Shown: positions 1-64,000 of the stretch, piece by piece | Layout of the letters: each line of letters starts with the position of its first letter | How positions within the stretch are numbered: the first letter of the stretch is position 1 | Assembly: GCA_903834145.1 (NCBI GenBank) | Contig: CAILHY010000024.1 | Location: 1 to 64,000, forward strand | DNA length: 64,000 bases | Source of the DNA: an uncultured Actinomycetes bacterium | Lineage (GTDB): Bacteria; Actinomycetota; Actinomycetes; Nanopelagicales; Nanopelagicaceae | Direction: 5' to 3' | Notes under the pieces: generated by a model | The model's input: the letters and a program-made list of their open reading frames with translations, nothing else | The model's database searches: none | Told to the model about the DNA's origin: nothing | Translations under genes and position numbers: made by a program

Positions 1-748
1 AAAAAGGCATAAGCATGCTTTTGCCATCGATTGTCTCGATAACAAGGGCAGTTTTGACTATGAAAGGTTTTAAAATAATTATCAGGATTTGAATAGAAAG
101 CGCAATTAAAGCTGGTTGGAGTAGCGCTTGTGAGTGAACTATGTGCGAGAAAAGTTTATAGCCAAAAATTTTTTGCTTAAGCAATTGCTCATACATTTGA
201 TCATGTGTTTGGCGTAGTGGCATATTAAGTAGTTTTTGAACCCAAGGGGTAATTACAAGAATCTCAACCAAGAGAAATGGTTGCAGAAAGAAATAGGAGT
301 AAAGAAACCATAAGGCCAACCTAATGATTTGAAAAGGCAGTTTGACGACGAGGGCGCGGGGATCCTTTGCTTTTATAGATTTGATATCTGAAGCTGTAAT
401 TTTGCCTGTTGGAATCTCGACAACTCCATTGATTAAACGTGCTCGAACTCGCACTCTTGGCCGATATCCGAGGTTAAGATTGAGGACTTCGCCGTCAATA
501 ACGTCGCCATCGTCATCGTAAGTTTTCCCTTGAGGACTCTTGCCCATTGAAGCGCGGCTTATCCGCATAATCACCCAGGGGAGCAAAACTGAAAGAAAAA
601 GGGCCAAAAGGGTTGTGCTCACAACGTCAGATTTCTTCGCACTTGGGTCTGTGAGATCTGCATACAGAATAAATGGAACGCCAACTACTAACCAGACAGC
701 CCACCTCTTGCTAAAGACGTAAGGTTTTCTAAATGGGTTGCGTATCAT
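1..748 (-). CDS. Partial membrane protein of unknown function
   Basis: An open reading frame on the minus strand starts at the ATG at 748 (MIRNPFRKPYV) and runs off the left edge, so the C-terminus is missing. About 249 residues are visible. Hydrophobic segments lie near residues 14-28 and 37-58, then a polar stretch of about 90 residues containing DDDGDVIDGE, then further long hydrophobic stretches near residues 140-170 and towards the edge. It therefore looks like a multi-pass membrane protein with a cytoplasmic or periplasmic middle domain. There is no clear Shine-Dalgarno before the start. I do not recognise the family. No promoter or partner is evident; a tRNA gene on the same strand lies just upstream. 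Confidence 0.75.
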   Translation of the reverse strand, partial: MIRNPFRKPYVFSKRWAVWLVVGVPFILYADLTDPSAKKSDVVSTTLLALFLSVLLPWVIMRISRASMGKSPQGKTYDDDGDVIDGEVLNLNLGYRPRVRVRARLINGVVEIPTGKITASDIKSIKAKDPRALVVKLPFQIIRLALWFLYSYFFLQPFLLVEILVITPWVQKLLNMPLRQTHDQMYEQLLKQKIFGYKLFSHIVHSQALLQPALIALSIQILIIILKPFIVKTALVIETIDGKSMLMPF

Positions 749-825
749 TTCGTAACGTTAGCAACTGCCATTGTTATTCGAAAGATAAAGACCTCTCTAT
801 TCTTGATCATTCCTTGAGCAAAAAA

Positions 826-901
826 TGGTGTCCTCGGCCGGAGTCGGACCGGCGACCTACCGCTTAGGAGGCGGTTGCTCTATCCACTGAGCTACGAGGA
901 C
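826..901 (-). tRNA. tRNA-Arg (anticodon CCT)
   Basis: The minus strand folds as a complete cloverleaf. The 7-bp acceptor is GTCCTCG pairing with CGAGGAC, the D arm is GCTC/GAGC, the anticodon stem is ACCGC/GCGGT with loop CTCCTAA giving anticodon CCT, and the T arm carries GGTCCGACTCC. The discriminator is A and the 3' CCA is encoded in the DNA. It should decode AGG arginine codons. Confidence 0.95.
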
Positions 902-1083
902 GAATGATGCAATCTATTGAGAAGATCGCATTGGGCAAGGGTACCCGCAGGGCATCTCTCATTTAAACGAATAATCGGCGGTAATTTGCGCATTAATCCA
1001 GCTAATAATTGGCAGATGTAAGGCAAATGGCTAGCATTGGCAAAACAAACCAACAGGGAGCTAATCCCCACGAGAGGCCAACA

Positions 1084-2310
1084 ATGAAAGCGCTAGTTAT
1101 AGGCGCGGGTGGTGTTGGCAGAGCAATCGCAAATATCGCATCTCGCAGAACCTTTATTACATCCATGGTTATCGCAGACCGTAATTTGGCACGCGCCGAA
1201 GAAGCAGTCGCACGAGTAAACGATTCACGATTTTCTGCCGCACAAGTCAACGCAGCCGAACTTGAAGATCTACGAGAACTCATTCGCAAGGCAGATCCAG
1301 ATGTCGTTATAAATGCGGTGGATCCTCGCTTTGTCATGCCGATCTTCTTAGCCTGCGAAATCGAAAATACCAATTACATAGACATGGCTATGTCGTTGTC
1401 GCGTCCACACCCTCATTACCCAAATTCTGAAACAGGGGTGAAGTTGGGCGATGAGCAGTTTGCACGTGACTGGAATTGGAGTGAGCGCGGTATCTATGCA
1501 TTAGTTGGCATGGGAATCGAACCCGGCATGAGCGATGTATTCGCTAAATATGCCTCCGACGTTTTATTTAGTCGTCTTGATTCAGTAACCATTCTTGATG
1601 GATCCAACCTTACGGTCGAAGGTCATAATTTCGCTCCATCGTTCTCCATCTGGACCACCATCGAAGAATGCCTCAATCCACCATTAGTTTGGGAAGACGG
1701 TCGTGGTTGGTTTACTACCGAACCATTTAGCGAAATCGAAACTTTTGATTTCCCTGAAGGCATCGGACCTGTCGAGTGTGTGAATGTTGAACACGAAGAA
1801 GTGGTTCTTATTCCTCAGAAAGTTGACGCTAAGAAGGTCAACTTTAAGTACGGACTAGGTGCTTCCTTTATTACTACTCTCAAAACAATTCACATGCTGG
1901 GGATGGATCGCAAGGAACATGTTGATGTTCAGGGCGTTTCAGTTTCACCTCGTGACTTGCTTGCGGCTTCGTTGCCCGATCCTGCAACCTTGGGTGAGCG
2001 CATGCGCGGAAAGACGTGCGCTGGTGCGTTGGTCAAAGGGCTCAATAAAGAAGGAAAGCCCTACGCCTGCTACATCTACAACGTTGTCGACAATGCTTGG
2101 TCTATGGGCGAGTACGGCGATCAGGCAGTTGTTTGGCAAACAGCAATCAACCCAGTCATGGCAATGGAACTTATTGATAAGGGAATCTGGCAACCTGAAG
2201 GCGTCAATGGACCTGAATGGTTTGACCCAAAGCCATTCCTGGATCTTCTTGAGTCCTATGGAACATCGTGGACGATTCGCGATGAAGACATTGCAGGGAT
2301 CGAGATCTAA
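1084..2310 (+). CDS. Saccharopine dehydrogenase-like NAD(P)-dependent oxidoreductase
   Basis: The protein of 408 residues opens with MKALVIGAGGVGRAIANIA, a Rossmann dinucleotide-binding loop (GxGxxG) of the saccharopine dehydrogenase / carboxynorspermidine synthase superfamily. A conserved substrate-domain stretch follows around GMGIEPGMSDVFAKYA. The start at 1084 is chosen because GAGAGG lies seven bases upstream and the nucleotide fold begins there; an ATG at 1009 would add 25 unrelated residues. The family reduces or oxidises secondary-amine conjugates such as saccharopine or carboxyspermidine; the substrate cannot be told here. The gene is three bases from the GMC oxidoreductase and likely co-transcribed. 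Involvement in lysine or polyamine metabolism is inference. Confidence 0.85.
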   Translation: MKALVIGAGGVGRAIANIASRRTFITSMVIADRNLARAEEAVARVNDSRFSAAQVNAAELEDLRELIRKADPDVVINAVDPRFVMPIFLACEIENTNYIDMAMSLSRPHPHYPNSETGVKLGDEQFARDWNWSERGIYALVGMGIEPGMSDVFAKYASDVLFSRLDSVTILDGSNLTVEGHNFAPSFSIWTTIEECLNPPLVWEDGRGWFTTEPFSEIETFDFPEGIGPVECVNVEHEEVVLIPQKVDAKKVNFKYGLGASFITTLKTIHMLGMDRKEHVDVQGVSVSPRDLLAASLPDPATLGERMRGKTCAGALVKGLNKEGKPYACYIYNVVDNAWSMGEYGDQAVVWQTAINPVMAMELIDKGIWQPEGVNGPEWFDPKPFLDLLESYGTSWTIRDEDIAGIEI

Positions 2311-2313
2311 GAC

Positions 2314-3978
2314 ATGAGCCGCGACTTTGACGTTGTCATTGTTGGATCAGGTTTTGGCGGTTCTGTATCGGCAATGCGCCTGGTAGAAAAGGGCTACAGC
2401 GTTGCAGTTTTAGAAGCTGGAAAGAGATTTGCGGATGAGGATTTCCCAAAGACATCCTGGAGACTTCGCAAATTTCTTTTTATGCCCCGCCTTGGTTTCT
2501 TTGGTATTCAAAGAATTCATCTTTTGCCTGATGTAATAGTTTTAGCGGGCGCTGGCGTCGGTGGCGGATCCTTGGTGTATGCCAATACTTTGTACCAACC
2601 AGGAGATAAATACTTTGGTGATCCCCAATGGGCTCACATCACCGATTGGAAGCAGGAGTTAGAACCTTGGTATGACCAAGCTCGGCGCATGTTGGGCGTA
2701 AGTATCTATCCCTACTTCTCCCCCAGTGATCAAGCGATGAAAGATGCAGCGGAGGCAATGGGTGTGGGTCATACCTTCACAATGGCGCCTCTTGGGATTC
2801 ATTTTGGAAAACATCCCGCTGAAAAAGTGGAGGATCCATACTTTGGCGGAATAGGTCCGATGCGCGAGGGTTGCGTGCAGTGCGGTGGCTGCATGACGGG
2901 ATGTCGTCACAACGCGAAAAATACTTTGCCGAAGAACTACCTGGGCCTTGCTGAAAAAGCTGGTGCCGTTGTATTTCCAATGACAACCGTAACTTCTCTC
3001 AAGGAGGTAAATGGTTCATGGATTGTGAAAGCAAAGAAGACTGGGGGCGCTGGAACTCAGACATTCACCGCCAGGCAAGTCATTGTTGCCGCGGGAACCT
3101 TCAATACCCAAAAGTTGCTTCATCGCATGAAAGACACCAAGACGCTCCCTAATTTGTCTCATCATCTTGGTGAACTATCACGAACAAATAGTGAATCACT
3201 GGTTGGTGCATCAATGCCCAACACCAAGATCAATTTCAGCAAGGGAAGTGCAATCACATCCTCCTTCTATCCTGATGAGCACACGCATGTAGAACCCGTT
3301 CGTTACGGCAAGGGCAGCAACTTCATGGGGCTCATGCAGACGTTAATGACCGACGGTGCAACATCAAAGATCAGACGGCGCAACTGGATCAAGACTTTTC
3401 TTCGGACTCCTTCCTTATTGCCCAAGATCCTTAATGTGCGCCATTGGAGCGAGCGCACGGTTATTGCTCTAGTTATGCAGAACGTAGATTCGTCGATCTC
3501 GGTCAAAGGCAAGCGAAGCATATTTGGGTGGCGTCTGACTTCGAAGAATGATCCCAATAAACCCAATGCCACGTGGATTCCTGCGGCGAATGAGACGGCG
3601 CGAACAATCGCTGCGAAGTACGGCGGCATTGCTGGTGGTCACCTTGGTGATTTGGTAGATGCCCCTTTCACGGCGCACTTCTCTGGTGGATGTGTGATCG
3701 GTGATTCTGCCGAACATGGCGTTGTTGATGCTTACCATCGCGTATGGAATTACCCGACGTTGCATATCGTGGATGGTTCAACGATCACAGCAAATCTCGG
3801 CGTGAACCCTTCATTAACTATTACCGCGCAAGCCGAGCGTGCAATGTCTATGTGGCCCAATAAGAATGATCTTGATTCTCGACCCGTGCAAGGCGCGGCC
3901 TATAAAAAGATTGCACCCGTCGCGCCGAATGCGCCGATCGTCCCTAGCGGTGCGCCTGCAGAACTGCATATTAAGTAA
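2314..3978 (+). CDS. GMC-family FAD oxidoreductase (cholesterol-oxidase-like)
   Basis: The 554-residue protein starts with DVVIVGSGFGGSVSAMRL, the FAD-binding GxGxxG loop, and carries GAGVGGGSLVYANTLY, typical of the GMC/cholesterol oxidase group. The C-terminus has HFSGGCVIGDSAEHGVVDAYHRV and NLGVNPSLTITAQAERAM, the usual GMC end with the His-containing catalytic region. Cys187, Cys190, Cys193 and Cys197 form a CxxCxxCxxxC cluster followed by RHNAKNTL, as in mycobacterial ChoD-like proteins. No signal peptide is visible, so it is probably cytoplasmic. Such enzymes oxidise an alcohol on a sterol or another bulky substrate; the actual substrate is unknown. It follows the saccharopine-dehydrogenase-like gene after three bases. 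Confidence 0.85.
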   Translation: MSRDFDVVIVGSGFGGSVSAMRLVEKGYSVAVLEAGKRFADEDFPKTSWRLRKFLFMPRLGFFGIQRIHLLPDVIVLAGAGVGGGSLVYANTLYQPGDKYFGDPQWAHITDWKQELEPWYDQARRMLGVSIYPYFSPSDQAMKDAAEAMGVGHTFTMAPLGIHFGKHPAEKVEDPYFGGIGPMREGCVQCGGCMTGCRHNAKNTLPKNYLGLAEKAGAVVFPMTTVTSLKEVNGSWIVKAKKTGGAGTQTFTARQVIVAAGTFNTQKLLHRMKDTKTLPNLSHHLGELSRTNSESLVGASMPNTKINFSKGSAITSSFYPDEHTHVEPVRYGKGSNFMGLMQTLMTDGATSKIRRRNWIKTFLRTPSLLPKILNVRHWSERTVIALVMQNVDSSISVKGKRSIFGWRLTSKNDPNKPNATWIPAANETARTIAAKYGGIAGGHLGDLVDAPFTAHFSGGCVIGDSAEHGVVDAYHRVWNYPTLHIVDGSTITANLGVNPSLTITAQAERAMSMWPNKNDLDSRPVQGAAYKKIAPVAPNAPIVPSGAPAELHIK

Positions 3979-3984
3979 GAACGG

Positions 3985-4893
3985 CTAAGAACCGTGCCAC
4001 CATCGAAGCAATGGCGGATTGTCCTCTCTCATTGTCTGGGTAATCAGCAACCCTCCATCAAGGTGATTGCCCTTTGATGGGCTCAATCGCATTTGTGGCA
4101 GGAGACTTGAAACGCGACGACGTATGGTCTCTTCATAACCTTTGTTCCTAGCTAGTCCGCCAAGAAGTGTCAGCGTCATGCTTTCATTCGACATACCGCC
4201 AGATTTCAACCAAGCCGCCGCCACTGTTTTGGAAAGTTGTTCGGCTCCACGATCGCGAATTGCGACGGCACTAGAAATATTATTTTCGGCCGCTTCAAGA
4301 ACTCTCTTGGCAGTAGCTATGCATAGGGATTGAGCAAGAGCATCCGTCTTGTTTTCAAGTGCATCGAATTCTTTGACCGCATCGCTCAAAAAATCAAGTA
4401 AGGTAAAATCATTTTCTCGGCCCTGCCGGGTTGCAAGGACTCTTTCTAGTCCATGCTTACCAAGCCAAAACCCACTTCCTTCATCGCCAAAAATATTTCC
4501 CAATCCATCTGCGTGGGCAAATTTCCCGCGCCGCCCGCCGACTGCGACAACGCCACTACCGATGGACAGAGCCACTCCATTTTCGCCGTTCATAGCACCC
4601 ATGAAACCGGCTAAACCATCATCCATAACGGCCACTTCTGTGGCGCCGAAGAATTCTTGTGCCAATAAACCGTAGGGATCAGGATCAGGAACTGTGCCAT
4701 AAAAACCGGTGAGACTCAGTGCCACACTAGTGTGAGCAACCGCAGCGGGATGGGCAGCGACAAGCTCTGAAAAAATATCTTGCAGCGTTTCAACTGGCGA
4801 CTCTGCAGCCCGTTTTGCTCGGGTAGAAATGTGTTCGCCATCGCTCCAGCGCAAACGTGCGCCCGACTGTCCAAGATCCACCGCAAGCGTCAT
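3985..4893 (-). CDS. BadF/BadG-type ATPase, N-acetylglucosamine kinase-like
   Basis: The 302-residue protein belongs to the actin-like ASKHA ATPase fold. The N-terminal phosphate-1 loop reads AVDLGQSGARLRW, the second loop is SIGSGVVAVGGRRG, and GDEGSGFWLGKHGLERVL is the signature of N-acetylglucosamine kinase and BadF-type proteins. LLGGLARNKGY is the adenosine loop. It probably phosphorylates an amino sugar or related sugar from cell wall or chitin turnover; this is family inference. It converges with the GMC gene and diverges from the SDR gene across 52 bases. There is no obvious Shine-Dalgarno, and a TATATT hexamer lies about 20 bases before the start, so the message may be nearly leaderless. 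Confidence 0.8.
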   Translation of the reverse strand: MTLAVDLGQSGARLRWSDGEHISTRAKRAAESPVETLQDIFSELVAAHPAAVAHTSVALSLTGFYGTVPDPDPYGLLAQEFFGATEVAVMDDGLAGFMGAMNGENGVALSIGSGVVAVGGRRGKFAHADGLGNIFGDEGSGFWLGKHGLERVLATRQGRENDFTLLDFLSDAVKEFDALENKTDALAQSLCIATAKRVLEAAENNISSAVAIRDRGAEQLSKTVAAAWLKSGGMSNESMTLTLLGGLARNKGYEETIRRRVSSLLPQMRLSPSKGNHLDGGLLITQTMREDNPPLLRWWHGS

Positions 4894-4945
4894 AATTGAA
4901 TTCTAGGGGAATATATTCTCTGCAATCCAAGAGCGAGGGAAATAC

Positions 4946-5722
4946 ATGGGCGAATCCGCACTGGTAACGGGGGCTACTGCAGGTATTGGGGCACATTTTG
5001 CGCGCCTTCTGGCATCTAAGGGATATCACGTAGTGCTTGTTGCGCGCGATGGCCAACGCCTACAAGAAATGTCCGAAAAACTTGCGACAGATTACGGAAT
5101 GACTAGCGAGATTATTCAAGCGGATCTTTCAACTGCTGACGGATTGAAGCGAGTAGAAGATCGCGTATCAAGTGCAACGAGTCCTATCGGTGTTTTGGTC
5201 AACAACGCTGGATTTGGTATCAACAAAAGTTTCCTTGTCAGCGACATTAATGCCGAACAACAGTTGCTGGATGTATTGGTGAAAGCCCCCATGAGATTGA
5301 TGCATGCAGTCCTTCCGGTCATGAAAGAAAACAACCGAGGAATTATCATCAACGTTTCATCCGTTGCCGGTTGGATCGCTGGTGGAACCTACAGCGCTGC
5401 TAAGTCCTACCTCACCGTGATCAGTGAATCTCTGCACACTGAACTATCAAATACACCGATAACGGTCATGGCTCTGTGTCCTGGATTTACTCGTACCGAG
5501 TTTCATGAACGTGGTCGTATGAAGATGACTGGTCTTCCCAATTTCATGTGGCTCAGCGCAGATCGGGTCGTCAAACAAGCATGGTCGGATGCCAAACGAG
5601 GTCAGGCCATTTCGGTTCCGGGTTGGCAGTATTGGATCCTCAGCACAGTAAGCAGGTTTGGCCCCAGACCGTTAGTTCGCAAAATCGGGATGAATGTTCG
5701 CAAGAAGCAACGTCATAAATAG
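4946..5722 (+). CDS. Short-chain dehydrogenase/reductase (SDR)
   Basis: This classical SDR of 258 residues has TGATAGIG as the cofactor loop, NNAG near residue 88, a catalytic Ser in NVSSVAG and the YSAAK catalytic Tyr/Lys motif. The segment LCPGFTRTEFHERG follows, as in short-chain ketoreductases. It should catalyse NAD(P)H-dependent reduction or oxidation of a carbonyl or hydroxyl group; the substrate cannot be deduced. GAGGG six bases before the ATG supports the start. A hairpin overlapping the stop codon probably ends the transcript. The gene is divergent from the sugar kinase. Confidence 0.88.
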   Translation: MGESALVTGATAGIGAHFARLLASKGYHVVLVARDGQRLQEMSEKLATDYGMTSEIIQADLSTADGLKRVEDRVSSATSPIGVLVNNAGFGINKSFLVSDINAEQQLLDVLVKAPMRLMHAVLPVMKENNRGIIINVSSVAGWIAGGTYSAAKSYLTVISESLHTELSNTPITVMALCPGFTRTEFHERGRMKMTGLPNFMWLSADRVVKQAWSDAKRGQAISVPGWQYWILSTVSRFGPRPLVRKIGMNVRKKQRHK

Positions 5723-5738
5723 GCCCGTCCTATTTTTC
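5717..5738 (+). terminator. Hairpin terminator after the SDR gene
   Basis: AAATAGG and CCTATTT form a 7-bp stem around a 5-base loop, followed by more T residues. The left arm overlaps the stop codon of the SDR gene. It resembles a weak, AT-rich intrinsic terminator. Confidence 0.5.
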
Positions 5739-5826
5739 TCAGAGAATTCATAGGCTAGAAGCGAGTTATTTCGAAGCCTTCCAACGGGTCCTCGCTACCA
5801 TTGGCTCACAATCTATGGAGGTTCTC

Positions 5827-6726
5827 ATGTTGCGCAAAGTTCTTACCGCTTCGATTATCGGGTTTATGTTCACCAGTATTTTGGTGGCATCACCTGCAAA
5901 TGCTGCAGCCATCACTAATGGTGTCGCTTGCACAAAGTCAGGAGCATCAACAAAGGTAGGCACCAATGTGTACAAGTGCACCAAGAATCCAACTGTTACC
6001 AACGCAAAGCTCACATGGGTCTGGTCTGGTTGCCTCGATGCAAACACCGCTTATGTCTCATCTTTAGCAACGGTGAAATCTCTCACGACAAGTTTGACTA
6101 AGACATCTGCCGATACAAAATCATCGGCGGATGCACTTGCTCTTGGTTTGGTCACCTCTATCAACAAAATGCTTTCCTACCGTGCAACCACGGATTACGT
6201 TCCTGGAGATACCGTTTGGGTTGACCCGGGTTACTTTGTAGCCAATGTTGCGATTGCGCGCGATCTCAAAGGTGGAAATGCTCCCTCTGCAACAAACACT
6301 GGAGCCGCGGGATCTACCTCGCTATGGACAAAGTTTGTTCCAACAGGAACTTCACCACTGAATAAGGCACTCGATCTTGTTCCATCACCAGATGTTGCCA
6401 TTGCTGCTCGCCAAGCCGATATTGCCAACTGGAGCTCTATCATCACAAAACTTTCGGCTGATACAAAGAAGCTCATCGCCGGTCCATCGACTGTAAAAAA
6501 TACAGCAACGCTGAATTTGATCACCGCACAGATCAAGCAATTTACTTCAGGCATCACCGCGGCGACCAGCCAAGTGAATAATTTGAAGTCAAGCGTTGCC
6601 ACCATTAAACGATTGAGCTCAGCCCAAACAACACTGACCTTGATGCAGGCAACTCTGACGGGTGCAAAGCAAGATGTGGCAAGTAACCTCTTGATCCGCA
6701 CACAAGCCTGCAAAAAGGGAGTCTAA
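5827..6726 (+). CDS. Secreted protein with a possible CBM5/12-like module
   Basis: The protein has 299 residues. MLRKVLTASIIGFMFTSILV followed by ASPANA-AA is a Sec signal peptide with an AxA cleavage site. The ATG at 5827 is preferred over the in-frame ATG twelve bases earlier because GGAGG then sits as the ribosome site. After cleavage comes a Cys-containing segment (GVACTKSGAS, YKCTKNP, WSGCLD). Around residues 115-160 lies YVPGDTVWVDPGYFV then SLWTKFVPTG, which resembles the aromatic layout of chitin/cellulose-binding CBM5/12 modules. The C-terminal third is Ser/Thr/Ala-rich, predicted helical, and ends with a lone Cys. The binding role is inference; no catalytic domain is visible. Confidence 0.75.
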   Translation: MLRKVLTASIIGFMFTSILVASPANAAAITNGVACTKSGASTKVGTNVYKCTKNPTVTNAKLTWVWSGCLDANTAYVSSLATVKSLTTSLTKTSADTKSSADALALGLVTSINKMLSYRATTDYVPGDTVWVDPGYFVANVAIARDLKGGNAPSATNTGAAGSTSLWTKFVPTGTSPLNKALDLVPSPDVAIAARQADIANWSSIITKLSADTKKLIAGPSTVKNTATLNLITAQIKQFTSGITAATSQVNNLKSSVATIKRLSSAQTTLTLMQATLTGAKQDVASNLLIRTQACKKGV

Positions 6727-6736
6727 TTTCTCCACT

Positions 6737-6762
6737 CTTACATATGGCTAGCCCTATGTAAG
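6737..6762. promoter_or_regulatory. 26-bp near-perfect palindrome upstream of the GGDEF gene
   Basis: CTTACATA and TATGTAAG flank a centre containing GGCTAGCC, itself a palindrome. Twelve of the thirteen base pairs match across the whole site. It begins 10 bases after the secreted-protein gene and ends 21 bases before the GGDEF start. It could be an operator, or in RNA a compact terminator hairpin, although no T-run follows. Confidence 0.5.
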
Positions 6763-6783
6763 TTCGTTCCAAAGGTCTCTTGA

Positions 6784-8184
6784 GTGGTAAACGTGGGAAG
6801 CAATAGAACCCTGCGTGTTCTCGCCCCTGGGCTGTTGATTCTGCATATCGTGGCGCGAACTGCGCTGGCGAGCCCAAACATTTTCGTCGACCTTTATCTC
6901 TACGGCGCGGTTGCATCATTGTGCGTGATTGCACTCCTGACATCGACCTTACTTACTGATCACATCAGCAAGATCACCCTTGCCCTTGCTCTGAGTTGTT
7001 GGACGATTGGCTCGACACTCACCGCCTGTCAAGAATTTTATTCGCTACCAAGGTCAATAACGATAGTAGCGAACTCTCTCTATCTACTGCTCTATCCCTT
7101 GGCCTTCATTGGGATCCCGCGGGCTCTGCTTACACGCGAGAGACTAGAGGCAGTAGAACTTCTAGATGCCGCAATACTCGGACTTGGCTTAGGTTCTTTA
7201 GGCACGGCCTTTCTCATGCGGCCAGCGCTTCCTCATTTCGCAGGAAATTTCAGCGAGACTTTCTTTGCCATTCTCTTTCCCATTGCTGACCTTATCTTGC
7301 TTGCACTCACGCTTTCCTTCGCGCTAACGGTGCGTCGATCTTTGCGAAGCATTTTTATTATTGTCGGCGTTGGGGTGTTTGCAGCATCGGATTTACTCTT
7401 TCTATGGTTACGTGTTAATAACCACTATGCCTTTGGTTCACTTTCCGATGATGGCTGGTTAATCGGTTTGGTTTTATTAGCAGAAGCTATGTGGCACCGA
7501 GGAAGTGAGCAAGAGAGGAAGACTTCATCGCATCCCCTTTCGATCGCTCTCTCTGTGCTTATGAGCGCAACGCTTCTTGCCGCTACATCGCTTCGACCCG
7601 GCTATCTTCCGGATTTCATTGTCATACCAACTATTGCAACGCTCGTATTGGCATTTGTAAGAATGACCATCGCTCTGCGACAAGCCAGGTCGATAGGCGA
7701 AGAACGTATTTTGGCACGCACGGATGAATTAACCGGATTGCCCAACCGGCGACGGTTTATTTCCGAACTCAAAGCGCTGGATCAAACACCTGGAATTGAA
7801 TCCGCGCTTTTATTGCTCGACCTTGATGGATTCAAACCGATCAATGACACGCATGGGCACGAAGTTGGCGACCTGTTGCTTAAGGAGGTTTCCCGCAGGT
7901 TCTCGAGGGCGCTGCCACATGGCTCTCTCCTGGCTCGATTGGGTGGCGACGAATTTGGGGTGATTCTTCGCGGAGATTCACGATCCATGTTCGAAACGGC
8001 GCTAGCCATTCGTGCAACTTTGAGTTATCCATTTTCTATCGCCGAAGCGCAGATCAGTGTTGGAGTCAGTATTGGATATGTCGGCAACGATGGCGCAGGA
8101 GATCTCTTAAAGCGCGCAGATAAAGCGATGTATCACGCAAAGCGCGAGGGTATTGGCGTGTGGTCAGAGCCCGCACATACTTAA
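6784..8184 (+). CDS. Membrane-anchored GGDEF protein (probable diguanylate cyclase)
   Basis: The protein has 466 residues. Residues 1-300 hold about eight to ten hydrophobic helices with no recognised MASE or PAS signature. A C-terminal GGDEF domain covers about 305-460, with DELTGLPNRRRF, LLLDLDGFKPINDTHGHEVGD and RLGGDEFGVIL. The catalytic GGDEF motif and the DxD/N metal residues are intact, so it should make cyclic di-GMP at the membrane. The RxxD inhibitory site expected five residues before GGDEF is absent (PHGS occupies it), suggesting no product inhibition. The GTG start at 6784 has AAAGG eight bases upstream. It converges with the photolyase gene with a four-base overlap. No EAL domain is in the window. 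Confidence 0.88.
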   Translation: MVNVGSNRTLRVLAPGLLILHIVARTALASPNIFVDLYLYGAVASLCVIALLTSTLLTDHISKITLALALSCWTIGSTLTACQEFYSLPRSITIVANSLYLLLYPLAFIGIPRALLTRERLEAVELLDAAILGLGLGSLGTAFLMRPALPHFAGNFSETFFAILFPIADLILLALTLSFALTVRRSLRSIFIIVGVGVFAASDLLFLWLRVNNHYAFGSLSDDGWLIGLVLLAEAMWHRGSEQERKTSSHPLSIALSVLMSATLLAATSLRPGYLPDFIVIPTIATLVLAFVRMTIALRQARSIGEERILARTDELTGLPNRRRFISELKALDQTPGIESALLLLDLDGFKPINDTHGHEVGDLLLKEVSRRFSRALPHGSLLARLGGDEFGVILRGDSRSMFETALAIRATLSYPFSIAEAQISVGVSIGYVGNDGAGDLLKRADKAMYHAKREGIGVWSEPAHT

Positions 8185-9518
8185 ACCTTTATCTCTGCCA
8201 AACGCGCCAATGATTCATGGCGCTCGAGTGCATGATCCACAATTCGTTGCGGGTAACCACCCGAGTAACCGTGAGCATCTAGCCACGGTTCATGAACGGC
8301 AACACCGCCTATATGCGCAAGTTCTGGCACATATTTGCGGACATAAGCGCCATCTTCATCAAAGCGTTTGCCTTGTTCAACGGGATTGAATATTCGATAG
8401 TACGGAGAGGCATCCGTTCCACATCCCGCAGTCCATTGCCATCCGTGTGAATTAGATGCAACATCATTGTCGATCAAGTACTTCATAAAGAAGTTAGCTC
8501 CGTGTTGCCATTCAAGGTGCAGATCCTTTACCAAAAAGGATGCAACAACCATTCGCGTCCGATTATGCATCCAACCTTCCTGCACAAGTTGTCGCATTGC
8601 GGCATCAACAAACGGGTATCCCGTTTTACCTGCACACCATGATTGAAACTTGTCACCGGGTTTGTCATAGCGCATATTTGCAAACCTCGGCGCGTAATAA
8701 TCGCGTGAAGTGTGAGGATTATGGTGAAGCACGTCCGCATAAAATTCACGCCAAGCAATTTCTTTGCGAAACACTTCATGCCCAGGTTCTGAACCAAGTC
8801 CTGCTAACAAAGTTCGTGGATGAATTTCGCCCCATCGCAAGTGTGGGCTCATCTTGCTTGTTCCATCAATTGCCGCAAGATTTCTTTGACTGTCATACTC
8901 ATCGAGTTCAGTTTCTTGAAAATGTTTCCACCTTTTAAGTGCGGCCTTCTCCCCTGCTGGCGGAAGCACCACGCCCTCCGGAATATCCCACTGCGGGAAA
9001 GCGCGCTCTGAATCTTTAATCTCTACTACGGCAATCTTCTTTGGGGCAGATACCGGTGCACGCCAACCATGCGTGACCCAAGCCTTAAAGAAAGGCGTGT
9101 ACACCTTGTATGGCGTGTCATCGCTTTTTCTCACTCGGCCAGGTGCGACCGCATAAGGACTTCCTGTTTTTGTAAGGACAATTCCTGATGCTTCAACTCG
9201 TGCATCGCGTGCAATTCCATAGGGGGCAAAGTCCGCTGATACATGAACTGAAGTGGTTCCGTATTCCTTCATGAGGCCTTGAAGTGCTTCTATTGGATCA
9301 CCCGCAATAACTTTCAAACGTCCTTTGAGCGACTCATCAAGGGCTCGAAGTGACGCTGCTAGGTAAGCGCGGCGATGATCTCCCGCACGATTGGCGATAT
9401 CCATATCCATAATGAAGACCGGAACAATCTCATCGGATTCGGCGTTGGCGGCCAAAAGCGCTGGGTTATCACCAAGTCGAAGATCTCTCCGAAACCAGAA
9501 GATTGCGCGCTCATTCAT
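8181..9518 (-). CDS. phr: Deoxyribodipyrimidine photolyase (class I)
   Basis: The protein has 445 residues. The N-terminal alpha/beta antenna domain starts FWFRRDLRLGDNPALL. The C-terminal FAD-binding domain contains EIAWREFYADVLHHNP, WMHNRTRMVVASFL, DLHLEWQHGANFFM and the signature DNDVASNSHGWQWTAGCGTD. These match class I photolyases of the photolyase/cryptochrome family, which use FADH and blue light to split UV-induced pyrimidine dimers. Length is normal. The adjacent plus-strand esterase starts 18 bases away, so the two share a very short divergent promoter region. Light-driven repair fits life in sunlit surface water. Confidence 0.93.
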   Translation of the reverse strand: MNERAIFWFRRDLRLGDNPALLAANAESDEIVPVFIMDMDIANRAGDHRRAYLAASLRALDESLKGRLKVIAGDPIEALQGLMKEYGTTSVHVSADFAPYGIARDARVEASGIVLTKTGSPYAVAPGRVRKSDDTPYKVYTPFFKAWVTHGWRAPVSAPKKIAVVEIKDSERAFPQWDIPEGVVLPPAGEKAALKRWKHFQETELDEYDSQRNLAAIDGTSKMSPHLRWGEIHPRTLLAGLGSEPGHEVFRKEIAWREFYADVLHHNPHTSRDYYAPRFANMRYDKPGDKFQSWCAGKTGYPFVDAAMRQLVQEGWMHNRTRMVVASFLVKDLHLEWQHGANFFMKYLIDNDVASNSHGWQWTAGCGTDASPYYRIFNPVEQGKRFDEDGAYVRKYVPELAHIGGVAVHEPWLDAHGYSGGYPQRIVDHALERHESLARLAEIKV

Positions 9519-9535
9519 GGCATGATTTAAGCATT

Positions 9536-10354
9536 ATGGAGAGAATAAATCGCTTTCAAATTCGTGGTGTGCCAGGCAAGGTCCAAACCCTTTCTTTCAA
9601 CGGTCGGCGAGTGGATTACTGGGCCCCTGAAGCAAAAACGGAGCACCTACTTATCGCCCATGATGGGCAGAATGTATTTGATCGTAGAACAGCCACGAGA
9701 ATGATGACCTGGAAGATGGCGCAGTCGGCAATAGATGTCAGTGAGAAACTAGGGCTCGTTCCGCCTGCAATCATCGGCGTATTTCATAGCCAGAGCGATG
9801 AAAATCCGTGGGGAAGATTTAAAGATCTCACGCCCGAAGATGTCTTCAAATCTGGCGTAAAACCAATAGGAGCCATAGATCCTGCTTTTTCCGTCGATCA
9901 TCTGGAGGGAAATAAATACCTCACGCAAATAACGGATGAGATTGCACCCGCTATTTGTTCTGAAATCGGACTCGATATTTCACTCCTCAATAAGGCCATC
10001 ATCGGGGCAAGCATGGGTGGCCTGGCCTCCTTATACGCCCTTGGGAAGCGCCCAGATTTCTTTACTACTGCTCTTGCTCTGTCAACACATTGGCCCATTG
10101 GCGAAAACCCTCTTCTGGATTCGCTCATTGGCGCTTTGCCGCAACCGGGCACACATAAAGTGTGGATGAGTCACGGTGACAAGGGGCTAGATGCGGCTTA
10201 TGCGCCTTTTCAAAAACATGCAGATGCGTTGATGATCGAAAAGGGTTGGCGCTTGCATCATGACTTTATGACCAGGACCTATGACCGATCAGGGCACAAC
10301 GAACGTTCATGGGCTAAATATTTAGACCAGCCTATGAAGTTTTGGCTAACGTAA
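9536..10354 (+). CDS. Esterase of the putative esterase/Fes family (alpha/beta hydrolase)
   Basis: The protein has 272 residues from the ATG at 9536 (MERINRFQIRG). An earlier in-frame ATG at 9503 lies inside the photolyase reading frame and adds no domain. AHDGQNVFD is the characteristic oxyanion-side motif of the enterochelin-esterase-like family, GASMGG is the nucleophile elbow, and RSGHNERSW near the C-terminus supplies the catalytic His. No signal peptide is seen, so it is probably cytoplasmic. The family includes feruloyl esterases, siderophore esterases and mycolyltransferases; the substrate is unknown. It overlaps the 3' end of the cytoplasmic amylase by nine bases, convergently. Confidence 0.82.
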   Translation: MERINRFQIRGVPGKVQTLSFNGRRVDYWAPEAKTEHLLIAHDGQNVFDRRTATRMMTWKMAQSAIDVSEKLGLVPPAIIGVFHSQSDENPWGRFKDLTPEDVFKSGVKPIGAIDPAFSVDHLEGNKYLTQITDEIAPAICSEIGLDISLLNKAIIGASMGGLASLYALGKRPDFFTTALALSTHWPIGENPLLDSLIGALPQPGTHKVWMSHGDKGLDAAYAPFQKHADALMIEKGWRLHHDFMTRTYDRSGHNERSWAKYLDQPMKFWLT

Positions 10355-12157
10355 TTTATATATTCCAACACCTGCCGTTGGAAAGTCAATCTTTGAGCCA
10401 GAAATAGCAGGACCATAGAGTGCTTTTGCACCTGCCATATTCGCCCCAAGATTTATCTGCTGTTCAGATCGCGATATTACAATAAGTAGTTTTTCCTTCT
10501 TGCTTTCGCGAATGTAGGCAACGTAATCTTCTTCAATCTGCACCCATTGCAATCCGCCATCAGATAGCGCATGTGACTTTCTGCGAATAGCAACTAACTT
10601 CTTTACTTCAGCCAGAAAGTCGTTATCCCACTGATTCTTATCATCCCAGTTGATCGTTCTACGTGCATCCTCACCCCATGCACCTTTCACACCAACTTCA
10701 TCGCCTGCGAATATGGATGGGACTCCTGGATAGGTCAACAAAATTCCCATGCCAGCAATGTGTCGCGCCGCATCATGTCCCACAACATTTCTAAAACGCG
10801 CAGTGTCGTGCGAATCCAAGAGCAACATGCTTGACACCAACGAACGCCACGGAATGCCTGCATTAAACTCAGCCATCGCTTTTGCCATGTCATTTCCGCC
10901 GAACGCCGGAATTGGGGTTGGTAGTCCAAAGAATCCGAATTGCACATCCGCATCGTGTTGAAGCCAGCCCCATATGGGGCGCATAAAACCGTTGTAATTC
11001 ATAGTTCCGTGCCAACCTGAGCCATCAAGATCAGCAGGGAAATTGTCGGCATTCTCGGCTACCAACCACGCATCAGGGTTGGTCTGGTCCATTGCCTTAC
11101 GTATTCCTTGCACCACGATTGAATTCAAGTTTTGATCCTTATAGACGCCAGTCATATTTCCCACGTCTATACGCCAACCTGACATCGAAAATGGTGGCAA
11201 CAACCACTTCTTCACAATCGATTTCTTGCCACTGTAGAGAAGGTCTTGAAGTTTCTTGGAAGAGAAATTCAGTTTGGGCAGTGAAGCCAAGCCCCACCAT
11301 CCTTCGTAACCATGCTTAATACTCTTGTCCCAGTAGAAGAATGCTCGCTCTTTTGATTTCTTATCTTTCAAAGCTTTCTTAATCCATGGATGACCGGCAC
11401 CACAATGATTGGTGGTTAGGTCTCCCATTAACTTGATACCCGATTTTTTTGCTGATCCGGCTAGTGCGATCATCGCCTTATCGCCACCTAGTAATGGATC
11501 TACATGATCAAAACTGCTCGCGTCATAGCGATGGGTAGAGGAGGCAGGAAAATACGGCGTGAAATAAATCCCACTGATTCCGAGCTCTTTGAGGTACGGC
11601 AACTTACTGCGTACGCCATCGAGATCTCCACCGAAAAATTCATGGCCCGTGCTCTTATCTCGTCCGTGTGGAACCTCATTCCAATCTCGGGCAACAAAAG
11701 TCTTAGGGATGAGGGATTTGTATTTCTCACTTGTTGCAAAACGATCCGGGAAGATCTGATAGAAAACAGCAGAACGAATCCATTCAGGGTTTGAGCGCCG
11801 GGCCAAAATCTGAAAATCCTGGGCACTTGTTACATCGTATGTGTGCACGCCTGCGCCGTTGAGCCAATTAAATGTGTCGCCAACCAGTAGTAGGAACCGA
11901 TAGGTTGTTTTGGTATTCATGATCTCTACTTTTACCGACCACCATGATTCACCGAGCTTCGATTCTGATTTCTGCATAGGAAAGAATCGAGGCTCTCCAT
12001 CATGATAAATTCGAAGGAGAGCTTCATTAATGACAAAGGAATCAGGCGCACGGAACTTCAGCATGATCGTCTCGCCAACTTTCGGTGCTGCGTTACTTAC
12101 ATAGAGCTCGCTTCCATCATGGTGCGGGTATTGAAACGGTTGCGTGAGTGAGCTCAT
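10346..12157 (-). CDS. Cytoplasmic GH13 alpha-glucosidase/neopullulanase-like enzyme
   Basis: The 603-residue protein begins with a beta-sandwich N-terminal domain (about 1-125) as in cyclomaltodextrinase/neopullulanase enzymes. A GH13 TIM barrel follows, with conserved regions MGDLTTNHCG, GWRIDVGNM (nucleophile Asp), WLVAENAD (acid/base Glu) and LLDSHDTARF, then a C-terminal beta domain. No signal peptide is present, so it would act on maltodextrins after import by the adjacent MalEFG system. The start at 12157 lies 41 bases inside the secreted amylase gene, yet AAAGGG about seven bases upstream and the good N-terminal domain support it. It is last in the operon and converges with the esterase. 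Confidence 0.9.
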   Translation of the reverse strand: MSSLTQPFQYPHHDGSELYVSNAAPKVGETIMLKFRAPDSFVINEALLRIYHDGEPRFFPMQKSESKLGESWWSVKVEIMNTKTTYRFLLLVGDTFNWLNGAGVHTYDVTSAQDFQILARRSNPEWIRSAVFYQIFPDRFATSEKYKSLIPKTFVARDWNEVPHGRDKSTGHEFFGGDLDGVRSKLPYLKELGISGIYFTPYFPASSTHRYDASSFDHVDPLLGGDKAMIALAGSAKKSGIKLMGDLTTNHCGAGHPWIKKALKDKKSKERAFFYWDKSIKHGYEGWWGLASLPKLNFSSKKLQDLLYSGKKSIVKKWLLPPFSMSGWRIDVGNMTGVYKDQNLNSIVVQGIRKAMDQTNPDAWLVAENADNFPADLDGSGWHGTMNYNGFMRPIWGWLQHDADVQFGFFGLPTPIPAFGGNDMAKAMAEFNAGIPWRSLVSSMLLLDSHDTARFRNVVGHDAARHIAGMGILLTYPGVPSIFAGDEVGVKGAWGEDARRTINWDDKNQWDNDFLAEVKKLVAIRRKSHALSDGGLQWVQIEEDYVAYIRESKKEKLLIVISRSEQQINLGANMAGAKALYGPAISGSKIDFPTAGVGIYKLR

Positions 12158-14066
12158 ACGTTTTCCCTTTCGAATTCATTGCCGTTGCTCGAACTTCTAC
12201 GATTTGACCTGGGAAATCTATTGGATCCAGGTAGACGCGATAAGGCGCGTTTGAATCAACACCCAATGGCACCCAAGTCGGATTGCTTGCAGTTCTTGCT
12301 TCAAAAGTTACCTTCGCCATGTCGTTTGTGGTGACGCCGGCTTCCACTTGATAAAACCCGGTTAGATCATCTTGAGTAATCGATATTTTGCCAGGCTTCA
12401 AGTCGGTCATATCTATTGCCTTGTTCGCCTTCAAAACCACGGTCGAAAGAGGCGGAACTGTGATCGTAATCTTTTGGCCACTGATGCTTTGACTTGGTTT
12501 ACCCAAGATAACCTTCCAACCTCCTTGGGATGTGGCGGTAGAAATTACCGCCCTTTGTGTAGTCGCAGAGTTGTTAAATGCGACGACATATTCACGATTG
12601 GTTTGTTCGTCCTTCTTCGAGATCACAAAGAGAGAACCCTTCGAATAACGTACCTGCATTGGTCCGTTGGCCAATGCAGGATTCGAAGCACGTAAAGCGG
12701 CTAACAAAACTAAATACTTCGCGATTGGATTGTTCGCCGTGGCAGAAAATGAATTTCCATTTCCAATCGGCTTAGCACCGATGCGCAGTTCGGTTTTCCA
12801 ATCTGGAATTTTCGTAGAAAACATGTCCTGGCGCGCCATCTGATCGCTTCCGCCATTTGTTCCGGTCATACCTACTTCATCACCATAATAGACAGTCGGA
12901 ATTCCTCGTGAGAAATACATCAGCGCATGAGCAAGTTCGTCACGGCTGAGTAACTCAGATGGAGTCAGCATCTTCTTTGTATTTAAGATAAACCCAACTC
13001 TGCCCATATCGTGATTTCCAAGGAATGTAACAAGATTGCTGGCCGAGGAAGAAGCACTGGTGTAGTAGTCATCATTCAAGAAGAACTCAGCCAAGCTTGA
13101 TGAATTACTCAACCCTGATGCAAAGTCAGTGGCATTTGCTTGAAACGGAAAGTCCAGAACGGTCTGTATCTTGTTCTCTCGAACGTACAACATCAAATTG
13201 AATGCATTTGCCTCCGAAACCTCACCGAATATCGTGAAGTTCGAAATGCCAGCCTTCTTCGCAGTTTGCATAATGAGCGGTTGCCAATGCTTAAAAAATT
13301 CCGTGTCAACGTGTTTAGCAGTATCTACTCGGAAACCAGAGAAGCCATATTTCTTAATCCACTGACCGTAAACATCAGCCCACCCTTTGTATACAACCGG
13401 TTTTTCCGTGGCTAAGTCATCAAGCCCGTAGAAATCACCCAAAGTTGTACAATCACCATCACCTCGGCAATGGCTTATATCGCCAACGTTGTGATAATTG
13501 GATAGATCATTGAGCCAACTTGGATTTTTCAATTTTGCCCAGGCGTTAGGGATATAGGCATCGTTCCCGTTGTACAGGATGACGTCAGCGGTGTGGTTGG
13601 TGACGATGTCCAAAATCAATTTAAGTTTCAATTTTTTCGCGCAAGCAGAAAATGCGACGAGATCCGAATCCGTTCCCAGATGAGGATCAACGTGTAGAAA
13701 ATCCACACCCCAGTACCCGTGATATCCCGCAGATACAACTGTTGGTTCGGATTGCCGCACCAAAGGAGTCACCCAAACCGCAGTGAATCCCAATGCCTTT
13801 ATCCGCGCCAAGCCATCATCACCGGAGGTACAGGTGCCGGTTAGCCCTTTGAGGTCTCCGCCATGATAAAAAGCAGTATCTGTTGGATCGTAACCTTCGA
13901 GTTTATCGTTTGTTTTGTTGCCATCTTTGTACCGATCGGGCATTACGAAATAGATGAGATCTTTAGAGAGCCCAACCTGAGTCGATACAGGCGTCGCTGC
14001 CGAAGCAAAACTCGTTATTAAAGCAAAAGATGCCAGGAGGGCAACGAAACCAACTTTGCGCTTCAA
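12117..14066 (-). CDS. Secreted GH13 alpha-amylase
   Basis: The 649-residue protein opens with MKRKVGFVALLASFALITSF and ASA, a Sec signal peptide. The GH13 barrel carries DIVTNHTADV, GFRVDTAKHV (nucleophile Asp), FGEVSEANAF (acid/base Glu) and FLGNHDMGRV, with the full set of catalytic residues. A domain C beta-sandwich follows, and then about 100 residues (TQDDLTGFYQVEAGVT, VEVRATAMNSKG) that look like a fibronectin/Ig-like module. It should cleave starch or glycogen outside the membrane and release maltodextrins for the binding protein encoded upstream. It begins one base after malG, so it is part of the same operon, and it overlaps the downstream amylase gene. Confidence 0.93.
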   Translation of the reverse strand: MKRKVGFVALLASFALITSFASAATPVSTQVGLSKDLIYFVMPDRYKDGNKTNDKLEGYDPTDTAFYHGGDLKGLTGTCTSGDDGLARIKALGFTAVWVTPLVRQSEPTVVSAGYHGYWGVDFLHVDPHLGTDSDLVAFSACAKKLKLKLILDIVTNHTADVILYNGNDAYIPNAWAKLKNPSWLNDLSNYHNVGDISHCRGDGDCTTLGDFYGLDDLATEKPVVYKGWADVYGQWIKKYGFSGFRVDTAKHVDTEFFKHWQPLIMQTAKKAGISNFTIFGEVSEANAFNLMLYVRENKIQTVLDFPFQANATDFASGLSNSSSLAEFFLNDDYYTSASSSASNLVTFLGNHDMGRVGFILNTKKMLTPSELLSRDELAHALMYFSRGIPTVYYGDEVGMTGTNGGSDQMARQDMFSTKIPDWKTELRIGAKPIGNGNSFSATANNPIAKYLVLLAALRASNPALANGPMQVRYSKGSLFVISKKDEQTNREYVVAFNNSATTQRAVISTATSQGGWKVILGKPSQSISGQKITITVPPLSTVVLKANKAIDMTDLKPGKISITQDDLTGFYQVEAGVTTNDMAKVTFEARTASNPTWVPLGVDSNAPYRVYLDPIDFPGQIVEVRATAMNSKGKTYELTHATVSIPAP

Positions 14067-14067
14067 G

Positions 14068-14919
14068 TTAACCCTTAACCGAACCTGCCGTTAATCCATT
14101 CACAATATATTTTTGTAGGGATAAGAAGATAATCACGATTGGAATCGAGGCAAGAATAGATCCCGCAGCAAATGGTCCCCAGTTTTGTGAGTATTGACCG
14201 CCGATGAATTGTTGAAGTCCAACAGCCACTGTGCGGCCGTTCATCTCCACCAAGAAGAGACGAGCCAAAATAAATTCGTTGAAAGTGCCAATAAAGCTGA
14301 GCAAGCAAACAACTGCAAGGACTGGAGATGCAAGCGGAATAAAGATAAGCCAATATGTTTGAACGGCGCTTGCTCCATCAATCTTGGCAGCTTCATCTAG
14401 CTCGGCGGGGATTGAATCTACGAAACCTTTGAGTAACCAAATATTGACACCCATCGAACCGCCGAGATACACCAAAATCAATCCCGTTTGACTTCCTAAA
14501 CCGATGGATGGAGCAAACTTGTAAACGCGCTCCATAATGACATAAACCGCGGATAGCGCCAAAATCGCTGGGAACATCTGTACTAAGAGAAGTAACTGGA
14601 TTCCAAATTTCTTACCCTTGAATTTCAATCGGCTGAACGCAAAAGCCGATGCTGCGCCGATTACTACGGAAGAAATTGCAACGGTCGTAGAAATAACTAA
14701 TGAATTCTGAACCCAATGCAAATATGGAATCTTTGGTGAGCTAAATAGGTACTTAAAGTTATTGAAGGAAATTTCAGTCGGCACAAAAGAAGTGAGATGA
14801 AGACTTCCACCAGTGCTTAAAGATGAAAGAACGACAAGATAGAGAGGGAAAAGCGAAAATAGGCAAATTGATATTGCAAGCGCATGACGCCAAAGATTTT
14901 CTCTAACCCAGCTGTTCAT
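14068..14919 (-). CDS. malG: Maltodextrin ABC transporter permease MalG
   Basis: This 283-residue inner-membrane permease has about six hydrophobic helices. The ABC-coupling EAA loop reads ELDEAAKIDGASAVQTYWLI and then IPLASPVLA, and the C-terminus GLTAGSVKG is typical of MalG proteins. It would pair with MalF to carry maltodextrins delivered by MalE. Its start overlaps the malF stop by four bases (ATGA), indicating translational coupling. No ATPase (MalK/MsmK) gene is next to this operon; in actinobacteria a shared MsmK-type ATPase encoded elsewhere often serves such permeases. Confidence 0.92.
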   Translation of the reverse strand: MNSWVRENLWRHALAISICLFSLFPLYLVVLSSLSTGGSLHLTSFVPTEISFNNFKYLFSSPKIPYLHWVQNSLVISTTVAISSVVIGAASAFAFSRLKFKGKKFGIQLLLLVQMFPAILALSAVYVIMERVYKFAPSIGLGSQTGLILVYLGGSMGVNIWLLKGFVDSIPAELDEAAKIDGASAVQTYWLIFIPLASPVLAVVCLLSFIGTFNEFILARLFLVEMNGRTVAVGLQQFIGGQYSQNWGPFAAGSILASIPIVIIFLSLQKYIVNGLTAGSVKG

Positions 14920-16454
14920 CCGAAGGTCTCCAAAACTTTAGATTTCTTTAGCCCGTACATTGAGATCGATGCAACCAGGACGAAAATAAGAACTGAGATC
15001 GCACTTGCAAGTCCGAAGTCTTGGGTGTTATTTCCGAAAGCAATTTGATAGGTATAACTAATTAAAATATCTGTAGCTCCGGCAATTTGACCATCCAAGG
15101 TCTCTCTTGGTCCGCCACCTGTTAGCAGGTAAATCAAGTTAAAGTTATTGAAATTAAAGGCAAATGAAGCAATAAGCAGCGGTGACAGAATCTGAAGCAA
15201 TAAAGGTAGCGTGATCTTTCTAAAGATTTGCCGCGGATTGGCTCCATCAATTGCCGCCGCTTCTTGAAGTTCTGTCGGGATCGCTTGTAATGATCCTGAG
15301 CAGATCAAATAAAAGTAAGGGAATCCGAGCCACAAGTTAACGAGCAGCACGGCACCACGCGCATAGTTGGCATCAGAGAACCAGGCGATATGTGTGTGCA
15401 AAATATTATTGATCGCCCCAAATTCGGTATCAAACATACCTGCCCAGATCAAAATACTCATCACGCTAGGCATGGCGTAGGGCAAAATCAAAATTGAACG
15501 ATAAATGCGTCGGCCGCGGAGTTTTCGATTCAGCGCAAGTGCCAAAAGTAGCCCAAGGGCAAATGTTGAGAGCACTGACATGCCAGCGAAAATCACGGTC
15601 CAAATGAAAACTTTGATGAGAGGTGTTCGCACCTTTGGATCAGTAATCAACTTGGTGTAATTCTCAAACCAAATAGGTGCGCGCCACCCTGGCGTAAGCA
15701 TCTCATCAGGTGCGCCAACTTTTGCCCAGTTACCTCGACCGTTATCTTTGTAAATGGCACCCGTAACTACATTCCTAATAGTTTTATCAGCTGCGTTGTA
15801 GGACAAGGATTGTTGGAATACTGCACCAACATTTTGGCCTTCAATGGCAATGTAATACTTTCCCATGTACTTGTAATTAATCTTTGAGTACGCATCGCTC
15901 TTTGACAGGGCATCTGCAGATAGCAGAGTAAATCCTTGGGCACCCGTTGCCACTTTATCCGCATTCAAAGTCAGGGCATCGATGGGCACTTCAGTTCGTG
16001 AGGTTTGGGTCGAAATAAAGTACTTGTTATTGACTATGTCAGAGACCAGGATTGCATCTTCTCCTGATGTTGTTTTACCAATATTTATATCAAATGTTGT
16101 ACCGGCGGCATCTGGTTCGGCTCCAAGGGCTAGAACTTGCGCCGTTGACTCATCTTTGCCCAGGATATTTCCTGTTTGATAATGATAGGTCGACATGGAA
16201 AGAGTAAAGATGATTGGGGCAATAACGAACGCAATAAAAAAGAGAATTCCTGGTACGAAGAATTTAAGAGGAATCGAAAACTTTGTGAGATAAGTGAAGT
16301 TAAGAGCAATAATTGCGAAAAGGATAAATGAACCGATTGCATATTCTTTTTGTACAAAAGCATGTTCTGTAAGAAGGGACAATATTGCGGTGACCATAGC
16401 CAAGATAAAGATCTTGCCCATTAGTGCAACGTTGCCGCGCATAAATCCGCTCAC
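14916..16454 (-). CDS. malF: Maltodextrin ABC transporter permease MalF
   Basis: The 512-residue permease has the architecture of enterobacterial MalF. Three N-terminal helices are followed by a soluble loop of about 180 residues (about 95-280), which is the extracytoplasmic P2 domain that in E. coli touches MalE. Five more helices carry the EAA loop ELQEAAAIDGANPRQIFRKI. The GTG start at 16454 has AAGGAG ten bases upstream. It lies 113 bases downstream of malE, with a strong hairpin between, and overlaps malG by four bases. Many actinobacterial MalF proteins lack the large P2 domain, so its presence is notable. Confidence 0.92.
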   Translation of the reverse strand: MSGFMRGNVALMGKIFILAMVTAILSLLTEHAFVQKEYAIGSFILFAIIALNFTYLTKFSIPLKFFVPGILFFIAFVIAPIIFTLSMSTYHYQTGNILGKDESTAQVLALGAEPDAAGTTFDINIGKTTSGEDAILVSDIVNNKYFISTQTSRTEVPIDALTLNADKVATGAQGFTLLSADALSKSDAYSKINYKYMGKYYIAIEGQNVGAVFQQSLSYNAADKTIRNVVTGAIYKDNGRGNWAKVGAPDEMLTPGWRAPIWFENYTKLITDPKVRTPLIKVFIWTVIFAGMSVLSTFALGLLLALALNRKLRGRRIYRSILILPYAMPSVMSILIWAGMFDTEFGAINNILHTHIAWFSDANYARGAVLLVNLWLGFPYFYLICSGSLQAIPTELQEAAAIDGANPRQIFRKITLPLLLQILSPLLIASFAFNFNNFNLIYLLTGGGPRETLDGQIAGATDILISYTYQIAFGNNTQDFGLASAISVLIFVLVASISMYGLKKSKVLETFG

Positions 16455-16512
16455 TAGATAACCGCTCCTTCTAAACTACACAAGACTTCAGGGGCTTTAT
16501 GTGAAAATAGTA

Positions 16513-16542
16513 GCGTGGGCGGGAAATCTCTCCCGCCCACGC
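16513..16542 (-). repeat. Strong intergenic stem-loop between malE and malF
   Basis: GCGTGGGCGGGA pairs perfectly with TCCCGCCCACGC (12 bp, mostly G-C) around a six-base loop. On the minus strand it follows malE and is followed by TACTATTTTC, only a weak T-run. It may act as a partial terminator or mRNA stabiliser that raises MalE over the membrane subunits. Confidence 0.75.
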
Positions 16543-16567
16543 CGCTCAACTATTTAGTCTGTTCGAC

Positions 16568-17830
16568 TTAGAGATCAGCCTTACCAACTGCAACGTTCTT
16601 CTTCCATATTGCAGCAAGCTTTTTGCCTTCTACAACTGGATCCTTGCCATTGACCAATACTGCAGTCCAGTATCCGCCTGAAGAATCCCAGTAGCTAGCG
16701 CCACCGGCATTGCTGCCAAGGAATGCGCCGATTTGTGGAATACCAGCAAGAGTTGCTGCATTAGCCATGTTCTTCTGTGCATCTGAAACTGATGCGCTTG
16801 CTTGTGCATCTAAGTTTGCAGGTGGGCGAAGTTCAATCGCTTCGTAAGCAATTTGACCAGCAGCAGATGCGAAGTAGTTAGTAAGAAGTGACTTCGCTGC
16901 AACTGCTACGCCGTGCTTGTCTGCGTAGGTTGTAAGGAATGCGCCGTTTACGCTACCGAACATGTGGCCGTATGTACCAGCTACTACGCCAGGTACTGGC
17001 ATGAAGTTCATTGTGAAGCCTAGTTTTTCGTAGGTCTTCCACTCCCAGTTACCGATTGTTGCGTATGGAACTAGGCCAGCCTTGAAGTTATCTGCACAAC
17101 CTGTGTCAGTTGCTGGATAGAAACCATTGCTCTTGCCATTGGCATCAAGCAAATACTTCTTTACGTTATTGCCGAATGTTGTTCCGTTGAAGCCCTTGTA
17201 GACATCTGGAACACCCTTTGCGCGCATGAAGTATGGATCGGCGCCAAGTGCTGAAAGGCCTGAAAGACCGCCCCATGCCATTCCGCCACCAGTGATGCAA
17301 AGACCAGCTTTTAGGCCTTTAGAGACTTTGTTAGCCTTGTAGAAATCAACCATGTCGCCGTAAGTCTTTGGCGCAGTTGTAACAAGCTTGGTGTTGTACA
17401 CCATTGCTACGTTGTTGATGTCAACAGGTACTCCGTAGAGCTTTCCTTGGTAGGAAAGGTCGAAGAAGTTAGTTGCTGCAAACTTTGACTTTTGTGTAGC
17501 AGTTAAGGTTACAGGCGCAAGCTTTCCGCTCTTAGCCATCTTTGTAACCCAGTCATTTCCACCAACGAAAATATCTGGACCGGTTGTGCCCGTTACTTTA
17601 TCCAAGGCTGCACCAAGTGCATCGTAACTTGAGAAAGTTACAACCTTGATTGTGCTACCAGGAACCACATTTGGGTGATCAGCAAAAAGAGTAGTCAGAT
17701 GGGGTCCGCGTGTTTCGTCCGCCCAGATAAGAATTTCACTTGCAGCGTGCGCGGCAGGAACCACGGTTGCTGATATTGCGAGAGCGGCGCTGGCAATTAC
17801 GCCAAGCAGGCCGAGACGCTTACGATTCAT
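16568..17830 (-). CDS. malE: Maltodextrin-binding protein MalE
   Basis: This 420-residue extracellular solute-binding protein is family 1 type. MNRKRLGLLGVIASAALAIS leads to VPAAHAAS, a Sec signal with an AxA site and no lipobox Cys, so the mature protein may be free or surface-held. After cleavage it reads EILIWADETRGPHL, and the mature part has GPDIFVGGNDWVTKMAKSGK and YGVPVDINNVAMVYN, which are typical of maltose/maltodextrin-binding proteins. The start at 17830 is chosen because GGAGG sits six bases upstream; that GGAGG is inside a longer in-frame extension beginning at 17842. First gene of the maltodextrin operon. Confidence 0.93.
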   Translation of the reverse strand: MNRKRLGLLGVIASAALAISATVVPAAHAASEILIWADETRGPHLTTLFADHPNVVPGSTIKVVTFSSYDALGAALDKVTGTTGPDIFVGGNDWVTKMAKSGKLAPVTLTATQKSKFAATNFFDLSYQGKLYGVPVDINNVAMVYNTKLVTTAPKTYGDMVDFYKANKVSKGLKAGLCITGGGMAWGGLSGLSALGADPYFMRAKGVPDVYKGFNGTTFGNNVKKYLLDANGKSNGFYPATDTGCADNFKAGLVPYATIGNWEWKTYEKLGFTMNFMPVPGVVAGTYGHMFGSVNGAFLTTYADKHGVAVAAKSLLTNYFASAAGQIAYEAIELRPPANLDAQASASVSDAQKNMANAATLAGIPQIGAFLGSNAGGASYWDSSGGYWTAVLVNGKDPVVEGKKLAAIWKKNVAVGKADL

Positions 17831-17878
17831 TAAATCCTCCATGGATTGAATTGCTGCACGAGGGGTGTCAGCAGGCTC

Positions 17879-17930
17879 ATTTTCATGGTGTAAATAGGCA
17901 AGGTCAAGCCAAGAACCACCCTTTGGCTTT
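17879..17930 (-). promoter_or_regulatory. Candidate malE promoter with a small inverted repeat
   Basis: On the minus strand AAGCCAA and TTGGCTT (positions 17930-17924 and 17913-17907) form a 7-bp inverted repeat. TTGACC, a good -35 hexamer, overlaps its downstream arm at 17908-17903. A weak A-rich -10 lies 17 to 18 bases further at about 17885-17879. The repeat could be a regulator site or the end of the citrate synthase transcript. No classical LacI-type MalR operator was seen. Confidence 0.3.
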
Positions 17931-17970
17931 TCTTTACCCGATCGTTATGAAGGGTTATCTGTTGCAGAAA

Positions 17971-19086
17971 TTAAGAGTGCAATTGCGCGACGGAATCATC
18001 CCAACCAGCGACTGTTTCGGCTTTGCGCGGGCTTTTTCCAATGTACCGAGCAGATGGGCGGACCAAACGGCCTGTCCGTTTTTGCTCGAGAATGTGCGCG
18101 CTCCAGCCAGCAGTACGTGCAGCGGTAAACATTGAAGTAAAGAGATGCGCAGGAACTTCTGCAAAATCAAGAACTATTGCCGCCCAAAATTCTACGTTGG
18201 TTTCTAGTACGCGCTCTGGGTGACGTGCATGCAATTCAGAAAGTGCCGCTTTTTCAAGAGCGAGCGCAACTTCATAACGTGGTGCACCTAGTTCTTTTGC
18301 AGTGCGACGCAATGTACGTGCGCGTGGATCTTCTGCGCGATAGACGCGGTGACCAAACCCCATAAGCCGCTCGCCACGATCCATAATTCCTTTGACATAG
18401 GCAAGCGCATCACCGGTCTTCTCAACTTCTTCAAGCATGTGAAGAACACGAGATGGAGCACCACCATGCAATGGGCCAGACATGGCGCCAATTGCACCAG
18501 AAAGTGCTGCCGCGACATCGGCACCTGTTGATGCAATGACGCGAGCAGTGAAAGTGGATGCATTCATACCGTGCTCTGCTGCCGAAACAAAATAAGCATC
18601 AATGGCGCGAACGTGAAGTGGATCTGGCTCTCCGCGCCAACGAATCATCATGCGCTCTACAACAGTATGTGCCTTATCGATTTCAGATTCAGGAACTGCT
18701 GGAACAACTTGACCGCGAGCGGCTTGAGACAAATATGAAAGCACCATGACTGATGCGCGTGCAAGATTGCTACGTGCTTCTTCATCAGAGATATCAAGAA
18801 GAGGTTTGAATCCCCACGCTGGTGCCAACATTGAAATTGCTGCTTGCACATCTACACGTACATCACCAGAGTGCACAGGAAGCGGAAACTTTTCTGCATT
18901 CGGAAGTCCCGGATTAAATTCATCATCAACGAGAAGTCCCCAGACATTTCCAAATGAAACACGTCCAACGAGTTCTTCAATATCTACACCGCGATAACGA
19001 AGCGCACTGCCCTCTTTATCCGGCTCGGCAATCTCCGATTCAAATGCAATGACACCTTCAAGTCCTGGCTTAAAATCGTCAGACAT
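17971..19086 (-). CDS. citA: Citrate synthase (short type, citrate synthase 2)
   Basis: The 371-residue protein condenses oxaloacetate and acetyl-CoA to citrate or acts in a related cycle such as methylcitrate synthesis. HGMNASTFTARVIASTGADV and then GAIGAMSGPLHGGAPSRVL and MGFGHRVYRAEDPRA hold the catalytic His residues, and FTAARTAGWSAHILEQK is the usual C-terminal motif. Its length and N-terminus (MSDDFKPGLEGVIAFES) fit the shorter actinobacterial CitA rather than the 430-residue GltA. The ATG at 19086 has GAGGGG upstream; frame positions further upstream to 19200 encode no conserved sequence. It is divergent from pdxH and lies upstream of malE. Confidence 0.9.
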   Translation of the reverse strand: MSDDFKPGLEGVIAFESEIAEPDKEGSALRYRGVDIEELVGRVSFGNVWGLLVDDEFNPGLPNAEKFPLPVHSGDVRVDVQAAISMLAPAWGFKPLLDISDEEARSNLARASVMVLSYLSQAARGQVVPAVPESEIDKAHTVVERMMIRWRGEPDPLHVRAIDAYFVSAAEHGMNASTFTARVIASTGADVAAALSGAIGAMSGPLHGGAPSRVLHMLEEVEKTGDALAYVKGIMDRGERLMGFGHRVYRAEDPRARTLRRTAKELGAPRYEVALALEKAALSELHARHPERVLETNVEFWAAIVLDFAEVPAHLFTSMFTAARTAGWSAHILEQKRTGRLVRPSARYIGKSPRKAETVAGWDDSVAQLHS

Positions 19087-19246
19087 TTGTTGCCCCTCTA
19101 CCTTTTCCTGTAGCGCCACAGAGTCGTGAGCGCTAATACGGCCAATTCTGCCCCCTCCCAGGGGGTGGTCACGACCAAGAGTGCCACCGCTAACGCTCAT
19201 TTAGGCGCGAGATGCCAACTTTCTCAAAGTGACGTTAGATACAGGT

Positions 19247-19933
19247 ATGGAGAAACTCACTAGCGCCGAAATTTCCGCGATGCGACGTTCATACGGTGAA
19301 GCCGGTTTGGAAACTCTTCCGGCCGATCCACTTGTTGCCTTTGCGCAATGGCTACATGAGGCGCATCAGAATCCCCTGATCATTGAGGCCAATGCAATGG
19401 TTCTCACCACTGCAGATCATGATGGCCATATGTCATCACGGACTGTTTTGCTCAAAGACGTTTCCCAACATGGCTTCACCTTCTTCACTAACTATTCATC
19501 TCGCAAAGGCTTAGCGATCCATTCACAACCACAGGTGACTCTGCTTTTTCCTTGGTATGCGCAGGAGAGACAAGTCAGCGTCAATGGGATCGCCGAGCAA
19601 ATCCCGCGGAGTGAAACGGAAGAATATTTCGCCACCCGACCATGGAACTCGCAGATTGGTGCATGGGCTAGTCGCCAATCTGCGCCATTGGATTCGCGAG
19701 GCGAATTAGAGGAGAGGTGGAAATCGGCGGCAGAAAAATGGCCAGAGGGAACGGTTGTACCAACGCCCGCGCAATGGGGTGGCTATCGGGTGATACCGAC
19801 TGAAATCGAATTCTGGCAGGGGCGATACTCCCGATTACACGACCGCCTTCGATATGAACGACCTACAAGCTATGACAAAGGCGACTCCGGATCTCCAAAG
19901 GATGAATGGGAGTTGAACCGCTACTACCCGTAG
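19247..19933 (+). CDS. pdxH: Pyridoxamine 5'-phosphate oxidase
   Basis: The 228-residue enzyme oxidises pyridoxamine or pyridoxine phosphate to pyridoxal phosphate with FMN. Motifs include SSRTVLLKDV, FFTNYSSRKG, LLFPWYAQERQVSVNG, ATRPWNSQIGAWASRQS, EIEFWQGRYSRLHDRLRYER and the C-terminal WELNRYYP, all matching PdxH along its length. The ATG at 19247 aligns with the family start; a GTG at 19229 would add six residues and cannot be excluded. No strong Shine-Dalgarno is present. It lies nine bases from serC, also a vitamin B6-linked gene in some bacteria, so the two are likely co-transcribed. Confidence 0.93.
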   Translation: MEKLTSAEISAMRRSYGEAGLETLPADPLVAFAQWLHEAHQNPLIIEANAMVLTTADHDGHMSSRTVLLKDVSQHGFTFFTNYSSRKGLAIHSQPQVTLLFPWYAQERQVSVNGIAEQIPRSETEEYFATRPWNSQIGAWASRQSAPLDSRGELEERWKSAAEKWPEGTVVPTPAQWGGYRVIPTEIEFWQGRYSRLHDRLRYERPTSYDKGDSGSPKDEWELNRYYP

Positions 19934-21061
<1,128 letters not shown>

Positions 21062-21080
21062 GCGCTGGTAAATCACTCGC

Positions 21081-22238
21081 ATGACTCTTCGGCGCGATCG
21101 CGTCTTTTGGACCGTCTCTCTGCAGATCGCCATCGTAAATATCTACTTGGGTGGATTCGGCCCAGCTCAACCTCTGCTGCGTGCAGAACAACACACCTCA
21201 TTAACTGTCGCTGGCCTGCATGGAACAGCTATGGGAGTCGCTGCAATTCTTGCCGGTTTTATCAGCCCACACTTAGTTCATAAATTTGGTAGACAAATAA
21301 CTTCATGGATGGGGTTCGCTTTATTTACTGCAGGAGTGCTGATGTTTGTTTTCTCCCCTCCTGTTTCTTTAACGTTGCTCGCAACACTTTTGGGTGGAAT
21401 CGGTATTTCAACAGTAATCAACACGATGGTTACCCAACTCTCTGATCACTATCCAAAGGATGCATCTGCTGCCTTGTCACAAGCGAGTGGAATTTCATCG
21501 GCGGGGTACATCATCGGAACTCTTTCAGTTGGGGCAATTGCAAGTACTTCTATGAGTTGGCGACTTGGATTGCTCTCTGTCGTGCCTCTGGCCCTCTTGT
21601 TATATTTCTATGCGCGTCCCTATATTGCAAAAGAACACATTCCACACGAGAGCGGACCTGAACGCGGGGCTATGAGCGCTCAATTTTGGATTGCGTGGTT
21701 TGGGTTTATTGCTTGTATTTCCACTGAATTTGCAACAACATTCTGGGCGGCTGCATTGGTGAAAGATCGAGTCGGATCTACTGCCGCTGTCTCCACATTA
21801 AGTATGTTGGCGTTTGGAATTGGCATGGCGCTTGGACGATGGTTTGGTCCAGGGCTGCTGCGCCAATTGAACATAGATTCCAAACTCAAATCAGTTCTGG
21901 TTTTTCAATTTATAGGTTTTGGAATCTTCTGGGCTTCGCACATTATGTGGCTTTCACTTCTCACCTTGCTCATGATGGGCTCAGGTGTTTCGATGCAATT
22001 TGCGCTTTCATCAATGCGCTTAATCGGACTCAGTGGCGGTCGACCAGAGTTGGCGGTTGGCCGGAGTTCCTTGGCTGCTGGAATTGCCATTGCGGCGGCA
22101 CCATTCTTACTCGGCGTATTCGGTGATCATTTAGGAATCTCGCGTGCCTACCTCATGGTTCCGGTGTTAATCGTGATCGCATTAGGTACCATCATCGCGA
22201 TTCCTACCGAATCCAGGAAATTGGAGGCGAGCAAATGA
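21081..22238 (+). CDS. Major facilitator superfamily transporter
   Basis: This 385-residue membrane protein has about twelve hydrophobic helices and an MFS loop 2-3 motif (GFISPHLVHKFGRQITSWMG). The substrate cannot be told. It is in the same direction as serC with a 19-base gap. Its stop codon overlaps the ATG of a possible 26-residue membrane peptide (ATGA), and GGAGG near its 3' end would serve that peptide. It converges with a second, unrelated MFS gene. Confidence 0.85.
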   Translation: MTLRRDRVFWTVSLQIAIVNIYLGGFGPAQPLLRAEQHTSLTVAGLHGTAMGVAAILAGFISPHLVHKFGRQITSWMGFALFTAGVLMFVFSPPVSLTLLATLLGGIGISTVINTMVTQLSDHYPKDASAALSQASGISSAGYIIGTLSVGAIASTSMSWRLGLLSVVPLALLLYFYARPYIAKEHIPHESGPERGAMSAQFWIAWFGFIACISTEFATTFWAAALVKDRVGSTAAVSTLSMLAFGIGMALGRWFGPGLLRQLNIDSKLKSVLVFQFIGFGIFWASHIMWLSLLTLLMMGSGVSMQFALSSMRLIGLSGGRPELAVGRSSLAAGIAIAAAPFLLGVFGDHLGISRAYLMVPVLIVIALGTIIAIPTESRKLEASK

Positions 22239-22315
22239 ACGCTAAAACTCGACGCATCGTGACGCTTATAACGCTCTTTGGATTGCTAGCTCTTATTATC
22301 GTAAGTGGGCGGTAG
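22235..22315 (+). CDS. Possible 26-residue membrane peptide
   Basis: The frame starts at an ATG overlapping the MFS stop (ATGA), with GGAGG seven bases upstream. The peptide begins MNAKTRRIVTLITLFGLLAL and ends IIVSGR: a basic N-terminus and one hydrophobic helix. It overlaps the 3' end of the convergent MFS gene by 30 bases. The ribosome site and coupling argue it is translated; no family is recognised. Confidence 0.45.
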   Translation: MNAKTRRIVTLITLFGLLALIIVSGR

Positions 22316-23554
22316 AACTACATCAATCGAGAAGTCTTTCGGGACTCCCACACGGTGGCGATAACGAGCCCACACAAATAGGCCGGCAAGGATCGCTATC
22401 GATGCGCAAAAAGCAATGGCTATACGAACTCCAATTTTCTCAGCCATGAAACCAATCAGCGGAGATCCGACAGGAGTTCCACCTAAGAAAACCAGAAGAT
22501 AAATTCCCATCACTCGTCCTCGAAGGATGGGATCGGTGTTTATTTGTACCAGCGAATTTGCCGTGATCAAAGTGGAAAGAGCTGCGAATCCGCAAAATGG
22601 CAGAACCATCGAATACGTTTCATAGGTTGGCATGCAAACCAAGATTAATTCTGTAACTCCAAAGACCATCGCGCCATAGACAACAAACATCGGTTTCCTG
22701 AACCGCTCTGTTCTGGCAGAAGTTAGAGAACCGCTGAGTGAACCTATGGCAACAAAAGTTCCAAGAAGTCCGAAAGATCCTGCTCCGCGATGGAAGACCT
22801 TCGTCGCCATTAGAGCATTAAATATCTGAAAATTAAGTCCAAAGGTAGCCATGAAAAATACAACAATCATGATGGCGCGGATATCAGATCGCGCTTTCAC
22901 ATAGCGAATGCCTTCGCGGATTCCAGCCGAACTCGTACTGCGCACTTGCAAGTGGAATTCGCTCTTGCGCAAATTGGTTAGAGCAGCGATGACCAATAAA
23001 TAGGAAAAAGCATTGAGCAAAAAGGATGGTCCTGTTCCGAAAGCGGCAATGGACGCTCCAGAAACTGCAGGCCCAATGAGCCTTCCACCATTAAAGTTCG
23101 CCGAATTTAAACTTACTGCGTTGGCAACATCGGCTCGCCCCACAACTTCAGTTGTAAATGATTGGCGCACCGGAGCATCAATAGCATTGGCGATTCCTAA
23201 GGTGCAGGCAAGGGCAAAAACATGCCACAACTGAACATGGTGAAGGACCACCAAAAGCCCAAGAATTCCAGCGGAGAGCCCGCCCCCAATGTTGGTCCAC
23301 ACTAAAACTTTTCGTTTATCGAATTTGTCGGCAAGTGCGCCCCCATGAAGACTAAAAAAGAGAACTGGGGTAAATTGCAACGCGGTTACTAAACCTAAAT
23401 ATGTACCGCTGTTATGAGTGAGTTGGAGTGTGAGCCAATCCTGAGCAATACGTTGACCCCATGTGCCAATATTTGAAACGGTATTCGCTGCAAAGAGAAT
23501 TCGGAAATTGCGATGGCGAAATGCCCGCCAATTACCATCTTCTTTAATCTGCAC
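22286..23554 (-). CDS. MFS exporter of the EntS/MFS_3 type
   Basis: The 422-residue protein begins WRAFRHRNFRILFAANTVSN and contains GTWGQRIAQDWLTLQLT, LHGGALADKFDKRKVLVWTN and GGTPVGSPLIGFMAEKIGVR. These are characteristic of the MFS_3 group that includes the enterobactin exporter EntS and macrolide efflux-like proteins. Twelve hydrophobic helices are expected. The substrate is unknown; no siderophore genes are nearby. It diverges from the DUF2530 gene over 60 bases. Confidence 0.88.
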   Translation of the reverse strand: MQIKEDGNWRAFRHRNFRILFAANTVSNIGTWGQRIAQDWLTLQLTHNSGTYLGLVTALQFTPVLFFSLHGGALADKFDKRKVLVWTNIGGGLSAGILGLLVVLHHVQLWHVFALACTLGIANAIDAPVRQSFTTEVVGRADVANAVSLNSANFNGGRLIGPAVSGASIAAFGTGPSFLLNAFSYLLVIAALTNLRKSEFHLQVRSTSSAGIREGIRYVKARSDIRAIMIVVFFMATFGLNFQIFNALMATKVFHRGAGSFGLLGTFVAIGSLSGSLTSARTERFRKPMFVVYGAMVFGVTELILVCMPTYETYSMVLPFCGFAALSTLITANSLVQINTDPILRGRVMGIYLLVFLGGTPVGSPLIGFMAEKIGVRIAIAFCASIAILAGLFVWARYRHRVGVPKDFSIDVVLPPTYDNKS

Positions 23555-23614
23555 AGATAAGCCTCCGCTAAGTACCTTACTCCCGATTTATCAACGAGGG
23601 ACTATTATTCGGAC

Positions 23615-23803
23615 ATGGCTCAAAATGTGAGATCAGTTGTGCTCCTGATAGCTATTGGCACGATTGCTTGGCTCGTGGCAGGGATCATCGCTATCGCAAT
23701 GTCCGCTGATTCCAAAGTAATTTGGACCTGCGTTGTAGGCGCTCTCCTTGGAGTAACAGGGATCCGCTACACAATCCGACGTGCACGTCGAAGTGGAATT
23801 TAA
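23615..23803 (+). CDS. DUF2530 small membrane protein
   Basis: The 62-residue protein has two hydrophobic helices (SVVLLIAIGTIAWLVAGII and TCVVGALLGVTGIRY) separated by a short polar turn, and a basic tail. Size, topology and its place beside the cold-shock-domain and DUF3027 genes fit the actinobacterial DUF2530 family, whose function is unknown. Its end overlaps the cold-shock gene by four bases on the opposite strand. Confidence 0.8.
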   Translation: MAQNVRSVVLLIAIGTIAWLVAGIIAIAMSADSKVIWTCVVGALLGVTGIRYTIRRARRSGI

Positions 23804-24183
23804 GCTTCTAACTGACCTGCAATTCCTCGAAGCACTTTTCCAAGTCGCTCTGTTTCCACGGCAGTTGGACGCCGTCCATGACGAAGTCCGTTTCCCACTT
23901 TATCCAGAATCTTGATGGTGTCTTCGATCATTGCAGCAAGATCGTCAGCATTCACATGATTGTTCTCAACTAGTGATGGTGGTGCATCAATGATGCGCAC
24001 AGAAAGTGCTTGTGGGCCACGGCGGCCATCGGCAACACCAAATTCTAACTTCGTACCTGGTTTCACAGATGTCACACCTTCAGGAAGAGAAGTTGCAGCA
24101 AGATAAACATCTTCGCCTTCATCGGATGCGATAAAACCAAAACCCTTTTCCAGGCTGAACCATTTAACGCGGCCACTAGGCAT
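23800..24183 (-). CDS. Cold-shock-domain protein with C-terminal extension
   Basis: The 127-residue protein has a cold-shock domain at residues 1-65 (SGRVKWFSLEKGFGFIASDE), including the RNA-binding RNP-1 KGFGFI. About 60 further residues (DDLAAMIEDTIKILDKV) are predicted to be helical. Canonical cold-shock proteins stop near 70 residues, but actinobacteria keep a longer paralogue beside DUF3027, as here. The RNP-2 segment, usually VFVHxS, reads DVYLAATS, so the aromatic and His contacts are altered. It probably binds RNA or single-stranded DNA. The 141-base space up to the DUF3027 gene contains no further reading frame and may hold its leader. Confidence 0.88.
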   Translation of the reverse strand: MPSGRVKWFSLEKGFGFIASDEGEDVYLAATSLPEGVTSVKPGTKLEFGVADGRRGPQALSVRIIDAPPSLVENNHVNADDLAAMIEDTIKILDKVGNGLRHGRRPTAVETERLGKVLRGIAGQLEA

Positions 24184-24324
24184 GGGGTCTCTCCTTCGTA
24201 ATATCTTTCAGTACTCGTGTAGGCCGCGGTTGCGGGCAGAGGGGAAGTTTATCTCACAAGAGCCGATTCTTGTACAGGTATTTCCGGCCTAAATGAAGGC
24301 GATAAACGAAATGTCGGAATGGTT

Positions 24325-25017
24325 TTAGAGAGTGGCCTCGGAGTGCGCTCCGCAGCCGTGATCGACTGAAACCACGCGTGCATCTTCTGGAGAAATCGCA
24401 TTGGCGCAGACGCCGAATGATCCACGCAGAGATCCTGAAATAGGTAGAAAGAAGCCACAAGAAACGCAAGGCTTGGGGGCCATCTTTGCAATTGCAGAAT
24501 CTGGTCCGCGATCACCTGTATACCAACGCTTGCTTGCTTGGTCACGACCCTCAACAGACATGACGCGTGGGCGACCTAATCCAAGTTCCCACACTTGTGT
24601 TGCATCAAGATCTTCGTCCCCAGGAAGTGCAGCAAATCCTGGAACTAATCGAGCATCATCAGGATTGGAAGGCAAAATATCGCCGACTCCGATATCGCCC
24701 GGTTGAATACGATCGATGTAAGGAATCCATTCGGGTGCAAGTAGTGCATCAGGTCCTGGCAGAACGACAACGTCGCACACTGTTGCATCGGAATCTGCAT
24801 CAACTTTCGCAACGGTGACAACCCAGCGCCATCCCATATACCCTTGCAAAAAAGCTTCGAACATATAACTTGCGATGCGCTCTTCTTCGTCGAAATCCGC
24901 AGAGATGAACTCACCTACGAGTGACACATTTCCAGCATCGGCAAGAGCGGCAGAGCGAGCCAACTCCAGCGCATCAAATGCAGCGGGTGTCACTGAAATC
25001 TTCTTGGAAATTGCCAT
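24325..25017 (-). CDS. DUF3027 family protein
   Basis: The 230-residue protein matches the actinobacterial DUF3027 family by its N-terminus (DALELARSAALADAGN), the GYMGWRWVVTVAKVD segment and the WIPYIDRIQPGDIGVGDILP motif. Near the C-terminus, CVSCGFF, FGVCANAISPEDARVVSVDH and GCGAHSE carry four Cys and two His residues that could form a zinc site. The family has no established function. It sits between groEL and the cold-shock gene, an arrangement shared by many actinobacteria. Confidence 0.88.
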   Translation of the reverse strand: MAISKKISVTPAAFDALELARSAALADAGNVSLVGEFISADFDEEERIASYMFEAFLQGYMGWRWVVTVAKVDADSDATVCDVVVLPGPDALLAPEWIPYIDRIQPGDIGVGDILPSNPDDARLVPGFAALPGDEDLDATQVWELGLGRPRVMSVEGRDQASKRWYTGDRGPDSAIAKMAPKPCVSCGFFLPISGSLRGSFGVCANAISPEDARVVSVDHGCGAHSEATL

Positions 25018-25036
25018 GGGGTAAGGGTAAAGCAGA

Positions 25037-25065
25037 AAGGACTCCCGAGGTAATCGGGAGTCCTT
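25037..25065 (-). terminator. Intrinsic terminator downstream of groEL
   Basis: AAGGACTCCCGA pairs perfectly with TCGGGAGTCCTT (12 bp) around a five-base loop, followed on the minus strand by TTTCTGCTTT. It lies about 40 bases after the groEL stop and just before the DUF3027 start, so DUF3027 probably has its own promoter or depends on readthrough. Confidence 0.8.
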
Positions 25066-25104
25066 GTCTGGCGTAACTACTTCTGAATTAGAAGTCCATA
25101 CTTA

Positions 25105-26792
<1,688 letters not shown>

Positions 26793-26856
26793 CGCTAAAT
26801 CTAGAGCAGCAGGCAGCCCTCGGCAAACTGAAGAAAGGCGGGTGAATCGGGCTGTT

Positions 26857-27129
26857 TTAGCGGGCAGAACGGGCGCTGGTACGGGCCTGGCGAAGGCGAC
26901 GAAGGCGCTTTACCAGCATCGGGGAGGCCAGGAGGGCATCCTCACGGTCAATCAAATCATTGAGGAGTTGGTAATACCGCGGAGGCGTGAGGTCAAAAAG
27001 TTCCTTAATCGAACTCTCCTTGGCCCCAGCGTAGCGCCACCAACTTCGCTCAAATTCGAGAATTCTCTGTTCGAGATCGGTCAGGGGTGAGCCTTTCAGG
27101 GATAGCTCCCCTGATGTATTCGCGTCCAT
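26857..27129 (-). CDS. DUF3263 family protein
   Basis: The 90-residue protein starts MDANTSGELSLKGSPLTDLE and contains LEFERSWWRYAGAKESSIKE and PPRYYQLLNDLIDREDAL, the signature of the actinobacterial DUF3263 family, which resembles a small helix-turn-helix. It ends in an Arg-rich tail (VKRLRRLRQARTSARSAR). The start at 27129 is the first that fits the family; frames further upstream are basic and unconserved. It may bind DNA, but its role is not established. A 10-bp tandem repeat lies about 30 to 70 bases upstream. Confidence 0.82.
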   Translation of the reverse strand: MDANTSGELSLKGSPLTDLEQRILEFERSWWRYAGAKESSIKELFDLTPPRYYQLLNDLIDREDALLASPMLVKRLRRLRQARTSARSAR

Positions 27130-27160
27130 ATAACCCAGCCTAAACCACCGCCCGGCACAT

Positions 27161-27200
27161 TGGTGGGATTTAGTGAGATTGAGTGAGATTGAGTGAGATT
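27161..27200. repeat. Four tandem copies of a 10-bp repeat
   Basis: TGGTGGGATT, TAGTGAGATT, GAGTGAGATT and GAGTGAGATT follow each other exactly, matching the helical pitch of DNA. The array lies upstream of the DUF3263 gene, and its last copy touches the stop codon of the decarboxylase gene. It could be a stacked protein-binding site or simple slippage. Confidence 0.7.
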
Positions 27201-28549
27201 TACAGAGTTGCGAGAATCGTCTCAATATCGCTGACCTTCGTCCAAGGATTCACGATGGCAAAACGCAAAATCGGTTGACCTTTATGTGAGGAGGCTGGAA
27301 TGAATCCGATTTGATCATCAAGTAATTTATCTGACCAGTTTTTATAATCGGCTTTTTCCCAACCGGGACGCGTAAATGCAACCACCGATAATTCCGGATC
27401 GCGCATCAGTTCTAACCGTGGATGTTCACGAATCTTCTGCGCGGCGATTTGGGCCATCGTTAAAGTTTTTTCCATCGCAATTGCATAGGCATTCGTTCCA
27501 TTTGCTGCAAGTGAGAACCAAAAAGGCAAACCGCGAGTGCGTCGAGTTAGATTAATTGCGTAGTCAGATGGATTCCATGATCCACCTTCATGCAACGCAT
27601 CAAGGTAGGAAGCCTTTTGAGTATGGGCTTCACGAGCTAATTCAGGATTGCGATACAACAGTGCGCAAGCATCGAATGGTGCGAAGAGCCATTTATGTGG
27701 GTCAACAATAAATGAATCTGCACTTTCAATTCCATTGAACTTTGGTCTTGCCGATGGGGCACATAATGCTGCTAAACCATATGCACCATCAACATGAAAC
27801 CAAATATTTCTTTCTCGCGCTGCATCGCCAACGCTTTGTAAATCATCAATGATTCCAAGGTTTGTAGTACCAGCTGTAGCAACAACCGCGAAAACCCGTG
27901 CATTGTGCGTCGCTTGAAAATTGTCAATCTCGCGCGCAACATCGGCACCCGTTAATCGCAAATTCTCATCTGGTTCAACAAGCAGGACATCGACATCCAT
28001 GACATTTGCTGCCGAGGCGATAGATGAGTGCGCCTCTTTACTGCAGACAACTGCCCACCGAGAAGTTTCGGGCCAACGTTTTCGAGCTTCGGCTCGGGCA
28101 ACAACAAGGGCCGAAAGATTTCCGACGGTGCCTCCTTGGGCAAAAACGCCACCGGCACTTTCTGGTAGACCCGCCAAGTCGGCAACCCAACGAAGTGCTT
28201 GATTCTCGGCGAAGACCGCACCAGCACCTTCTTGCCACGAACCGCCGTATAGCGCGCTGGCACCGACAACTAAATCAAAGAGGTTTGCATGTTCGCTAGG
28301 AGCCGACGGTATGTAGGCAAGATTGCGCGGATGATCTGTTGAGATACATGCGCGGGCAAGAACATCAGTGAAAATACCCAGTGCTGCATCCCCGCCCATG
28401 CCCTCTGGCGTGATGGTGTGCCCAACTTCAGCAAAGAGATCCTCTGCTGAGCGCGGACCATCTAAAGGTGGATCATCCTTCAATCTTTCCAAGCTATATG
28501 CCAACGCCTTTGCAGCTAACTCTTCTAATTCGGAGGTGAACTCATGCAT
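27200..28549 (-). CDS. PLP-dependent group II amino acid decarboxylase
   Basis: The protein of about 449 residues belongs to the aromatic-L-amino-acid/glutamate decarboxylase family. FAQGGTVGNLSALVVAR, TAGTTNLGIIDDL, WFHVDGAYGLAAL (PLP-contacting Asp) and SFIVDPHKWLFAPFDACALL (Schiff-base Lys) are clear. It decarboxylates an amino acid to an amine; the substrate (aromatic amino acid, aspartate or 2,4-diaminobutyrate) cannot be decided. I chose the ATG at 28549; an in-frame TTG at 28576 is possible and neither has a strong ribosome site. The upstream gene is divergent across about 70 bases. Confidence 0.88.
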   Translation of the reverse strand: MHEFTSELEELAAKALAYSLERLKDDPPLDGPRSAEDLFAEVGHTITPEGMGGDAALGIFTDVLARACISTDHPRNLAYIPSAPSEHANLFDLVVGASALYGGSWQEGAGAVFAENQALRWVADLAGLPESAGGVFAQGGTVGNLSALVVARAEARKRWPETSRWAVVCSKEAHSSIASAANVMDVDVLLVEPDENLRLTGADVAREIDNFQATHNARVFAVVATAGTTNLGIIDDLQSVGDAARERNIWFHVDGAYGLAALCAPSARPKFNGIESADSFIVDPHKWLFAPFDACALLYRNPELAREAHTQKASYLDALHEGGSWNPSDYAINLTRRTRGLPFWFSLAANGTNAYAIAMEKTLTMAQIAAQKIREHPRLELMRDPELSVVAFTRPGWEKADYKNWSDKLLDDQIGFIPASSHKGQPILRFAIVNPWTKVSDIETILATL

Positions 28550-28622
28550 AAGCGCCAGTCTGCCACGACTTTGCAAGAAAGTTCACACTCCTAACAATCG
28601 AGTAAATAAGTACTATAAATAG

Positions 28623-30110
28623 ATGAAACCGAGTACTAACCCTCACGTACTCGTTACGGGCGCCGCTGGATATATAGGTGGGCGACTTGTTCCAGAATTA
28701 TTGAAAAGTGGCTATCGCGTACGAGTGATGGCGCGAACACCTCGTCACCTAGCTGATCGCACATGGGCAGATAAAGTTGAAATCGTTCAAGGTGATGCCG
28801 CCGATTTCGAAACTTTGAAGGCAGCTCTTAAAGATATCGATGTTGCTTATTACCTGATCCACGCAATGGGTGCAGGTGATGAATTTGAATCCCTTGATCG
28901 CGCCAATGCGCAGAATTTTGGTAGGGCTGCTAAAGAATGCAAAGTTAAGCGAATTGCCTACTTAGGTGGTTTGCATCCAGATAGCGAAAAGTTAAGTCCA
29001 CATTTACAGTCCCGAAAAGAAGTTGGAGAAATACTTCTTGCCAGCGGGGTACCAACAACCGTTTTGCGTGCCGCAGTAATTTTGGGTTCAGGTTCACTCT
29101 CCTTTGAAATGCTTCGCTACCTAACTGACCGCTTGCCCGTAATGATTACTCCTCGTTGGATTGATACAAGAATTCAACCCATTGCAGTGCGCGATGTTCT
29201 TCGCTATCTCGTGGAATCGGCAAACATGCCGAGCGAAGTTAATCGTGGATTCGATATTGGTGGGCCCGATGTTTTGACGTATCGCCAAATGATGAGTGGC
29301 TATGCCAAACGGGCAGGATTGAAACCACGGCGGATCTTCTCTCTTCCCTTCATGACTCCATCGTTATCAAGCCATTGGGTTGGACTTGTCAGCCCCGTCC
29401 CAAAAAATATTGTCTTTCCTCTTTTAGAGAGCCTTGTCAATGAAGTTGTTTGCAAAGAACATGACATTGCGCAATACATTCCAGATCCACCCGATGGTCT
29501 GGTGACTTTCGATAAAGCTGTTGAGTTGGCGCTCCAGAGAATTCGCGATCATCGTGTTGACACTGCATGGTCATCCGCCGTGCACGCAGGTGCTCCCAGC
29601 GATCCGCTGCCGAGTGACCCTGATTGGACCGGCGGCTCCATGTATGTAGATGAACGTTCAAAAATTGTTCATACATCCCCCGAACGTTTGTGGTTCATCA
29701 TCAAAGGAATTGGCGGCGAGCACGGTTGGTATTCATGGCGCCTGGGTTGGTGGACAAGAGGAATTATGGATCGCTTCGTTGGCGGACCGGGACTTCGTAG
29801 GGGTCGCCGAGACGCGCAAGATGTTGTGATCGGTGACGCCCTCGACTGGTGGCGCGTTGAAGAAGTAGAAGAAGGACATTTGTTACGCCTTCGAGCAGAA
29901 ATGCGTTTGCCAGGCCTAGCATGGCTTGAATTGATTGTAGAAAGTGACGAAAAGGGCCAAACCATATTCAGACAAAGAGCACTCTTTCATCCTCGAGGTT
30001 TATCAGGTGAGGCATATTGGGCAGCGATTAAGCCATTCCACGGCATTGTCTTTGGAGGGATGGAAAGAAATATTGCGAAAGCTGCCGAGCGTTTAAATGT
30101 GATTGATTAA
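28623..30110 (+). CDS. SDR-type epimerase-like protein fused to DUF2867
   Basis: The 495-residue protein joins an extended/atypical SDR domain (about 1-300) to a DUF2867 domain (about 325-490). The first has VLVTGAAGYIGGRLVPELL, YYLIHAMGAGDEF in place of the classical YxxxK, and VTFDKAVELAL near its end. The second has SPERLWFIIKGIGGEHGWYS and WRVEEVEEGHLLRLRAEMRL, a START/polyketide-cyclase-like fold. Such fusions are common in bacteria and of unknown substrate. It converges with gatD, one base apart. No further gene shares its strand here, so it is probably monocistronic. Confidence 0.88.
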   Translation: MKPSTNPHVLVTGAAGYIGGRLVPELLKSGYRVRVMARTPRHLADRTWADKVEIVQGDAADFETLKAALKDIDVAYYLIHAMGAGDEFESLDRANAQNFGRAAKECKVKRIAYLGGLHPDSEKLSPHLQSRKEVGEILLASGVPTTVLRAAVILGSGSLSFEMLRYLTDRLPVMITPRWIDTRIQPIAVRDVLRYLVESANMPSEVNRGFDIGGPDVLTYRQMMSGYAKRAGLKPRRIFSLPFMTPSLSSHWVGLVSPVPKNIVFPLLESLVNEVVCKEHDIAQYIPDPPDGLVTFDKAVELALQRIRDHRVDTAWSSAVHAGAPSDPLPSDPDWTGGSMYVDERSKIVHTSPERLWFIIKGIGGEHGWYSWRLGWWTRGIMDRFVGGPGLRRGRRDAQDVVIGDALDWWRVEEVEEGHLLRLRAEMRLPGLAWLELIVESDEKGQTIFRQRALFHPRGLSGEAYWAAIKPFHGIVFGGMERNIAKAAERLNVID

Positions 30111-30111
30111 G

Positions 30112-30807
30112 TTATTTAACGCTCTTTATTCGCTCATCGTGGAGCGCGCTAAAAATTGGGGCCTCTATAGGATCTAATACACCGAATTTTCTAGTGAGAA
30201 TCCAGTCGGCAAGTTCAGGGTTGCGGGCAAATGCTGGACCATGCATATATGTCCCAACAACCTGATCAGTGACCACGCCATCAACTTTCGTATCTAGGCC
30301 GTTACCAATTCCGGTTGTCACATTACCTAAAGGTTGCAATTCCTCCAGATAACGAGTTTGACCCGCGTGGTTTTCAAATCCTGTCAACATTGGAATGTTC
30401 ATAGTTGGTATGGAAATGATTTCACCAACAGATCGAGGCGTGGCGGAAACTGTTTCCACTGCCAAAATTCCAAGTCCATCAATCGTACGATTTCCAGAGG
30501 CAGGAAAAGTTGATCCCAGCAATTGAAACCCAGCACATACTGCAAAAAAGTGGGCGCCATTGTTGTGTGCTTTGCGAAGCGCTCCGCCATGATTGAGAAT
30601 TTCTGAGGCTGCAATTTGTGCATCATCTTCACCTCCGCCAAGAAGATAAAGATCTGCATGTGTTGGAACTTTTTCTCCCGCTTTAACAACGATAATTTCA
30701 TGGCTGATGGAGCGTTGTTTGAGACGCCAACTAAGAATTTCTACGTTTCCTTGATCGCCATACGTGCCAAGTAACTCAGGTAATAAATGTGCGATGGAAA
30801 ATGTCAT
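30112..30807 (-). CDS. gatD: Lipid II isoglutaminyl synthase, glutaminase subunit GatD
   Basis: The 231-residue class I glutamine amidotransferase has the nucleophile in FAVCAGFQLLG and the catalytic His in VVGTYMHGPAFARNPELADW, as in GatD/CobQ-like subunits. It starts FSIAHLLPELLGTYGDQGNV, typical of GatD. It releases ammonia from glutamine for MurT, which amidates the D-glutamate of peptidoglycan stem peptides. Its start overlaps murT by four bases (ATGA), consistent with an obligate two-subunit complex. Confidence 0.93.
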   Translation of the reverse strand: MTFSIAHLLPELLGTYGDQGNVEILSWRLKQRSISHEIIVVKAGEKVPTHADLYLLGGGEDDAQIAASEILNHGGALRKAHNNGAHFFAVCAGFQLLGSTFPASGNRTIDGLGILAVETVSATPRSVGEIISIPTMNIPMLTGFENHAGQTRYLEELQPLGNVTTGIGNGLDTKVDGVVTDQVVGTYMHGPAFARNPELADWILTRKFGVLDPIEAPIFSALHDERIKSVK

Positions 30808-32024
30808 CGCTTCACCCCCTTGGCAAGGCGATGAAAAGCTGTATAGGAAGCTATCAAATCTGCATCTAGCGCGCCGAAAAGTTTTGCAGCGGCATCCTCA
30901 TTCTGGGCAATCACATGTTCAATCTCGTTGACCGTTAATCGTGCAGATACATCTAGACGGCGATCTCCGGTCACAATCACGTTTCGACCTTTGAGTGGAG
31001 TGAAATCAACATCCCAAAGCCAAGAAGTGTCCTTGCCATCTTGTGTATTGGCGTTCACTACCAACAAAACATTCTTGGCCCCGAGCGAACTAGTCGCAAG
31101 TGTTTCACGCCAACTTGCAGGGTTTTTAGAAAGCAAAAGCCGAAAATTTGTCATCCCGATTTTGAGTGCACTAAATCGGCCATCCACGCTAGAAATTTTG
31201 CTGATAGCGGCCGATGAATCACTCAGTGGTACTCCAAGGAGTGACGCAGTGATAATGGCGCGCGCGGCATTTGAAATTGCTGCGTTGCCAGGGATTGCAC
31301 TGACCACTGCAATCTTTTGGTTATTCGGCCCTGTTAATTGAGCACCACGCAGAATCCACTCGGGGCTTGGCTTTCTAAAACCACATTCACATGAATAACT
31401 AGTTCCGTCGGGAGTCCATTTCAGTACTGCGCCACATTCAGGACACGTGGAGGCATCGATGTGTCCCACAGCTCCGCTGGTAAACCAGACTACATTCACC
31501 CAATCTCGGGCGGCCCATGTAACAAAGGGATCATCGGAGTCGGCCAAAACAGTGCACGAGGACGGCAATCCCACCAGTGCCGCTTTCCATGTGGCGGCAA
31601 CTACGCGAACTTCAGAGAGTCGATCTAATTGATCGCGGCCCAGATTGAGCAGCACAATAACTTTCGGTTTTGTTTGGCCGATTGCCCATGGCAATACCAT
31701 TTCATCGACTTCAAGTACTGCTAAGGGAGCGCTTCGATTTTCCGCTAAAGCAGTTGCAATTCCAGGAAAAAGATTTGCTCCGGTGTAATTACTCGCAGTA
31801 TCTGCTTTCGTGGATAGCGCCTTATGAATCAGTGCCGTTGTGGTGCTCTTACCGTTGGTTCCAGAAACAAGAATCATCGAGCGCCCGAGCGAAAGAGTGG
31901 TCACTGCGTTGGGATTGAGTTTTAAAAGCACGCGCCCAGTAACCATCACTCCACTGCCACGTTTAGTGATTCGTGAAATAACTCCGCCCAAGCGTGCGAG
32001 CGCAATAACTAGAGTGAGGTACAT
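30804..32024 (-). CDS. murT: Lipid II isoglutaminyl synthase, Mur-ligase subunit MurT
   Basis: The 406-residue protein has the Mur ligase P-loop VSGTNGKSTTTALIHKAL, a zinc-ribbon insertion (CPECG ... CECGF) and the DUF1727 C-terminal domain. These are the hallmarks of MurT. With GatD it converts D-glutamate in lipid II to D-isoglutamine at the cytoplasmic face of the membrane. The N-terminal hydrophobic segment (LTLVIALARLGGVISRI) is usual in the family. The gene lies three bases downstream of the carbonic anhydrase gene and overlaps gatD. Confidence 0.93.
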   Translation of the reverse strand: MYLTLVIALARLGGVISRITKRGSGVMVTGRVLLKLNPNAVTTLSLGRSMILVSGTNGKSTTTALIHKALSTKADTASNYTGANLFPGIATALAENRSAPLAVLEVDEMVLPWAIGQTKPKVIVLLNLGRDQLDRLSEVRVVAATWKAALVGLPSSCTVLADSDDPFVTWAARDWVNVVWFTSGAVGHIDASTCPECGAVLKWTPDGTSYSCECGFRKPSPEWILRGAQLTGPNNQKIAVVSAIPGNAAISNAARAIITASLLGVPLSDSSAAISKISSVDGRFSALKIGMTNFRLLLSKNPASWRETLATSSLGAKNVLLVVNANTQDGKDTSWLWDVDFTPLKGRNVIVTGDRRLDVSARLTVNEIEHVIAQNEDAAAKLFGALDADLIASYTAFHRLAKGVKR

Positions 32025-32027
32025 AAT

Positions 32028-32546
32028 TTAACAATCCAAAGGTTCGAGCGCTCCTGATGAAACGTTATAGATTGCGCCACCCACGACAACACCTTTGCGA
32101 AGAAGTGGGTAGGAACGAATTCGGGTGACATCGGTGATCAGCGCGGCGCGTTGGTCAGAAACCGTTCTAAATTCCAAACTACGAGTGTCCACGCCGAACT
32201 GTTCAGAAATGGTGGCGTGAATATCTGCTTCCTCATTCTGCGCCATTCGACAATCCGAGTGAGGCATCACCAGTATTCGATCCACCCCTAATAAGTAGGT
32301 GGCCAAGACCAAGGTGCGAAGAACGTCCTCTGTTACGCGCGCTCCGGCATTGCGAAGAATCTTGGCATCGCCAGACTGCATTCCCACCACCGCAAGCGGG
32401 CTAATTCGAGAATCCATACAGGTCACAATTGCTAAACCTTTGGCCGCTTTGCCTGTGAGCTCACTGCCGTGAAAAGTTTCGGCGAAATCAGCGTTTGCAC
32501 CCAAAATATCGGCAAAGGTGGAAAGAGGAAATTGAGCGTCAGCCAT
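32028..32546 (-). CDS. Beta-class carbonic anhydrase
   Basis: The 172-residue enzyme interconverts carbon dioxide and bicarbonate. CMDSRISPLAVVGMQSGDAK supplies the first zinc Cys with the Asp-Arg dyad, and MPHSDCRM supplies the zinc His and second Cys. Length and motifs fit the short beta-CA group of actinobacteria. The start at 32546 (MADAQFPLSTFADILG) is the family start; an upstream in-frame extension to 32603 is unconserved. It leads the murT-gatD group. Confidence 0.9.
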   Translation of the reverse strand: MADAQFPLSTFADILGANADFAETFHGSELTGKAAKGLAIVTCMDSRISPLAVVGMQSGDAKILRNAGARVTEDVLRTLVLATYLLGVDRILVMPHSDCRMAQNEEADIHATISEQFGVDTRSLEFRTVSDQRAALITDVTRIRSYPLLRKGVVVGGAIYNVSSGALEPLDC

Positions 32547-32585
32547 GGGTGAAAGTCTAATGGCGAAAGAAAACCGGGCATGGCC

Positions 32586-32612
32586 TGTAACGCCAGGCTC
32601 CAACAGGTCGTT
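32586..32612 (+). promoter_or_regulatory. Possible ECF-type promoter before the repeat-protein gene
   Basis: TGTAAC, 17 bases, then CGTT resembles the AAC/CGTT pattern of many ECF sigma promoters and lies 38 bases upstream of the ATG at 32651. If real, it would suggest autoregulation by the sigma factor encoded two genes further. A housekeeping promoter around TGTAATAAAG is equally possible. Confidence 0.25.
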
Positions 32613-32650
32613 TAGGTCTGTAATAAAGAGATGCCAACCTGGAGGATTTT

Positions 32651-33097
32651 ATGAAGCAATACCGAATCGTGACCGTACTTATTAGCGCTCTTGTACTGGC
32701 CAGTTGGGGCGCCGCCTCCGCCTCGGCAGATCTTCATAAGCGCGCCAGAACCATTAAAACGGGCAACCCAATCATCGTTGTTCCACATATCGATATCGAC
32801 ACCCGAACGGTCGTTGCCCTGGTGGATACGCGCACGGTTCTCGTCCACGTTGATACAGCAACGGTCCTGCCACGTTTTGATACAAGCACGGTGATTGGGC
32901 ACGAAAGCCAAGAAAGCCAAGAAAGCCAAGAGACTGGAGAGAAGAGCGATGACAATAAAGGCGATGACGATTCCAACAGCGTTGCCACTCTCCCAGCCTT
33001 GGGAACGAAATCTCTTCCAGCCCCAACTCCGACACTTGGCCAACCGCCAAGAAAACAGGAAGTTGACAAGAAATCAACGGAGAAACATAAAGGCTGA
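32651..33097 (+). CDS. Secreted protein with four DTxTV nonapeptide repeats
   Basis: The 148-residue protein opens MKQYRIVTVLISALVLASWG then AASASA, a Sec signal. The mature part has four consecutive nine-residue repeats, DTRTVVALV, DTRTVLVHV, DTATVLPRF and DTSTVIGHE, then ESQESQESQE, an acidic stretch (GEKSDDNKGDDDSNS) and a Pro/Lys-rich tail ending KKSTEKHKG. GGAGG lies eight bases before the ATG. No known family is recognised. It precedes the ECF sigma factor gene across a 12-bp hairpin and is probably its co-transcribed partner or target. A role at the cell surface is inference from the signal peptide. Confidence 0.78.
   Translation: MKQYRIVTVLISALVLASWGAASASADLHKRARTIKTGNPIIVVPHIDIDTRTVVALVDTRTVLVHVDTATVLPRFDTSTVIGHESQESQESQETGEKSDDNKGDDDSNSVATLPALGTKSLPAPTPTLGQPPRKQEVDKKSTEKHKG
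32798..32929 (+). repeat. Coding tandem repeats: 27 bp x 4, then 9 bp x 3
   Basis: Four 27-base units start at 32798, 32825, 32852 and 32879, each encoding a DTxTV nonapeptide with diverged third positions. Three exact copies of GAAAGCCAA follow at 32903-32929. The divergence of the 27-base units suggests an old duplication kept at protein level, whereas the 9-base units look recent. Confidence 0.8.
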
Positions 33098-33109
33098 TTG
33101 GCTAAGGTT

Positions 33110-33143
33110 CCATCCCAGACGTGCCCTCGCGCGTCTGGGATGG
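33110..33143 (+). repeat. 12-bp perfect hairpin between repeat-protein and sigma genes
   Basis: CCATCCCAGACG pairs perfectly with CGTCTGGGATGG around a ten-base loop. It begins 13 bases after the repeat-protein stop and ends 21 bases before the sigma-factor ATG. No T-run follows, so it may attenuate or process the transcript, giving more repeat protein than sigma factor. Confidence 0.75.
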
Positions 33144-33164
33144 CTCTCAGTGAGGAAAGTGGAA

Positions 33165-33749
33165 ATGCAAGCGCACAATCAACTCAATGAACCAAATGAA
33201 CTAGCAGCAGGTGGCGAGATCACCGCAGTTCATCCTGGCGCGCACCCATTTGATTATCTCGTACAGCAAGCCATCACTGGTGATGACGGGGCGTTCACTT
33301 CACTTTGGAGACATTTCAATCCACGGATGGTGCGCTATCTGTCGATGTATACAAATGAACCTGAAGATTTGTGCTCAGAAGTGTGGATCAAAATCGCGGG
33401 AGGCGTAAAGAATTTTGAAGGCGATGCTGCGGCTTTTAAGGGGTGGATTTATACCATCGCTCGAAATGCCGCAACGGACCTAGCTAGAAAGAAGAAGAGG
33501 GTCGGAATTACATTCGAACTCAACGAGAACGACTGGGTCGGCGAAAATTCAACAATGGTTGAGGTCATAGATCTCGTGAAGAGATTACCGAAAGATTACG
33601 CAGAAATTATCCTCCTGCGAGTCGTGGCAGATCTTGATGTCAATGAAGTAGCCGACATCGTCGGCAAGCTTCCGGGAAATGTTCGTGTGCTCACCCACAG
33701 AGGATTAAAACAACTCAACGAAATGTTAACGAATGGCGGTGATCGATAA
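33165..33749 (+). CDS. ECF-family RNA polymerase sigma factor
   Basis: The 194-residue protein has sigma region 2 (TSLWRHFNPRMVRYLSMYTN, then EDLCSEVWIKIAGGVKNFEG and AFKGWIYTIARNAATDLARK) and region 4 (RLPKDYAEIILLRVVADLDV, NEVADIVGKLPGNVRVLTHR). It lacks regions 1 and 3, as ECF factors do. The start at 33165 (MQAHNQLNEPNEL) has GAGG nine bases upstream and removes a long basic, unconserved extension of the frame. The stop overlaps the next gene by one base (TAATG), the usual layout of a sigma and its anti-sigma factor. The ECF subgroup and stimulus are unknown. Confidence 0.9.
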   Translation: MQAHNQLNEPNELAAGGEITAVHPGAHPFDYLVQQAITGDDGAFTSLWRHFNPRMVRYLSMYTNEPEDLCSEVWIKIAGGVKNFEGDAAAFKGWIYTIARNAATDLARKKKRVGITFELNENDWVGENSTMVEVIDLVKRLPKDYAEIILLRVVADLDVNEVADIVGKLPGNVRVLTHRGLKQLNEMLTNGGDR

Positions 33750-34564
33750 TGAAAGATTCAATTAATCCAGAATCCTTTTCGATCGAAGATAGCGAAGAAT
33801 TAATCTCGCAAATCAAAGCAGGAGATGGAATAGCTTCTGGGCCACTTCATGCCGCTTTGAGCGAGCTCTCTCATGTGGCTGATCTGCCAAAAAACGCGAT
33901 TCCACCGATTCTTCCATCAGGTATTAAAGAAGTCATTTATAAAATGCCTGCTGAATTTTCCAAGACTCGCACGGCCGTTGTTTCCTTTATGGCTGTGGCG
34001 CTCCTCGCATCAGCAACGTTAACCGCAGCTGCAGTAACAAACACGGGCCCTGCAGAGTTGGTAAGAGTTGCGCATGAAACAGCAAAATTTGTCAAACAAT
34101 TTGCAGGAACTGTGACTAAGGCCGTGACAGGAAGCAGTAAAAATCCGACACCGTCACAATCAACAGCAGCAACGCCGTCACCAACGCCATCACAATCAAC
34201 AGCAGCAACGCCGTCACCAACGCCATCACAATCACCATCACAATCAACAGCACCTACTGCGAGCGCCACTCCAACTCACACGACTACAACCCCCGCAAGC
34301 GCAGTAGTCGTACCGACAAAGGCTCCAACACCAGAACACTCGGAGAAACCTTCACCGGCGCCGACGAGGAACGAAGAAACTGAGACTCCGAGCCCGACTC
34401 CGACTAAGCCCTTCACTGGACTCACCCCACCACCAGTAGCTAGCGGTGGGGGCGGAGAGAGCGATGATCATGAAGGTTCATCTACGCGGGCACCACGCCC
34501 AACTCGTTCACCCAGTGCGGGAAGTACTCAAAAGACAGAATCAAACTCTGAGAAAGATGATTAG
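33749..34564 (+). CDS. Single-pass membrane protein, candidate anti-sigma factor
   Basis: The 271-residue protein has an N-terminal cytoplasmic part of about 75 residues, one hydrophobic helix (RTAVVSFMAVALLASATLTA, about 72-95) and an external tail rich in Pro, Ser and Thr with 12-residue repeats (PSQSTAATPSPT), ending acidic and basic (NSEKDD). Its coupling to the ECF sigma gene suggests an anti-sigma factor whose cytoplasmic part holds the sigma. No HxxxCxxC zinc motif is present, so it would not be a ZAS-type protein. The low-complexity tail may span the cell wall. The function is inferred from context alone. Confidence 0.8.
   Translation: MKDSINPESFSIEDSEELISQIKAGDGIASGPLHAALSELSHVADLPKNAIPPILPSGIKEVIYKMPAEFSKTRTAVVSFMAVALLASATLTAAAVTNTGPAELVRVAHETAKFVKQFAGTVTKAVTGSSKNPTPSQSTAATPSPTPSQSTAATPSPTPSQSPSQSTAPTASATPTHTTTTPASAVVVPTKAPTPEHSEKPSPAPTRNEETETPSPTPTKPFTGLTPPPVASGGGGESDDHEGSSTRAPRPTRSPSAGSTQKTESNSEKDD
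34151..34258 (+). repeat. 36-bp coding tandem repeat (PSQSTAATPSPT)
   Basis: Two nearly identical 36-base units begin at 34151 and 34187, followed by a partial unit at 34223 and a diverged copy at 34235. They encode the Pro/Ser/Thr tail of the candidate anti-sigma factor. The near identity implies recent expansion and probable length variation between strains. Confidence 0.8.
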
Positions 34565-34574
34565 TTAAAAAGAA

Positions 34575-34682
34575 CTACTTGTCCTTACCTTTTTTCTCTT
34601 GCTTCTTTGCGCGCTTTTCTTTCAGCGACAACTTTGGTTCTTTCTTCTGATTTGCATTGCTCTTTTGTTCTTTGTTAGCCAT
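34575..34682 (-). CDS. Small Lys-rich protein (35 residues)
   Basis: The frame from the ATG at 34682 encodes MANKEQKSNANQKKEPKLSL and ends KKGKDK. About 40 percent of residues are Lys and there is no hydrophobic segment. AAAGGA lies five bases before the ATG, and the frame fills the gap between the candidate anti-sigma gene and the metallophosphoesterase gene. It may bind nucleic acid or the ribosome; no family is recognised. The strong ribosome site and clean frame make it a likely real gene. Confidence 0.7.
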   Translation of the reverse strand: MANKEQKSNANQKKEPKLSLKEKRAKKQEKKGKDK

Positions 34683-34753
34683 GGTGATCCTTTCCCTTTC
34701 AATCCTCACTTAGGAGGAGTCTTGCTCCAGTCTAAGCCAAGAATTGAAAAACT

Positions 34754-36340
34754 CTAGGACATTAAGAGTGGGTCATCTGTCCATAGCCAGATATTTCTAT
34801 CTTTGGGTGCTCCTTCAGCAAGGGCAACGTCAAAGCGACCACTTTGTCTTTGCCAATCATTGGCCGAAAGCAGGCGCGATAAGCCAGCAAGAGCAATAGG
34901 ACTGTTGAGTTCGGATTCGTTGGCGTTAAATTCCAAAGGACCAGCATGATCTATAACGATGGTGCCGATTGCAATTTTTCCTGTAGCAGTTTTCACAATT
35001 TCGATGGTTCTCCCTTGTTGGGGCCAGTCAATATGTGAGGCGGTACGGATTTCCCAGAATCCATGTGCCCCGTTTTCATGTGTTACTTGAGTTACTTGAT
35101 GATCGTGAACATGGCCGGAAACCCAAAGGATAACATTTGGAAATTCCAAAAGCATCGCTCTTAATTCATCTTGCAAGACAGCCGGTGCTTCACCCTCAGG
35201 GACATAACCATTAATCAAGTTAATCAATGGGTGGTGAGATGAAAGCACCACGTATTTATCTCGTGAATTGAGCAATAGATTTTTCAACCAGTTAAATTGC
35301 TCACGGTGCAAACATCCTTGCCATCCTCCATATCGATTTACGGTGTCAAGGCCAACTAACCGACAATTTGTCCCCAGATCTCGAAACCAAAAGGCAATCT
35401 TTGAGTCCTCGCGTCGTAAACCATGATCATGCGTGCAATCGGTATGAACCGCCACCCAGTCTTCGATCGAGACTAGCTTGCGTCGCTCGTCAGCAGATGT
35501 CGAAATCGTTTCAAAGGTTTCTATTCCAGGATAAATTGAAGGACCAACTTCTCCGAAGCCAGAAAACAACTCGGACATATCAACATTAGCGGCGAGCGCG
35601 TTTAACTTTCGCGCTCCCGTAGTCAACTCCTCTAGTGCAAGGCTTGGAGCTGCATTCCCTTGAAGCAATCCGTCATGATTTCCGTGAACGGCCAACCAGC
35701 GGTGGTTTAAACCTTGAGCTATGAATGATTTCTCTGAAGCAGCAACGACGCCGCTAAAAGTCGGATGACCGTACAACGAAGTCGGACGATCTACTTCCTT
35801 GCCTGGTGGCGGACCATCAGGGTGGTAGTAATAGATATCGTATGTATCAGGATCGCTGGAATGCACACCTTGAGTTCGATAAGGATCCCCACTTTTAGGA
35901 AAGATGGGTCCACCATCAAGCAATGTCTTGTACCAATTTAATTCATTGAGTTGAGCGTTATCAACAACGTCTCCGGTAATAATCACCGCATCAACTTTTG
36001 CTCCCGTGAGGGGTGCTGTGGTGAGTTTATTGATCGATTGAACCATGGCTTCCACAACATGTGTGGTGAGAAATTCTTGTGCGCGATACGTGCCCACATA
36101 TCCAATTAACGCAGAAAGAGGATGATCGGGATCGGCAAGACGATCAAGAAACTCTAGACGAGCAGGGGATTGCGAATCACATACATGGAGATCTGAAAGG
36201 TGAACGAAAGTTGCAATGCTTGTAAACACATCGGGAACAACGCCAAGCGGAAATTCTCCTCTGTTGTGAACCAAACTTTTCCACATAGAATTCTGATCAG
36301 CCTGGGTTCGTACTATGCGATCGTGAATTGAATCAGACAC
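34754..36340 (-). CDS. Calcineurin-like metallophosphoesterase (TIGR03767-like)
   Basis: The 528-residue protein carries the five metallophosphoesterase motifs: HLSDLHV, ITGDVVDN, AVHGNHDG, LSSHHPL and WVSGHVHDH. These bind two metal ions. Its length and the long inserts fit the actinobacterial TIGR03767/PPA1498 group. Those proteins often carry an export signal, but none is visible here, so this copy may be cytoplasmic. The GTG start at 36340 overlaps the ABC ATPase gene by eight bases, making it the last gene of the organophosphorus operon. It may release phosphate from the imported compound; that is inference. Confidence 0.87.
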   Translation of the reverse strand: MSDSIHDRIVRTQADQNSMWKSLVHNRGEFPLGVVPDVFTSIATFVHLSDLHVCDSQSPARLEFLDRLADPDHPLSALIGYVGTYRAQEFLTTHVVEAMVQSINKLTTAPLTGAKVDAVIITGDVVDNAQLNELNWYKTLLDGGPIFPKSGDPYRTQGVHSSDPDTYDIYYYHPDGPPPGKEVDRPTSLYGHPTFSGVVAASEKSFIAQGLNHRWLAVHGNHDGLLQGNAAPSLALEELTTGARKLNALAANVDMSELFSGFGEVGPSIYPGIETFETISTSADERRKLVSIEDWVAVHTDCTHDHGLRREDSKIAFWFRDLGTNCRLVGLDTVNRYGGWQGCLHREQFNWLKNLLLNSRDKYVVLSSHHPLINLINGYVPEGEAPAVLQDELRAMLLEFPNVILWVSGHVHDHQVTQVTHENGAHGFWEIRTASHIDWPQQGRTIEIVKTATGKIAIGTIVIDHAGPLEFNANESELNSPIALAGLSRLLSANDWQRQSGRFDVALAEGAPKDRNIWLWTDDPLLMS

Positions 36341-37373
36341 TTGCCACCAAGACGTCGTGTTCGTCGATAATGAGTTTTACTTCATCTCCTGGATTGAGCG
36401 AGCCGGTTCCTGCGCTTGGAACGAGTGATTGGATAACTGTGCCATCGCGCATTTGGCAAATAACGCGCGAAGAGGCACCCAAGAAAGAGCGTGTTATGAC
36501 TGTGGCATTAGTGTCTTGAGAATCTTGAATGACACTCACTCTCTCAGGGCGAATCAATACTTTAACAACTCCGTCACTCAGATTGTTATCTGCCACCGAA
36601 ATACGCTGGCCTAGTACTTCAACAATCTTGGAGTCAAGAACGCCTGGCAGGCGATTCATGAGTCCCACGAAGGATGCAACGAATGCTGAGGCTGGTTTGT
36701 TGTAGAGCTCATCCGGAGAAGCAATTTGCTCGAGCCGACCATTGTTCATAACTCCAACTCGATCTGAAATAGACATCGCTTCTTCTTGATCATGGGTAAC
36801 AAACAAAGTTGTGGTTCCAAGTGAAAGTTGAAGTCTCCTGATTTCTTCTCGGAGATTGGCCCGCACTTGGGCATCTAGAGCAGATAATGGTTCATCCAGC
36901 AATAAAACGTCTGGTTCGATGGCTAGTGCGCGTGCTAGCGCTACACGCTGTTGCTGACCTCCGGAGAGTTGATGAGGGAAACGCTTTGCCTGAGTATTGA
37001 GACCGACAACCTCAAGTAACTCTCTGGCTTTAGCTAACCGATTGAGTTTTGGAACTTTTCGCATTTGCAATCCAAAGGCCACGTTTTCTTCGGCATTTAA
37101 ATTAGGAAAGAGTGAATATGCTTGAAAGACCATTCCCATATTGCGGTGATTGGCCGATACTTCCGTCATATCTTTGCCGCGGAGTAAAACATGACCTGAA
37201 TCTGTCGATTCAAGGCCAGCAACAATGCGCAAGGCAGTTGTCTTGCCACAGCCGGAAGGTCCAAGCAGGGCCACTAATTCACCGGGTTCAATTTTGATAT
37301 CCAACTCATCAAGGGCTACAACATCCCCAAATCGACGCGATATCCCTTGTATTTCCAGCGTGGCTGAGCTCAT
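36333..37373 (-). CDS. ABC transporter ATP-binding protein (PotA/FbpC/PhnT type)
   Basis: The 346-residue ATPase has the Walker A GPSGCGKTTALRI, Q-loop FQAYSLFPNLNA, signature LSGGQQQRVALARALA, Walker B VLLLDEPLSALD and His-loop FVTHDQEEAM. A C-terminal TOBE-like domain follows (VLIRPERVSVI). The group includes polyamine, iron and 2-aminoethylphosphonate importers. The start at 37373 is chosen because it gives the ATGA overlap with the upstream permease and the family N-terminus (SSATLEIQGISRRFG). It is the energy subunit for the two permeases and binding protein encoded upstream. Confidence 0.92.
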   Translation of the reverse strand: MSSATLEIQGISRRFGDVVALDELDIKIEPGELVALLGPSGCGKTTALRIVAGLESTDSGHVLLRGKDMTEVSANHRNMGMVFQAYSLFPNLNAEENVAFGLQMRKVPKLNRLAKARELLEVVGLNTQAKRFPHQLSGGQQQRVALARALAIEPDVLLLDEPLSALDAQVRANLREEIRRLQLSLGTTTLFVTHDQEEAMSISDRVGVMNNGRLEQIASPDELYNKPASAFVASFVGLMNRLPGVLDSKIVEVLGQRISVADNNLSDGVVKVLIRPERVSVIQDSQDTNATVITRSFLGASSRVICQMRDGTVIQSLVPSAGTGSLNPGDEVKLIIDEHDVLVASV

Positions 37374-38143
37374 TTGTGACCTTCCATGGCATCTGATTTG
37401 GAACGCATAGTTACTAAGCCGATCGCGAACAACAGGAAGAATGCCGCGGCCAGAGAGAATACGGAGAGCGCAATCGCGCCAATAATATTTTGTTGAGAGA
37501 CAGAAGTTACCCACGTTGGAAAAGTGTCCCAGTGGAGCAAGGAGGTGAGAGTGAACTCGCCTAATGAGAGCGCCAAAGTCAAAAATAGGGAACCGATAAC
37601 TGCGTTGCGGATAACAGGTGCAATGACGTAGGTAATCGCCTTGATCCAGCTTGCTCCCAATCCGCGTGCCGCCTCCGTAATGGTTTTAAGAGGAATTGCA
37701 CTCATTCCGATATCAAGCGCCCGATATGTATAAGGCATAGCAAGCACTACGTACATAAAGCTTAATTCATACTCACTGGACTGCAGTGCTTCAGGAAGCG
37801 CACTTTGCGCTCCTATTGATAGCGCTACAACGGGAACAACCAAGGGAAGCAATGTGAGGAACTCCATGAGGGGTCTATAGCGCTGCGCCTTTAGGTGTAG
37901 CCAGGCCACGGTTGGCACCATGATGATCAATGTGATCAGAACTGCCCCAAGAGCAAGTCTCAATGACACTCCCAAGTAATGAAGGAAATCCTCTTGTGCC
38001 AGAATCCATCGATAGGCAGCAAGTGAGTGCTTCGTTTTGCCTCCATCGCGGAAGGAGAATTCCGTTGCTGAGCCAAAAGGTAGCGCAATAAAAATAATGC
38101 AGGAGATAAGGGTGACAGGTAGTAGCAAACTTTTTCTCTTCAT
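37370..38143 (-). CDS. ABC transporter permease (PotC/PhnV type)
   Basis: The protein of about 257 residues has six hydrophobic helices and an EAA loop, TITEAARGLGASWIKAITYV. The ATG at 38143 makes an ATGA overlap with the upstream permease; the GTG at 38152 is an alternative that adds three residues. It is the second permease of the organophosphorus-type importer. Confidence 0.9.
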   Translation of the reverse strand: MKRKSLLLPVTLISCIIFIALPFGSATEFSFRDGGKTKHSLAAYRWILAQEDFLHYLGVSLRLALGAVLITLIIMVPTVAWLHLKAQRYRPLMEFLTLLPLVVPVVALSIGAQSALPEALQSSEYELSFMYVVLAMPYTYRALDIGMSAIPLKTITEAARGLGASWIKAITYVIAPVIRNAVIGSLFLTLALSLGEFTLTSLLHWDTFPTWVTSVSQQNIIGAIALSVFSLAAAFFLLFAIGLVTMRSKSDAMEGHK

Positions 38144-39045
38144 GATTGCCACCTACGAGCGCGTCTCTGAATGACCAGGTAAGGAATCATGGCTATCGCA
38201 GAGATAACGACCATGCCCACTGCCAAGGCTTTTCCGGCATTGGCTTGATTCACTTGGACGTTACCATCCACAAGATTTCCAATTTGCAAGGGAACCAGGG
38301 CAATATTTCCCACAGTCATGGCTCGGGCTGTTGCATAGGCGGCAAAGGCACTAGCAAACAGCAGAAGAAATGAAGCTGCAAAACTGGGAAGTAGGAGCGG
38401 AAGTCCTACAAAGCGCCAGAATTGAATCGGTCTAGCCCCGAGATTTTCTGAAGCATCACGCCATTCTTTTCTGATCCCATGAATAGCAGGAGAGAAAACA
38501 ATGATCATAAGAGGAATTTGAAAGTAGAGATAGACAACAACAATCCCAGTGAATGAGAATAAAGTGAAATGGCTTGCGTAAATATTCCAGCCAAGTTTCT
38601 TGAGGATCATCACGGCTGAACCTTCGGCGCCGAATGCGGCAACGAACATAAATGCCAGTGGAACTCCACCTGTATTCGCTAGAACGCCACTGAGCGAGGT
38701 GATGATTCTTCGGAGAGATTGTGAACCTTTTCTCTCTATCACGTAAGCGATAAATGCTCCAGGAATTGAAGCAGTGATCGCGGATACGAGACCCAGTTTG
38801 ATCGAATTAATAAATGCCATTCGATACGGGTTATTCAAAATGGTGGTCATGTTGATTAACGACCAATGTCCTTGATTGCTTTTGAATGAGTCAATAAAGA
38901 CCATTGCCATCGGAAAGAAAAAGAAGAATCCAAGAAATATCATGACCGGAAGTAACGGAATGGCCACGCTTAAATTATGACGGCCAAGGGTGCCCCGAGA
39001 AGGGACACCCTTGGCCACAACGTCGTTATGCGTTGTTGAGGTCAT
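38140..39045 (-). CDS. ABC transporter permease (PotB/PhnU type)
   Basis: The protein of about 301 residues has six hydrophobic helices and the EAA-like loop EWRDASENLGARPIQFWRFV. The ATG at 39045 overlaps the binding-protein stop by one base (TAATG); an in-frame ATG at 39066 would overlap further and neither has a strong ribosome site. It pairs with the next permease in the same importer. Confidence 0.9.
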   Translation of the reverse strand: MTSTTHNDVVAKGVPSRGTLGRHNLSVAIPLLPVMIFLGFFFFFPMAMVFIDSFKSNQGHWSLINMTTILNNPYRMAFINSIKLGLVSAITASIPGAFIAYVIERKGSQSLRRIITSLSGVLANTGGVPLAFMFVAAFGAEGSAVMILKKLGWNIYASHFTLFSFTGIVVVYLYFQIPLMIIVFSPAIHGIRKEWRDASENLGARPIQFWRFVGLPLLLPSFAASFLLLFASAFAAYATARAMTVGNIALVPLQIGNLVDGNVQVNQANAGKALAVGMVVISAIAMIPYLVIQRRARRWQS

Positions 39046-40265
39046 TATTGAATTACTGCTGGCCACATCGTCTTAACAACAGCCTGTTGTGGAATCTGTT
39101 GATCAAGTGTTGGGCTAACTACTGTTACACCGGCTGGAACATCAAATCCCTGAGGGGCAGCGATTAATGTCTTCTTCTTGGCCATTGCAGCTTCAGTGAT
39201 TGGGTGCGCAGCACCCGACATGAAGATGTTCTGTCCACCCATGATCTTGGCGAACAACTTTGAACCCGATAGCTTAAGGTCTGCAGCTTTTAGATCCTTG
39301 CTCCAGGTGCCGTTGTTCTCTGAGTAGATGAATTCTTCCCATAGGCGTGCAGCGGCGCAGTGTGGAGCTTTAGCGTTGATTGCCTGAATGTATGGACTTC
39401 CCTTAAGAACTACATCTGAAGGTGTGACGTACTTAAGGTCCTTGCCAATTGCCTTAGCGGCTTGGATGAATCCTGGACCATTGAAGGACCAAGAAAGCAT
39501 GATCTTGAATGCGCCAGATGCGAGGTTTACACCAGTTGCAGGAACAGTAACAAAGTTACCACTCTGCTTCATGGAGCGGAAAAATTCGATTCCTGGCTTG
39601 ATGTCATTAACGCTTCCACCATTTGCAAGTGCCGCAGCAAAGACGCCCATGAATGATTCCGTTGCGGATGAAGGATCTCCACCAAGTGCAACCATTCCCT
39701 TATAGGCAGGATTTGAAAGATCAGAGATCTTCTTCGGGGCTGGAGTTACAGAAGCATCGTAGGCAATGTTGATTGTGCCCTGATAATCGCCGTACCAAAG
39801 TCCATTTGTATCTTTCCAAACAGGAGTGATGTCACTCCATGTAGCAACCTTGTAAGGCGTGAAGAGGGAGCGACCAAGAGTGTCTGAAGATTCTGCTCCA
39901 AGGTGTGTGGCACCAATGTCAACGACGTCTGGCTGCTTTGATTTAGGAGCAGTCTTGATTGTCTGCAATTCGTAAGCGGATGATCCGTCTGGATTATCGT
40001 TAACAATCTTGATTCCAAAGGCCTTCTTAAATAGCGCGATAGCCTCATCGTAGTTTGCCCAGCCAGAAGCAAGAGTGATGACGTTAAGTTGTCCCTCTTT
40101 CTTGGCTGCGGTCACGAGAGCATCCATTCCACCGGCTTCGGTGAGATTTTGTACTGTGCAAAAATTTGTCTTAACTGCGGCTGTAGCAGGATGAACTGCG
40201 ACAACGGATAAACCAACGATCGAAATTGCAGCCACGGCAGCTGCTGTTGCACGCTTAATGCGCAT
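39045..40265 (-). CDS. Periplasmic binding protein of a PotD/PhnS-like ABC importer
   Basis: The 406-residue protein has a Sec signal (MRIKRATAAAVAAISIVGLS followed by VHPATAA) and no lipobox. The mature sequence shows the solute-binding type-1-like fold (GQLNVITLASGWANYDEAIA, PDVVDIGATHLGAES, GLWYGDYQGTINIAYDAS). This is the family that binds polyamines, iron, thiamine or 2-aminoethylphosphonate. The start at 40265 has GGAAGG upstream; the frame continues to 40316 without conservation. The neighbouring phosphonatase-like gene favours a phosphonate or similar organophosphorus ligand, but polyamine binding cannot be excluded from sequence alone. Confidence 0.9.
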   Translation of the reverse strand: MRIKRATAAAVAAISIVGLSVVAVHPATAAVKTNFCTVQNLTEAGGMDALVTAAKKEGQLNVITLASGWANYDEAIALFKKAFGIKIVNDNPDGSSAYELQTIKTAPKSKQPDVVDIGATHLGAESSDTLGRSLFTPYKVATWSDITPVWKDTNGLWYGDYQGTINIAYDASVTPAPKKISDLSNPAYKGMVALGGDPSSATESFMGVFAAALANGGSVNDIKPGIEFFRSMKQSGNFVTVPATGVNLASGAFKIMLSWSFNGPGFIQAAKAIGKDLKYVTPSDVVLKGSPYIQAINAKAPHCAAARLWEEFIYSENNGTWSKDLKAADLKLSGSKLFAKIMGGQNIFMSGAAHPITEAAMAKKKTLIAAPQGFDVPAGVTVVSPTLDQQIPQQAVVKTMWPAVIQ

Positions 40266-40292
40266 ATGTATTTCCCTTCCTAAGGAATGTAA

Positions 40293-40362
40293 GTGAACTA
40301 TGACTTCCGATTTCAAATTTCATGAGTGAAAAGATCGACTAATGCGAGGCTGTCTGGTGAAC
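40293..40362 (-). promoter_or_regulatory. Two GTTCAC motifs upstream of the binding-protein gene
   Basis: On the minus strand GTTCACC (40362-40356) and GTTCAC (40298-40293) lie in the 116-base leader. GTTCACC is the core of actinobacterial PHO boxes bound by PhoP/RegX3-type regulators. The two copies are 64 bases apart, unlike the tight 11-base repeats of a typical PHO box, so this is only suggestive. Confidence 0.2.
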
Positions 40363-40381
40363 GTTGGATTTCTTTTAGGTT

Positions 40382-41047
40382 TCAAATAAGTGACGGCAAA
40401 TCGGCTACAGAGTTAATAACAGATGTCGCGTGAGCATCGATGAACATCTCATTTGTATGGGCACCGCTGAGCACTCCGATGACCCTAGAAGCTCCAAATG
40501 TAAGACCCGCCTGAATGTCGGCAACGGTATCTCCAACCACGATCGTGTTCGCGTGATCTAACACGAGCAGGTCACTAGCGGCCTTGACCAGCATGTCAGG
40601 GAAAGGTCGGCCCCGACCAGCTTCTGCAGGTGTTACAGACAAAGAGATCCTTGATTGCCAATTAAGGGATTTAAGAATCACATCAAGTGTGGGCCGCGAA
40701 AATCCAGTAGTTAGAACTATATGGATGGCGTGAGATTTTAAGAACTCAAAGGTTTCTTCAGCTCCAGGAATCGAAGCAACTCCATTGCTCTCTACTTCCT
40801 CTAGATACGCTTGTTCGAATGCCACATTTGCGATTTCTGCCTGTTGAACATCGCCAATAAGGTGAGTAAAAACGGCGATTTTAGACTGCCCCATAGTTTC
40901 TAGCGCATACGCCATTAATGTTTCACTCTTAGTTTCCCACAGCTCGGGCTGAGTCCTTTTAAAGGCTTGACTAAAGGATTCGATTACTACTCCCCCGTCG
41001 GCAACCGTTGTTCCTGCAACATCAAAAGCGACCATTAGAGGTTTCAT
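40382..41047 (-). CDS. Phosphonatase-like HAD hydrolase (PhnX-like)
   Basis: The 221-residue HAD hydrolase has the DVAGTTV motif (nucleophile Asp9) that distinguishes phosphonoacetaldehyde hydrolases, MGQSK with Lys56 where PhnX has its Schiff-base Lys, GRGRPFPDM, and VVGDTVADIQAG for the metal site. This fits the phosphonatase-like group (TIGR03351 type). It would cleave a C-P bond in phosphonoacetaldehyde or a related aldehyde. No 2-aminoethylphosphonate transaminase (PhnW) is in the window. The start at 41047 is the family start. It begins the operon with the ABC importer, 116 bases upstream of the binding-protein gene. Confidence 0.85.
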   Translation of the reverse strand: MKPLMVAFDVAGTTVADGGVVIESFSQAFKRTQPELWETKSETLMAYALETMGQSKIAVFTHLIGDVQQAEIANVAFEQAYLEEVESNGVASIPGAEETFEFLKSHAIHIVLTTGFSRPTLDVILKSLNWQSRISLSVTPAEAGRGRPFPDMLVKAASDLLVLDHANTIVVGDTVADIQAGLTFGASRVIGVLSGAHTNEMFIDAHATSVINSVADLPSLI

Positions 41048-41121
41048 GTGAATACCCAATCTCAAATAGGAGTGTCCTGGCATTGGTTGAAATGTGCTAC
41101 CTAGGAACTTTCTCGAGGTAA

Positions 41122-41174
41122 TGACGCGCGCGTTGTCTCAAATAATCCCCCGATATTGACAACGCCGCGCGTCA
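41122..41174. repeat. Long inverted repeat (16-bp stem) upstream of the HAD operon
   Basis: TGACGCGCGCGTTGTC at 41122-41137 and GACAACGCCGCGCGTCA at 41158-41174 are reverse complements except for one extra C, separated by 20 bases. On the minus strand it lies between tRNA-Thr and the phosphonatase-like gene, 75 bases before that gene. No T-run follows, so it is not a typical terminator. It may be an operator pair, a leader RNA element or a processed structured RNA. Confidence 0.75.
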
Positions 41175-41333
41175 CTCACCCCTGAAGCATCCCTGGCAGG
41201 ATAAATATTCGTGGAAGGGGTTGAACAAGTCGTGCCATTTCAGCAAACCTTGGGCGAATTTTGAGAGAGCGACCACAGCAAAAAAAGCCGATCCTCCACA
41301 ACCTTCGCCGAAATGTAACCGTAACTATCTGCG

Positions 41334-41405
41334 AGCCCCCCGTCAGGATTGAACTGACGACCTGCGCATTACAAGTGCGCTGCTCTACCACTGAGCTAGG
41401 GAGGC
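41334..41405 (-). tRNA. tRNA-Thr (anticodon TGT)
   Basis: The minus strand shows acceptor GCCTCCC pairing with GGGGGGC (one G-U), D arm GCTC/GAGC, anticodon stem GCGCA/TGCGC with loop CTTGTAA giving TGT, and a T arm GTTCAATCC. The 3' CCA is not encoded, unlike the tRNA-Arg in this window. It decodes ACA (and possibly other ACN) codons. Confidence 0.95.
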
Positions 41406-41523
41406 CTTTAGTGCCAGATTACGGCACCGACGTAGTATGCCAGCGACTCTCGAAATCAAGAAATTAGCCAAATACGTCCCAAGTGGTTAAAGAACAGCGT
41501 GGATGAGAGTGTAAGTTTCACGC

Positions 41524-42441
41524 ATGCGACTTGGGGTTCTGGACGTTGGTTCTAACACCATCCATCTTCAAGTGGTTGATGCACATCCAGGCGCAAGGCC
41601 AAGCCCGACAACCAACCACAAAGTTGAGCTTCGCCTTACCGACCACCTTGACGCAAAGGGTGCCATTAATCCTGAGGGTATTGCACTACTCATGCAGGGC
41701 ATCGAAGATGCAGTAGAACATGCACAGAATTTTCAAACCGAAGAGATCTTGGCTTTTGCAACATCCGCGTTGCGCGAAGCTAAAAATGGCCCAAAAATCA
41801 TCGATGAGATAAATAGCCGTTACGAAATTGATCTCCAGATGCTTTCGGGTGATGACGAGGCCCGACTCACCTTCCTAGCAGTGCGTCGATGGCTCGGCTG
41901 GTCTTCGGGTAAATTGCTAGTCCTAGATATCGGTGGCGGTTCATTAGAGCTTGCAACGGGAGTTGATGAAAATCCTGAAGCTGTTTTGTCATTGCCATTA
42001 GGCGCCGCCAGATTGACACGTGAATTCCTGTCTGGAGACCCGTTCACAAATAAGGGTTTAAATTCTCTGGAGTCAAGAGCTCACGAATTATTAAAATCAA
42101 AGATGCCGGCGAAATTGCAATCCCATGATGCAGATCATTTTGTTGCGACGAGCAAAACTTTCCGCACTTTGGCACGAATTGCCAATCATTGGTATGGCGA
42201 TAGAGCGCAGTATCTCGAAGCGAACGCGCTCATCGGTATTATTTCAAGATTATCGTCAATGTCCTCTGAGGAAAGATCTAAGCTTCCTGGCGTGTCAATA
42301 AGCCGAGCTGGTCAAATAGTCTCCGGCGCCATCGTCGCCCAAGCTGTTATGGAACGTCTATCAATTTCGGAATTAGAAATATGCCCTTGGGCGTTGCGTG
42401 AAGGCGTAATCTTGAAATGGCTGGATTGGAACGAACGTTAA
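41524..42441 (+). CDS. ppx: Exopolyphosphatase / GppA-type phosphatase
   Basis: The 305-residue ASKHA protein starts RLGVLDVGSNTIHLQVVDAH, with LAFATSALREAKNG and LVLDIGGGSLELATG, all typical of Ppx/GppA. At this length it lacks the C-terminal HD domain of E. coli Ppx and matches the short actinobacterial Ppx2-like forms. It hydrolyses terminal phosphate from polyphosphate or from pppGpp. It is encoded two genes from ppk1 and converges with the Nudix gene, overlapping by four bases. Confidence 0.9.
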   Translation: MRLGVLDVGSNTIHLQVVDAHPGARPSPTTNHKVELRLTDHLDAKGAINPEGIALLMQGIEDAVEHAQNFQTEEILAFATSALREAKNGPKIIDEINSRYEIDLQMLSGDDEARLTFLAVRRWLGWSSGKLLVLDIGGGSLELATGVDENPEAVLSLPLGAARLTREFLSGDPFTNKGLNSLESRAHELLKSKMPAKLQSHDADHFVATSKTFRTLARIANHWYGDRAQYLEANALIGIISRLSSMSSEERSKLPGVSISRAGQIVSGAIVAQAVMERLSISELEICPWALREGVILKWLDWNER

Positions 42442-43334
42442 ATATTCGGCGCCTCAATCAAATCCACTGCGATGATCTCACCATCTCGATGATGTAAAAT
42501 CCACGCTTCTCCTGGAGAAAGTTTTTCATCTAATTTCTTGAAGTTCTTCTTTCCAAGAATTTTCTTCACGAGTTTAGGAATGACAGGATTATGGCTACAT
42601 ATCAGCGCTGGAAGGCTGCTCTCAAAAAGCTGTTGTACATAAATCAATGAAAGTTCTTTATCCATCGCATAGCCATATTCACTAATATCTTTCGACGTAA
42701 TTGTTTTAATCTCTAGCGCTCGGGCAATGGGTTGAACGGTCTCCAAACAGCGCATTGCATCAGAGGTGTGTATCTCTTTCAGTGCATAAGGCAAGTAAAG
42801 CGGGAGTAGGCGCTTAGCCTGTCGTTGACCAACAACATCTAGTGGACGATCCCCATCATCCCCATCCCAATCTTCGCGCCTCACAGCCTTGGCATGTCGC
42901 AATAGAACTAGCGGAATGGTGTTGGGGCCAAAATCTAGAAAGAAATCTACGATTTCTTGATCATCTTCAAGAGTGAGTTTCTTCTTCGCTGCTTCAGGTG
43001 TTAACCAAAGAACTTCGTCTATCTCGGCAGCGTCTGGTTCGCCGTAGGGAACATCGCTGGCCTGCGCTGCCCAATAACGAACTACTTTTTCACCCTCTGG
43101 AACTAGATAAATCGCCTGGCCAAGCTCGGGTCCAAAAATCGGCGTAACGCCAGTTTCCTCAAGTACTTCTCGGAAAGCACAAGCAATGTGGGATTCATTG
43201 GCTTCCAATTTTCCTTTAGGTAAGGACCAATCGTCATAACGAGGGCGATGAACGAGTGCTATTTCAACAGTCTTCCCCTTCGTGCGCCACAAGACTGCAC
43301 CGGCCGCTTGAATAACATCCCTTAGTTCAGGCAT
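42438..43334 (-). CDS. Nudix hydrolase fused to a histidine phosphatase (MutT1-like)
   Basis: The 298-residue protein has an N-terminal Nudix domain (about 1-135), with GKLEANESHIACAFREVLEE then TGV as Nudix box. A C-terminal histidine phosphatase domain follows, with LLRHAKAVRREDWDGDDGDR and a second catalytic His in ALICSHNPVIPKL. The pair of domains is that of mycobacterial MutT1, which removes 8-oxo-dGTP and cleaves diadenosine polyphosphates. It lies three bases downstream of ppk1, so it is probably co-transcribed. A role in nucleotide pool cleaning or polyphosphate-linked signalling is inference. Confidence 0.9.
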   Translation of the reverse strand: MPELRDVIQAAGAVLWRTKGKTVEIALVHRPRYDDWSLPKGKLEANESHIACAFREVLEETGVTPIFGPELGQAIYLVPEGEKVVRYWAAQASDVPYGEPDAAEIDEVLWLTPEAAKKKLTLEDDQEIVDFFLDFGPNTIPLVLLRHAKAVRREDWDGDDGDRPLDVVGQRQAKRLLPLYLPYALKEIHTSDAMRCLETVQPIARALEIKTITSKDISEYGYAMDKELSLIYVQQLFESSLPALICSHNPVIPKLVKKILGKKNFKKLDEKLSPGEAWILHHRDGEIIAVDLIEAPNI

Positions 43335-43337
43335 TTT

Positions 43338-45398
43338 TTACCGCGCTCTCTGATGATGATTGATCATGAGTTCATGTAAGTCTGAAAGCTTTTCTCCGGA
43401 AGGCGAAAGAGTCACCATTGTCCACTGTGCACCTTGCAAATGCCAGCTAGCAACCTCTTCTGAAACTTCAAGATCAAGTATTCGTTGGAGCTCATTCTTA
43501 TGCTGAGTTTGATCAATTCGAACGAGACTTTCAACCCGGCGATCTAAATTACGATGCATAATGTCTGCGCTACCAATCCAGTACTCATCATCCCCGGCGT
43601 TAGCGAAATGAAAAATACGTGAATGTTCCAAGAATCTGCCAAGGATCGAGCGAACCCGAATATTTTCAGATTTCTCGGGAATTCCGGTTTGGATGGAACA
43701 AATTCCACGAACGATGAGATCTACTGGAACTCCATGCTTGGATGCATGGTAAAGAGCATCTACAAATTCTTCATCTAGAAATGAATTCAATTTAATCTGA
43801 ATTCCAGAAGAGAGTCCTGATTTGTGATTGTCAACTTCGCGCTCGATTTTTTCTAAAAGTCCGCTGCGCAAAGTGCGAGGCGCAACCAGTAGTCGCGAAT
43901 ACTCTGACAAAGGCGCAAATCCTGAAAGTTGATTAAAGAGTTTCGTGAGGTCTTCGGTAAGGACCGGGTCCGCGCTCAGTAATCCGATATCCTCATAAAA
44001 TCTAGCTGTTTTTGGGTTGTAATTACCGGTCCCGATGTGGCAATAGCGCCGAAGCCCATCTTCCTCATCGCGTACGACAAGAGAGAGTTTGGCATGTGTC
44101 TTGTACCCCATGAGCCCATATACAACGTGCGCTCCTGCTGCTTCAAGTTTTCTCGCCCAGCGAACATTTGCCTGCTCATCAAACCGGGCACGAATTTCTA
44201 TCACGGCTAGAACTTGCTTTCCCGCTTCCGCGGCTTCAATCAATGCATCGACAATAGGTGAATCACCTGATGTGCGATAAAGCGTCTGTTTAATCGCCAA
44301 TACTTTCGGATCTTGAGCTGCATTTTCAAGAAAGGCAACAACGGAATTAGTGAATGAATCATAAGGATGATGGAGGAATATTTCCCCTTGTCGAATTGCC
44401 GCAAAAAATGTTTCGGGATTCTCAGGATCTACATTTTCTAGTCCGACCGCTGTGCGGGATCTAAATGGAGGATATTTCAAATCGGGTAGATCCAAGTCAG
44501 CAATTCGATTGAGGCCAGTTAAGTCCAAAGGTTTTTGTGAAGAGATTATTCCTTCAGGGTCAATTCCTAACTCCGATGCCAAACGTTCGAGAAGCTCTGG
44601 ATTAATTCCAGATTCAATTTCCAATCGTACGGGTGGCCCAAATCTTCGTCGTAACAGTTCTTGCTCTAGAGAAGAGAGAAGATCTTCGGACTCATCCTCA
44701 TCTAGTTCCAAGTCTTGATTTCGCGTAACACGGAAAGTGTAGTGATCTTCAATTATCATTCCGGGAAATAAACTCGAAAGGTGCGCAGCAATTAAATCCT
44801 CGAGTGGAATGAATCGTTTTCCACCGTTATGACTTGTTTCGACAAAACGTGATAAAACTGGCGGGACTTTCACGCGGGCAAAAAATTCTTCGCGCGTCGT
44901 TGCATTCTTTACGATTACCGCAAGATTGAGTGACAACCCAGAAATATATGGAAATGGATGCGAAGGATCCACTGCAAGCGGAGTGAGTACAGAAAATATT
45001 CGACTATTAAAAAGTTCCGATGTATAACTTTTTTCTGTTTCATCGAGGTCTTTCCACGACACAACGGAAATTCCGTAATCGGCCAACGCCGGTAGAAGGG
45101 AACCGTGCAGGCAGCGTGATTGTCTGTCCGCTAGATTGCGTACTCGTGCCGAAAGTTCTTGCATGAGCTCAATGGGCGTGTAGCCCGCAGAATTTCGTAG
45201 CTTGATCCCAGCATCAATTTTGCTTTTCAAGGTAGCAACTCGGACCATAAAAAATTCATCCAAATTGGATGTGAATATCGCTAGGAAGCGAACTCGTTCA
45301 AGAAGAGGGACCTCAGGGTCTTCCGCCATCTCTAAAACCCGTTGGTTGAAGGAGAGCCAACTCAGCTCTCTATCGGTCAGGTGCTCGCTTTGGACCAT
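43338..45398 (-). CDS. ppk1: Polyphosphate kinase 1
   Basis: The protein of about 686 residues makes polyphosphate from ATP. It has the N-terminal TDRELSWLSFNQRVLEMAED, LPALADYGISVV, VAVDPSHPFPYISGLSLNLA-type sequence, MGYKTHAKLSLVVRDEEDGL and YCHIGTGNYNPKTARFYED with the autophosphorylated His. The final part has YHASKHGVPVDLIVRGICSI and EYWIGSADIMHRNLDRRVE. The ATG at 45398 (MVQSEHLTDREL) is preferred; an in-frame GTG at 45416 would add six residues. With ppx and the Nudix gene it forms a polyphosphate cluster. The divergent GH2-like gene starts 165 bases away. Confidence 0.95.
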   Translation of the reverse strand: MVQSEHLTDRELSWLSFNQRVLEMAEDPEVPLLERVRFLAIFTSNLDEFFMVRVATLKSKIDAGIKLRNSAGYTPIELMQELSARVRNLADRQSRCLHGSLLPALADYGISVVSWKDLDETEKSYTSELFNSRIFSVLTPLAVDPSHPFPYISGLSLNLAVIVKNATTREEFFARVKVPPVLSRFVETSHNGGKRFIPLEDLIAAHLSSLFPGMIIEDHYTFRVTRNQDLELDEDESEDLLSSLEQELLRRRFGPPVRLEIESGINPELLERLASELGIDPEGIISSQKPLDLTGLNRIADLDLPDLKYPPFRSRTAVGLENVDPENPETFFAAIRQGEIFLHHPYDSFTNSVVAFLENAAQDPKVLAIKQTLYRTSGDSPIVDALIEAAEAGKQVLAVIEIRARFDEQANVRWARKLEAAGAHVVYGLMGYKTHAKLSLVVRDEEDGLRRYCHIGTGNYNPKTARFYEDIGLLSADPVLTEDLTKLFNQLSGFAPLSEYSRLLVAPRTLRSGLLEKIEREVDNHKSGLSSGIQIKLNSFLDEEFVDALYHASKHGVPVDLIVRGICSIQTGIPEKSENIRVRSILGRFLEHSRIFHFANAGDDEYWIGSADIMHRNLDRRVESLVRIDQTQHKNELQRILDLEVSEEVASWHLQGAQWTMVTLSPSGEKLSDLHELMINHHQRAR

Positions 45399-45562
45399 GT
45401 CGTAAGGTTCCACCACCTAAGTAAACGCTACGTTAATCAAACCTGGCTAGATGGGGTTAAAATGGGCGCAAGAAGGTTTGGATTTCTCCCTTTTTGGGGG
45501 CGGATGCGAGAATCGGAACCTTCGTTTGCCATGATTTGAGATGAGAGCCGAGGCTACCGCGC

Positions 45563-47239
45563 GTGAATCGATACTGGCATAGCCCCGAAACCACAGGTTT
45601 TAACCGACTGGCATTAATGAGCTTGGAACATATCGAGAAAATTTCCCTAGATGGAACATGGAAATTTCAACTTTTGGAGCACCCCAGTTATGACGTGCGC
45701 AGGAAATGGCATGCCTTGCCAGTTCCCGGATTTATGCCCACTCCTAAACAACTATTGCCGGATTTCCCGCATCTTCCCATTCTCAACCCCACAGGAATTT
45801 ATGAGCGAGATTTCGAGATTCCTATCACTTGGCAAAAACGCCGCATTATTTTGCATGTTGGGGCATGCCAATCACTGGGCGTTGTTTCAGTAAATGGCCA
45901 TGAGGCGGGTATTACAACTGATTCGCAACTTTCTAGCGAGTTTGATATTTCGAATTTAGTGCGCCGTGGTAAAAATACGGTACAAATTAAAGTCATAAAG
46001 TTTTCCAACGCAAACTATCTTGAAGATGATTCAAACTGGCGATTTGGTGGATTGCCTCGCTCGGTGAAGATTTTTGTCACTAACGATGTCTTTATCGAGC
46101 AATTTCACACCACCGCAGATCTTAATGAAAATTCCACAACCGGCACTTTAGAGATCAATGCCCTCATCGGAAGCCTCGCGAAAAAAAGTCTTGCGGGATA
46201 CTCGCTACGTCTCAACTTCCCAGAATTGCCAAAGGAGAAAGGCGCACACTTGACGGCTACCGTGCTCGAGGGGGGAAGCGGCAACCTGACAATTCGGTCA
46301 TCAATTGCCCATATACAACCGTGGTCTTCAGAGGCACCAAACTTGTACACCCTCGATATCGAATTACTAGATCCCCAAGGTTTAACCATTGAGATCACAC
46401 ACCAAAAGTTTGGCTTCAGGCATCTTGAACTCGACAATGGTCAGTTATATATCAATGACCAGGCCATAGAACTTTTTTATGATGCAGAAACGAAAATCGA
46501 TCTCGAGTCGGCGCAAATTTTAAGTCGTGATGTTATCCGAGGCAGTATTCTGGATCTTAAACGGCGATGCTTCAATACTGTATTCACTCAGAACTATGCC
46601 AATGATCCAGCTCTCTTGGATATTTGCGACGAACTTGGCATGTATGCAATTTCGGAACCCAACATCGGCACCGAAGGCATGAATGGAAAAGCCGCCTCGA
46701 ATGTCTCCTATCTGGGTGCATTTATGCAACGCGCCGGTCGGCTTCTCAATCGAGATATGCACCATCCTTCAGTGATTCTCTGGTCACTCAAGAATTCACA
46801 TTCCAAAAAGAACAATGTCGCTTCGCTTGCGACGTATATAGAAATATCGGATCCATCTAGACCTCTTGATTATCGCGGTGCTATCAAGAGTTTATTTGCT
46901 CCAAAGGGCTCGCCCCAGGGGCCGATTTCGATTACAAGTAGTTCGCCTTCGGCCGGTAAATTCCTGATTACAAATAACCAATTTTTCGTCGATGTGTCGC
47001 AGCTTGCGATTAATTGGTCCATCTCTCACAACGATGAAGTGATAGAACGCGGCAATCTGGAACTTCCGATTATCGGGCCACGCCAATCTCACAAAGCAGC
47101 GATTAAAAGCAAAAATCTCTCAAAACCAAAGACGAAAGTCGCCATTACTTTTTCTGTAATTCAGAAAGTGAGCACTGCGTGGGCTCCTTCACAGACCGAA
47201 ATTCTTTTAATCAAATTTGATCTACCGATTAAACGGTAA
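45563..47239 (+). CDS. GH2-like protein lacking catalytic residues
   Basis: The 558-residue protein has the layout of a family 2 glycosidase (beta-galactosidase/glucuronidase). A sugar-binding jelly-roll domain (about 25-175, with NWRFGGLPRSVKIF) is followed by an Ig-like domain (about 178-285) and a TIM-barrel start (LCDELGM-like LLDICDELGMYAISEPNIG). The acid/base site, normally ILWSLGNE, reads ILWSLKNS, so Ser412 replaces the Glu. The GVNRHEH and SHYP motifs are absent, and the nucleophile half of the barrel appears deleted before a C-terminal beta domain. It probably binds rather than cleaves carbohydrate. The GTG start at 45563 has GAGG nine bases upstream; no signal peptide. Confidence 0.8.
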   Translation: MNRYWHSPETTGFNRLALMSLEHIEKISLDGTWKFQLLEHPSYDVRRKWHALPVPGFMPTPKQLLPDFPHLPILNPTGIYERDFEIPITWQKRRIILHVGACQSLGVVSVNGHEAGITTDSQLSSEFDISNLVRRGKNTVQIKVIKFSNANYLEDDSNWRFGGLPRSVKIFVTNDVFIEQFHTTADLNENSTTGTLEINALIGSLAKKSLAGYSLRLNFPELPKEKGAHLTATVLEGGSGNLTIRSSIAHIQPWSSEAPNLYTLDIELLDPQGLTIEITHQKFGFRHLELDNGQLYINDQAIELFYDAETKIDLESAQILSRDVIRGSILDLKRRCFNTVFTQNYANDPALLDICDELGMYAISEPNIGTEGMNGKAASNVSYLGAFMQRAGRLLNRDMHHPSVILWSLKNSHSKKNNVASLATYIEISDPSRPLDYRGAIKSLFAPKGSPQGPISITSSSPSAGKFLITNNQFFVDVSQLAINWSISHNDEVIERGNLELPIIGPRQSHKAAIKSKNLSKPKTKVAITFSVIQKVSTAWAPSQTEILLIKFDLPIKR

Positions 47240-47242
47240 CTC

Positions 47243-48022
47243 TTAGCGATTCGGCCAGGGAATCGGCTGAGGGTACTTTGCAGATCGACCATCACCGGAG
47301 GATTTGCCCCTAAGTCGTCGCCAGATCCAGGGAAGCAAGAAGGCGATGAACCATTGCGAGTCTTCCAGAAACTTTCGCATGAATGCTTTTGGCAATGCAG
47401 GAGGTAGCGGAGTTCGCCATTCTTTGGAAAAAGGAAGTCCAATTTCTTCCAATATGCCTTGGGCAACTCGATCATGTCCGATTTCATTGAGATGTAATCT
47501 GTCGTTGGCCAGAAATCTCGTGTCACTCAAAAAACTCTCTTCGTTGGCATCGGCGACAATCGCACCGACCTCTGAAGCGATTGCCCGTACATTTTTGTTG
47601 AAGTCAGCAAATCTCGTCGCCCATAGTTCGGCAGTCTTGCCGGTGTTCCCTGTGCGCTCCAAAACCGTGAAAAGTAAAACGGTTGCCCCAGATGCAGCGA
47701 TGGTGCGAACAGCCTGCGAGTACAAAGGCAGAACAAGTTCTGGTTTGTAGTTTGGTCGAATTACATCATTTGCCCCAGCGTGGAATGTCACCAAAGTATG
47801 CTTGCCTTCCACAAAAGTCAAAGCAATGGGGACTTGATCACTCACTACCTGGCGAACCAATTTTCCACGTATAGCCAGGTTGACGTAGGTGAAACCCGAA
47901 GTCTGTGCCGCCATAACATCGGCGATGCGATCTGCCCACCCGCGATATTGACCATCAATGATTTCATCCGACATTCCTTCAGTGAAGGAATCACCGCAAG
48001 TGACTAGGCGCGTAAAAATCAT
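47243..48022 (-). CDS. SGNH/GDSL-family hydrolase
   Basis: The 259-residue protein shows the GDSL block CGDSFTEGMSDEI with the catalytic Ser, LAIRGKLVRQVV (Gly block), FHAGANDVIRP (Asn block) and DRLHLNEIGHDRVA (Asp-His block). These are the four SGNH motifs in order. It should be an esterase or lipase acting on a small ester. No signal peptide is present. The C-terminal 60 residues contain a Trp/Arg-rich segment (FIAFLLPWIWRRLRGKS). It is encoded 18 bases downstream of rlmB, so likely in the same operon, and converges with the GH2-like gene. Confidence 0.88.
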   Translation of the reverse strand: MIFTRLVTCGDSFTEGMSDEIIDGQYRGWADRIADVMAAQTSGFTYVNLAIRGKLVRQVVSDQVPIALTFVEGKHTLVTFHAGANDVIRPNYKPELVLPLYSQAVRTIAASGATVLLFTVLERTGNTGKTAELWATRFADFNKNVRAIASEVGAIVADANEESFLSDTRFLANDRLHLNEIGHDRVAQGILEEIGLPFSKEWRTPLPPALPKAFMRKFLEDSQWFIAFLLPWIWRRLRGKSSGDGRSAKYPQPIPWPNR

Positions 48023-48040
48023 GTGTTCGGCGATTGAGAA

Positions 48041-49009
48041 CTATTTACGCCGTTGTTCATCCACCCAAAAGAGTGCAATGGATGTTGCCACACTGGCATT
48101 GAGAGATTCGGTACTTGCGCGCATTGGAATAGATATGACGAGATCGCACTTTTCGCGAACAAGACGTGAAAGACCTTTGCCCTCGCTACCCACAACGATC
48201 ATGATCGATTCCTTCGCCAATTTCATTTCGCCTAGTGTCTGATCGGAATCACCATCGAGTCCGATAACAAAACACCCTTCTTTCTTAGCAGCGTCAATTG
48301 TGCGAGCAAGGTTTGTTACTTGTGCAACCTGTAGACGTGATGCTGCTCCTGCTGAACTCTTCCAAGCAGAGGCCGTCATCGCTGCGGCGCGACGTTCAGT
48401 CATAACAACTCCATCGGCGCCAAATGCAGCTGCACTTCGGATAACCGCTCCGAGATTTCGAGGATCAGTAACACCATCGAGTGCGACGATTAATTTGGGT
48501 TCAGATGCGCGCAACATAATTTCTTCAAAGCTTGAATATTGGTATGGCTTTATCGCAAGCAAAATACCTTGGCTACTTCCAGAAAGACCTTCAACTTCTG
48601 CGCGATGAACTTCACGAATAGGCAAGCGTTGTGTCAGCGCTAATTGCAATGATTCCGTAATGCGATCATCAACATCGATGCTTCGAGCAACAATGAGTTC
48701 AATAGATGGGACACCTGCACGTAGGGCTTCAACAACTGCATTGCGGCCTGCGACTAATTCTCCGCCACCTTTTGGTCGTTCACTCTTCACACGTGGCGCG
48801 CGAGGGCGAGTGTCTCTAGTGTCTCTAGTGTCTCTAGTGTCCCTTGCGGCTGCTTTCTTACGCTTGGCAGCTGCATGATACGGACGGTCTTCAGCTTTTG
48901 GCGTAGGGCCCTTGCCGGAGAGACGGTTCTTGTTATTGCCACCGCTACCTGTGGTCGCGCCCTTTTTTGAAGCGCGAACTGCGCCTTTACGAGATGAATT
49001 TCCGGCCAT
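48041..49009 (-). CDS. rlmB: 23S rRNA 2'-O-methyltransferase RlmB (SpoU family)
   Basis: The 322-residue protein has a basic, low-complexity N-terminal tail (about 1-85, including RDTRDTRDTRDTR) followed by a SpoU substrate-binding domain (GRNAVVEALRAGVPSIELIV) and a SPOUT methyltransferase domain (ALDGVTDPRNLGAVIRSAAA, IVVGSEGKGLSRLVREKCD, SLNASVATSIALF). The SPOUT signatures match RlmB/TrmH, which methylate ribosomal RNA. The start at 49009 fits the family and is four bases from the cysS stop. An upstream in-frame ATG at 49069 overlaps cysS and is unlikely. Confidence 0.92.
   Translation of the reverse strand: MAGNSSRKGAVRASKKGATTGSGGNNKNRLSGKGPTPKAEDRPYHAAAKRKKAAARDTRDTRDTRDTRPRAPRVKSERPKGGGELVAGRNAVVEALRAGVPSIELIVARSIDVDDRITESLQLALTQRLPIREVHRAEVEGLSGSSQGILLAIKPYQYSSFEEIMLRASEPKLIVALDGVTDPRNLGAVIRSAAAFGADGVVMTERRAAAMTASAWKSSAGAASRLQVAQVTNLARTIDAAKKEGCFVIGLDGDSDQTLGEMKLAKESIMIVVGSEGKGLSRLVREKCDLVISIPMRASTESLNASVATSIALFWVDEQRRK
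48810..48841 (-). repeat. 9-bp tandem repeat in rlmB
   Basis: GTGTCTCTA is repeated three times exactly and then starts a fourth, diverged copy. It encodes the RDT tripeptide series in the basic N-terminal tail of RlmB. The exact copies imply recent slippage expansion. Confidence 0.8.
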
Positions 49010-49013
49010 TGTT

Positions 49014-50417
49014 TTACCGCTCTTCTGTTCGTGAAATCGACCACCGTGGTCCTTGCGGCGTATCTTCAATGGTAATTCCTAAGGCGATTAAGCCATCACG
49101 AATTGCATCTGATGCAGCAAAATCTTTTCTATCTCGTGCAGCGGCACGTTGTGCGAGCGCTAATTGAATAACGCCATCGAGCGCATTTGTTTCATCTGCA
49201 TTTGCCCCCGTGACAAATGACAAGTCAAAGGGATCACAGCCCAGAACTTCAAGGGCACCGCGGATTTCATTGGCGCTCTTTGCAAGAACAGCCATATCAC
49301 CAGAAGTGATCGCACTATTTCCTAGACGCAGCGATTCAGAGATTGTTGCAAGCGCTGCTGGCACGGCTAAATCATCATTCATAGCATCGGTAAAACTTTG
49401 GGAAAGGGATGCAACGGCTGGTGCACCAAGAAGTTCACCGGCACGATAGAGAAAACTTTCTATTCGTCTAAATCCTGTTGCCGACTCTTCAAGTGCTTCG
49501 CGAGAATATTCCAACATGGATCGGTAGTGCGCACTGCCAAGGTACCAGCGCAATTCGATTCCACGGAAGTGTTTGAGAAGTTCAGAAACTCGCAGCGAAT
49601 TTCCTAATGACTTGCTCATCTTTTCACCAGATGTGGTCACCCATGCGTTGTGCATCCATATGTTGGAAAAGGCATAACCAGCCGCTTGGGATTGCGCAAT
49701 TTCATTTTCATGATGAGGAAAAATTAAATCCAGTCCACCACCATGGATATCAAAGGCTTCACCAAGGTAGGCATGTGCCATTGCTGAACATTCCAAATGC
49801 CAACCAGGGCGGCCAGTGCCCCAAGGAGTTGGCCAGGATGGCTCTCCTGCCTTCGCCGCTTTCCATAGTGCAAAATCTCGCGGGTCCTTCTTGAAGGAGC
49901 TCTCTGAATCCTGCGATGAGAGTAAGTCATCCAGTTTTTGCCTCGACAAAGTCAGGTAGGAATCCAAAGTGCGAACGCTGAGGTAAACATCCCCATTGCC
50001 TGGGGCATAAGCCGCACCACGTTCGATCAAAGTTTTCATCAGCTCAATCATCTGCGTGATGTGTCCCGTTGCGCGGGGCTCATAGGTTGGTGGCAAAACG
50101 TTGAGGGCTGCATACGCGTTTGTAAATTCGCGCTCGTATTTCATTGCCAGCGCCCACCATGGCATCTGCTCCAGGACGGCTTTCTGTAAAATCTTGTCAT
50201 CAATATCGGTGACATTGCGAATAAAGGTGACGGCGTATCCGCTCTTTGTCAGCCAGCGTGAAAGTATGTCGAAATTAACGCCGCTTCGAATATGACCAAT
50301 ATGGGGAGAACCTTGAACGGTGGCACCGCAAAGGTAAATTGAAACTTCACCAGGTTTTAACGGGGTAAAAGGTTGGGTGGTCCGCGTTAACGTGTCATAC
50401 AACGCAAGTGGACTCAT
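49014..50417 (-). CDS. cysS: Cysteinyl-tRNA synthetase
   Basis: The 467-residue class I synthetase charges tRNA-Cys. It has the HIGH motif PHIGHIRSG, ATP-binding KMSKS in GEKMSKSLGNS, zinc-site Cys in LCGATVQG, and WHLECSAMAHAYLGEAFDIH. Length is normal for CysS; it is not the shorter MshC ligase, because the KMSKS-adjacent sequence and anticodon-binding C-terminal domain are present. It lies four bases from rlmB, a conserved actinobacterial pair, and downstream of ispF. Confidence 0.96.
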   Translation of the reverse strand: MSPLALYDTLTRTTQPFTPLKPGEVSIYLCGATVQGSPHIGHIRSGVNFDILSRWLTKSGYAVTFIRNVTDIDDKILQKAVLEQMPWWALAMKYEREFTNAYAALNVLPPTYEPRATGHITQMIELMKTLIERGAAYAPGNGDVYLSVRTLDSYLTLSRQKLDDLLSSQDSESSFKKDPRDFALWKAAKAGEPSWPTPWGTGRPGWHLECSAMAHAYLGEAFDIHGGGLDLIFPHHENEIAQSQAAGYAFSNIWMHNAWVTTSGEKMSKSLGNSLRVSELLKHFRGIELRWYLGSAHYRSMLEYSREALEESATGFRRIESFLYRAGELLGAPAVASLSQSFTDAMNDDLAVPAALATISESLRLGNSAITSGDMAVLAKSANEIRGALEVLGCDPFDLSFVTGANADETNALDGVIQLALAQRAAARDRKDFAASDAIRDGLIALGITIEDTPQGPRWSISRTEER

Positions 50418-50460
50418 TGGGAAAGTCTACCTGCCAGGCAGTAATTGGCTGAAAGCGAGC

Positions 50461-50940
50461 CTACGACGCCTTAAATATAAGGGCCGATGCCACAGCGGCA
50501 AGTCCCTTACCTTCACCCGTAAAGCCAAGTCCATCAGTTGTTGTGGCTGTGAGCGAAACATCTGCACCTGCAAGCGCGCTCGACAGCGCAGCAATAGCTT
50601 CAGCCCGGCGTGAACCCAACTTAGGACGATTACCAATAATTTGCACCGAAACATTCGCAATCTCAAACCCTGCGGCAGTGACAAGTTTGAGCGCTTCTCC
50701 AAGGAGTTGCGCACCAGATGCGTGCGCATATTCAGGGCGGCTCACTCCGAAGTTCGTACCGAGATCGCCAAGACCTGCTGCGGCAAAGAGGGCGTCGCAG
50801 ATTGCATGTGCTGCAACATCGCCATCAGAATGGGCTTCAACCCCGATCTCATTGGGCCAATGCACACCGGCAAGCCACATCGGGCGATCGCGTTCGAGGG
50901 AAAAGGCATGGGCATCAACGCCAATACCTGTTTTATACAT
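50461..50940 (-). CDS. ispF: 2-C-methyl-D-erythritol 2,4-cyclodiphosphate synthase
   Basis: The 159-residue enzyme cyclises CDP-methylerythritol phosphate in the non-mevalonate isoprenoid pathway. The metal ligands are in GIGVDAHAF and [19 protein letters not shown], and the substrate and CMP site residues are in [14 protein letters not shown] and [17 protein letters not shown]. It lies between carD and cysS. In many actinobacteria ispD sits between carD and ispF, but here it is missing, so ispD must lie elsewhere. Confidence 0.95.
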
Positions 50941-50964
50941 AGAAGTGGTGAGCCTCTCTACAAA

Positions 50965-51447
50965 CTAGGAAGCAAGAACCTCATCGAGAATCACGCCAGC
51001 TTTTTCTTCATCGGTGCGCTCGGCAAGTGCGAGTTCAGAGACCAGGATCTGCTTAGCCTTTGAAAGCATGCGCTTTTCGCCAGCAGAAAGTCCACGGTCA
51101 AGATCGCGACGATAAAGATCGCGAACAACTTCAGCAACCTTGATGACATCGCCGGAGGCCAACTTCTCTAGGTTCGCCTTATAGCGACGGGACCAGTTGG
51201 TGGGTTCTTCGGTGTATGGCTGGCGCAGTACGTTAAATACGCGGTCAAGACCGGCGCTATCAACGACATCGCGAACCCCTACAAGATCAACGTTTTCGGA
51301 GGGAACTCGAACAGTGAGATCGCCCTGAGCGATCTTGAGAACGAGATAGGTCTTTTCTTCGCCTTTGATCACTCGAGTCTCAATCGCTTCGATGAGAGCT
51401 GCTCCGTGATGGGGATAAACAACGGTTTCGCCGACCTTAAATGACAT
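50965..51447 (-). CDS. carD: CarD family transcriptional regulator
   Basis: The 160-residue protein has the N-terminal RNA polymerase-interacting domain ([40 protein letters not shown]) and the C-terminal helical DNA-binding domain with [20 protein letters not shown] and ADDLRGLS-like [13 protein letters not shown]. CarD binds the RNA polymerase beta subunit and stabilises open promoter complexes, especially at rRNA promoters. It is the first gene of the carD-ispF-cysS-rlmB operon. It is divergent from the lipoprotein gene across 157 bases that hold no other gene. Confidence 0.95.
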
Positions 51448-51604
51448 GTAAAGCCCTTCGTTAGGGGCTAAGAATACCAGCCATTAGTGACTGCAGTCAC
51501 CCCTCAATTTAGGCGCAAAATAAGGGCTTCTGGAGTATTTCCCAAGACATGCGATAATTCCGCGACTGCCGAAGTTGCAGTCGATCATTACTTGAGGAGT
51601 CCTA

Positions 51605-52084
51605 ATGCGCAAAGTCGCCATCGCAAGCCTTTCACTTTCCCTTGCCCTGTCACTTTCCGCATGCGGAGCGGGGCAGACCGCGGCGACCCGCATGACTTCA
51701 CAAGTGACCGATGGAGTTGAATCAACGATCACGGTTGATGGCAACGATCTAAAGGTCAGCGGTCTTTTGCTTGTTGCCCAACCAGATGGCTCAGCCGTTC
51801 TCGTTGCAAGCATGGTCAACAACGCACAGACAGAAGATGCGCTTCTTGGAATTTCAATCGGTGGAGTAATTGCCACGCTCTCTGCAAAGAACCTTCCACT
51901 CAAACAGAACGCTCCATTGAACTTCGCCGGTGATTCCGCAAATGCTTCGGCTCTCGCCGTTGGCGTTAAAGCGGTAGCAGGTACTCGTCTGCCCGTTTAC
52001 CTATTCTTCGCCCGCGCAGGCGAAATGAAACTCGATGCTTTGGTTCTTGACAAGCGCGGTATCTACGCAGGAGTTGGCGCGTAA
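51605..52084 (+). CDS. Predicted lipoprotein of unknown function
   Basis: The 159-residue protein begins MRKVAIASLSLSLALSLSAC followed by GAG. LSAC is a lipobox, so the mature protein is probably lipid-anchored at Cys20 outside the membrane. The rest is a beta-rich domain (DLKVSGLLLVAQPDGSAVLV, TRLPVYLFFARAGEMKLDAL) that resembles the copper-chaperone-like or DUF461-type beta-sandwich seen near phosphate or CarD loci in actinobacteria, though this assignment is weak. GAGGAG lies eight bases before the start. It converges with regX3. Confidence 0.78.
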   Translation: MRKVAIASLSLSLALSLSACGAGQTAATRMTSQVTDGVESTITVDGNDLKVSGLLLVAQPDGSAVLVASMVNNAQTEDALLGISIGGVIATLSAKNLPLKQNAPLNFAGDSANASALAVGVKAVAGTRLPVYLFFARAGEMKLDALVLDKRGIYAGVGA

Positions 52085-52089
52085 GTTAC

Positions 52090-52776
52090 TTACGCATCCA
52101 TCTTGTAGCCAAGGCCACGTACGGTCTGAATATGTACCGGATTAGCTGGATCTGATTCAATCTTTGCCCTAAGACGTTTGATATGTACATCGAGCGTCTT
52201 TGTATCTCCCACATAATCACTGCCCCACACACGATCGATCAATTGCAAACGCGTTAGGACTCGGCCCGAATTTCGCATTAAGAATTCCAAGAGCTCAAAC
52301 TCTTTAAGCGGAAGACTTATTGTTGACGAATTTATGGAAACGATATGTCGGTCTGTATCCATCCGCACTGGTCCAGCGGCAAGAACATGCCCGTCGCCAT
52401 CGTTAAAGGACTCATCGCCATTTCTACGAAGAACAGCGCGGATACGTGCCACTAATTCGCGCGAAGAATAGGGCTTTGTCACGTAATCATCTGCGCCAAG
52501 TTCAAGTCCAACAACTTTATCCACTTCGGCGTCTTTTGCAGTCAGCATAATAATTGGGACTGAAGATCGCGTGCGAAGTTGACGACACACTTCAGTGCCA
52601 GAGAGTCCTGGCAACATGAGATCAAGTAGTACCAAGTCAGCGCCATTGCGCTCGAATTCTTCGATTGCTTTAGGGCCGGTGTCAGCAATTCCTACTTCGA
52701 ATCCTTCACGGCCCAGTAAATATGCCAGCGCTTCCGAGAAAGATTCTTCATCTTCCACAACAAGAATTCGTGTCAT
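52090..52776 (-). CDS. regX3: Response regulator RegX3
   Basis: The 228-residue OmpR/PhoB-type regulator has a receiver domain with the phospho-acceptor Asp in LVLLDLMLPGLSG and Lys in YVTKPYSSRELVARI. A winged-helix DNA-binding domain (SLPLKEFELLEFLMRNSGRV, DVHIKRLRAKIESDP, VRGLGYKMDA) follows. Position next to SenX3 and PhoU identifies it as RegX3, which controls phosphate-starvation genes in actinobacteria. It overlaps the kinase gene by four bases (ATGA). Confidence 0.94.
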   Translation of the reverse strand: MTRILVVEDEESFSEALAYLLGREGFEVGIADTGPKAIEEFERNGADLVLLDLMLPGLSGTEVCRQLRTRSSVPIIMLTAKDAEVDKVVGLELGADDYVTKPYSSRELVARIRAVLRRNGDESFNDGDGHVLAAGPVRMDTDRHIVSINSSTISLPLKEFELLEFLMRNSGRVLTRLQLIDRVWGSDYVGDTKTLDVHIKRLRAKIESDPANPVHIQTVRGLGYKMDA

Positions 52777-53942
52777 TGACTTGCCTCCACAGCATCGAGC
52801 ATATTTGTTTCGTTGATGTCATCAGGAATTAAATACATTGGAAGTCGGATCGTGAATGTACTTCCCGATCCTTCTACGCTCCAGACGGAAATATCTCCGC
52901 CGTGATTTGTGACTACATGCTTTACGATCGATAAACCTAAACCAGTTCCACCGGTAGCGCGAGAGCGCGCTGGATCCACACGATAAAAACGTTCGAAAAT
53001 TCTCTCTAGATCTTTCTCTGGAATTCCCAAACCTTGGTCGCTAATGGAGATTTCCGCGAGGTTATCAACTGCTCGCAATGTAATTGCCACTCTAGTTCCG
53101 TTTGGGCTGTAATTGATTGCGTTCTCAATGAGGTTGCTGATAGCCATTTCTACTTGGCTACGATCTCCTAAAACGTTTACTCCCTCTGGAGATGAACATA
53201 TTATGGAAATCTCTCGAGCTTCTGCACTCAGACGAGATGAATCGATGGCTTCGCTGATGAGGTCTTTTAGATTAAGCACTTTCGCATTCTTAAGCGGATC
53301 ATCATCTTGAAGGCGGGAAAGATTTATAATCTCTTGAACCAAATCAGAAAGACGTTTAGCCTCAATCTGCATACGTGAAGCAAATTTGACGATTGCTTCA
53401 GGATCATCACTCGCGCCTAGTACCGCTTCGCTAAGAATGGAAAGTGCCCCGATCGGTGTTTTAAGTTCATGGGAGATATTGGCTACGAAATCGCGTCGAA
53501 TTGAATCAAGGCGACGGAGTTCGCTGTCATCAAAGATAAGCGCAATTATTAACCCTTGGTATCCAGCAGGTGTCACGCGGACTAATAAATCATGAGTACC
53601 TTCTCCGATTGGACCTCTGGGCAATTCAATAGTGGCCTCTTGGTACACACCAGAACGTCGGGCGGCCCTAACAAGATTTACGAGTGGTTCTGAAATCAGG
53701 CGTCCATCTCTCACCAAACTTAATGCCGTTGTTCCATGCGAAGAATGAAGAACGACTTCACCTGCTGCCAAAATTAAGTACTCAGCGTCAATCACGTTAA
53801 GTACGTCGACCAATCCCTCAGGTATCAGACGCTCTGAGGCCTTACTTTCCTGGTTGATTTTCCTCTTAAACACACCCCCATCGTAGAGACCCGCAAACCT
53901 TGTTGCTTCCAAAGAAGGGCATTTATGCAGAAATAGCGACAA
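52773..53942 (-). CDS. senX3: Sensor histidine kinase SenX3 with no evident membrane helix
   Basis: The frame of up to 389 residues has a PAS-like region (about 40-140), HisKA with FVANISHELKTPIGALSILS (His158) and an HATPase domain (NLIENAINYSPNGTRVAITL, SDQGLGIPEKDLERIFERFY, GGTGLGLSIVKHV). Sequence and neighbours match SenX3. Mycobacterial SenX3 has an N-terminal membrane helix; here residues 1-40 (SLFLHKCPSLEATRF) are polar or mixed and no such helix is seen in any frame upstream. The first in-frame start is a TTG at 53942; an internal GTG near 53873 is also possible. It controls RegX3 and is divergent from phoU over 73 bases. Confidence 0.88.
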   Translation of the reverse strand: MSLFLHKCPSLEATRFAGLYDGGVFKRKINQESKASERLIPEGLVDVLNVIDAEYLILAAGEVVLHSSHGTTALSLVRDGRLISEPLVNLVRAARRSGVYQEATIELPRGPIGEGTHDLLVRVTPAGYQGLIIALIFDDSELRRLDSIRRDFVANISHELKTPIGALSILSEAVLGASDDPEAIVKFASRMQIEAKRLSDLVQEIINLSRLQDDDPLKNAKVLNLKDLISEAIDSSRLSAEAREISIICSSPEGVNVLGDRSQVEMAISNLIENAINYSPNGTRVAITLRAVDNLAEISISDQGLGIPEKDLERIFERFYRVDPARSRATGGTGLGLSIVKHVVTNHGGDISVWSVEGSGSTFTIRLPMYLIPDDINETNMLDAVEASQ

Positions 53943-54015
53943 CTCTTAACGCCACATTCAATTACTGTTCATCTTGAAGGCAGTGTTATTGCCTTTGTGC
54001 AGATAACATTCCTCC

Positions 54016-54669
54016 ATGCGCGACGCCTTTCATGATGACCTAGATTCCATCGGAACAACCCTCGTTGAAATGACCCAACTAGTTGGTACAGCCATGGAGC
54101 GAGCCACTACGGCGTTGCTCACCGCCGACCTAAAATTGGCCGAAGAGGTCATTACTGAAGATGCACGCATAGATGCCTTGCAACAAGATCTCGACGCCCG
54201 GACTCTGAACCTTCTCGCTAGACAACAACCCGTAGCCGGAGACCTTCGTACTTTGGTGACATCGTTGCGTATGAGCGCAGACCTTGAGCGCATGGGCGAT
54301 CTTGCCCATCACATCGCCAAGGTGGCACGGATGAGATATCCAGCAACGGCAGTCCCAACAGAATTAGCACTGACCATTCAGGAAATGGGAAATGTAGCCA
54401 AAAAAATTATCGCAAAGGCTGCACATGTTATTGAAAACCATGATCTTGAGGCTGCAATCCAGCTAGAAAAAGATGACGACGAGATGGACAAATTGCATCG
54501 CAAACTTTTCTTAACGCTCCTTGATGATGCATGGCCGCACGGAATTGAAACAGCAATCGACATGACGCTGTTGGGTCGCTATTACGAGCGCTGTGCAGAT
54601 CACGCAGTATCTGTCTGCCGACGTGTCTATTTTCTTGTTACTGGCGAATATGCTTCGGAAAAGGACTAA
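54016..54669 (+). CDS. phoU: Phosphate signalling protein PhoU
   Basis: The 217-residue helical protein has two PhoU repeats with the metal-binding signature ([20 protein letters not shown], and [20 protein letters not shown]). PhoU couples phosphate transport to the SenX3-type kinase and keeps the phosphate regulon off when phosphate is plentiful. The start lacks a strong ribosome site apart from a short CCTCC-like stretch on the other strand. It diverges from senX3 and converges with gpmA by four bases. The Pst transporter is not in the window. Confidence 0.94.
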
Positions 54670-55412
54670 CGCTTTCCTTGATTGGCAACCGCTTCAATTG
54701 CAGCTTTCGCAGCTTTCGGATCTAAATATTCTCCGCCGATTTTTGTTGGCATCATCTGATCATTAAGTTTATAGAGCAAGGGAATTCCTGTAGGAATATT
54801 TAACTCCGCAATATCGGCATCAGAAATTCCATCGAGATGTTTAACGAGTGCGCGCAAAGAATTACCGTGAGCAGTCACAAGAACCGTCTTGCCCGTCTTA
54901 AGGTCAGGAATGATTGATTCTTGCCAGTAGGGCATCATGCGCGTGACAACATCTTTGAGGCATTCAGTCTTTGGTAGAGCGCTACCCAAATCGGCATAAC
55001 GCGCGTCGTTGGCTTGACTGTATGGATCTAAATCATCGATAGGTGGCGGTGGAACATCAAAGGATCTGCGCCACAATTTAAATTGCTCTTCACCATATTC
55101 GGCAAGCGTTGCCGCTTTATCCTTTCCTTGCAATGCGCCATAGTGACGTTCATTCAAACGCCAGGACCGTCGAACAGGAATCCAATGGCGATCGCATGAA
55201 TCCAGCGCTAATTGTGAAGTATGAATCGCTCTACGTAACAACGAAGTATGCAAGACATCGGGCAAAAGGTTGCGATCCTTGAGAAGGACTCCTGCAGCAG
55301 CGGCTTCTGTCTCACCTTTTTCAGACAAGCGCACGTCTACCCAACCGGTAAAAAGATTCTTAGCGTTCCATTCGCTTTCACCGTGGCGCAATAAAATTAG
55401 AGTTGATGTCAT
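54666..55412 (-). CDS. gpmA: 2,3-bisphosphoglycerate-dependent phosphoglycerate mutase
   Basis: The 248-residue enzyme interconverts 3- and 2-phosphoglycerate. The phosphohistidine motif is [20 protein letters not shown], with [20 protein letters not shown] and [19 protein letters not shown] holding the second His, matching GpmA over its full length. The gene order mshA, ybjN, gpmA, then the SenX3-PhoU region is widespread in actinobacteria. It lies 27 bases downstream of the YbjN gene and converges with phoU. Confidence 0.95.
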
Positions 55413-55439
55413 GTGCCTATCTTCCCAAAGAAGGCTTCG

Positions 55440-55922
55440 CTAAATCAAATGCTCAAATGCGCGCAAGTTGGCAAGTGACTCTCCACGAGAAACTCTCCAT
55501 GCCCATTCGCGTCGAATAGCTGATTCAAAACCCATCTCGAGCAATGGATTAAAGGCAGCGTCGGAATATTGCAAAACTGCGCCTAACAATCGATCTATCT
55601 CGCGATCGGTCACAGCATTCAAGGGCAGTCTGCCAACGAGAAAAATGTCTCCAACTTCATTAATCGCATAAGCGACGCCATACATGCCTGCATTCTTTCG
55701 CATGCACCATTCATGAACTCCTGCTTGATTTTCATCAGGTTTTCGAATCACAAAGGCGTTGATGCTCAAAGAATGCTCTCCAACAACAAGAGCGCAATGA
55801 GTTTCCAATTTCTTCTCACCGGGCAAAGTGACCATGAAGGTATCGGGATTGCTTCGTTCGTATTCAAGATCGTGCGAATCAAGGAACTCTTCTAAGGTAA
55901 TGCGCGGATCGATTGCGGCCAT
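55440..55922 (-). CDS. YbjN domain protein
   Basis: The 160-residue protein matches the actinobacterial YbjN family, which has a type III secretion chaperone-like fold. It has the segments PGEKKLETHCALVVGEHSLS, EWCMRKNAGMYGVAYAINEV and FLVGRLPLNAVTDREIDRLL. There is no export signal. The biological role is not established. It sits between mshA (five bases) and gpmA (27 bases), so it is transcribed with them. Confidence 0.88.
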   Translation of the reverse strand: MAAIDPRITLEEFLDSHDLEYERSNPDTFMVTLPGEKKLETHCALVVGEHSLSINAFVIRKPDENQAGVHEWCMRKNAGMYGVAYAINEVGDIFLVGRLPLNAVTDREIDRLLGAVLQYSDAAFNPLLEMGFESAIRREWAWRVSRGESLANLRAFEHLI

Positions 55923-55927
55923 GAAAT

Positions 55928-57190
55928 TTATCGCCCGTAGGCGGCGCGCTGAAGTGCAGTTTCTGAGCGCACTCGATCATAAATATCTAATGTGCCTCGC
56001 GCGGTCGCATCCCAACCAAAGTGCGATGAATGTTCGATGGCTCCCATGGAAAGGAGGACGCGACGTTGTGGTTCTAGCAATAACCGTGCAAGCACAGATG
56101 ACCATGCGCGCGGATCATGACCGTCCACCAATACGCCTGAAATTCCATCGGCAACTGCAGTGCGCAGTCCGCCAATCGCTGTAGCAACTACCGGAGTTCC
56201 GCATGCTTGCGCCTCTAGTGCAACAAGTCCGAAGGATTCAGAATAGCTAGGAACGCAAACAAGATCTGCCGCGCGATACCACTGAGGTAATTCTGCGCGA
56301 GCAACAGGAGGCAAGAATCGAACGACATCACTGATACCTAGCCAGTTGACGAGCTCTTTCATGCGTTCTACTTCTTTGCTGCCACTTCCGGATGCGCCGC
56401 CAATAATGAAAACAATCAGTTTTGCTCGCAAATGTGGAGAGTGTGAAAGCATTTCAGCGGTTGCACGAATCAAGAGTTCTGGACCTTTGTGCGGTTGGAT
56501 GCGTCCAACAAAAGACAAAACATGGGCATCTGTCGGAATTCCCAATTCAGCACGGGCGCCTGCGCGACCAGAGCCGGGGGTGAATGTATACAAGTCCACA
56601 CCAGGTGAAACCACGTGAACAATATCTGGACAGGCGTTATACAACGACACAAGACTGGCGGCTTCAGCATCGGTATTTGCGATCAGCGCCTTCGATGCGC
56701 TCACGACCTCGATTTCGCCAAGCACTCTTGCTTCAGGCTCAGGTGTTTCTCCTTCAGCAAGATTGAGATTCTTAACTCTTGCCATCGTATGCATCGTGTG
56801 CACCAGTGGGATCTGCAATTTCTTACTTGCAGGAATTGCCACTTCGCCAGAGATCCAATAATGAGAATGAATAATCTCATAAGTGGTGCGGCCTTCGAGT
56901 GCTTGTGAAAATTGCGCCGAGAGTTCATCAAAGTATTGAGGCAGCTGTTCTTTTGTGACACCTTCAACGGGGCCAGCATCAAGATGCCGAACCATCACAC
57001 CAGGGGCAAGCTCGACGGTGTCGGGTAAATCCGCATGGTTTCTGCGAGTAAAAATATCAACCGTGACACCCATTGCAGCCATGCGTTTTGCGTTTTCTAC
57101 AACGTAAATATTCATTCCGCCGGCATCGCCGATGCCTGGCTGATCCAAAGGCGAAGTGTGCACCATCAAAGTTGCGATGCGCCCGTTCAT
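55928..57190 (-). CDS. mshA: D-inositol-3-phosphate glycosyltransferase MshA
   Basis: The 420-residue GT4 enzyme makes the first mycothiol intermediate from UDP-GlcNAc and inositol-3-phosphate. It opens RIATLMVHTSPLDQPGIGDA followed by GGMNIYVVE, has HSHYWISGE, VVSPGVDLYTFTPGSGR, LSFVGRIQPHKGPELLIRA and VCVPSYSESFGLVALEAQAC. These are the MshA signatures, including the E(x7)E motif. It is the first gene of the mshA-ybjN-gpmA group. Together with mshD in this window it supports mycothiol synthesis. Confidence 0.95.
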   Translation of the reverse strand: MNGRIATLMVHTSPLDQPGIGDAGGMNIYVVENAKRMAAMGVTVDIFTRRNHADLPDTVELAPGVMVRHLDAGPVEGVTKEQLPQYFDELSAQFSQALEGRTTYEIIHSHYWISGEVAIPASKKLQIPLVHTMHTMARVKNLNLAEGETPEPEARVLGEIEVVSASKALIANTDAEAASLVSLYNACPDIVHVVSPGVDLYTFTPGSGRAGARAELGIPTDAHVLSFVGRIQPHKGPELLIRATAEMLSHSPHLRAKLIVFIIGGASGSGSKEVERMKELVNWLGISDVVRFLPPVARAELPQWYRAADLVCVPSYSESFGLVALEAQACGTPVVATAIGGLRTAVADGISGVLVDGHDPRAWSSVLARLLLEPQRRVLLSMGAIEHSSHFGWDATARGTLDIYDRVRSETALQRAAYGR

Positions 57191-57208
57191 TGGGTCAGTC
57201 TACCTGGG

Positions 57209-58126
57209 CTACAAAATTGCGCGAATGGAACCGACGATCTTATTCCCCCCATATATAGGCGTTTCTTCTGGTGTTGCGCTTATTCCAAACTTCTCTAGCG
57301 CCGCAACGACAAGTGGTCCAAAAGCACGCCAGGAGCCATCATCGATCTTAAAAACAAAGGTGCTTCCATCGGCCAATGAGCCAACCTCTACTCCTTCGGC
57401 CCCTTCCTTCATAAACAGTCCAGGGATTTCCCGCATCATTCGCGTGGTGAGACGACCTTCGCCTGCAACCATCTCGGGGTAGTCCCGACATGCTTGAAGT
57501 ACTTCTTGATGAATCGGGTCCTGCGAAACCGTGATGTTATGGATTGCTCGCGCAAGTCCATTAAGCGAAAGCATAAAAAGTGGCGCACCACAGCCATCGA
57601 TGCTTGTCAGTGAGACTTTCTCTTGTGCAAGAGTTTCAAGTTCCGTGCGGCATGCAATTTGCAGGGGATGTGATGGGTCTAAGTAACTATCCAGAGGCCA
57701 ATTATTGATCACGCATGTCGCCAGCATTCCCGAATGTTTTCCACTGCAGTTTTGCGCCAAAGAGGTAGGTGGTTGAGATCCCCAAGCGCGCCGCTCGTCT
57801 TCACCCAAGGGTTTATCGGTTGCATTGAGAAGTGCATTTTCATTGAGACCGACGGATGCCAATATTTCAAGGGCGCCCTCTTGATGCATCTTCGCGCCAG
57901 AGTGGCTTGCCGCAACAAGTGCAAGTAATCGTGGTTCTAGTGTTAAACCGCTACGTATCATCGCTGAGGCTTGAATTGCTTTAATGGTTGAGCGCGGGAA
58001 AATTGGCGCTTGCGGATTTCCAAGAGAGAGCAAAATCGTACCATCGGCATTCAGAAGAACTACGTGGCCACTATGTTGTGATTCAACGACTCCACTTCGA
58101 GTTACCTCGGCGAGAATTTCACTCAT
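57209..58126 (-). CDS. L-asparaginase II family protein
   Basis: The 305-residue protein matches the asparaginase II family (pfam06089): LAEVTRSGVVESQHSGHVVL, RSTIKAIQASAMI, LLALVAASHSGAKMHQEGAL, NCSGKHSGMLATCV and LTSIDGCGAPLFMLSLNGLA. The conserved motif SGKHSGM is clear. It would hydrolyse asparagine to aspartate and ammonia in the cytoplasm. I chose the start at 58126 (MSEILAEV); it overlaps the nitrobindin-like gene by eight bases. An extended frame to 58213 lies inside that gene and is unconserved. Confidence 0.87.
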   Translation of the reverse strand: MSEILAEVTRSGVVESQHSGHVVLLNADGTILLSLGNPQAPIFPRSTIKAIQASAMIRSGLTLEPRLLALVAASHSGAKMHQEGALEILASVGLNENALLNATDKPLGEDERRAWGSQPPTSLAQNCSGKHSGMLATCVINNWPLDSYLDPSHPLQIACRTELETLAQEKVSLTSIDGCGAPLFMLSLNGLARAIHNITVSQDPIHQEVLQACRDYPEMVAGEGRLTTRMMREIPGLFMKEGAEGVEVGSLADGSTFVFKIDDGSWRAFGPLVVAALEKFGISATPEETPIYGGNKIVGSIRAIL

Positions 58127-58619
58127 GTACGCGCGGAAGAGTGGACCACAAATGCGGTTGCATGATGTACCCCTCTGCAGCCATGTCGTAGGCAAAGAAT
58201 AATTCGCCCTCAACTAACCCGTATAGCCGAGAACCTGCGGTGACGATTTTTGCAGTAGGCGCCGAATAACCTCGATCCATTTCGAGCTGAATTTTTGGCC
58301 CATCAAATCGACCAACCCATCCTTCGGTTATGCCAGTGTTATGTGAAATAACTACTTCCAAAACATTTCCTGGTTTCACGCGCCAAAAACCTGTTTCAAA
58401 GGCACCTGGGCGAACTACATCGCCATTCTCATCGAGAATCCATGAGCGCGAATAGTAAGTAAGGAAGGGGCGACCATCGTGAGTGAAGACAACTTCATGA
58501 GCGAATTCGAACGGTGATACCGACTCATATTCGCCGCGACCTTTACCGACCCATTTGCCCACAAGCCATGCAAGAGGATTGAGATCAGGGTGTAAACCTT
58601 CTGGAATTGTGAAGACCAC
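58119..58619 (-). CDS. Nitrobindin-like heme-binding protein (FABP/DUF1794)
   Basis: The 166-residue beta-barrel protein starts HPDLNPLAWLVGKWVGKGRG, with FETGFWRV, LEVVISHNTGITEGWVGRF and the C-terminal YIMQPHLWSTLPR. In nitrobindins the equivalent His binds heme; it is kept here. The family binds ferric heme and may isomerise peroxynitrite or sense NO. The GTG start at 58619 overlaps the stop of the small membrane peptide by one base (TAGTG), so the two are coupled. It overlaps the asparaginase gene by eight bases. Confidence 0.88.
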   Translation of the reverse strand: MVFTIPEGLHPDLNPLAWLVGKWVGKGRGEYESVSPFEFAHEVVFTHDGRPFLTYYSRSWILDENGDVVRPGAFETGFWRVKPGNVLEVVISHNTGITEGWVGRFDGPKIQLEMDRGYSAPTAKIVTAGSRLYGLVEGELFFAYDMAAEGYIMQPHLWSTLPRVHE

Positions 58620-58732
58620 TACAAGCCACCTCTTCTATTTCTACCCGTAAGTCCACGGAGTCCATAAACCAATAAGCCAATACCGAGAACAACTGCCACT
58701 AACGCAAGGAGCATGGATGTAATTAATTCCAT
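58619..58732 (-). CDS. 37-residue single-pass membrane peptide
   Basis: MELITSMLLALVAVVLGIGL and then LVYGLRGLTGRNRRGGL is one hydrophobic helix and a basic tail, so it would be N-out. GGAGG lies a few bases before the ATG (GGAGGCGAG-ATG). Its stop overlaps the GTG of the nitrobindin-like gene, which it precedes. It is too short for standard gene callers but has a clear ribosome site. I recognise no family; a membrane docking role for the heme protein is speculation. Confidence 0.7.
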   Translation of the reverse strand: MELITSMLLALVAVVLGIGLLVYGLRGLTGRNRRGGL

Positions 58733-58785
58733 CTCGCCTCCATAGTGGGTACTTTATCGGATAGCCCATCCTTTAGAGTTACTTC

Positions 58786-59154
58786 ATGGCAAGAGCATCC
58801 AGGCTGGTTATCAAATTAACTGTCGGACTAGATGAGCCAGAAAAAGTGGCTCAGGCCTTCTCTGTCGCTACAACTGCTTTAGCCTCAGGTGTCACCGTTT
58901 CCTTCTGGCTTACTGGTGAAGCATCCTGGTTTGCACTTCCTGGAAGCGCGAGCGAATTTTCACTTCCTCATTCTGCGCCGCTGGACCACATGCTTGCGGC
59001 TCTCATTGCCGGTGGGACAGTAACCCTTTGCACGCAGTGCGCGGTGCGACGCAACATTAATGATGGCGACCAAATTGCAGGAATTCGTATTGCAGGGGCA
59101 GCATCATTTGTAGAAGAGATTATGGGCGATGCTACGCAAGCGTTGGTCTATTAA
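58786..59154 (+). CDS. DsrE-like sulfur-relay family protein
   Basis: The 122-residue protein resembles the DsrE/DsrF fold: LVIKLTVGLDEPEKVAQAFS, ASGVTVSFWLTGEASWFALP and GGTVTLCTQCAVRRNINDGD. Two Cys in CTQC could carry a persulfide. DsrE-type proteins move sulfur in complexes; other members are of unknown role. It starts 53 bases from the small membrane peptide gene on the other strand and overlaps ygfZ by four bases convergently. Confidence 0.82.
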   Translation: MARASRLVIKLTVGLDEPEKVAQAFSVATTALASGVTVSFWLTGEASWFALPGSASEFSLPHSAPLDHMLAALIAGGTVTLCTQCAVRRNINDGDQIAGIRIAGAASFVEEIMGDATQALVY

Positions 59155-60047
59155 ATATCCTCTTGAGTCGCTGGAATTCCATCGACAGTTAATTCGGCAT
59201 CCATTGGCGTCGAACGCTTAACAACGGCAAGTGCAATGGTTCCGAGTTCATGATGACGGGCCACGGTGCCGATGAAGCCAACTTTAACGCCATCTTTTTC
59301 TACTGCTGCACCTGCTGCGGGAATGGTCACAACACTTCCATCCAGATGAAGCAGCACTAAGCGGCGAGGTGGATTACCCAGGTTTGCAATCTTGGCAACA
59401 GTCTCTTGTCCACGATAACAACCTTTATTCATATGCACTGCTTTGTTCAGTAATCCGATTTCATTAGGAATGGATTTGTGATCGGTTTCAAAACCTATGC
59501 GTGGTCTTCCAGCGGCCACACGTTCTGCATCAAGTGCCCATGTTCCTACCTGAGTTGCTATTGTTGAAAAGGTTTCCTTCATCGCCGGAAGCTCCGCATG
59601 TGGGACTAACGCATAGGGGCCTCCTAAATCATCGGTTGCACCTGGAGCCCGCAAGATTGCAAATTCTCCGGATACATCGCGCACGTCGACCCGGAGCATA
59701 AATTTCATCTTCTGTAAATGCTCAAGAAGTGCACTTGCGCGACCTGGGTCCAGAACCAGCCACGTAGTTGTTCCATCATCAACAAGATTAAATTGATGTT
59801 CGATATGTCCTTGAGGATCCAAAATAAGTGCTTGCTGCCATTGCCCTGGAGTGAGATTTTCAAGATGTTGGGTGGTGAGTGAATGCAGCCAGGTCAACCG
59901 ATCTTCACCTGTGATCGAAATGATTTCGTGATGAGAAAGATCAGCCCATGCAAGTCCTGCCGCTAGCGCTCGTTGCTCTTTGGTAGGTTCACCAAAATGC
60001 CATACGGCCCCTGCATCGGGTCCTGCTTCAACGAGAACAGCGCTCAT
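59151..60047 (-). CDS. ygfZ: YgfZ/GcvT-fold folate-binding protein
   Basis: The 298-residue protein carries the YgfZ signature KGCYRGQETVAKI with the conserved Cys, plus LTWLHSLTTQHLENLTPGQW at the start. YgfZ uses folate and helps maintain certain iron-sulfur enzymes. The start at 60047 overlaps the Fur-family stop by one base (TAATG), so they are co-translated. It is the last gene of the DUF4395-Fur-YgfZ group. Confidence 0.92.
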   Translation of the reverse strand: MSAVLVEAGPDAGAVWHFGEPTKEQRALAAGLAWADLSHHEIISITGEDRLTWLHSLTTQHLENLTPGQWQQALILDPQGHIEHQFNLVDDGTTTWLVLDPGRASALLEHLQKMKFMLRVDVRDVSGEFAILRAPGATDDLGGPYALVPHAELPAMKETFSTIATQVGTWALDAERVAAGRPRIGFETDHKSIPNEIGLLNKAVHMNKGCYRGQETVAKIANLGNPPRRLVLLHLDGSVVTIPAAGAAVEKDGVKVGFIGTVARHHELGTIALAVVKRSTPMDAELTVDGIPATQEDI

Positions 60048-60463
60048 TACAAGTTCGGATCAAAACAATCGGCGCAGGTTCCATAAATTGCGAAGTGGCT
60101 GACATCGGTTCTAAAACCATAATCATCGGCAAGTGAAGTAACAAAACTTGCAGCCGATTCAATCGGTGCATCCCCGACCGAACCGCAAACACCGCACACT
60201 AAATGCAAATGCGTTAGTTCTTCAGCGGCATGATATGTAGCACCGCCATGACCAAGGTGGGTATGTTGTACAAGCCCAACATTTTCCAGAGTCTCTAGAT
60301 TTCGATAGACCGTCGAAAGATTAATCCCGGGATGGCTCTGGCGCACTTTCTCTGCAACTTCTTCTGGTGTTGCATGTCCGAGTTCGCGGACGGCAGATAA
60401 CACGAGTTCTCGCTGTGGTGTGAGTCGAAGTCCTCGATCTCGAAGTTCATGCTGTTCGGCCAT
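60047..60463 (-). CDS. Fur-family metal/redox regulator
   Basis: The 138-residue protein has the winged-helix part (RLTPQRELVLSAVRELGHAT, INLSTVYRNLETLENVGLVQ) and the dimer domain with metal sites HLVCGVCGSVGD and GTCADCFD. HHLH-type ligands (THLHLVCG) and the two CxxC pairs match Fur/Zur/PerR proteins. Which metal it senses cannot be decided, though the ygfZ link points to iron or oxidative stress. It lies ten bases downstream of the DUF4395 gene. Confidence 0.9.
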   Translation of the reverse strand: MAEQHELRDRGLRLTPQRELVLSAVRELGHATPEEVAEKVRQSHPGINLSTVYRNLETLENVGLVQHTHLGHGGATYHAAEELTHLHLVCGVCGSVGDAPIESAASFVTSLADDYGFRTDVSHFAIYGTCADCFDPNL

Positions 60464-60473
60464 GAACGTCAGT

Positions 60474-60917
60474 CTACTTCAGGCGTAGTAGTAGAAGGTA
60501 AATCTCGCATCCAAGGCAGAAATTGAATGCTGCATTGAGAAAGGCTGCAGCAAGCGCGAAACTCACAGCAATCGTGAAAACGAGCGGTAAATGTGCGACT
60601 GATCCAGCGATACCAACCAAGGCAAAAAGTAGTCCGACCGATTGAGCGAACTGTGGTGGACGCACATCCTCCGTTGGGACTTCGCCCTTTAGGCGCGGAC
60701 GTACCACTGTTCGAAAGATCGCTGCATACGGCGTGAATTGAGGACCACGAATTGCACCAATCGCGAAGACAATTCCTTGAGCAACGAGAACCCATACCGA
60801 GTGTGTAGCGAGTGCGGTGCTCAAAAGAACAACCGTGATGCCGGCAGAAAAACGTGGACCACGTGCGTCGATAGAGATTGCTTCAGTGCTTTGTTGCTGA
60901 GAAGTTGTAGATGACAT
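60474..60917 (-). CDS. DUF4395 membrane protein
   Basis: The 147-residue protein has the DUF4395 layout: a short N-terminus, DARGPRFSAGITVVLLS as first helix, GPQFTPYAAIFRTVVRPRLK, VRPPQFAQSVGLLFALVGIA and the C-terminal FNFCLGCEIYLLL. Four hydrophobic helices are expected. The FCLGC motif with two Cys suggests redox exchange, and DUF4395 genes often sit next to thioredoxin-like genes, as here. The thioredoxin gene lies 203 bases upstream on the same strand. A pair of inverted repeats lies in that gap. Confidence 0.9.
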   Translation of the reverse strand: MSSTTSQQQSTEAISIDARGPRFSAGITVVLLSTALATHSVWVLVAQGIVFAIGAIRGPQFTPYAAIFRTVVRPRLKGEVPTEDVRPPQFAQSVGLLFALVGIAGSVAHLPLVFTIAVSFALAAAFLNAAFNFCLGCEIYLLLLRLK

Positions 60918-60944
60918 TGAAAGTTCCTTTGTTTGAGTTGAATG

Positions 60945-61026
60945 GATGTAAAAGCTAGAAAACGCTTACATCACATTCGACACAACGAACCCGCTAAGCG
61001 GCCAAAATCTAATACACGGCGCTTAG
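60945..61026. promoter_or_regulatory. Two inverted repeats upstream of DUF4395
   Basis: GATGTAA and TTACATC (60945-60951 and 60966-60972) form a 7-bp dyad 28 bases before the DUF4395 start. CTAAGCG and CGCTTAG (60994-61000 and 61020-61026) form a second dyad. Either could be a site for the adjacent Fur-family protein or a transcript end for the thioredoxin gene. The rest of this 203-base gap shows no gene. Confidence 0.35.
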
Positions 61027-61120
61027 TAAATGCATTGGGTTCGATGTGGAACATACCTGAATCGTAGAGAAGGTCATTGAAAAAGACTACTTGCGAGAGG
61101 TTTGCACCTTTGCAATATAA

Positions 61121-61549
61121 CTACCGAAGCAAAGCAATTGCCGAAGTAATCTGTTCCCGCTTTGGCGCACCGATAGCGCGTCCGACTTCTACTCCTGCTG
61201 AATTTAAAAACAAAGTTGTTGGAGTCGAGCGAATATCCAAGCTGCGAACCAGATCCAGATGTGCTTCAGCATCAATCTCAATATGCCTGATGTCAGAGAG
61301 GTCCTTCACGACATTCTCTATGAGCGCACGGGTTGATCGGCACGGAGTACAAAATGCTGATGAGAACTGCACTAATGTGCCACGAGCACCTAGAGATTCG
61401 CCGAGAATGGCCTCAGTGAGCCCAGTATTAGGACCCTTGGCGGCCCGGACTTTGCCCCGACTGCTCTTGTACCAAAAACCATAAATGCTGGTTAGTAGTA
61501 GCACAATCAGAATTGGAGCAAGTGATTTCACAGTAGTAGTCTTGCCCAT
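61121..61549 (-). CDS. Membrane-anchored thioredoxin-like protein
   Basis: The 142-residue protein starts [20 protein letters not shown], an N-terminal membrane anchor, followed by a thioredoxin fold with the active-site motif FCTPCR (CxxC with TP) and the cis-Pro in RSTPTTLFL. It probably exchanges disulfides at the outer face of the membrane. I chose the start at 61549; the frame continues to 61645 with a basic unconserved stretch over the glnR start. It is divergent from glnR across 35 bases and likely works with the downstream DUF4395 protein. Confidence 0.85.
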
Positions 61550-61584
61550 CAACGCGAAGATGTAAAAGAGAGGCGGTCTGCACA

Positions 61585-62298
61585 ATGGCCCGAGTCCTGC
61601 TCTTAACAAATACATTGGGAGCAAGCGCCGAAGTTCTTCCCGCACTTGGATTGCTTCAACACAACGTGCGAATCATGGCCGCTGAAGGCAGCATCCTGGT
61701 TGATATTCCAGAGACAGATATTGTTTTCATTGATGCTAGACGCGAATTACCTGCAGCTAAGAGCCTTACGCGTTTACTCACAACAACAGGAGTAGGTGCG
61801 CCACTGATCTTGATCACCACTGAGGGTGGACTCTCTGCAATGAGTCACGAGTGGGGCGTACAAGATGTCATCTTGGATACTGCAGGTCCTGCAGAAGTTG
61901 AAGCACGTATTCGAATTGCCGTTGGTGAACACACCGCGATTAGAAATGCTGCTGATCCGACATCCGGTGAAATTAGAAGCGGCGACATTGTTATTGATGA
62001 GAATTCGTACACCGCAAAGGTTAAGGGACGCACTTTGGATCTCACCTTCAAAGAATTTGAATTACTCAAGTACTTGGCACAGCACCCCGGGCGCGTTTTT
62101 ACGCGTGCACAACTCTTGCAAGAGATTTGGGGATATGACTATTTCGGTGGCACGCGCACCGTTGATGTACATATCCGGCGCTTACGATCCAAGTTGGGCC
62201 CTGAGTTTGAATCCATCATCGGAACTGTCCGCAACGTTGGTTACCGCTTCACATTGCCCACCGGCAATAAAGAGAGTCACGCCTCCGAGCGCGTTTAA
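61585..62298 (+). CDS. glnR: GlnR-type nitrogen response regulator
   Basis: The 237-residue orphan OmpR-type regulator matches actinobacterial GlnR closely. The atypical receiver begins [20 protein letters not shown] and has [12 protein letters not shown] and [14 protein letters not shown], where the usual phosphorylation pocket is incomplete. The winged-helix domain includes [40 protein letters not shown] and [15 protein letters not shown]. GlnR controls ammonium assimilation genes. mshD follows after two bases, the standard actinobacterial order, so the two are co-transcribed. Its divergent partner is the thioredoxin-like gene. Confidence 0.93.
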
Positions 62299-62300
62299 AT

Positions 62301-62774
62301 ATGCGCCACATATTGAAGATCCACCGGTCGTTGCAAGATCCCATCCCAGATAGCGCTCATGAATTCACGATCGAAAATTTTGATCCAAACCTCCACAAGC
62401 AAGAATGGCTAGACCTCAACAACAAGATATTTGATGGGCACCCCGACCAAGGTAACTGGGCGATCGAAGATCTAGAAAACCGCATAGCCGAACCTTGGTT
62501 TGATGCTCAAGGCTTCTTTATTGCGGTTGAGGGCGGACATATTGTTGGCTTCTGTTGGACCAAAATCCATCATGACCTTGTACACCAAGAGCCGACCGGT
62601 GAGTTGTACGTCGTTGGAGTTGATCCAGAATTCATAGGCCAAGGAATTGGCAAAGCAGTTTCGATCGCTGCAATGAACTACTTACTCAACAAAGGCATCA
62701 AGGACGCTATGTTGTATGTAGACGCTGATAACCAGAAAGGTTCGGCGCTCTACACCAGCCTAGGCTTTAACTAA
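62301..62774 (+). CDS. mshD: Mycothiol acetyltransferase, single-GNAT form
   Basis: The 157-residue protein is the C-terminal half of MshD. It begins RHILKIHRSLQDPIPD, the usual inter-domain linker of MshD, then EWLDLNNKIFDGHPDQGNWA and AEPWFDAQGFFIAVEGGHIV, then the acetyl-CoA-binding VVGVDPEFIGQGIGKAVSIA and the closing MLYVDADNQKGSALYTSLGF. Normal MshD is about 300 residues with two GNAT domains, of which the C-terminal one is catalytic. The N-terminal domain is absent here, because glnR ends two bases before. The last residues also stop early, where the convergent aminotransferase gene overlaps by 15 bases. It acetylates the cysteine-inositol-glucosamine precursor to mycothiol. Confidence 0.88.
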   Translation: MRHILKIHRSLQDPIPDSAHEFTIENFDPNLHKQEWLDLNNKIFDGHPDQGNWAIEDLENRIAEPWFDAQGFFIAVEGGHIVGFCWTKIHHDLVHQEPTGELYVVGVDPEFIGQGIGKAVSIAAMNYLLNKGIKDAMLYVDADNQKGSALYTSLGFN

Positions 62775-64000
62775 ATCGGCACACATGGCAGCAAATGCAA
62801 TGGTGTGTGCATCTACATCTGCTTGCGTCGTAGCCGGTGACATCAGCGCCATATTGTGAAAAGGCGTTAAAAGAAATCCGTCGTTGAGCAAACGTAGATG
62901 TATGAACTGCTCAAGTTCGAAATCTCCTGCCTCTGCAGCTTCGCGCCCAGTGCGCGGAGCCCTTGACCTGAAAACATATTCACCACGTGCTCCAAGGCGA
63001 TTGCAATGCCACGGCAAATTAAATTTTACAATTGCAGCATCCACGCCATCAGACCAACGAGTACCCAACGCAATCATGGATTCGAATGCGGCGGGAGTTA
63101 GAACCTGTGAAAGTGTGGCCCGCATAGAGGCAAGAGATAGTGCATTACCCGCAAGAGTTCCACCGATTCCGCCGGTATCAATTACGTCGAGCTCTACACG
63201 CTTGGCAATTTGCGCCGCAATCTCGTGTGTCATTCCGAATGTTCCTGTTGGGATTCCTCCGCCAATGGCTTTACCAATGGTTAAGAAATCTGGCTTAAGC
63301 CCAAGATCCTTAGTCATGCCGCCAGCGCCAACAGAAATTGTGTGCGTCTCATCAATGATCCAAATAGCACCATATTTCTTTGCTAGTTCTCCAACTTTAT
63401 GGAGGTAACCATCTTCAGGAAGAACGATGCCCACATTTGTCATCGCAGGTTCCATCAAGATTGCTGCAACATCGCCATGGGCAAGGGCGGCTTCCATTCC
63501 TGCAAGATCATTGAATTCAACAACGCGGCTTGTCTGATCCATTGGCACTGGAGCGCCGATATTTCCTTCACGAGAAACCGTGCTGCCATCATCGGCCAAA
63601 GTTGCAAAAGTTTCGTCAACACTTCCGTGATAGCAACGATCAATCACGATGATCTTTGATTTGCCCGTAATCAAGCGGGAGTATCGAAGCACATGGCGGT
63701 TGGCATCCGTAGCCGAAACAGTAAATTGCCAGAGTGGTAGACCAAAACGAGCAGCCAACTCTGTGGATACCGCAACGGCATCAGCAGTCGGCAGCATTGC
63801 TGTAATTCCACGGCCTGCTTGATCGCGTATTGCGGCAACGGTCGCCGCAGGTGAATGCCCGGTCATGGATCCGGTATCGCCTAGACAGAAATCTATGTAG
63901 CTATTTCCATCGACATCTTCAAAACGTGCACCGAGTGCGTTCTCAATGAAGACAGGGTAGGCACCTGGCCACTTGGCCATCCATGACATCGGAACGCCGC
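62760..64000 (-). CDS. Class III aminotransferase, partial at the right edge
   Basis: The reading frame continues past the window edge: positions 63990-64000 read GVP before MSWM, so the true N-terminus is missing. Visible parts include FCLGDTGSMTGHSPAATVAA, the Asp-containing WIIDETHTISVGAGG and the PLP-lysine motif LTIGKAIGGGIPTGTFGM. It is a type III transaminase or glutamate-1-semialdehyde-aminomutase-like enzyme; the conserved GVPMSWMAKWPG N-terminus is seen in actinobacterial aspartate aminotransferase family proteins. The reaction cannot be decided. It converges with mshD, overlapping it by 15 bases. Confidence 0.88.
   Translation of the reverse strand, partial: GVPMSWMAKWPGAYPVFIENALGARFEDVDGNSYIDFCLGDTGSMTGHSPAATVAAIRDQAGRGITAMLPTADAVAVSTELAARFGLPLWQFTVSATDANRHVLRYSRLITGKSKIIVIDRCYHGSVDETFATLADDGSTVSREGNIGAPVPMDQTSRVVEFNDLAGMEAALAHGDVAAILMEPAMTNVGIVLPEDGYLHKVGELAKKYGAIWIIDETHTISVGAGGMTKDLGLKPDFLTIGKAIGGGIPTGTFGMTHEIAAQIAKRVELDVIDTGGIGGTLAGNALSLASMRATLSQVLTPAAFESMIALGTRWSDGVDAAIVKFNLPWHCNRLGARGEYVFRSRAPRTGREAAEAGDFELEQFIHLRLLNDGFLLTPFHNMALMSPATTQADVDAHTIAFAAMCADLVKA

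Follow-up and report, generated by a model that had tools for sequence, protein, structure and literature searches.

The window, that is, the whole 64,000-nucleotide stretch of DNA analysed here, carries three genes in the same orientation whose products are a secreted protein with DTxTV repeats, an ECF sigma factor and a membrane protein (Table 1). The coordinates and the strand of the three open reading frames (32651-34564) agree with the first-pass annotation of this DNA, and so does the TAATG coupling of the last two genes: the start of the membrane protein gene lies within the stop codon of the sigma gene. Two elements had not been mentioned in that annotation: a promoter motif that ends 38 nt ahead of the secreted protein gene, and a hairpin between this gene and the sigma gene.

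Table 1. Features of the sigma factor operon, in window coordinates
Feature	Position	Strand	Comment
ECF-type promoter of the operon, TGTAAC-N17-CGTT	32586..32612	+	-35 at 32586-32591, -10 at 32609-32612; found in 11/11 orthologous loci and in locus L088 of genus g16
Possible transcription start, invariant A	32622..32622	+	10 nt after CGTT; putative start-site use
Secreted DTxTV-repeat protein, 148 aa	32651..33097	+	Signal peptide, four 9-residue DTxTV units, acidic/basic low-complexity tail
Intergenic hairpin, 15-bp stem, 4-nt loop	33110..33143	+	RNA fold -34.2 kcal/mol, z -4.6
ECF sigma factor, 194 aa	33165..33749	+	Pfam Sigma70_r2 and Sigma70_r4_2 above cut-off
Putative membrane anti-sigma factor, 271 aa	33749..34564	+	TAATG coupling; conserved N-terminus and TM helix, diverged tail (10 orthologues)

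The secreted protein has a signal-peptide-like start followed by four DTx[TS][VA] units with a strict 9-residue period, in agreement with the repeats described by the first-pass annotation. Because this number of units at the strict period was reached in 0 of 5000 shuffles, the repeat count cannot be attributed to chance. Orthologues keep 2-5 units, mostly with a period of 9 or 11. AF2 predicts the protein to be disordered, with the signal helix as the only folded element (pLDDT 50). The family matched no Pfam or NCBIfam model above cut-off, and no known homologue with a clue to function was found.

The hairpin between the secreted protein gene and the sigma gene lacks a T-run after the stem. 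It is strong in the window and in three orthologous loci (L007, L008 and L011) but weaker in two others (L009 and L012); in L013-L016 it was not seen. We infer that the hairpin shifts expression towards the secreted protein relative to the sigma factor, through either protection of the first message or attenuation.

Adjoining the operon on the minus strand is a Lys-rich ORF of 35 aa (MANKEQKSNANQKKEPKLSLKEKRAKKQEKKGKDK; window 34576-34684). What appears to be the antisense of a similar small gene is also found beside the carbonic anhydrase gene in relatives that lack the cassette (L142, L144, L146). The ORF probably encodes a separate, conserved small basic protein.

Conservation of the three-gene cassette

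The genus was sampled in 21 genomes, that of the window included. Eleven of them encode a clear sigma factor orthologue (67-100% identity); the secreted protein gene lies directly upstream in all 11, and the membrane protein gene lies downstream in all 10 whose contig continues. A profile search of the 21 genomes detected the secreted family as a single copy in these 11 genomes, and the others gave no meaningful E-value. The three genes form a conserved unit, kept together in all 11 sigma-positive genomes, so that the idea of the first-pass annotation survives its test of joint retention in relatives.

The cassette is flanked by a carbonic anhydrase gene and, on the other side, by ppx or a permease gene in most loci. 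In seven sigma-lacking genomes examined, the cassette is absent and the flanking genes are 220-320 bp apart. Genus g16 retains the sigma and membrane protein genes; in one of its genomes the carbonic anhydrase gene flanks the pair, and in another ppx does so at the opposite end. These observations fit vertical inheritance of the cassette, with clean losses. A partner with one transmembrane helix and a low-complexity tail also adjoins the sigma gene in distant relatives from four other genera; such a partner is found in genera g6, g14 and g15, whose sigma factors are more distant, and in two loci among these relatives an exported low-complexity gene lies beside the pair. The named relatives are metagenome-assembled genomes of freshwater and groundwater actinobacteria, which is consistent with the "acI" affiliation given earlier.

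One locus shows a peculiar junction (L015:2017-2028, genome G014): the TGA stop codon of the sigma gene is in frame with the start of the membrane protein gene two codons on, and read-through would yield a fusion of both proteins in a single open frame. This arrangement is probably incidental.

The sigma factor and the operon promoter

Two Pfam domains are detected in the sigma protein, PF04542 (Sigma70_r2; 48.1 bits against a cut-off of 24) and PF08281 (Sigma70_r4_2; 36.8 bits against 25.7). With regions 2 and 4 both above curated cut-off, its sequence places it among the ECF (group 4) sigma-70 factors. The best NCBIfam model is that of the BldN family (TIGR02952), which scores 82.1 bits, far below its cut-off of 206.45, and matches all 11 orthologues. 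The ShbA family (NF007230) scores 77.6 bits, again far below its cut-off of 209. Among the sequences in the PDB, the closest match is 6dxo_A, which is an ECF sigma factor. In a tree, the sigma factor groups with true SigD rows, apart from the other ECF factors of the genus (98/92, long branches).

Alignment of the upstream DNA showed that the TGTAAC-N17-CGTT motif is invariant across 11 of 11 loci. When nine diverged loci were compared, including the g16 locus L088, 10 of 10 motif positions were invariant, compared with 1 of 90 flanking positions. This sole invariant base outside the motif is the A at 32622, which may be the transcription start. A generic scan of the plus strand for sigma-70 promoters and terminators gave nothing relevant. 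The motif is of the BldN/SigD promoter type (GTAAC in the -35 element and CGTT or CGAT in the -10 element, 16-17 nt apart): BldN sites read CGTAAC-N16-CGTTGA (PMC2375139), and SigD sites of C. glutamicum read GTAAC...GAT, with PrsdA as GTAAC-15nt-CTCGAT (PMC6338062). As the motif is BldN/SigD-like, the sigma factor scores best with the BldN and ShbA models, and it groups with SigD, TGTAAC-N17-CGTT is very probably recognised by the sigma factor encoded in this operon.

In the 21 genomes, the exact motif is no commoner than a reversed control. Most single matches are therefore due to chance, and we gave weight to positional conservation and to recurrent gene families rather than to genus-wide counts alone.

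The membrane protein as a putative anti-sigma factor

The membrane protein is made of a conserved cytoplasmic part (about residues 1-72), a single hydrophobic segment that would form a transmembrane helix (about residues 75-97), and an outer tail in which Pro, Ser and Thr make up 57% of the residues; the single helix and the Pro/Ser/Thr tail of the earlier description are thus recovered. Among 10 orthologues, the tail drifts in sequence while keeping its composition. The N-terminal motifs (FSxExSEELI..LK....L..L..L.. PP.LPS) are conserved along with the helix, and of the soluble parts the cytoplasmic N-terminus shows the highest conservation (mean column identity of 55% in 12 sequences).

The first-pass annotation had pointed out that the gene occupies the place of an anti-sigma factor and lacks the zinc motif, and both statements stand. 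The gene overlaps the sigma stop codon, and Cys is absent from the protein and from all 10 orthologues, so that there is no HxxxCxxC zinc anti-sigma motif. The protein hence lacks the Hx3Cx2C signature of class I zinc anti-sigma factors (ASDI/ZAS), although the absence of Cys, taken alone, is also compatible with zinc-less ASDI variants. The protein has no domain match in Pfam or NCBIfam, and Pfam gave no match in the 10 orthologues. Assignment to a known domain was rejected, as the profile matches obtained with Pfam, NCBIfam and the PDB were low-complexity or chance matches only. The SigD-binding domain of RsdA (PF16751, RsdA_SigD_bd) has no Pfam match in the 10 orthologues nor in the genome of the window. 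When hhalign was used against true RsdA loci, SEELISQIKAG was aligned with SERFIDALAAG without significance (E 0.24, probability 0.3%), and for this reason membership in the RsdA family is not claimed.

In anti-sigma factors of the RsbN type (ASDIII), helices 1 and 2 bind sigma4 and helix 3 binds sigma2. Two cytoplasmic helices are predicted in our membrane protein by a tethered AF2 model of low confidence (mean pLDDT 57, with 75-90 in sigma region 4 and about 70 in the first cytoplasmic helix). The model was built on L015, where the in-frame TGA was read through solely to tether the two proteins and not to suggest that read-through occurs in the cell; at this confidence it shows no convincing interface between the sigma factor and the membrane protein. 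Judged by its position and its conserved anatomy, the membrane protein is probably an anti-sigma factor.

The statement in the first-pass annotation that no family of this kind had been described needs to be divided. As worded it does not hold, because zinc-free anti-sigma factors with one transmembrane helix are known beside ECF factors, namely RsbN of BldN and RsdA of SigD; for the secreted family it does stand, as no model was matched above cut-off. The SigD-RsdA system of Corynebacterium and the Mycobacteriales resembles the present one in having an ECF gene followed by the gene for a zinc-free, one-TM anti-sigma factor with a long, disordered outer domain rich in Pro, Thr and Ser. Three RsdA loci that we retrieved (L152-L154) display the same layout as the window, with the SigD gene followed by that of a one-TM protein with a Pro/Thr/Ser tail. 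GTAAC in the -35 element is also shared, and sigD-rsdA is autoregulated in several other genera (PMC6338062). In contrast with SigD-RsdA, our membrane protein has neither an RsdA_SigD_bd match nor a significant profile comparison, an additional gene for a secreted DTxTV protein heads the operon, the -10 element is CGTT instead of CGAT, and mycomembrane genes are absent from the proposed regulon.

Similarities with BldN-RsbN of Streptomyces include a nearly identical promoter (CGTAAC-N16-CGTTGA there), BldN as the best-scoring family for the sigma factor, a membrane anti-sigma factor of a fast-diverging non-zinc class, and small surface proteins as the output (chaplins and rodlins in Streptomyces). 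The differences are that the sigma factor scores 82 bits against a BldN cut-off of 206 bits, that the promoter has one more base in its spacer, that acidic proteins predicted to be disordered are exported rather than chaplins, and that the host is a non-sporulating actinobacterium with a small genome. A third parallel is SigI-RsgI of Bacillus, where, as cited in PMC11175481, the disordered outer tail of RsgI has been proposed to sense the state of the wall. SigI, however, is no ECF factor of the present kind, and no match was found between our membrane protein and the RsgI domain. RsdA is cleaved by MarP and Rip1, and its long disordered outer domain has been put forward as a sensor of defects in the wall, in the manner of RsgI (PMC11175481).

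Exported proteins and the proposed regulatory circuit

In the genome of the window, GTAAC-N17-CGTT occurs at 12 sites, and only at this operon does an ORF with a signal peptide lie at promoter distance. In relatives, the motif is found before other exported genes. A second exported family (A4), acidic and rich in Ala, Pro and Thr, has it 29-30 nt before the start codon in each of the four family members that the genus yielded. In a third acidic family (P0004) it lies 58 nt ahead in one genome, and 53 nt ahead, with one mismatch, of a homologue in another. In the g16 operon it lies ~33 nt before an exported acidic gene that is not homologous to DTxTV. The unlinked exported proteins and those of g16 and g14 have a mature pI near 4.1, contain 14-25% Asp/Glu and are almost devoid of aromatic residues; DTxTV orthologues have a pI of 4.3 to 6.5. 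Given the recurrence of the motif before exported genes in relatives, and the signal-peptide ORF of the operon in the own genome, we conclude that the exported proteins are outputs of the sigma factor.

The first-pass annotation had left three roles open for the DTxTV protein: signal, target or cell-wall ligand. The role of target, rather than primarily that of signal, is now favoured, because the promoter is invariant in 11 of 11 loci and recurs in another genus, and because genes for further exported acidic proteins are also preceded by this motif. Were the protein primarily a signal, the exported ligand would meet the anti-sigma tail or the wall and report secretion, wall density or its own abundance, and the sigma factor would respond to ligand feedback. 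Strict one-to-one co-occurrence with the sigma and membrane proteins at a fixed place in the operon would agree with such a role, as would a repeat period that varies with the sigma/anti-sigma clades (9 in L006-L010, mainly 11 in L011-L016). This idea seems unlikely, since the promoter makes DTxTV the first product of its own operon, g16 has a non-homologous acidic protein at the same place, the motif before unlinked exported families fits an output better than a specific ligand, and so diverged an outer tail is hard to reconcile with an obvious lock-and-key partner. Less likely still is a sigma factor dedicated to one exported protein, with the operon as its whole regulon here and DTxTV as an extracellular ligand read by the disordered anti-sigma tail; if that were the case, the cell would meter its own surface coat.

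Autoregulation and the anti-sigma assignment can be questioned as well. The genome contains five sigma-70 region-2 genes, and TGTAAC-N17-CGTT might belong to one of the four others, leaving the operon without autoregulation; a few exact matches do occur in genomes of the genus that lack this sigma factor. We consider this improbable: invariance of the motif coincides exactly with linkage to the sigma gene, BldN and SigD have a published specificity of the GTAAC/CGTT type, and a stricter form, GTAAC-N16-TCGTTNTA, refined after the sites had been seen, has 9 exact matches in the 21 genomes, 8 of which lie in sigma-positive genomes and precede this operon or exported genes. The membrane protein, in turn, could be a wall-anchored structural or accessory protein that is merely co-expressed, the sigma factor being controlled by its own transcription. 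The lack of a recognisable anti-sigma domain, the RsdA comparison without significance and the low-confidence model all lean that way. One would then hardly expect the cytoplasmic N-terminus to be the best conserved soluble part while the tail drifts, nor the gene to be always directly beside the sigma gene with overlapping or nearly overlapping frames, an adjacency that persists in genera whose proteins have diverged beyond sequence detection; hence, this explanation has little probability.

The likely reading is an autoregulated sigma operon of the SigD/BldN type with a zinc-free membrane anti-sigma factor, a disordered outer tail and an exported output. The product of the overlapping downstream gene would hold the sigma factor inactive at the membrane, its short helical N-terminus binding sigma and its disordered Pro/Ser/Thr/acidic tail sitting in the wall. 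A change in the envelope might expose the anti-sigma factor to proteolysis, with a site-2 protease acting last. The released sigma factor would recognise GTAAC-N17-CGTT promoters, of which the first and, in its own genome, the only clear one would drive the operon itself, yielding the exported DTxTV protein in quantity together with more sigma and anti-sigma factor. The DTxTV protein would then be an output at the envelope or surface, comparable to the chaplins in the BldN system. The genome of the window has one M50 site-2 protease gene, and this gene, along with the cleavage of RsdA by MarP and Rip1 (PMC11175481), supports by analogy the idea of regulated proteolysis. Gene order, co-occurrence, promoter conservation, the exported genes with the same motif in relatives, the absence of the zinc motif and the site-2 protease gene are computed results; the contact between sigma and anti-sigma factor, promoter recognition by this sigma factor, release by proteolysis, the kind of signal and the surface role of DTxTV are inferred.

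The regulatory logic, an autoregulated ECF factor with a membrane anti-sigma factor and a surface output, is already known. Within the scope of these searches, the DTxTV family, the other exported acidic families and the divergent anti-sigma lineage appear to be new. For streamlined planktonic actinobacteria, whose sigma factors are few, the proposed circuit offers a concrete, testable switch for surface regulation with a logic akin to that of the BldN-chaplin and SigD envelope systems. The analysis also defines new families of exported disordered proteins and provides a promoter motif ready for regulon mapping. If the anti-sigma tail is indeed a disordered wall sensor, a further lineage becomes available for comparison with RsdA and RsgI.

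Additional exported proteins were observed in relatives. At L059 (G010:C14:8179-8205, minus strand), an exported Ala-rich protein (MEKKKIKVAFVAVLVSTLVGG...) starts 27 nt after TGTAAC-N17-CGTT, and the second exported family is encoded nearby on that contig. At L038 (G014:C1:119892-119918, minus strand), the start of an exported protein with GNDLICGGSGIDKINGQAGNDT-type repeats (calcium-binding RTX-like) lies 97 nt after the motif. In a g15 genome, an exported protein encoded downstream of the sigma/membrane protein pair (L089:28-717, minus strand) contains the stretches IDTSTA, FDTTTT and IDSTTA, and is possibly a distant relative of the DTxTV repeats.
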